IMG/VR virus record: IMGVR_UViG_3300032342_002150
Span: 1-20,498 of that record
Length of the DNA: 20,498 bases
Direction: 5' to 3' (one strand)
Source of the DNA: a virus
Shown here piece by piece: positions 1 to 20,498 of the stretch. Under the pieces are notes generated by a model. That model worked only from the letters and a program-made list of their open reading frames with translations, searched no databases and had not been told where the DNA came from. A program made the translations under genes and the position numbers. The first letter of the stretch is position 1. Each line of letters starts with the position of its first letter.

Positions 1-5
1 AGCCC

Positions 6-167
6 ATGAATGGCAGGATGGCTAAGAAGTTAAGGAGAGAGGCCAGGCGTATGGCCGCTAAGGAGACAGAGCAGATGGTCCCTAAGTTTAAGGCTTTTGT
101 TAATAATGATCTAACTGTCTGGGAGCGTTTCGTTTTGGCCGGCAAGATAATCATCCGGAGGTTTTAA
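6..167 (+). CDS. small basic phage protein, 53 aa, unknown function
   Basis: This short open frame ends in TAA whose last A is also the first base of the ATG of the radical SAM gene (TAATG). The product is strongly basic in its first 20 residues (K/R-rich, MAKKLRREARR) and ends in a hydrophobic-basic tail (AGKIIIRRF). I chose the ATG at 6; the frame is open to the window edge, so the true start could lie further upstream. Codons and the CCGG near its end look like those of the neighbours. Small basic proteins starting this way are common in phage genomes, often with no known role. A precursor peptide for the downstream radical SAM enzyme is conceivable because of the coupling, but no core or leader motif is visible. 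Confidence 0.55.
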   Translation: MNGRMAKKLRREARRMAAKETEQMVPKFKAFVNNDLTVWERFVLAGKIIIRRF

Positions 168-1075
168 TGATATTCGGGCCCGTAGAGAAGTTGTTATGGC
201 ATGGAGACAGGATAAAGAGATGGCTGGAATCTGATAGATCCTTGCCTATTCTTGTCGAGATAGCTCCGACAGCTTTCTGCAATGCCTCTTGCCCCTGGTG
301 TTTTTTTAAGGATAGGAAGAGCGATGCCAAGATAGACAGCCTTAAGATGATGGAGATCATCGAAGATCTGGCCCTACTGGGAGTCAAGGCCATAAATTGG
401 ACCGGAGGAGGGGAGCCGACTTTGCATCCTCATTTTAAGGATTTCGTCGAGCGCGCTTTTTTCCTGGGGATAGAACAGGGGATTTTTACGAATGGGCTCC
501 AGGAGATTCCTCATCAAGATAAATTTGAATGGATCCGGATATCTTTAACTGATGCCGGGCTTAAGAAGACAATCAAACCTAAGGTACCTTTTGGAATCTG
601 CATAAATCAGACGAAGCTTTTGGGGGAGACGGACCTCCGGATGCTTTGCTTGCAGGCGCGCGGCCTGGGGTCCAGCTATCTCCAGGTCCGCCCTGCTCTT
701 ATAGGGGATCATCTTTCTCAACCGGAACTCGAGATACCGGTATATCTTAAAGAATATGAGAAAAAAGGCTTTGAAGTATATCTTACCGAATATAAATACC
801 GGGATGCCCGGCAGGCCCGGAGTTATGATTTTTGTTACGGGTATAATTTTTGTCCTTCGATAGACTGGGAAGGAATGTTGAGTACATGCCTTTATTTGTC
901 CGGGGATAAAAGATTCATCTTGGGGGATCTGAAAAAAGACAGGATCCTGGATATTTGGCCGGAGATAGCTAAGAAGATCCCGGTTGTGCCGGAGTGCCAG
1001 AATTGCTGTAAAAATCATGAGATCAATAAGATCCTGGACCGGGCTAAGAAAGTGAAGATGGTAAATTTTCCATGA
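167..1075 (+). CDS. radical SAM enzyme with twitch/SPASM-like C-terminus
   Basis: The radical SAM cluster motif CNASCPWC gives C38-x3-C42-x2-C45, which binds the [4Fe-4S] cluster that cleaves S-adenosylmethionine. A GGGEPT motif at about 80-85 fits the SAM-binding strand of the family. The C-terminal third carries C223, C229, C241 (with the usual G-x4-C spacing), an ILGDL...W stretch and C277-x2-C280-C281. This matches a reduced SPASM or twitch domain holding an auxiliary cluster. A CGGAGG ribosome site lies 5 bases before the ATG, and the gene end overlaps the next as ATGA. The substrate cannot be read from sequence. Among an epimerase, methyltransferases and glycosyltransferases, a sugar or glycan intermediate is likely; a peptide substrate is the alternative. 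Confidence 0.88.
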   Translation: MIFGPVEKLLWHGDRIKRWLESDRSLPILVEIAPTAFCNASCPWCFFKDRKSDAKIDSLKMMEIIEDLALLGVKAINWTGGGEPTLHPHFKDFVERAFFLGIEQGIFTNGLQEIPHQDKFEWIRISLTDAGLKKTIKPKVPFGICINQTKLLGETDLRMLCLQARGLGSSYLQVRPALIGDHLSQPELEIPVYLKEYEKKGFEVYLTEYKYRDARQARSYDFCYGYNFCPSIDWEGMLSTCLYLSGDKRFILGDLKKDRILDIWPEIAKKIPVVPECQNCCKNHEINKILDRAKKVKMVNFP

Positions 1076-1692
1076 GAAAAAATGTTCTTATTACAGGCGC
1101 AGGCGGCTTTATAGGCAAGTCTATCCGGGGAGGTAAGGCTTTTACCGGAGATATTACTAAGATCCATTCTATCTGGAGACAAACGAAAGGGGTTTCTGGG
1201 ATCGTGCATCTGGCCGCAGTCTCTAGCCGCAAGTTATGCCAAGAGAATCCCAGGGATACTATAAAGATAAATCTTCTGGCTTTATGTGATGTTTTAGAGG
1301 TAGCTTTAAGGAGAAGGATTTGGGTTTTATTTGTCTCTACTTTTCAAGTCATGGATGAACATATCTATGGGTTGAGCAAATTGATAGGAGAAGAGATCTG
1401 CCGGATCTATCAGATGAGAGGCTTAAAGGTAAGGATCCTTAGGCTGCCGATCGTCTATGGGCCCGGAGACAGGCCTTATAAGATAGTTACGAAGATTATC
1501 TCCGAGGTAAAAACCGGCAAGATCCCTAAGATAGATACGCGCCGCAAATTCCAATTTTTGTATGTTAAGGATGCGGTTAAGTTGATCGAAAAAGAAGTTA
1601 ATGTTTTGAGTTGTCGTAAGGGTAAGAAGTATTCTTTGTATGAGCTTGTAACCGGGATAAGAAAATGTCTAGCAAAAAGGGAGGGTAAATGA
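1072..1692 (+). CDS. short NAD-dependent epimerase/dehydratase (extended SDR)
   Basis: The N-terminus has the Rossmann nucleotide-binding pattern G9-x2-G12-x2-G15 in ITGAGGFIG. HLAAVS at 46-51, the ST pair at 89-90, the catalytic pair Y99-x3-K103 and RLPIVYGPGD near 124-133 all match nucleotide-sugar epimerases, dehydratases and reductases of the extended SDR family. At 206 residues it is about 100 shorter than usual. The strands between the glycine motif and HLAA are compressed and the C-terminal substrate lobe is reduced. The catalytic set is intact, so it is probably active. The start codon overlaps the preceding stop (ATGA) and no good ribosome site is visible, which suggests coupled translation. 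A role in making a modified NDP-sugar for the downstream glycosyltransferases is inferred. Confidence 0.85.
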   Translation: MRKNVLITGAGGFIGKSIRGGKAFTGDITKIHSIWRQTKGVSGIVHLAAVSSRKLCQENPRDTIKINLLALCDVLEVALRRRIWVLFVSTFQVMDEHIYGLSKLIGEEICRIYQMRGLKVRILRLPIVYGPGDRPYKIVTKIISEVKTGKIPKIDTRRKFQFLYVKDAVKLIEKEVNVLSCRKGKKYSLYELVTGIRKCLAKREGK

Positions 1693-2381
1693 TTAGAGAT
1701 GATGGTTATTTTAAGGAATATCCTGCGCCGATATTCGAGGCTAGTTGCAAGGACCATATTGAGACTACAATAAATCATAGCACTCCTTATTATGGCCCGT
1801 TGCTTTATTGGCTTACTAGATGCGCGGATGCAAATTTTGTCGTCGAGATAGGAGTCTGTAAGGCGTATAGTTCTTATTTTTTGGCCTCCGGGGTTAAAGA
1901 CAATATGAGCCGGTATAAATGTGATGGCCAATATTATGGGATAGATATCTCCGGGGAGTTGCCGGAGTTCCAGAGGCTCTTCCGGGAAAAGGGCTTACCG
2001 GTTACGATGCTCCAGATGGACTCCTGGGATATGACTAAAGATACCTTTGGAGATCGTCAGCTGGGATTGGCTTTTGTGGATGGTTGGCATTCCCGGCAGC
2101 ATCTTTTAAAAGAAGTCGAGATCCTTTATCCGTTGCTCCTGGATGCCGGGAGAGGTTATTTAGTTATCCATGATGTTTATGGTTGGGTGATGGAGCCGGT
2201 ACAGGAGATCTATAATAATCCTAAATATAAATGGGAGTATATCCGATTCTTCGCTAATTATGGCCTGGCTATTTTAAGAAAGATGGATAATTATATCGAG
2301 GATCCCAAAAAGATGTGGCCCCAGGGTCCGGAGCCGGATATCCGGAATGATGATGGATCTTTAAAACCTATAATCTCATGA
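1689..2381 (+). CDS. class I SAM-dependent methyltransferase (Methyltransf_24/CmcI-like)
   Basis: VVEIGV at 51-56 is the SAM-binding motif I strand and loop. GIDIS at 84-88 ends in the acidic residue expected to hold the ribose. FVDGWH at 129-134 and VIHDVYG at 159-165 match the DG(D/W)H and HD signatures of the Methyltransf_24 and cephalosporin hydroxylase-type group, where these residues often bind a metal near the acceptor. The length of 230 residues is normal. A GGGAGGG ribosome site precedes the ATG, which also overlaps the upstream stop; the gene's own stop overlaps the next ATG. Members often methylate sugar hydroxyls during glycan or natural-product synthesis. The exact acceptor is unknown. 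Confidence 0.82.
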   Translation: MIRDDGYFKEYPAPIFEASCKDHIETTINHSTPYYGPLLYWLTRCADANFVVEIGVCKAYSSYFLASGVKDNMSRYKCDGQYYGIDISGELPEFQRLFREKGLPVTMLQMDSWDMTKDTFGDRQLGLAFVDGWHSRQHLLKEVEILYPLLLDAGRGYLVIHDVYGWVMEPVQEIYNNPKYKWEYIRFFANYGLAILRKMDNYIEDPKKMWPQGPEPDIRNDDGSLKPIIS

Positions 2382-3379
2382 AGAAAAAAAGCGATTACGC
2401 AATAGTCTTATCTTGCAATGCCGGGTATGCTTTCGGGATGATCTCCTGCATGAATGCGCAGAATTACTTTGGAACGGATGCAGACTGGGAAGTAGCTTAT
2501 GAGGGATTTGATCCGGAATATAGAGAGAAGGTAAGCCAGGCTTTCCGATTCAATGTTACCTGGACTCCGGTTTCTGAGTTGATGGAAGAGGTTGTCGATA
2601 AGAGAAAAGAAGGATCCGGGATTTTGGATAGGATGTGGCTGGCTTATTGGCTCCTGGCGCATAAGCTTTTAAGGGAGAAAAAATATAAAGCAGTCTGCGT
2701 GATCCAGGCGGATACTTTTGTCTTTGTGAATTTAGATACGATTTTTAACATAGCAGCTGCCGGGATCCTGGTCAATTCGGAATATCCTTTTAATTTCTTA
2801 AGGGCGGAAGAGCTGCCTTTCGGAGACGATAAGAATATCTGGGATAGATCCCAGGCTGCGATCTTCGATGGGATGAATTTTATCGGCCAGCAATACGCTC
2901 AGCTACCTAGGGATATCATAGATTTTCAGATTGAGGATGCCTTCCGGGGGGAGGCGAATCATTCAGTTATCGCGCTTAATAGATCAGTCTGCCGGCATGG
3001 ATCTAGGGGCAAGGTCCTGGGGCTACCGGGAAGATTATGGGTATGCGATTCGATCTGGCCTTATACTAGGCTGTATGTAGGCGGAGATAAGGTTTATAAT
3101 CATTTACAGATACCGCTTTCTGCCTGGCATTGCCGCTGGTGGCAGAAGGGACGGGTTGAGGCGGAATGGCGCAGTTTTAAGCAAGAGTTATCCGGGCCCG
3201 GGGATCATAAAGAGCTGATCCGGCTGGCTGATAATAATGAGCATAATTATAATATCGTTAAGACTTTTATGGAGCGATTCAATAACATGATCCCGGAGAT
3301 CAGATCTGAGGAATATCTGCATGGCCAGATACTGAGGCCTAGATACGAAGAGGAAAGAGAAAATGTACTTGCAGCATGA
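2378..3379 (+). CDS. GT-A-type glycosyltransferase, related to the one at 5005-5967
   Basis: The product reads as a nucleotide-diphosphosugar transferase of GT-A fold. An N-terminal strand (YAIVLSCNAGY) is followed near 107-117 by VIQADTFVF, placed where the DxD metal motif sits in the related enzyme downstream (ILDADLVF). The first Asp is replaced by Gln here (Q110-A-D112), so metal binding may be altered. Near 247-253 a PLSAWHCRWW segment puts H251 at the same residue number as H251 of the downstream enzyme, where GT8 proteins carry a His of the nucleotide pocket. At 333 residues it is of usual size. It starts without a clear ribosome site, by ATGA overlap. Donor and acceptor are unknown. 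The altered motif leaves open a non-catalytic partner role. Confidence 0.65.
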   Translation: MKKKSDYAIVLSCNAGYAFGMISCMNAQNYFGTDADWEVAYEGFDPEYREKVSQAFRFNVTWTPVSELMEEVVDKRKEGSGILDRMWLAYWLLAHKLLREKKYKAVCVIQADTFVFVNLDTIFNIAAAGILVNSEYPFNFLRAEELPFGDDKNIWDRSQAAIFDGMNFIGQQYAQLPRDIIDFQIEDAFRGEANHSVIALNRSVCRHGSRGKVLGLPGRLWVCDSIWPYTRLYVGGDKVYNHLQIPLSAWHCRWWQKGRVEAEWRSFKQELSGPGDHKELIRLADNNEHNYNIVKTFMERFNNMIPEIRSEEYLHGQILRPRYEEERENVLAA

Positions 3380-3905
3380 ATTTATGCCGAGGAAGGTTTA
3401 TCTGCCTCATTTTGGATCAGAGCGGAGGCTCGTCGGAGTAGAAATTGGGGTCTTAACCGGATCCGGCAGCGTTACCATGCTCCAGTTCTTATCTAATTTG
3501 ATTTTATACTCTATTGATCCCTGGCAGCATATAGATGGGGCTTTTTTTGAATGTGGCCTTACTCAAGAAGAGTTAGATGAGAATTACCGGATCGCGCAGG
3601 CGCGCTTAGCAGAATATAATGGAAGATCCATTATCATCCGTAAAACAAGCGATGAGGCGATTCTGGATGTGCCGGATGAGATAGATTTTGTTTTTATAGA
3701 TGGAGATCATGCTTACGATCAAGTGTTAAGAGATATTAAGAATTACGGATCTAAGGTCCGGCCCGGAGGGATCATTGCCGGCCATGATTTTATTCAGCAG
3801 GATGGAGTAACCCGGGCAGTCTTTCATGACTGCTTTAAAGAGCAAATAATCCATTTGGGAGAGGATTTTACCTGGTGGGTGATCAAAGATGGCAAAAGTA
3901 ATTGA
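3363..3905 (+). CDS. class I SAM-dependent methyltransferase, second copy of the Methyltransf_24 type
   Basis: VGVEIGVLTGSGS at 24-36 is a clear motif I for S-adenosylmethionine. SIDPW at 50-54 supplies the acidic residue after strand 2. FVFIDGDHAYDQV at 109-121 and GGIIAGHDF at 135-143 are the Methyltransf_24 signatures, closer to the family consensus than in the methyltransferase at 1689. The length of 180 residues is compact but contains the whole Rossmann core. It overlaps the glycosyltransferase upstream by 17 bases in another frame, with a GAGGAAAGAG ribosome site inside that gene, and overlaps the next gene by 17 bases. O-methylation of a sugar in the same pathway as its neighbours is the likeliest role; this is inferred from context. 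Confidence 0.85.
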   Translation: MYLQHEFMPRKVYLPHFGSERRLVGVEIGVLTGSGSVTMLQFLSNLILYSIDPWQHIDGAFFECGLTQEELDENYRIAQARLAEYNGRSIIIRKTSDEAILDVPDEIDFVFIDGDHAYDQVLRDIKNYGSKVRPGGIIAGHDFIQQDGVTRAVFHDCFKEQIIHLGEDFTWWVIKDGKSN

Positions 3906-4737
3906 GCCTTTTTATGAAGATCAAAAGTTAGTCCAGCAATTTAGCGCTGAGACTAAGAGAGTGCTAATTATTTTCTGGCATGGGCTAGGGGATCTGATTA
4001 TGTTTTTGAATCCCTTTTACCGGCTCCGGGAGCTTTATCCGGATATCCAATTCGATCTAGCGGTCCAGAAAGGCCTTTCTTTTGAGGATATCGTGCCTTG
4101 GGCGCGCTTTATAACCGGGGATGATATGAATACTCTGGAGACTTTAGATTACGATATTGTGGCTAAAGTCCATTTTCCTATGTCTGAGGGCCAGGTAGAG
4201 CTTACTAAGGGAGAATTTTGTTGCGTAAATGAGCTTGGCATAGCTCCTATAAATGGCCATAGGCTTGTACCAGTACGCGCCAGCCGGCTGATCGGGGTCC
4301 ATTTCAATATAACATGCCTTCCGGATGCCTGTAATCCCTCAGAAGAGACCGCAAGGCTTATTTGGGATGAGATCCTGGAGGCAGGCTTTATTCCCATAGA
4401 AACCCATTTTGAGCATGTTTTTCATAACCCGGTTAATAAGAAGTTTGATTTTGTGGATTGTTCTGTAAGGAGGGCGCGCGCCAGGATCTCGAATCTGATA
4501 AGCCTAGTTGGCTGCTTATCCGGATTCGTGGGAGTGGTAAGCGGCAATTTGCATTTGGCTCTGGCGATCTTGCCGAGTAACAGGATATTTTTCCTGCAAA
4601 AACACTTCAAGCTCGAGTGTTTTACTCGTCTTCCCGTTGCCAGGGCCTCTATACTCCCAGGGGAATATAAGGGGGGAGAAGTTAAGGCATGGTTAAAAAC
4701 CTTAGAAGGAGGAGAAGATGTTAGCGAAAAAGCATGA
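3889..4737 (+). CDS. GT9/heptosyltransferase-like glycosyltransferase (GT-B type)
   Basis: After about 23 residues comes VLIIFWHGLGDLIMFLNPF with G32, G34 and D35, the N-terminal signature of GT9 enzymes (ADP-heptose:LPS heptosyltransferases), followed by the usual RLRELYPD at 45-52. Near 212-228 a GFVGVVSGNLHLALAI segment corresponds to the C-terminal donor-binding helix start of the family (consensus SGPMHLA), with H222 conserved. At 282 residues it is shorter than the usual 320-360, mainly between the two lobes. It overlaps both neighbours (17 and 20 bases). Known relatives add heptose or other sugars to lipopolysaccharide core. In a phage this could modify the host envelope or decorate a virion protein. 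The family call is fairly secure but the sugar is not. Confidence 0.75.
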   Translation: MAKVIEPFYEDQKLVQQFSAETKRVLIIFWHGLGDLIMFLNPFYRLRELYPDIQFDLAVQKGLSFEDIVPWARFITGDDMNTLETLDYDIVAKVHFPMSEGQVELTKGEFCCVNELGIAPINGHRLVPVRASRLIGVHFNITCLPDACNPSEETARLIWDEILEAGFIPIETHFEHVFHNPVNKKFDFVDCSVRRARARISNLISLVGCLSGFVGVVSGNLHLALAILPSNRIFFLQKHFKLECFTRLPVARASILPGEYKGGEVKAWLKTLEGGEDVSEKA

Positions 4738-4993
4738 TCCATTTATAGACTTAAAGGAGAAACCCGAAACGATGGGCCAGATGCCTATGGAGGCAAAAGC
4801 GGAAAAGCCTAAACCTAGGGGGCCGGTAGTTTATCTTCGTAAGATAAAACTACCCATTTCAGAAGAAGATCTTAATATCTCTCTAGATGCGGAAATTAAA
4901 ATTACTCCCAGGGAGATTCGGATAACAAAGACAAACGGAGAAGAAGATATCTCTTATGACTTAGAGATAACCGGAATTAGATTTAAGAGCTAA
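4718..4993 (+). CDS. 91-aa hypothetical protein
   Basis: This frame starts 20 bases inside the preceding gene behind a strong ribosome site (AGGAGGAG) and ends 11 bases before the next start. The first 35 residues are charged and rich in K, E, P and M and look disordered. The last 55 residues alternate hydrophobic and charged residues (VVYLRKIKLPI, ISLDAEIKITP, DISYDLEITGI), which suggests a small beta-sheet domain. No family is recognised. Codon use matches the cassette. Its place between glycosyltransferases suggests an accessory or chaperone-like factor for them, but nothing in the sequence proves that. Confidence 0.7.
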   Translation: MLAKKHDPFIDLKEKPETMGQMPMEAKAEKPKPRGPVVYLRKIKLPISEEDLNISLDAEIKITPREIRITKTNGEEDISYDLEITGIRFKS

Positions 4994-5004
4994 AAAGGAT
5001 CAGA

Positions 5005-5967
5005 ATGCATAAATACGCTTTTATCGTCGGAGCGACTTACGGATATACCCCGGAGCTTTGCGCCATGCTTAATAGCCTGGATTATGTAGGATCTAAGGCG
5101 GATGTTCATGTTTTGGGGATAGAGTTGGAAGAGGATTTCATTAAGCAGTTCGATAAGCTTTCTTATAAGGTGATTTTTCATAATATCCCGGAGTCGGAAT
5201 GGCAGCCGGAGGGCGGCCGATCAGAGATAGTCTGCCGGAAGAGATACTGGTATGCGGCTGAATTGGGTTTAGGATATGAGGCAATTTGTATTCTGGATGC
5301 GGACCTGGTTTTCTGCCGGGATCCAGTACAATTCTTCCAGATCGCAGCTAAAACCGGTTACATCCTGGGGCCATCGAAGGAACAAAATAAAGTCTATGAT
5401 GATCCGCATCATGAATTTCAATATGACGATAAGCCGCTGGGATGGTATTGGAATATCGAGCGCGGATACTATAACGATAAGGATCTTTGCAACTGTCCGG
5501 TCTTTATAGATCCTTATAAATGGGAAGCTGCGCTGCGCTGGTCCTGGGAGATCTTTATTAAGGGGGGATTCCGGGCCCCGGATATGGATGCCATGAATTT
5601 AAGTTTTTTACATTTTTGGGCCTATGATAAGATTGTTAAACTGCCGGGCCTGCAATGGCTGGGGACGAATGAGCAGCATCTTAAACCTTATATCCGGGTA
5701 GTAGAGAGGCGCGGCCAGATTTTTACGGAGAATGGCCTGGAGATCTTCTCTTACCATGGCCAGTATTACATAAAGGGCTGGCGCGATCAGCAACTGATTA
5801 ACCGGCATAATTGCGCAGCCGGATACATAAAGGCTACGGAATGCTGCGATGATATGGCCAGGGGCGCGATGGATTTATTATACAGCAACTTTTTGAAGAT
5901 GTTAGATTGGAAGATAGTTATACCTCGTCTTAATTATAGGCATCCGGAATTAGCTTATGAGGGATAA
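5005..5967 (+). CDS. GT8-like GT-A glycosyltransferase
   Basis: The N-terminal strand YAFIVGATYGY and ICILDADLVF, with D98-x-D100, form the nucleotide-sugar and metal site of a GT-A enzyme. CPVFIDPYKW near 164-173 resembles the GT8 segment in which an acceptor or donor loop follows a small residue. D193 and D195 (APDMDAMNLSF) match the GT8 D-Q-D-x-L-N region. SYHGQYYIKGW at 249-259 resembles the C-terminal HxxGxxKPW, with H251. Length is 320. The family is retaining, and includes galactosyl- and glucosyltransferases that extend O-glycans on serine-rich adhesins as well as LPS enzymes. It is the closest sugar enzyme to the serine-rich fibre, whose ATG follows its stop directly. The enzyme at 2378 is a diverged relative. 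Confidence 0.78.
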   Translation: MHKYAFIVGATYGYTPELCAMLNSLDYVGSKADVHVLGIELEEDFIKQFDKLSYKVIFHNIPESEWQPEGGRSEIVCRKRYWYAAELGLGYEAICILDADLVFCRDPVQFFQIAAKTGYILGPSKEQNKVYDDPHHEFQYDDKPLGWYWNIERGYYNDKDLCNCPVFIDPYKWEAALRWSWEIFIKGGFRAPDMDAMNLSFLHFWAYDKIVKLPGLQWLGTNEQHLKPYIRVVERRGQIFTENGLEIFSYHGQYYIKGWRDQQLINRHNCAAGYIKATECCDDMARGAMDLLYSNFLKMLDWKIVIPRLNYRHPELAYEG

Positions 5968-8900
5968 ATGGGGAATTTAGTAAAAGTTACCAATAAGCAG
6001 GTTTATTTGGCGGCATTAGGTTCTGAGGCCGATGAAGTCATTATAGGCAACCTTAAGTCATCTGTCTTTAAGCCAGAGATCACCTTCACCAAATGGAATA
6101 AAGAAAACTCCCTCACTATCAAACCCCTCTTTGATATACCTAATGCCACCACTTCACTTGTAGGAAACAAGATTGAACACAAAGGGGATAAGATAGGCTG
6201 GTATGCTAATCCTGATGGTGTGGAGAATATGAAATTTGGGATTATCTTCTATGAAAAACCTATCTCAAATAAATGGTCGGCGACAATTCCTGAATACGGA
6301 GAATATGATTTTAACTTTCAGCCTCTTTTTTCTAATGTGGATACTGAAGGCAATTCTTGGGAGAAATGTTCTGATAGTGAAGAAGAAAAGACAAGTCTAT
6401 TACCTCATAAAGCAAAATTATTCCGTCCTGCTGGAATAGGTGGTGGCTATTGTGTATATCATAAGAATAAGAAACACCATATTATAGGTCAGACTAATTA
6501 TATGGTTGGAAAGATTGGTGATATTCATCGACCCAAATTTATAGACGCTACTGGTAAATGGGTTTGGGGAGAGATAGAAATAAAAGACGGAGTTTTAACC
6601 GAAACCTGCCCTCAAGATTTTCTTGATTCTGCGATTTATCCAGTAAAGAGTAATGCCACTTTTGGATATACAAATCAAGGAGCAAGTGATGGATATACTG
6701 GTCCAGGAAAAACTATTTATTTATATTTTAATGTTGATTCTCCTACTGGAAGTAATACTTTAAATTATATTAGTATTTGTATTTTTCCTTGGGCATCTGA
6801 AACGACAATATTTGGTTTATATTCAACTAAGACAGGTCCTGCTCCAGATGCAAGGTTATTTAGAGATGTGGATGAATGGGCTTTTGGGACAACAGGAAAA
6901 AACTTCTACACTAATCCAGTAGATATGAATTATGCTTTGACTGCTTCCACTCGTTATTGGGGGGCAATGAGTTCCGATGCGGAATCGGGAAGAAGTTGGT
7001 ATTTTGACCAAGATGGTGTTCAGGCAAAGAGCTATCGTGAAGTTGGAATTTTTCCAGCATCTGCTGCTTCGGATTATGATGGAGATTATTCAAACTTTAC
7101 AGCATCTATCTACGCCACCTACACCGCAGGGGGGGGGAGTTCATCATCAAGTTCGTCTTCGTCTAGTAGTTCAAGTTCATCCAGTTCTTCCTCATCGAGT
7201 AAATCCAGCAGCTCTTCTTCAAGTTCATCATCTTCTTCGAGCTCTAGTAGCTTATCGTCGTCATCCAGCTCTTCTTCAAGTTCTTCTTCGAGCTCTAGTA
7301 GTAAGTCTAGTTCATCTTCATCGTCCTCGAGTTCTAGTAGCTTATCGTCTTCATCCAGCTCTTCTTCAAGTTCTTCTTCAAGCTCATCATCTTCTCTTAG
7401 TTCAAGCTCGAGTTCATCTAGTTCTTCATCGAGCAGTAGCTCATCTTCTTCATTGAGTTCCAGTAGCTCCAGCTCTTCAAGCTCTAGCTCCAGCAGTTCT
7501 TTGAGCTCTTCGTCTTCATCGAGTTCTTCTTCATCTAGTAGTAGCTCTTCAAGTCTTTCGAGTTCGTCTTCGTCTAGCTCTTCGTCTTCGTCTAGCTCTT
7601 CAAGCAGCTTATCTTCTAGTAGTTCTTCGAGCAGTTCATCATCTAGTCTTTCTTCTTCCTCGAGTTCATCTAGTTCATCTTCATCTTCTAGTTCTTCTTC
7701 TTCGTCCAGTTTATCCAATTCTAGCAGTTCTTCATCTTCGAGTTCAAGTTCCTCTTCTTCCTCGAGTAAGTCTTCTTCGAGCTCATCGAGCTCATCATCG
7801 TCCAGTACGGAATCTTCTAGCTCGAGTTCTAGTAGTAGTTCTTCTTCTTCCTCGAGTAGCAGCAGTTCTTCTTCAAGTAGTTTAAGCTCCTCGAGCTCTA
7901 GCTCATCTTCATCTTCTTCTTCGTCCAGTTTATCGTCTTCATCTTCTTCTTCCAGTTCAAGCTCTTCTTCTTCTTCAAGCTCGAGATCTAGCTCTTCTTC
8001 TTCATCTTCTAGCTCATCTTCATCTTTTAGTTCGAGTTCAAGCTCTAGCTCTTCAAGCTCGTCTTCCTCGAGTTTGTCATCTAGCTCCAGCAGTAGCTCT
8101 TCTAGTTCGAGTTTTTCTTCCAGCTCGGCTAGTTCTTTATCTTCTTCTTCCAGCAGTAGCTCTTCGTCTTCATCTAGCAGCTCATCCAGCAGCTCATCCA
8201 GCTCCTCGTCTTCATCTAGCAGTAGTAGATCTTCCGTTTCATCTTCCAGTTCTTCTAGTTCTAGCTCCTCTTCATCAAGTAGCTCTCATTACTGGATAGA
8301 CCGGGGGGAGAGATCCGGGACCTGGACAGACAGAGCCCAAAAGACTGGGTCATGGATTGATCGCGCGGAACAAGATACTAATTGGCAGGCCCGGGAGAGC
8401 TCATCTAGCTCCAGCAGTAGCTCGAGCTCAAGTTCGTCTTCATCTATTTCGTCTTCCAGCTCAAGCAGTAGCTCTTCATCGTCTTCCAGCTCATCATCTT
8501 CTAGTTCGAGCTCTTCTTTAAGTTCTTCTTCGTCTAGCAGCTCAGAGAGTGGATCTTTTAGTTCCTCGAGCAGTTCGAGCAGTTCTTCTTCTTCTAGTTC
8601 GAGCTCTTCTTCATCGAGTTCTAGATCTTCTAGCTCATCTTCTTCTTCCAGCTCGAGCTCTAGTTTATCGAGTAGCTCTAGGTCTTCATCTAGTTCATCT
8701 AGTTCTTCTTCTTCATCCTCGAGTTCATCCTCGAGTCAAAGTTCTTCTTCAAGTTCTTCGAGCTCCAGCTCTAGCAGTTCTTCATCTTCATCTTCAAGCT
8801 CAAAATCTAGCTCTTCATCATCCTCTTCCAGCTCAAGCTCGAGTTCAAGATCTTCCTCATCTTCATCCAGTTCAGCTACCACAGTAACTAAATTTTATCT

Positions 8901-9486
8901 TCCGTCTTCTGGATCAGCCGCGGTCTCCCCGGCATACACAGCATCCTGGGATGATACATCCATAGCCTTAAGAGTGCCATTAGTAACTACTAAATCAAAT
9001 TCAGCATTAACTACCATGCCTTTTAATGATAATAGTTCTGTCGATAAAGATATTTTATTTATACAATTTATATCTGCTCCCATTAAAGCACAGACTATTG
9101 CATCTCAGATAGTAGATAGTGTAGTAATGGGGTTAGAAACGCATTATACAAATAATTTATATCTTACTTTGGTAATTAAAATAATGTCGGGAGATGGATT
9201 GACTCTTCGGGGAACAATTTTAGCGCTTACTCATGATGGTACTGAATTGGATTGGGATATTCTTACTAGCAGATATTTTTCTGCTACATCGACAGAAGTA
9301 ATAGCGCAAGAAGGGGATCGTGTTGTTGTAGAGATAGGGGTAGGGGGAAATCCATCCTATGATCATGATTCTTCATTACGATTCGGAGATCCTACGGGCT
9401 CAACTGATATTTTAGAAGTAGATAATGATGAAAATACTGCTCATTGTCCCTGGGTGGCTTTTACCAATGCCATAACAATGCAATAA
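5968..9486 (+). CDS. giant poly-serine tail fibre/adhesin, 1172 aa
   Basis: The protein has five parts. Residues 1-390 form a globular head; part of it (IHRPKFIDATGKWVWGE, then a PQDFLDSAIYPV and TFGYT stretch) resembles a module I know from metagenomic phage structural proteins, followed by a jelly-roll-like segment. Residues 391-773 and 811-969 are almost pure serine (about 506 Ser), broken by single L, K, R or F. Residues 774-810 hold four W-centred decapeptides. Residues 970-1172 form a C-terminal beta-rich domain opening with TKFYLPSSGSAAVSP, another segment typical of phage surface proteins. There is no signal peptide, so it is a virion rather than a secreted protein. The ATG follows the upstream stop directly, with GAGGG as ribosome site. 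Both globular ends lack the CCGG-rich composition of the neighbours. A stalked receptor-binding fibre is the best call. Confidence 0.85.
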   Translation: MGNLVKVTNKQVYLAALGSEADEVIIGNLKSSVFKPEITFTKWNKENSLTIKPLFDIPNATTSLVGNKIEHKGDKIGWYANPDGVENMKFGIIFYEKPISNKWSATIPEYGEYDFNFQPLFSNVDTEGNSWEKCSDSEEEKTSLLPHKAKLFRPAGIGGGYCVYHKNKKHHIIGQTNYMVGKIGDIHRPKFIDATGKWVWGEIEIKDGVLTETCPQDFLDSAIYPVKSNATFGYTNQGASDGYTGPGKTIYLYFNVDSPTGSNTLNYISICIFPWASETTIFGLYSTKTGPAPDARLFRDVDEWAFGTTGKNFYTNPVDMNYALTASTRYWGAMSSDAESGRSWYFDQDGVQAKSYREVGIFPASAASDYDGDYSNFTASIYATYTAGGGSSSSSSSSSSSSSSSSSSSSSKSSSSSSSSSSSSSSSSLSSSSSSSSSSSSSSSSKSSSSSSSSSSSSLSSSSSSSSSSSSSSSSSLSSSSSSSSSSSSSSSSSSLSSSSSSSSSSSSSSSLSSSSSSSSSSSSSSSSSLSSSSSSSSSSSSSSSSSLSSSSSSSSSSSSLSSSSSSSSSSSSSSSSSSSSLSNSSSSSSSSSSSSSSSSKSSSSSSSSSSSSTESSSSSSSSSSSSSSSSSSSSSSSLSSSSSSSSSSSSSSSLSSSSSSSSSSSSSSSSSRSSSSSSSSSSSSSFSSSSSSSSSSSSSSSLSSSSSSSSSSSSFSSSSASSLSSSSSSSSSSSSSSSSSSSSSSSSSSSSSRSSVSSSSSSSSSSSSSSSSHYWIDRGERSGTWTDRAQKTGSWIDRAEQDTNWQARESSSSSSSSSSSSSSSSISSSSSSSSSSSSSSSSSSSSSSSLSSSSSSSSESGSFSSSSSSSSSSSSSSSSSSSSSRSSSSSSSSSSSSSLSSSSRSSSSSSSSSSSSSSSSSSQSSSSSSSSSSSSSSSSSSSSSKSSSSSSSSSSSSSSRSSSSSSSSATTVTKFYLPSSGSAAVSPAYTASWDDTSIALRVPLVTTKSNSALTTMPFNDNSSVDKDILFIQFISAPIKAQTIASQIVDSVVMGLETHYTNNLYLTLVIKIMSGDGLTLRGTILALTHDGTELDWDILTSRYFSATSTEVIAQEGDRVVVEIGVGGNPSYDHDSSLRFGDPTGSTDILEVDNDENTAHCPWVAFTNAITMQ
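7129..7137 (+). repeat. G9 homopolymer at the head-stalk junction
   Basis: Nine consecutive G encode three GGG glycine codons immediately before the first serine codon. Loss of one G would put the stalk in a frame that stays open only to 7456. Gain of one G would reach a TAG at about 7164. Either change removes the stalk and C-terminal domain, so the tract could act as a contingency switch. It could also be a site of sequencing error. Confidence 0.6.
7138..8286 (+). repeat. poly-serine tract I, about 383 codons
   Basis: About 358 of 383 codons are serine, drawn from all six codons in mixed order (TCN and AGY). The tract is therefore low-complexity at protein level but not a simple tandem DNA repeat. 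Single interruptions (mostly TTA/TTG/CTT Leu, with a few AAR Lys, AGA Arg and TTT Phe) occur at 7201, 7252, 7303, 7342, 7396, 7453, 7501, 7555, 7609, 7648, 7711 and onward, mostly 13-21 codons apart. The tract probably forms an extended flexible stalk, or a scaffold for O-linked modification. Confidence 0.9.
7243..7385 (+). repeat. local direct duplication with 90-base offset in poly-serine tract
   Basis: Bases 7243-7295 and 7333-7385 match over 53 positions with two mismatches (7260/7350 and 7290/7380). Both copies include the TAGTAGCTTATCGTC context of a leucine interruption. A 30-codon duplication, rather than slippage of single codons, therefore contributed to stalk growth. Confidence 0.7.
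8287..8397 (+). repeat. four tandem WIDR-type decapeptides inside the serine stalk
   Basis: Tryptophan codons fall at 8293, 8323, 8353 and 8383, exactly 30 bases apart. The units read YWIDRGERSG, TWTDRAQKTG, SWIDRAEQDT and a truncated NWQARE. Similar W-x-D/E-R repeats occur in phage tail proteins. The segment has three CCGG in 111 bases, like the native genes and unlike the globular ends of the same protein. Confidence 0.85.
8398..8874 (+). repeat. poly-serine tract II, about 159 codons
   Basis: About 148 of 159 codons are serine, again with all six codons mixed. Interruptions are I, L, E, G, F, R, L, R, Q, K and R, more polar on average than in tract I. It links the WIDR repeats to the C-terminal domain. 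Confidence 0.9.
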
Positions 9487-9495
9487 GGAGGAGAT

Positions 9496-10161
9496 ATGCA
9501 ACTTTCATTATTTAAGACTTATGTAAAACAAGATTTTAAGAGGACAGATAAAGATACAGAATTGGTCCAGGCCTATAATGATTCGATTGTTTTTATCGCA
9601 GTCCTTATGCCACATGGAGGGTATAAATATCAGAGTTATCTTCCTTCGGTGGCCTCTCAGCCGGATTATCCTTTGCCGACAGATATGATTCATCTTATTC
9701 ATCCGGTCCGGCTCCTGGAAGGATCCGGTACTAATGATTCCGGGTATCCGATGGATCATATCACAAAGCAGGAATATGATGAGTACGAGATAAATCCTAA
9801 TCGGGCCAGTCCTTCGACCGGCAAGCCCGTAAGATATTGTATTTTTTCCCGATCAATTCTACCTAGTCCGATTCCGGATCTCAGTACTTATCTTTTTGAA
9901 ATCGACTGGTCCAAGCGGCCGGTTGCTTTATCCGGGGATAGCGATCTTCATAGTTTGGGATCAGAATATGATGAGATCTTAAAATGTATGACTCTGGCCA
10001 GGCTTAATGCTGGCCTAGAGCTTTTCCAGGAGGCGGCATTCTGGGCCTCTCTTTACCAAGATCAAGAAGGGAATCCGGCTGGGATGTTAAAAAGGCTTTT
10101 GGATATTGAAAGAGATAGAGAATCTAAGGCCATAGGCCAGGTACAAAATAACGATTTATAA
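9496..10161 (+). CDS. head-tail adaptor/connector candidate
   Basis: The 221-residue protein begins with a helical stretch containing an AYNDSIVFI pattern. It continues with PTDMIHLIHPVRL (59-72), a TGKPVRYCIF strand, a PSPIPDLSTYLFEIDWSKRPVAL segment, and a long C-terminal helix (EYDEILKCMTLARLNAGLEL). This order of helix, beta-sheet with PxD-x-Y-x-[LF] motif and C-terminal helix is typical of podovirus and siphovirus adaptor proteins that sit under the portal. An AAGGAGG ribosome site overlaps the stop of the fibre gene. Composition returns sharply to the CCGG-rich native type. The assignment rests on pattern memory and genome position, not on an alignment. Confidence 0.55.
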   Translation: MQLSLFKTYVKQDFKRTDKDTELVQAYNDSIVFIAVLMPHGGYKYQSYLPSVASQPDYPLPTDMIHLIHPVRLLEGSGTNDSGYPMDHITKQEYDEYEINPNRASPSTGKPVRYCIFSRSILPSPIPDLSTYLFEIDWSKRPVALSGDSDLHSLGSEYDEILKCMTLARLNAGLELFQEAAFWASLYQDQEGNPAGMLKRLLDIERDRESKAIGQVQNNDL

Positions 10162-10172
10162 GGAGGGTTAAA

Positions 10173-11045
10173 ATGGCAGATAAAGCGATAGTTCATACAG
10201 AGACTTGGGCGGAATCAATACCGGCCGGAACAGAGGCCAAATCCTTGGGAGATGATAGGATACGCGCGATGAAAAAGGCCCTAGGGGAACGCTGGCAGAT
10301 CGATCATGTTGGTTTTGTGAATGAGTCCGGAGAGACTCTAGTCGGGACCCATAAGCAAGTTACAATGGCGGCTTTAGCGGCTGATCCGACGAGTTATGAT
10401 AATGTTGGGTATGTTTATACAAAAACTATGTCCGGAATCATTGAATTGTTTTATGAAGATTCTTCTGGGAATGTTTTACAGATCACAAAGGGAGGGAAGT
10501 TAATTTTAGATGGAGGATATTTACCTAATAATACTTTTCTCCAGGCTCTTAATGCGGCCGGGAATGCTTATATCGATATGATTAAAGTTAATGCCTCCAA
10601 TAAGCCGGTATTGCCGGATGGCGCGCAGTTAGCAACTTCCGCAGCTCCGACGCAGGATGCAGATATCTCAAATAAGAAATTCGTCGATGATTCAAAGCAG
10701 GTCGCGAAGGATTATGCGGATACTCAGATAGCAGCCGCGGCCTCAGATACTGCCGCGATCGGATCCGCTTATGTCAAAGATACGATTTATCAGAATACCT
10801 CGGCTAAGAAATTATTAGTCATTGCCTGTTTTGTGGGTAAAGATGATTTATTTATAACGGGTTATTGTGATGCTAATGCTGCTCCTTCGACGATCGTCGA
10901 TAAAGATTCCGATATATCTGATTCCAGCCAGTCCACTTGGGGGAAGGTTGTTATGGTAGTTCCTCCTAATTATTACTGGAAGGTAGCAGCTACCTCAAGC
11001 GATATGACTCCGACAGTCGTTAGATATGAGAGTTTTGAGATTTAA
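10173..11045 (+). CDS. tail-fibre-like protein, 290 aa
   Basis: The N-terminus contains TWAESIPAGTEAKSLGDDRIRAMK, with GDD-x-IR at 26-31 followed by ER-x3-DH. This motif is very common at the start of short phage tail fibres and appendage proteins. A middle part with AAPTQDADISNKKFVDD (157-173) and a helical stretch AKDYADTQIAAAASD is typical of fibre shafts. The C-terminal 90 residues form a small beta domain (VVMVVPPNYYWKVAAT). The ribosome site is AAGGAGGG. Sitting between adaptor and nozzle candidates, it could be a second receptor-binding protein or a fibre that carries the poly-serine protein. Confidence 0.6.
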   Translation: MADKAIVHTETWAESIPAGTEAKSLGDDRIRAMKKALGERWQIDHVGFVNESGETLVGTHKQVTMAALAADPTSYDNVGYVYTKTMSGIIELFYEDSSGNVLQITKGGKLILDGGYLPNNTFLQALNAAGNAYIDMIKVNASNKPVLPDGAQLATSAAPTQDADISNKKFVDDSKQVAKDYADTQIAAAASDTAAIGSAYVKDTIYQNTSAKKLLVIACFVGKDDLFITGYCDANAAPSTIVDKDSDISDSSQSTWGKVVMVVPPNYYWKVAATSSDMTPTVVRYESFEI

Positions 11046-11060
11046 TATAAGGAGGGGATT

Positions 11061-12608
11061 ATGCCTCTATTAAGAAAAGGGATTATTTTACCGGCTAAGG
11101 GAGTGGATTTTAGCGTCCCGGCCAGCTATGTAACGGACCAAAATACCTTCTCGAAGAATATGCGTTTTTACCGGGGAGAATTAGGCAAGCGTCCAGGTAA
11201 GACAACTTTCGGGGATGCTATCTCCGGAGGCCAGATCATGGGATTTGGAGTTATGGAGTTGGCCAGTATTAAGTATTTAGTTAGGGCCTCTAAGACAAAA
11301 TTAGAGAAATATAATACCACTACGAAGGTTTGGGATTCTATAAGTGGATCAGATTTTACCGGAGGGGATGAAAACTTTTTCTCTTTTGCCAATATCCCGG
11401 AGAGTGAATTACTGATTATCAGTAATGGAGGATACAATTTACTTCGGAAGTGGACAGGGGCCGGCAATGCGGCGGCGCTAGGAGGGGATCCTCCAAAAGC
11501 TAAATACATGACTTATTTAACTCCGTATTTACTGCTGGCGCATATAGATGATGGAGCAAGTATAAATCCCTGGAAGGTACAATGGTGCGATGCTGGGAAT
11601 CCGGAGCTCTGGGCCGGTGGTACATCCGGATCTGATATGTTATCCAGGGATCCTTCTCCGATCATGAATATCATGAGGCTTAATGAATTTGCCGCAGTCT
11701 ATAAGCAGGATGCTTTATGCCTGGGCCAGCTGGTGAGTAATAGCGATATTTTTCAGTTTTCTCCTATCAAATCCGGTATAGGCCTGGCTGCATCCCGGGC
11801 CCTGGCTGAGGCTGAGGGGATGCATTATTTTATGGCTGCGAATGATTTTTATAGATGGAATGGGATCCGGGAGGAGTCGATAGGAGGCCCGATAAGGGAT
11901 GAAGTCTTTAGCCGGTTAGACCGGGAGAAGATTATGCGTTGTTTTGCCCTCCATGTCCAGGAATTGACTGAAATTTGGTTTTATATTGTGGTTTCCGGAG
12001 CATCCTGGCCGACAGAAGTCTGGAAGTTTAATTATCGGACCGGATTCTGGTATTATGATACATGCCTGGAGCTTACTGCGGCCATAAAGTGGCAGAAGAT
12101 CGCCAGCGAGACCTGGGATGATGATGCTGGGACCTGGGATGAGGCCTTGGATGTATGGGATGCCGGGGATTCTACCAAAAATTGGGAGGAGATAGTTTTT
12201 GGGGATAAGGATGGAGTAACTTCAAGGCTCGATTATACGAAAGCAGATGACGGGAGCGTGGCAGTCGAGGCGGTTTTTGAAACGAAGGATTTTATTGCGG
12301 ATGAGATAGGGCAGAAGATCCGCTGGGAGCAGTTGGATATTGTGGCCAGGGGATCTTACGAAGCCAAGTTTTATGTTGATTATTCGATCGATGAAGGAGA
12401 TACTTGGGTTAATATACCTTATACGAGCAGCCAGGCGTACTGCAAGTTGGCTGAGAAAATAGCGTTGTATAATTTTTGGTTTGATGTTTATGCGTCGGAG
12501 AAGGGGATAAGATTTAGGGCCAGGAATGCGGAATCCGGAGAGCTCTTTTTTATCCGGGGTTTGCAGCCTTATTATTTATCAAAAGAGCAGAAAAAGACTG
12601 CTAGATAA
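11061..12608 (+). CDS. tail nozzle/packaged-DNA stabilisation-like protein (P22 gp10-type candidate)
   Basis: The 515-residue protein starts with a GVDFSVPASYVTDQN segment and FYRGELGKRPGKTTF, then many repeated beta strands. It includes WKVQWCDAGNPELWAGG, a MNIMRLNEFAAVYKQDALCL strand pair, and a GIGLAASRALAEAEGMHYFMAANDFYRWNG segment. This series matches the beta-propeller stabilisation or nozzle proteins of P22-like phages and their many metagenomic relatives. Tryptophans W352, W359, W366 and W375 mark a short repeat (TWDDDAGTWDEALDVWDAG), often seen in the same proteins. The ribosome site is AAGGAGGGG. It would close the tail tube below the adaptor. Confidence 0.6.
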   Translation: MPLLRKGIILPAKGVDFSVPASYVTDQNTFSKNMRFYRGELGKRPGKTTFGDAISGGQIMGFGVMELASIKYLVRASKTKLEKYNTTTKVWDSISGSDFTGGDENFFSFANIPESELLIISNGGYNLLRKWTGAGNAAALGGDPPKAKYMTYLTPYLLLAHIDDGASINPWKVQWCDAGNPELWAGGTSGSDMLSRDPSPIMNIMRLNEFAAVYKQDALCLGQLVSNSDIFQFSPIKSGIGLAASRALAEAEGMHYFMAANDFYRWNGIREESIGGPIRDEVFSRLDREKIMRCFALHVQELTEIWFYIVVSGASWPTEVWKFNYRTGFWYYDTCLELTAAIKWQKIASETWDDDAGTWDEALDVWDAGDSTKNWEEIVFGDKDGVTSRLDYTKADDGSVAVEAVFETKDFIADEIGQKIRWEQLDIVARGSYEAKFYVDYSIDEGDTWVNIPYTSSQAYCKLAEKIALYNFWFDVYASEKGIRFRARNAESGELFFIRGLQPYYLSKEQKKTAR

Positions 12609-12619
12609 GGAGGGATTTG

Positions 12620-12961
12620 ATGGATTTTACAGAGGGAGGTATGGCCATAAGTCTTATAAGCGTATCGATAGCAGTACTCAAGATGGCTTGGGATGGTAAA
12701 AAACAGAGTAATAATAATTCAGAGAAAAACAATAATAATACCGAAAGGGTGAGGTTAAATGGAGTACAGGATAAGATCGATGCGGTAAGATTGCAGAAAG
12801 ATTTATCTGAGAGGCCGACTTTTAGAGAGAGCGACGAGAGATATCCTAATATCGGGTTATGTGAAGAGATACATAAAAGAATAGATGAAAAATTAGAATG
12901 TCTTCCGGAGATAAAAGAAAGCCTTATCAAAGTTAAAATTAAATTAGGAATTGAAGAATAA
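12620..12961 (+). CDS. small membrane-anchored protein, lysis or virion accessory
   Basis: The AGGAGG at 12608-12613 lies 6 bases before the ATG at 12620, so I prefer this start to the TTG three bases upstream. Residues 6-24 are one hydrophobic helix. An asparagine-rich linker (NNNSEKNNNN, 31-40) follows, then a charged helical C-terminus of about 70 residues with possible coiled-coil character (IHKRIDEKLECLPEIKESLIKVKIKL). The size and layout fit spanin-like, holin-accessory or tail-anchor proteins. No family is recognised. The next gene but one has a lipobox, so the pair may act together in the envelope. Confidence 0.65.
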   Translation: MDFTEGGMAISLISVSIAVLKMAWDGKKQSNNNSEKNNNNTERVRLNGVQDKIDAVRLQKDLSERPTFRESDERYPNIGLCEEIHKRIDEKLECLPEIKESLIKVKIKLGIEE

Positions 12962-12970
12962 AAGGAGGTG

Positions 12971-13033
12971 ATGAAAACGGGAAGGGAAGTTTTAAGAGAG
13001 AAAATAAAAACAGTTAAAAGGAGGATGAGATGA
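12971..13033 (+). CDS. possible 20-aa leader peptide
   Basis: A 20-codon frame (MKTGREVLREKIKTVKRRMR) ends in TGA overlapping the ATG of the lipoprotein gene as ATGA, the same coupling used across the cassette. A very strong anti-16S match, AAAGGAGGTG at 12961-12970, precedes it, but the spacing to the ATG is only 2 bases, which is poor. The next gene has its own AGGAGG at 13019-13024. It could be a real coupling peptide, or the upstream match may be only a ribosome standby site. Confidence 0.3.
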   Translation: MKTGREVLREKIKTVKRRMR

Positions 13034-13437
13034 GAACTTTTCAGATTTTTGTTTTAGTATTATGTATATTATTTACTTTAACATTGGCCGGATGCGCGCT
13101 TTTAAATAAAACTTTTCCCTCTCAGCTAGACGCAAGCGGAAATCCGATCCCGGGTACGCATCAGGCAAGCTCTCAGCAGCAGGCAGCAGCCGGGCTATTG
13201 CCTTATGGAATGGGGAGTATAGCTTTGAATGGCTTGCTTTTGGTAATGAATGGCTTTGAAAAATATAAAGCCGCGAAGATAGGTAAAGGATTAAAGGCAA
13301 CTGTCTCCGCTATTAAGCAAATTAAGGATGATCCTGCTTTGAAAGCTCAATGGGATTTAATCCAGTCGATCCTTTCCGGAGCGCATAATGCGGCCGGGGT
13401 TACGCCATTGATTAAAAGTTACATAGCTAAGATATAA
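13030..13437 (+). CDS. lipoprotein, 135 aa
   Basis: A short hydrophobic signal (residues 3-20) ends in a lipobox L19-A20-G21-C22, so C22 would be lipidated and become the mature N-terminus. The mature part has a glutamine/alanine/serine-rich stretch, a second hydrophobic segment at about 53-74, and a lysine-rich helical tail. Phages encode lipoproteins as outer spanins or as superinfection-exclusion factors. The extra hydrophobic segment is not typical of a spanin. The lipobox suggests a host with lipoprotein processing, and an outer membrane if the spanin idea holds. AGGAGG lies 5 bases before the ATG. Confidence 0.72.
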   Translation: MRTFQIFVLVLCILFTLTLAGCALLNKTFPSQLDASGNPIPGTHQASSQQQAAAGLLPYGMGSIALNGLLLVMNGFEKYKAAKIGKGLKATVSAIKQIKDDPALKAQWDLIQSILSGAHNAAGVTPLIKSYIAKI

Positions 13438-13438
13438 A

Positions 13439-13939
13439 ATGTGGATATTTATTGTTATTTTAGCGGCTGCGGTTTTAGCAGGGATCCTGGGGAGATGCGG
13501 AGGCGCAGAAAAAAAGGCCCCGGATGATGGTTGGAATTGGCTGCGTAATACCCATACCAGGGATAAAGGCATAGCTGCCATCTTTACAGCCTTAATGGTT
13601 TGGATGACTATTAAGGATTTTAACTGGTTATATCTGGGAGCTTACATAATAGGATTCCTGGCGCTGATGGGGGCCTTGACGACTTACTTGGATGAAGTTT
13701 TTGGATACGATAATTATTGGGCCGCCGGAGCTCTGGTAGGTTTTAGCGCAGTACTTTATCCTGGGGTTTCTGGCCATTGGATCGGATTCGTACTGAGGAT
13801 GGGCCTCTTAGTATTGATTTGGGGCTTGTTGCATAAATACCTTCCTAAAAAGGTCCTTTATTGGGGGAAGGATGTTGCGGAGGAGTTTTTAAGATATGCA
13901 AGCGTGATCCTTACGATCCGCTTGTTATTCAAATTATAA
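13439..13939 (+). CDS. polytopic membrane protein, holin-like candidate
   Basis: The 166 residues contain about five hydrophobic segments (1-18, 44-58, 63-82, 95-110, 115-131) and a final weaker one at about 152-164. A soluble loop (KKAPDDGWNWLRNTHTRDKG) follows the first. The ATG comes one base after the preceding stop with no ribosome site of its own, so translation is likely coupled to the lipoprotein gene. Together with the two upstream membrane-associated proteins it looks like an envelope or lysis group, but five segments is many for a holin. No family is recognised. A superinfection-exclusion protein is an alternative. Confidence 0.68.
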   Translation: MWIFIVILAAAVLAGILGRCGGAEKKAPDDGWNWLRNTHTRDKGIAAIFTALMVWMTIKDFNWLYLGAYIIGFLALMGALTTYLDEVFGYDNYWAAGALVGFSAVLYPGVSGHWIGFVLRMGLLVLIWGLLHKYLPKKVLYWGKDVAEEFLRYASVILTIRLLFKL

Positions 13940-13940
13940 G

Positions 13941-13976
13941 AGGAGGCGCTGGCTTTTAGCCAGCTGGCTTTATATG
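13941..13976 (+). promoter_or_regulatory. hairpin-spaced ribosome binding site
   Basis: AGGAGG (13941-13946) lies 27 bases before the only in-frame start (ATG 13974). Between them GCTGGC (13948-13953) can pair with GCCAGC (13959-13964) across a 5-base loop. Folding the 17-base hairpin leaves an effective spacer of about 10 bases. The sequence also shows a 15-base-offset direct repeat GCTGGCTTT (13948 and 13963), which suggests that a duplication moved the site away. T4-like phages use comparable folded ribosome sites. Confidence 0.5.
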
Positions 13977-14312
13977 AGATTAAGAATTCAGACAGCAAAG
14001 CCGGAGAGCGCATTTGAAAAATCTCTTGAGCAGGAATTGCAGAGATTTTGTTTAGAGTTATCCGGGTTTTTAGATAAGGGGTTAAAATTTTCCGACAATT
14101 TTGATGCTCAGATTATAGAGGTTGCGGATACCGGGCTTGCCAGTACCGAGTTTAGCGTAGCGCATACCTTAAAAAGGGTCCCGACAGGATTTTTGATTAT
14201 AAATAAAGATAAGACCGGGAATGGTTATGATTCCGGTACTGCCTGGACAGATACAGCTATTTATCTAAAATACAGTACAGCGAATACTGCTTTAACCTTA
14301 TTGGTATTTTGA
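13974..14312 (+). CDS. small tail-associated protein, 112 aa
   Basis: The first 45 residues are helical (ESAFEKSLEQELQRFCLEL). From about 58 the protein has a TEFSVAHTLKRVPTGFLIIN segment and ends with TAWTDTAIYLKYSTANTALTLLVF. A V-x-H-x-L-x3-P-x-G strand followed by W-T/S-x3-I-x-L and a final hydrophobic strand is a recurrent small beta-sandwich pattern in phage tail regions, usually annotated only as phage protein. Its ribosome site is separated by a hairpin (see 13941-13976). The role is probably structural, in the tail or an appendage. Confidence 0.65.
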   Translation: MRLRIQTAKPESAFEKSLEQELQRFCLELSGFLDKGLKFSDNFDAQIIEVADTGLASTEFSVAHTLKRVPTGFLIINKDKTGNGYDSGTAWTDTAIYLKYSTANTALTLLVF

Positions 14313-14313
14313 G

Positions 14314-14847
14314 ATGCTTAAATTGATAGAAGTAAAAGATCAGATTCTTAATTATCTTCCGCTTATCCATAAGTGGCATAATGAGCCCAGGATAGGCCCT
14401 AAGATAGGATGCACTAAACCTCCGGATGTCCAGGAGACAGCTAAGCTTTTAATGGTCTGGAAGAAGGATCCGGCGCGCAGGGTATTTATGATCGAGTATA
14501 AAGGATCTTATATCGGCTATGTCTCATTATCCGGCATCAACCTGGAATGCGGTTTTTGCGATCTACATACCATCGTCGGAGAAACTAAATATCTGGGTAA
14601 GCCGGTATGCGTCGAGGTCGTGGATAAGATTTTGGGTATAGCTTTTAATGAGATGAAAATGTTTAGGGTCAATACTTATGTCCTGGGAGATAACCCAGCA
14701 TTAAGAAAGGTTGCTATTAAATACGGATGGAAGGAAGAAGGCATCATCCGGAAATTACTTTTGTCCCGGGAAGGCGAGAGGATAGACTGCCATTTATTCG
14801 GCATGTTAAAAAATGAGTTTAAGCCAAGGAGGAAAAAATGCCAATAG
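14314..14847 (+). CDS. GNAT-family acetyltransferase (RimJ/RimL-like)
   Basis: The 177 residues follow the GNAT order. A variable N-terminal part is followed by FMIEYKGSYIGYVSLSGI (58-75) as the beta hairpin, and a TIVGETKYLGKPVCVEVVDKILGIAF stretch (86-111) where acetyl-CoA pyrophosphate is bound. Then comes FRVNTYVLGDNPALRKVAIKYGWKEEG (117-143), which matches the N-x-x-a-x-x-x-x-x-k-x-G-F/W signature. It starts one base after the preceding stop with no clear ribosome site, and overlaps the next gene by 10 bases. It ends in TAG. Relatives acetylate protein N-termini or amino sugars. A link to the sugar cassette is possible but it lies 8 kb away, among structural genes. Confidence 0.8.
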   Translation: MLKLIEVKDQILNYLPLIHKWHNEPRIGPKIGCTKPPDVQETAKLLMVWKKDPARRVFMIEYKGSYIGYVSLSGINLECGFCDLHTIVGETKYLGKPVCVEVVDKILGIAFNEMKMFRVNTYVLGDNPALRKVAIKYGWKEEGIIRKLLLSREGERIDCHLFGMLKNEFKPRRKKCQ

Positions 14848-15758
14848 TTGCAGCGTTACCAGCGATAGGAAGTGCGGTTGGGATAGGCAGCACCATAGCC
14901 GGGATGTTTGGGAATAAGAGCAAAGGAGGCCAGACGATCAGCGCTAAACAGATGATCCCGGAATTCCAGGCAGGGGCTGGACAGAAACTTGCTGAGTGGA
15001 TTAAAAAATACATGGATCAATATGCGCCCGGAGAGACTTATCCAGGAGCGCTTTCAGCCGGGATGAGTTCTCAGGAACAGTCTGGGATGAGTCTTTTGGA
15101 TCAGTTTTTAGGAGGATCTAATATCGGAGATCTTTTTAAGGCTGGCAAGAGTCAAGTTTTGGATACACTCTCGGGTAAATATGCGGATCCGAATGCGTCT
15201 CCTTTCATTAAGGCGATGAAGAATATGAGCGCGCAGGATCTCCAGGATGCAATAAATAAATCTACTCAAGGCCTGGGGGCCCGGGGTAAATTCTTTAGTA
15301 CCGCCGCACTCGGAGAGACTAAAGATCTTACCTCTAGGAACCTTACGAATCTTAATTCTATTATCGGGAATTTTATCCAGAATGAGCGGCAGAATATGTT
15401 GAGCACAGTCCCTCTGGCCAATGCCATGGATGAATATGAGCTTACCACCGCTCCGTTAGCTAAGGTAGGAGCATCTCAGACTTATGGAGCTTTAAGCCGG
15501 ACCTTAGAACAGGCAGATTATGAAAGACGATATAATGATTATTTGCGCAAGCATACAGAGATGGCCCAGCCGATAAGCGTAGCCCAAGGGCTTTATTCTA
15601 CGCAGCAGCCTTATGGGATACAGAATTGGCAGATGCCGAAAGAGAATACTAATTCCCTCAGTAGCCTCTTAAGTACATTAGGCGGATTGAATTGGGGATC
15701 TATGGGCGGAGGAGGTACAATCTGGAGCAAATTAGGAGGATTATTCGGAGGAAAATAA
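14838..15758 (+). CDS. ejection/internal virion-type protein, 306 aa
   Basis: The N-terminus is a small-residue hydrophobic helix (AALPAIGSAVGIGSTIAGMFG, residues 5-25). A long helical, Q/N/S-rich body follows, with LGARGKFFSTAALGETKDLTSRNL near 146-169. The C-terminus is glycine-rich (GGGGTIWSKLGGLFGGK). This layout is typical of podovirus ejection proteins that leave the virion and help form a channel through the cell envelope. An AAGGAGG ribosome site lies inside the end of the acetyltransferase gene. The two following genes continue the same block. I know no exact family name. Confidence 0.55.
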   Translation: MPIVAALPAIGSAVGIGSTIAGMFGNKSKGGQTISAKQMIPEFQAGAGQKLAEWIKKYMDQYAPGETYPGALSAGMSSQEQSGMSLLDQFLGGSNIGDLFKAGKSQVLDTLSGKYADPNASPFIKAMKNMSAQDLQDAINKSTQGLGARGKFFSTAALGETKDLTSRNLTNLNSIIGNFIQNERQNMLSTVPLANAMDEYELTTAPLAKVGASQTYGALSRTLEQADYERRYNDYLRKHTEMAQPISVAQGLYSTQQPYGIQNWQMPKENTNSLSSLLSTLGGLNWGSMGGGGTIWSKLGGLFGGK

Positions 15759-15773
15759 GCTAAGGAGGTAGAG

Positions 15774-16484
15774 ATGGCAGATTTTGAAAGAATTTTAGCG
15801 GCGATGGGGGCAGTTCCGAAAGGAGCGACTCCAAAGACTATTGTTGAAGAAGGAGGGGAGCCGGGATATTACGGAACGGATACTTTAAGCAATCTGGTCC
15901 GGGTTTTGAAAAAGAACAAATTGGAGATCGAAGAAAAGATTAAAAAGCAGCAGGAGTCGGCCAAGACAGACGCGGATTTTTATAAGACTTTGAGAGATGC
16001 CGGTTATGATCCTCAGAGCGCTTATGATGCGGTAACAAAAAGAAAGCTTACTCCTCCGGGCCCGGAAGATTTCTCTTTAAAGAAAACTATCCGGGAGAGG
16101 ATCCTGGATAAAATTGCCAGGAATCAACCGCTTACTCCGGGAGAACAAAAAGTCTATGATGATACGATTAAACATAAAACGGAGGATGAGAATTTACTCG
16201 ACGAGGCCATAAAGAATAAAGAGGTCCCGGAACAAACTCCTTCTCAGAAGAAGATGAGCGAGAAGATCCTGGATAAGATGGCGAATGGAGAAAAGCTTAC
16301 ATCCGGGGAACAGAAGATTTACGATGAAGTCATTAAAAAAATGCAGCCGGCTAAAAAAGAAGATCTTACTGATGTCTTGCAGAATAAGGATCTGGTAGCA
16401 GTTTATAAGCCGGATGGGACTCCAGGGTTTATTCCTAAGGCGAATCTAGAGAAAGCTCTTAAGGCTGGCTGGAAAAAGAGGTAA
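15774..16484 (+). CDS. hydrophilic ejection-associated protein with internal repeat, 236 aa
   Basis: The protein is highly charged, with no membrane segment. Residues 42-66 form a lysine/glutamate helix, and a DAGYDPQSAYDAV motif lies at 75-87. Two 28-residue units at 107-134 and 162-189 are clearly related (ILDKIARNQPLTPGEQKVYD against ILDKMANGEKLTSGEQKIYD). The C-terminus has VAVYKPDGTPGFIPKANLEKALKAGW, a motif frequent at the ends of phage structural proteins. The AAGGAGG ribosome site is strong. It lies between an ejection-type gene and a polyvalent-type gene and probably travels with them in the virion. The function is unknown. Confidence 0.6.
   Translation: MADFERILAAMGAVPKGATPKTIVEEGGEPGYYGTDTLSNLVRVLKKNKLEIEEKIKKQQESAKTDADFYKTLRDAGYDPQSAYDAVTKRKLTPPGPEDFSLKKTIRERILDKIARNQPLTPGEQKVYDDTIKHKTEDENLLDEAIKNKEVPEQTPSQKKMSEKILDKMANGEKLTSGEQKIYDEVIKKMQPAKKEDLTDVLQNKDLVAVYKPDGTPGFIPKANLEKALKAGWKKR
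16092..16340 (+). repeat. pair of 28-residue coding repeats
   Basis: The units at 16092-16175 and 16257-16340 encode related helices with a shared PGEQK/SGEQK turn and KVYDD/KIYDE end, 55 residues apart. The DNA has diverged more than the protein, so the duplication is old and under protein-level selection. Confidence 0.7.
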
Positions 16485-16487
16485 CTT

Positions 16488-19400
16488 ATGACTAATCAAT
16501 TCGGATTTGTCCAAGATGAAGATCTTGGATTTGTAGCGGATAAGACTGCGAAGGCAGCAACTGAGGACCTGGGATTTACTCCGGAGACTAAGCCTAATCC
16601 GGCTTTGAACCTGGAGTCTGCTTTTAATAATGAGAAAGAGATGATCAAGCTGCAAAAGTTTGATCAAGTGGCAGTAGCTCAGAAGGAGCAGGCCTTCCAG
16701 AAATTCTATGCGGATATCGCTAAGGCTAATAAACTGGATCCGAATCCGGATAATCCTCAGCATTTTTACGATTACCGGGCTTATTTTGATGCTATCCAGG
16801 CAGGCCAGGCCGAGTCTCCGCAATTTAGGCCGGAGCATAAGCAATTCCGGATGCCGGATGAATTCAAACTCCCGGGCCATCCTCAATACTATACTAATAC
16901 AGATCCGCAAGTCTGGACTTTAGAGCAGACGCAAGAGTTCCTCAAGGAACATCCGGCTCAGAATCCGGAGCAGGAGGCGCAATATCATGCCTTCCTGGAT
17001 GCTAAGAAGGCCCAGGTTGAGCGGCTCCAGGCCAGTTATACGGATTACGATCGTTATGTCCATGGGCAATTCAATAAGCAGTTGGCAGAGAAAAAAGAAT
17101 ATCCCCATGAAGAGCTTTTAAGGGATCCGGAGAAAATGTCTGATTTTGAGTCTTTTATGATTCCTTATGTTAAAGGAGTTGCCGGATTCTTTACCAGGCC
17201 TTTCGGAGTGGAGCCTTTTGGCAGTACTTTCTCCCCGGAAGAAATTAAACAGGCAGAAAAGGATAATCCGATAGCCTCAGCAGTAGGGAAGGCGATCGGA
17301 GGGCTTACTCCGGTCGCGGCAGCAATTACAATCGCTCCGGAGACTCTCTTGGGCCAGATCTTTGCCTTTGCCGGGACCGGGGCCATAAGGCAGATAGGAA
17401 TTGAGAAGACTCAAGCTAGCCTTATGGATCAAGAGGCTGCTCAAAAAAGGATCGTTAAGGCTACCTTAAAGAGCGCAGCCATGGCTCCTTTGTGGTATTA
17501 CACTAAAGCGATCAGCCTGGGAGGGCCTATAACCTCTATTCTTACCCGGGGCGCAGTACGCGGAGCCGGGACCGGAGGCATAGAGAAAGTCTCTGGAACT
17601 TCGACTCAAGAGGCAGTTATGACTGGTTTAGCAACTGCGGCCTTAAGCGCGGTTTTTGAATTGACTCCTTATGCGATAGATAAAATCAATACCTCAGTAA
17701 AGAATAAGAATCTGGATGTTATGGCTGAGACTCTTGTAAAGAATGATCAGGATCTGCGCAATGCCATGGTCCAGAATTATACCGCTAAATATGGCCAGGC
17801 TCCCAGCGAAGAAGAATTGACAAAGATGATTCGGGCCGGCCTTACGATTGAAGTTGTTAAGAATAATTTTTCTACTTCTAAGATTGTGATCGCTGCCGAT
17901 AGAATGAAGAGATACTACGAACCCAGGATCCCGGAGGTTATGCCATCTCCGGAGGCAGGCCAGATGGTTTTACCTTTCAGCGAAGGCGATATCGTAAAGG
18001 TCGCAGGAGTTGTCGGGAAGATTTCTAAGATCGTCGGAGATAATGCGGTTATAGTCTCGACGCTGGGGAAGGAATTTGCTACTCAGTTAAATAATATACA
18101 GGCAACCGGGCTTAAGCCGCAGGAAGTCCCGGATGATTTTTTTAAGAAGGTCCCGGAGGATAAGAAGGAATATGTAAAGAATTTATTTAAGATTGAGAAT
18201 CCCGAAGTCATCGAAGAGATGATCAATAACGATCCGCATTACCAGAAGGCGCTTATCCGCAATAAGCAACTGGGCCAGAAAGTCTTTGCGGAATCGGATA
18301 ACCCGGAAGAATGGCCGGATCATTACAAACCTTACCTGGATAAATTTATTAAACCTAATGTGTTGGCAGCGCAAGGTAAGCCGGAGGCGATTATCTGGAT
18401 GGGCCTTCCGGGATCCGGGAAGACTCAGATGGCTAAGGCGCAAGGATTAGATAAGACTCATATACAAATAGATCCGGATGACGCTAAATTTTTCATCCCG
18501 GAGACTGCGCAGGATCCTAGCGTGGCCGATTATGTACATAAGGAATCAGCTTACATGGCGGATAAGCTTTTATTCCAGAAGGCCCTGGAGCAGAATAAAA
18601 ATATCATCTGGCCGCTAGTCGGGAAGAATCCTGAGAAGGTTAAGGAAGTGATCCAGGCCTTACGGGATGCCGGGTATTCAATAGAGCTTAATTATAACCG
18701 GTTATCAACAATAGAATCGAAGAAAAGATCCTATAAGAGATTTTTGGAGGATAAAAGATTTGTTTCGACGGAATATATCGAAGGAGTAGGGGAATATAAA
18801 CTAGATAAGAATTATGAGGCGCTTAAAGGATTAGCGGATAAATTCGCATCCTGGGATGTAAATACCAAGATAGGAGAGTTTCCCAGGGGAATAGACAAAG
18901 GAGCTAACGATGCAGAAAAAATCGCAGCAGGACAAGGTACGGGATCCGGACGAGGTAAGGGTGGAATATCTAAGGCAGGCGGTGGAGAAGGGAAAGCAGG
19001 AGAAGGTAAAGAAGTAGCTGGAGATATTTTTATTGGTCCGGGTTTTCGTGTGGAAACTAATTTGGTAGTTAAAGGTAAAACCGCTAAAGAAATTATAGAT
19101 TTTGAGGCGGACGAATTAGGTAATGAGGATATACGAACACAAGCTAATTCTTTAGGTTTAGATCTTAAGAATATCCCGGAGAAAGATGTTATTTGGGTAA
19201 CAAAGAATCAGAAAAATGCTAAGGATTACGGAGAAGAAGTAGATCAAGTAGAACTAGGTCCTAATCCTCTTATTTTAGCAACGGATGGCCAGGGGGGATA
19301 TCTTATTGTTAAAAATATCAAAGAGATTCCTCAGAATGTATCTCCGGAAGAAGTCCCTAGTATCATCCAGGAAGAATTTGATAAACTTCCTCCAGAAGAG

Positions 19401-20432
19401 CAGGCGCGCTATGAGCTCGAGATGGATGATCTCCGTAAGACTCCGGAAGGCAACCTATTTATCGCAATTAAACAACTAGGAGGCATCAAGCCTTATGTTT
19501 CAACTGGCGCAGAGCCCGGTACTAAGTTCCTAGCCGAAGAGCTCCAGAGCGTTCCTTTTTATCTTAAGAATGTTAAGACCGGCAGTACCATGGATAGCAT
19601 CGTCTCTGAGCTTAAAACTTTTGGCTGGCACTTTGACTCAAGCGATGATCTCCTGGAAGAGATCAAGCGCCAGGCCTCTAATCCGGTGGCTAAGGTAGAT
19701 CGAGCTAGTTTGCAGAAGGTGATCCGGGAGGCTAAGAAGAATCAAAAGCTCCAACAGAAAATGCTGGATAAGATTCTTCCTGGTAAGCGCCGCAAGTTCA
19801 TTACCACAGTTAAAGAGGCAGCTAAGACTGCTCCGGAGGTAGCCGCTAAGATAGAATCGCGCTATGAGCCTATAACTAACAAGGAGACTCTTAAGCAGGC
19901 CCAGGATTTTGTGGCAGCTAATTATAACGATGCCATTGAGCTCGTAGAAGGCCCTAGCCGAACGAGTACCTTTACGAACGCAGTAGGTATCGTTTTGATC
20001 GATAAAGCTCAAGCTGAGATGCGCTGGGCTGATGCTATAAGGCTTGTAGAAACACTTGCCGAAAAGAATACCTCTTTAGGCCAGGCTATTCAGGCCTTGG
20101 CCATGTATGAGAGATTGAGTCCGGAAGGGATCCTCCAGTACGCGGAGAGACAAGTCCAGAGAGCCCGGGGTAACATTAAACAAAAAGAGCGCATAACTAA
20201 TTATGAAAAGCTCTCTAAAGGCTTAAAGACCCAGGCCGAAAAGGATAAACTAGCCGAGAAGCTGGGGATCCCTCATATCTCCGAGACAGTAGCTGGGGAG
20301 CTCCGGAAGATGTCTGAGATGATCCGTAGGTTGCCATCTGCCGAAGACTGGCCGGATTTCTTAAATGTGCCTCCCAGGAATGCTTATCTGTATGTTATGG
20401 ATATATTTAAGAAGATGGAAGATGCCGTATAG
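16488..20432 (+). CDS. polyvalent-type ejected protein with zeta-toxin-like kinase domain, 1314 aa
   Basis: Residues 1-35 repeat a DLGFV/DLGFT motif. About 225-395 is rich in G, A and hydrophobic residues, as in membrane-active ejection proteins. About 496-540 may be an SH3/KOW-like beta barrel. Residues 632-800 look like a zeta-toxin kinase: Walker A GLPGSGKT at 639-646, IDPDDAKFFIPE at 661-672 with acidic catalytic candidates, and a basic KKRSYKRF...R757 helix for the phosphates. A Gly/Lys linker (816-845) leads to a module ending DGQGGYLIVK (933-942). Residues 1127-1227 resemble the helical domain of large phage polyvalent proteins (LGQAIQALAMYERLSPEGIL). Such proteins enter the cell with phage DNA. 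Ribosome site GAGG. The TAG stop may not be the original end (see 20433-20498). Confidence 0.75.
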   Translation: MTNQFGFVQDEDLGFVADKTAKAATEDLGFTPETKPNPALNLESAFNNEKEMIKLQKFDQVAVAQKEQAFQKFYADIAKANKLDPNPDNPQHFYDYRAYFDAIQAGQAESPQFRPEHKQFRMPDEFKLPGHPQYYTNTDPQVWTLEQTQEFLKEHPAQNPEQEAQYHAFLDAKKAQVERLQASYTDYDRYVHGQFNKQLAEKKEYPHEELLRDPEKMSDFESFMIPYVKGVAGFFTRPFGVEPFGSTFSPEEIKQAEKDNPIASAVGKAIGGLTPVAAAITIAPETLLGQIFAFAGTGAIRQIGIEKTQASLMDQEAAQKRIVKATLKSAAMAPLWYYTKAISLGGPITSILTRGAVRGAGTGGIEKVSGTSTQEAVMTGLATAALSAVFELTPYAIDKINTSVKNKNLDVMAETLVKNDQDLRNAMVQNYTAKYGQAPSEEELTKMIRAGLTIEVVKNNFSTSKIVIAADRMKRYYEPRIPEVMPSPEAGQMVLPFSEGDIVKVAGVVGKISKIVGDNAVIVSTLGKEFATQLNNIQATGLKPQEVPDDFFKKVPEDKKEYVKNLFKIENPEVIEEMINNDPHYQKALIRNKQLGQKVFAESDNPEEWPDHYKPYLDKFIKPNVLAAQGKPEAIIWMGLPGSGKTQMAKAQGLDKTHIQIDPDDAKFFIPETAQDPSVADYVHKESAYMADKLLFQKALEQNKNIIWPLVGKNPEKVKEVIQALRDAGYSIELNYNRLSTIESKKRSYKRFLEDKRFVSTEYIEGVGEYKLDKNYEALKGLADKFASWDVNTKIGEFPRGIDKGANDAEKIAAGQGTGSGRGKGGISKAGGGEGKAGEGKEVAGDIFIGPGFRVETNLVVKGKTAKEIIDFEADELGNEDIRTQANSLGLDLKNIPEKDVIWVTKNQKNAKDYGEEVDQVELGPNPLILATDGQGGYLIVKNIKEIPQNVSPEEVPSIIQEEFDKLPPEEQARYELEMDDLRKTPEGNLFIAIKQLGGIKPYVSTGAEPGTKFLAEELQSVPFYLKNVKTGSTMDSIVSELKTFGWHFDSSDDLLEEIKRQASNPVAKVDRASLQKVIREAKKNQKLQQKMLDKILPGKRRKFITTVKEAAKTAPEVAAKIESRYEPITNKETLKQAQDFVAANYNDAIELVEGPSRTSTFTNAVGIVLIDKAQAEMRWADAIRLVETLAEKNTSLGQAIQALAMYERLSPEGILQYAERQVQRARGNIKQKERITNYEKLSKGLKTQAEKDKLAEKLGIPHISETVAGELRKMSEMIRRLPSAEDWPDFLNVPPRNAYLYVMDIFKKMEDAV

Positions 20433-20498
20433 ATACCTCCGGATATCAAAAATGCCTTCCAGTTCGTCTTCAATGAATTCAAAAAAGCCGGCATCGGA
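20433..20498 (+). other. open continuation of the polyvalent gene frame after its TAG
   Basis: Directly after TAG at 20430-20432 the same frame reads IPPDIKNAFQFVFNEFKKAG with native codon style, open to the window edge. The ATG at 20452 in another frame has no ribosome site. This may be the rest of a longer polyvalent protein cut by a stop mutation, readthrough or sequence error. With only 22 codons, chance is not excluded. Confidence 0.35.

Follow-up and report, generated by a model that had tools for sequence, protein, structure and literature searches.

Split ribosome-binding sites, in which a hairpin folded between a distant Shine-Dalgarno (SD) sequence and the start codon shortens the gap between them, are named for few genes in the portions of the literature cited here: T4 gene 25, T4 gene 38, and Escherichia coli thrS (PMC3014915, PMC3936740). 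As described there, the hairpin of T4 gene 25 shortens the SD-to-AUG distance from 27 to 11 nt, a case confirmed by DMS probing and lacZ fusions, and that of T4 gene 38 shortens it from 22 to 5 nt (PMC3014915). Mutations that destabilize these hairpins are reported to lower initiation in T4, and the same source describes distant T4 relatives without the gene 25 split site (PMC3014915). For thrS, the ribosome is described as accommodating a folded hairpin without melting it (PMC3936740).

The locus described here lies in an uncultured virus, record IMGVR_UViG_3300032342_002150, all 20,498 nt (20.5 kb) of which were analyzed and are called the window below. An earlier note on this DNA had proposed a folded ribosome-binding site and had named T4-like phages as the precedent. 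Within that group, genes 25 and 38 are the right comparison, going by the part of the T4 literature cited (PMC3014915), and their sequences, which we read directly, have the same layout as the window site. A tail gene (11061-12608), whose product matches PHROG 3287, a virion structural protein, and also distantly matches a particle protein of LUZ24 and other Pseudomonas phages, is followed, on the plus strand, by two small genes (12620-12961 and 13030-13437), a gene for a 166-aa protein predicted by eye to be a membrane protein (13439-13939), the target gene for a 112-aa protein (13974-14312), and a GNAT acetyltransferase-like gene (14314-14847). The three small genes between the tail gene and the target gene (12620-13939) have membrane or lipoprotein-like starts by eye and look like a lysis-type block, and no family match was found for them; the closest relative has four small genes there. 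Farther along, behind the structural genes, residues 628-767 of a 1,314-aa protein (16488-20432) match a Zeta-toxin/P-loop kinase domain (Pfam E 1.3e-17), and radical SAM-like and nucleotide-sugar-epimerase-like genes (PHROG matches) lie near the left end of the window at 167-1692.

The stop codon of the membrane protein gene (TAA, 13937-13939) is directly adjoined by the SD site GAGGAGG (13940-13946, plus strand; -12.0 kcal/mol as a duplex with the usual anti-SD), after which come one base, a hairpin, nine bases, and the ATG at 13974-13976. Direct reading bears out the earlier note's coordinates and its distance of 27 nt from AGGAGG to ATG 13974, as well as its claim that no other start is usable: going upstream, the frame stays open only as far as TGA 13905, and none of the 22 codons in between is ATG, GTG, TTG, CTG, or ATT. 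The hairpin, GCTGGC-TTTTA-GCCAGC (13948-13964, plus strand; -10.5 kcal/mol alone), likewise has the 6-bp stem and 5-base loop described there, with arms at 13948-13953 and 13959-13964, and looping it out leaves 10 nt between the SD and the ATG. The stem can gain a seventh pair, U-A, which narrows the loop to 3 nt.

The start at ATG 13974 is also credible from the sequences of related proteins. The target product aligns with that of locus L001 from residue 1 (50% identity, alignment A1), and the products of L002 and L003, 37% identical to the target protein, start nearby. The best SD within 14 nt of this start reaches only -2.2 kcal/mol. Among 20 gene starts scored in the window, ten others have an SD at or below -10 kcal/mol, all at a spacing of 3-5, and the target gene is the sole start with a strong SD out of range (the scoring script's own distance measure puts its -12.0 SD at 26). 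GGAGG is not rare in the window, with 56 copies on the plus strand and 12 on the minus strand, so a single stray copy would be unremarkable in itself; but the GAGGAGG here is intergenic and stands right behind a stop codon. As at the T4 gene 25 and 38 sites, the SD is too far from the start, at 27 nt, and there is no nearer SD or start. A gene finder expecting an SD within about 15 nt would label this start SD-less.

By prediction, the second feature of the T4 gene 25 and 38 type, a stable hairpin that stays within the spacer and shortens the spacing to some 5-11 nt (here 10), is present as well. The stem has a predicted probability of 0.98-1.0 in five contexts of 66 to 400 nt. When the spacer was shuffled 20,000 times, 149 of the shuffles had a stem of at least 6 bp; among the real 27-mers of the window, 433 of 20,471 did. 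The spacer folds at -11.9 kcal/mol, a stability reached by 2 of 5,000 shuffles and by 21 of 6,824 window 27-mers. Over a 71-nt surrounding stretch, the advantage over shuffled sequence is only modest (z -1.58; 11 of 200 did as well). Opening the SD and the start while keeping the hairpin has a predicted cost of 8.0-10.9 kcal/mol. Opening the hairpin too would cost 20.0-22.3 kcal/mol, above any other start in the window, compared with a context-dependent 3.8-18.5 kcal/mol for opening positions -35 to +12 at the other 19 starts; in this model, initiation at ATG 13974 is therefore plausible only with the hairpin still folded. The start side (13966-13971) is predicted to pair with 13997-14002 in shorter contexts (0.94-0.99), and at 200 and 400 nt this pairing falls to 0.0 and 0.05. 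Where it forms, it would hinder initiation and would need to open.

Taking sequence, predicted folding, and analogy together, we consider it reasonably probable that the leader is a split ribosome-binding site of the T4 gene 25/gene 38 type. The 34 nt between the upstream and target genes would act as the site: a 30S subunit would pair with GAGGAGG right behind the upstream stop codon, and the folded hairpin would stay on the ribosome platform and be skipped, so that AUG 13974 would come to lie at a workable 10 nt from the SD and translation of the 112-aa particle gene could start. The acetyltransferase gene at 14314 would probably be served by the same entry site through tight coupling, since it is without an SD of its own and begins 1 nt after the target gene stop. 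Such use by ribosomes, and an effect on expression, are what we infer from the sequence, the geometry, the predicted stability, and the presence of the hairpin in a related virus. The split-site idea of the earlier note thus gains backing from the T4 precedent, from the predicted stem, and from the same arms at a near-equal looped spacing in that relative.

The relative, L029, is the closest found that covers the site. Its product is 60% identical to the target protein and has 117 aa, starting three residues earlier than the window product, and its leader reads AACGGA-GCTGGC-CGC-GCCAGC-GTGATTCT-ATG. Both 6-nt arms are identical in the two viruses, while the loop (TTTTA vs CGC) and the flanks differ. 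In L029, too, the arms sit between an SD-like stretch and the ATG, with no SD within 14 nt. This sole SD-like stretch, GGAG, is weak (-5.8), and its last G doubles as the first base of the stem, which keeps five pairs if the shared G is given to the SD. The L029 stem is predicted at 0.96-1.0. Spacing is 22 nt linear and 9 looped in L029, against 27 linear and 10 looped in the window, as if selection acted on the folded distance. The same arms arose in 1 of 20,000 shuffles of the 30-nt L029 leader and any 6-bp stem in 642 of 20,000, rates that are uncorrected for the several relatives examined. Shared descent alone, however, is not an absurd explanation for identical arms, because at the 69% nucleotide identity of the two ORFs (233/336) the chance that none of the 12 arm bases changes is about 1.2%. 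The two sequences, a small number in any case, offer no covariation, since the arms are identical.

The case for a shared hairpin comes from the arms and where they sit, not from an overall alignment, because alignments of the leaders fail. A local alignment of the window and L029 leaders was no better than shuffles (924 of 5,000 as good), MAFFT on a longer stretch left the two hairpins unpaired with each other, and around the L029 3' arm 14 nt match the window's upstream gene at its end, a better match than with the window leader and one that 77 of 5,000 shuffles equal. The boundary of the upstream gene differs as well. In L029 the membrane protein gene runs 13 nt into the target gene (7903-7915), and the hairpin lies inside the 3' end of the former, whereas in the window the hairpin follows the upstream stop. 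Both membrane proteins end near a common ASVIL, and a local comparison of the two scores no higher than shuffled sequences do (172 of 2,000); the hairpin may have moved with the gene, or the upstream frame may have grown across it.

More distant relatives lack the arrangement. In three lineages, represented by L001 (of which L030 is the same locus), L031, and the near-identical pair L002/L003, the gene starts directly behind the tail gene or overlaps it; SD-like sites lie at a distance of 4-12 nt, and the longest stems have 3-4 bp (4 bp in L031). None of these has extra small genes between the tail gene and the target gene, where the window has three and L029 four. The hairpin is accordingly found in both of the block-carrying lineages that reach the site and in none of the three without the block. 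Relatives that keep the product with neither the stem nor a displaced SD, which the earlier note had counted against its idea, do exist in these three distant lineages, but the closest relative is not one of them: L029, the one relative with the arrangement, keeps it, there with a less strong SD and with the upstream gene running into the target gene. Two further loci stop short of the site, L028, which resembles L029 closely in the stretch compared, and L032, which ends within the tail gene; in L033, the most distant tail-gene match (19%), the target protein was not matched. The split site appears to have arisen in the lineage in which additional small genes separate the tail gene from the target gene. 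That it arose independently of T4 and has been maintained whole as the end of the upstream gene shifted over it is a tentative idea, which we hold to be less likely than not.

In searches for relatives, the target protein retrieved L001-L003 only, and a tail-protein profile search yielded loci L028-L033. The tail, membrane, and acetyltransferase proteins, each scanned singly, gave no relatives, and no provirus relatives turned up when genome contigs were scanned twice. Annotated phages gave no DNA match and no match to the target protein; tail-protein matches occurred in 125 of their records, all distant (<60% identity) and mainly Pseudomonas phages, including LUZ24.

Two surveys looked at the layout more widely. 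Viral DNA totaling 211 kb contained 569 ORFs of 90 aa or more. In 13 of them a GGAGG stands 18-35 nt away with no SD-like tetramer closer in, and 2 of the 13 have a stem of at least 6 bp; these two are the target gene and an ORF in locus L019, the latter preselected by a pattern that demands a stem. Scanning by pattern for a GGAGG and an ATG with the window's arms between them returned 17 stretches, in most of which the ATG opens a short or internal frame. The L019 stretch (10145-10180, minus strand) has GGAGG, one base, a 7-bp hairpin with the loop ATGAC, ten bases, and the ATG of a 146-aa ORF, which lies upstream of a 487-aa ORF that is terminase-like by eye and has no match in Pfam. The loop contains a second ATG, which opens a 111-aa out-of-frame ORF. 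L019 is one of four related loci found, and identity to the remaining three is only 32-35%. From its sequence, L019 is possibly an unrelated, independent split site.

As an alternative to ribosomes entering at a split site, those ending at TAA 13937 might be held by the adjacent SD and restart at ATG 13974, with the hairpin minor or neutral. Translational coupling of this kind is probably in use at the neighboring genes 13439 and 14314, because neither has a recognizable SD and each begins 1 nt behind the preceding stop, and the SD of the target gene itself begins directly after the upstream stop. The 13-nt gene overlap in L029 would fit coupling as well, and so would a target gene that starts where the tail gene ends, as it does in L001, L002/L003, and L031. 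Here, however, stop and start are 34 nt apart, far above the coupled neighbors, the SD is strong enough to work alone, and coupling leaves unexplained the identical arms in two viruses with different stop positions; we regard it as unlikely to be the main explanation.

The hairpin could also be a conserved RNA element with another job, such as the site of an autoregulatory protein or a brake on initiation, to which SD spacing would be secondary. Inhibitory and protein-bound leader hairpins are described in T4 in the part of the source cited (PMC3014915), some predicted folds of the window leader also pair the SD or the start side, and between the window and L029 the arms are better preserved than the SD. 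Yet the loop, the usual protein-contact part, is not kept, the SD and AUG lie outside the stable stem, and Rfam 15 gave 0 matches in the window at gathering score, all of which makes such a role quite improbable. The temperature control suggested in the earlier note finds no support. An RNA thermometer would have the SD or the start in a helix that melts on warming; here the SD is outside the main stem, which in the model stays formed at a probability of 0.99-1.0 from 10 to 65 C.

A small duplication or drift at the junction of the gene block might instead have left a GC-rich hairpin of no consequence. The earlier note had described a 15-base direct repeat and a duplication that displaced the SD. 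The repeat really comprises 9 exact bases, GCTGGCTTT, at 13948-13956 and 13963-13971 (plus strand) with a period of 15, and over 15 positions 10 match; with so short a repeat, and with L029 having the hairpin and no repeat, the duplication is unsupported. The repeat and the extra genes relative to L001, L002/L003, and L031 could be signs of such a scar, but the hairpin is rare in shuffles, the same arms precede the repeat-free L029 orthologue, and the target gene is without any better SD, which leaves a scar or chance very unlikely. A duplicated and decayed second leader at about 13879-13911 was also considered, and no test supported it; the comparison of the leader with the upstream sequence returned just the stretch common to both inputs. 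Finally, a weak intrinsic terminator or attenuator between the two genes is scarcely credible: a terminator-like match does exist (13948-13968, tail TTTATATGAG), but 1 kb holds two such matches against 1.2 (sd 1.1) in shuffles, its pairing reaches -6.9 kcal/mol vs -11.7 for the main hairpin, the main stem is followed by TGGCTTTAT with no T run, and an SD placed upstream of a terminator would be wasted.

If the window leader is a split ribosome-binding site, an unrelated second phage lineage would have reached the same solution, which would then recur when genes are inserted. The window and L029 also form a natural pair of variants, in which the loop, the linear spacing, and SD strength differ and the looped spacing is similar; on the split-site reading, this pair would be a clean test of ribosome skipping over a folded spacer.

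Among the described systems, E. coli thrS would resemble the window site in that a folded hairpin is accommodated unmelted, as far as the thrS source covers it. The thrS leader differs in being long and autoregulated, with several structured domains, and nothing similar was seen in the window. T4 gene 38 shares a GC-rich hairpin between SD and AUG, and its linear spacing of 22 nt is that of L029; its looped spacing is 5, compared with 10 in the window and 9 in L029. T4 gene 25, at the gene 26-25 junction, is like the window site in its far SD and its hairpin before the AUG (27 to 11 nt, here 27 to 10), and, as described in the source, in being a late structural gene with the arrangement in near relatives only. 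It is an unrelated gene in an unrelated phage, with the SD GAGG in place of GAGGAGG, and the hairpin here is GC-rich; its split site is reported as proven by reporters and DMS probing, whereas ours is known from sequence and prediction. Judged by this analogy, the window leader is a probable further instance, in an uncultured phage lineage, of the layout already known from T4.
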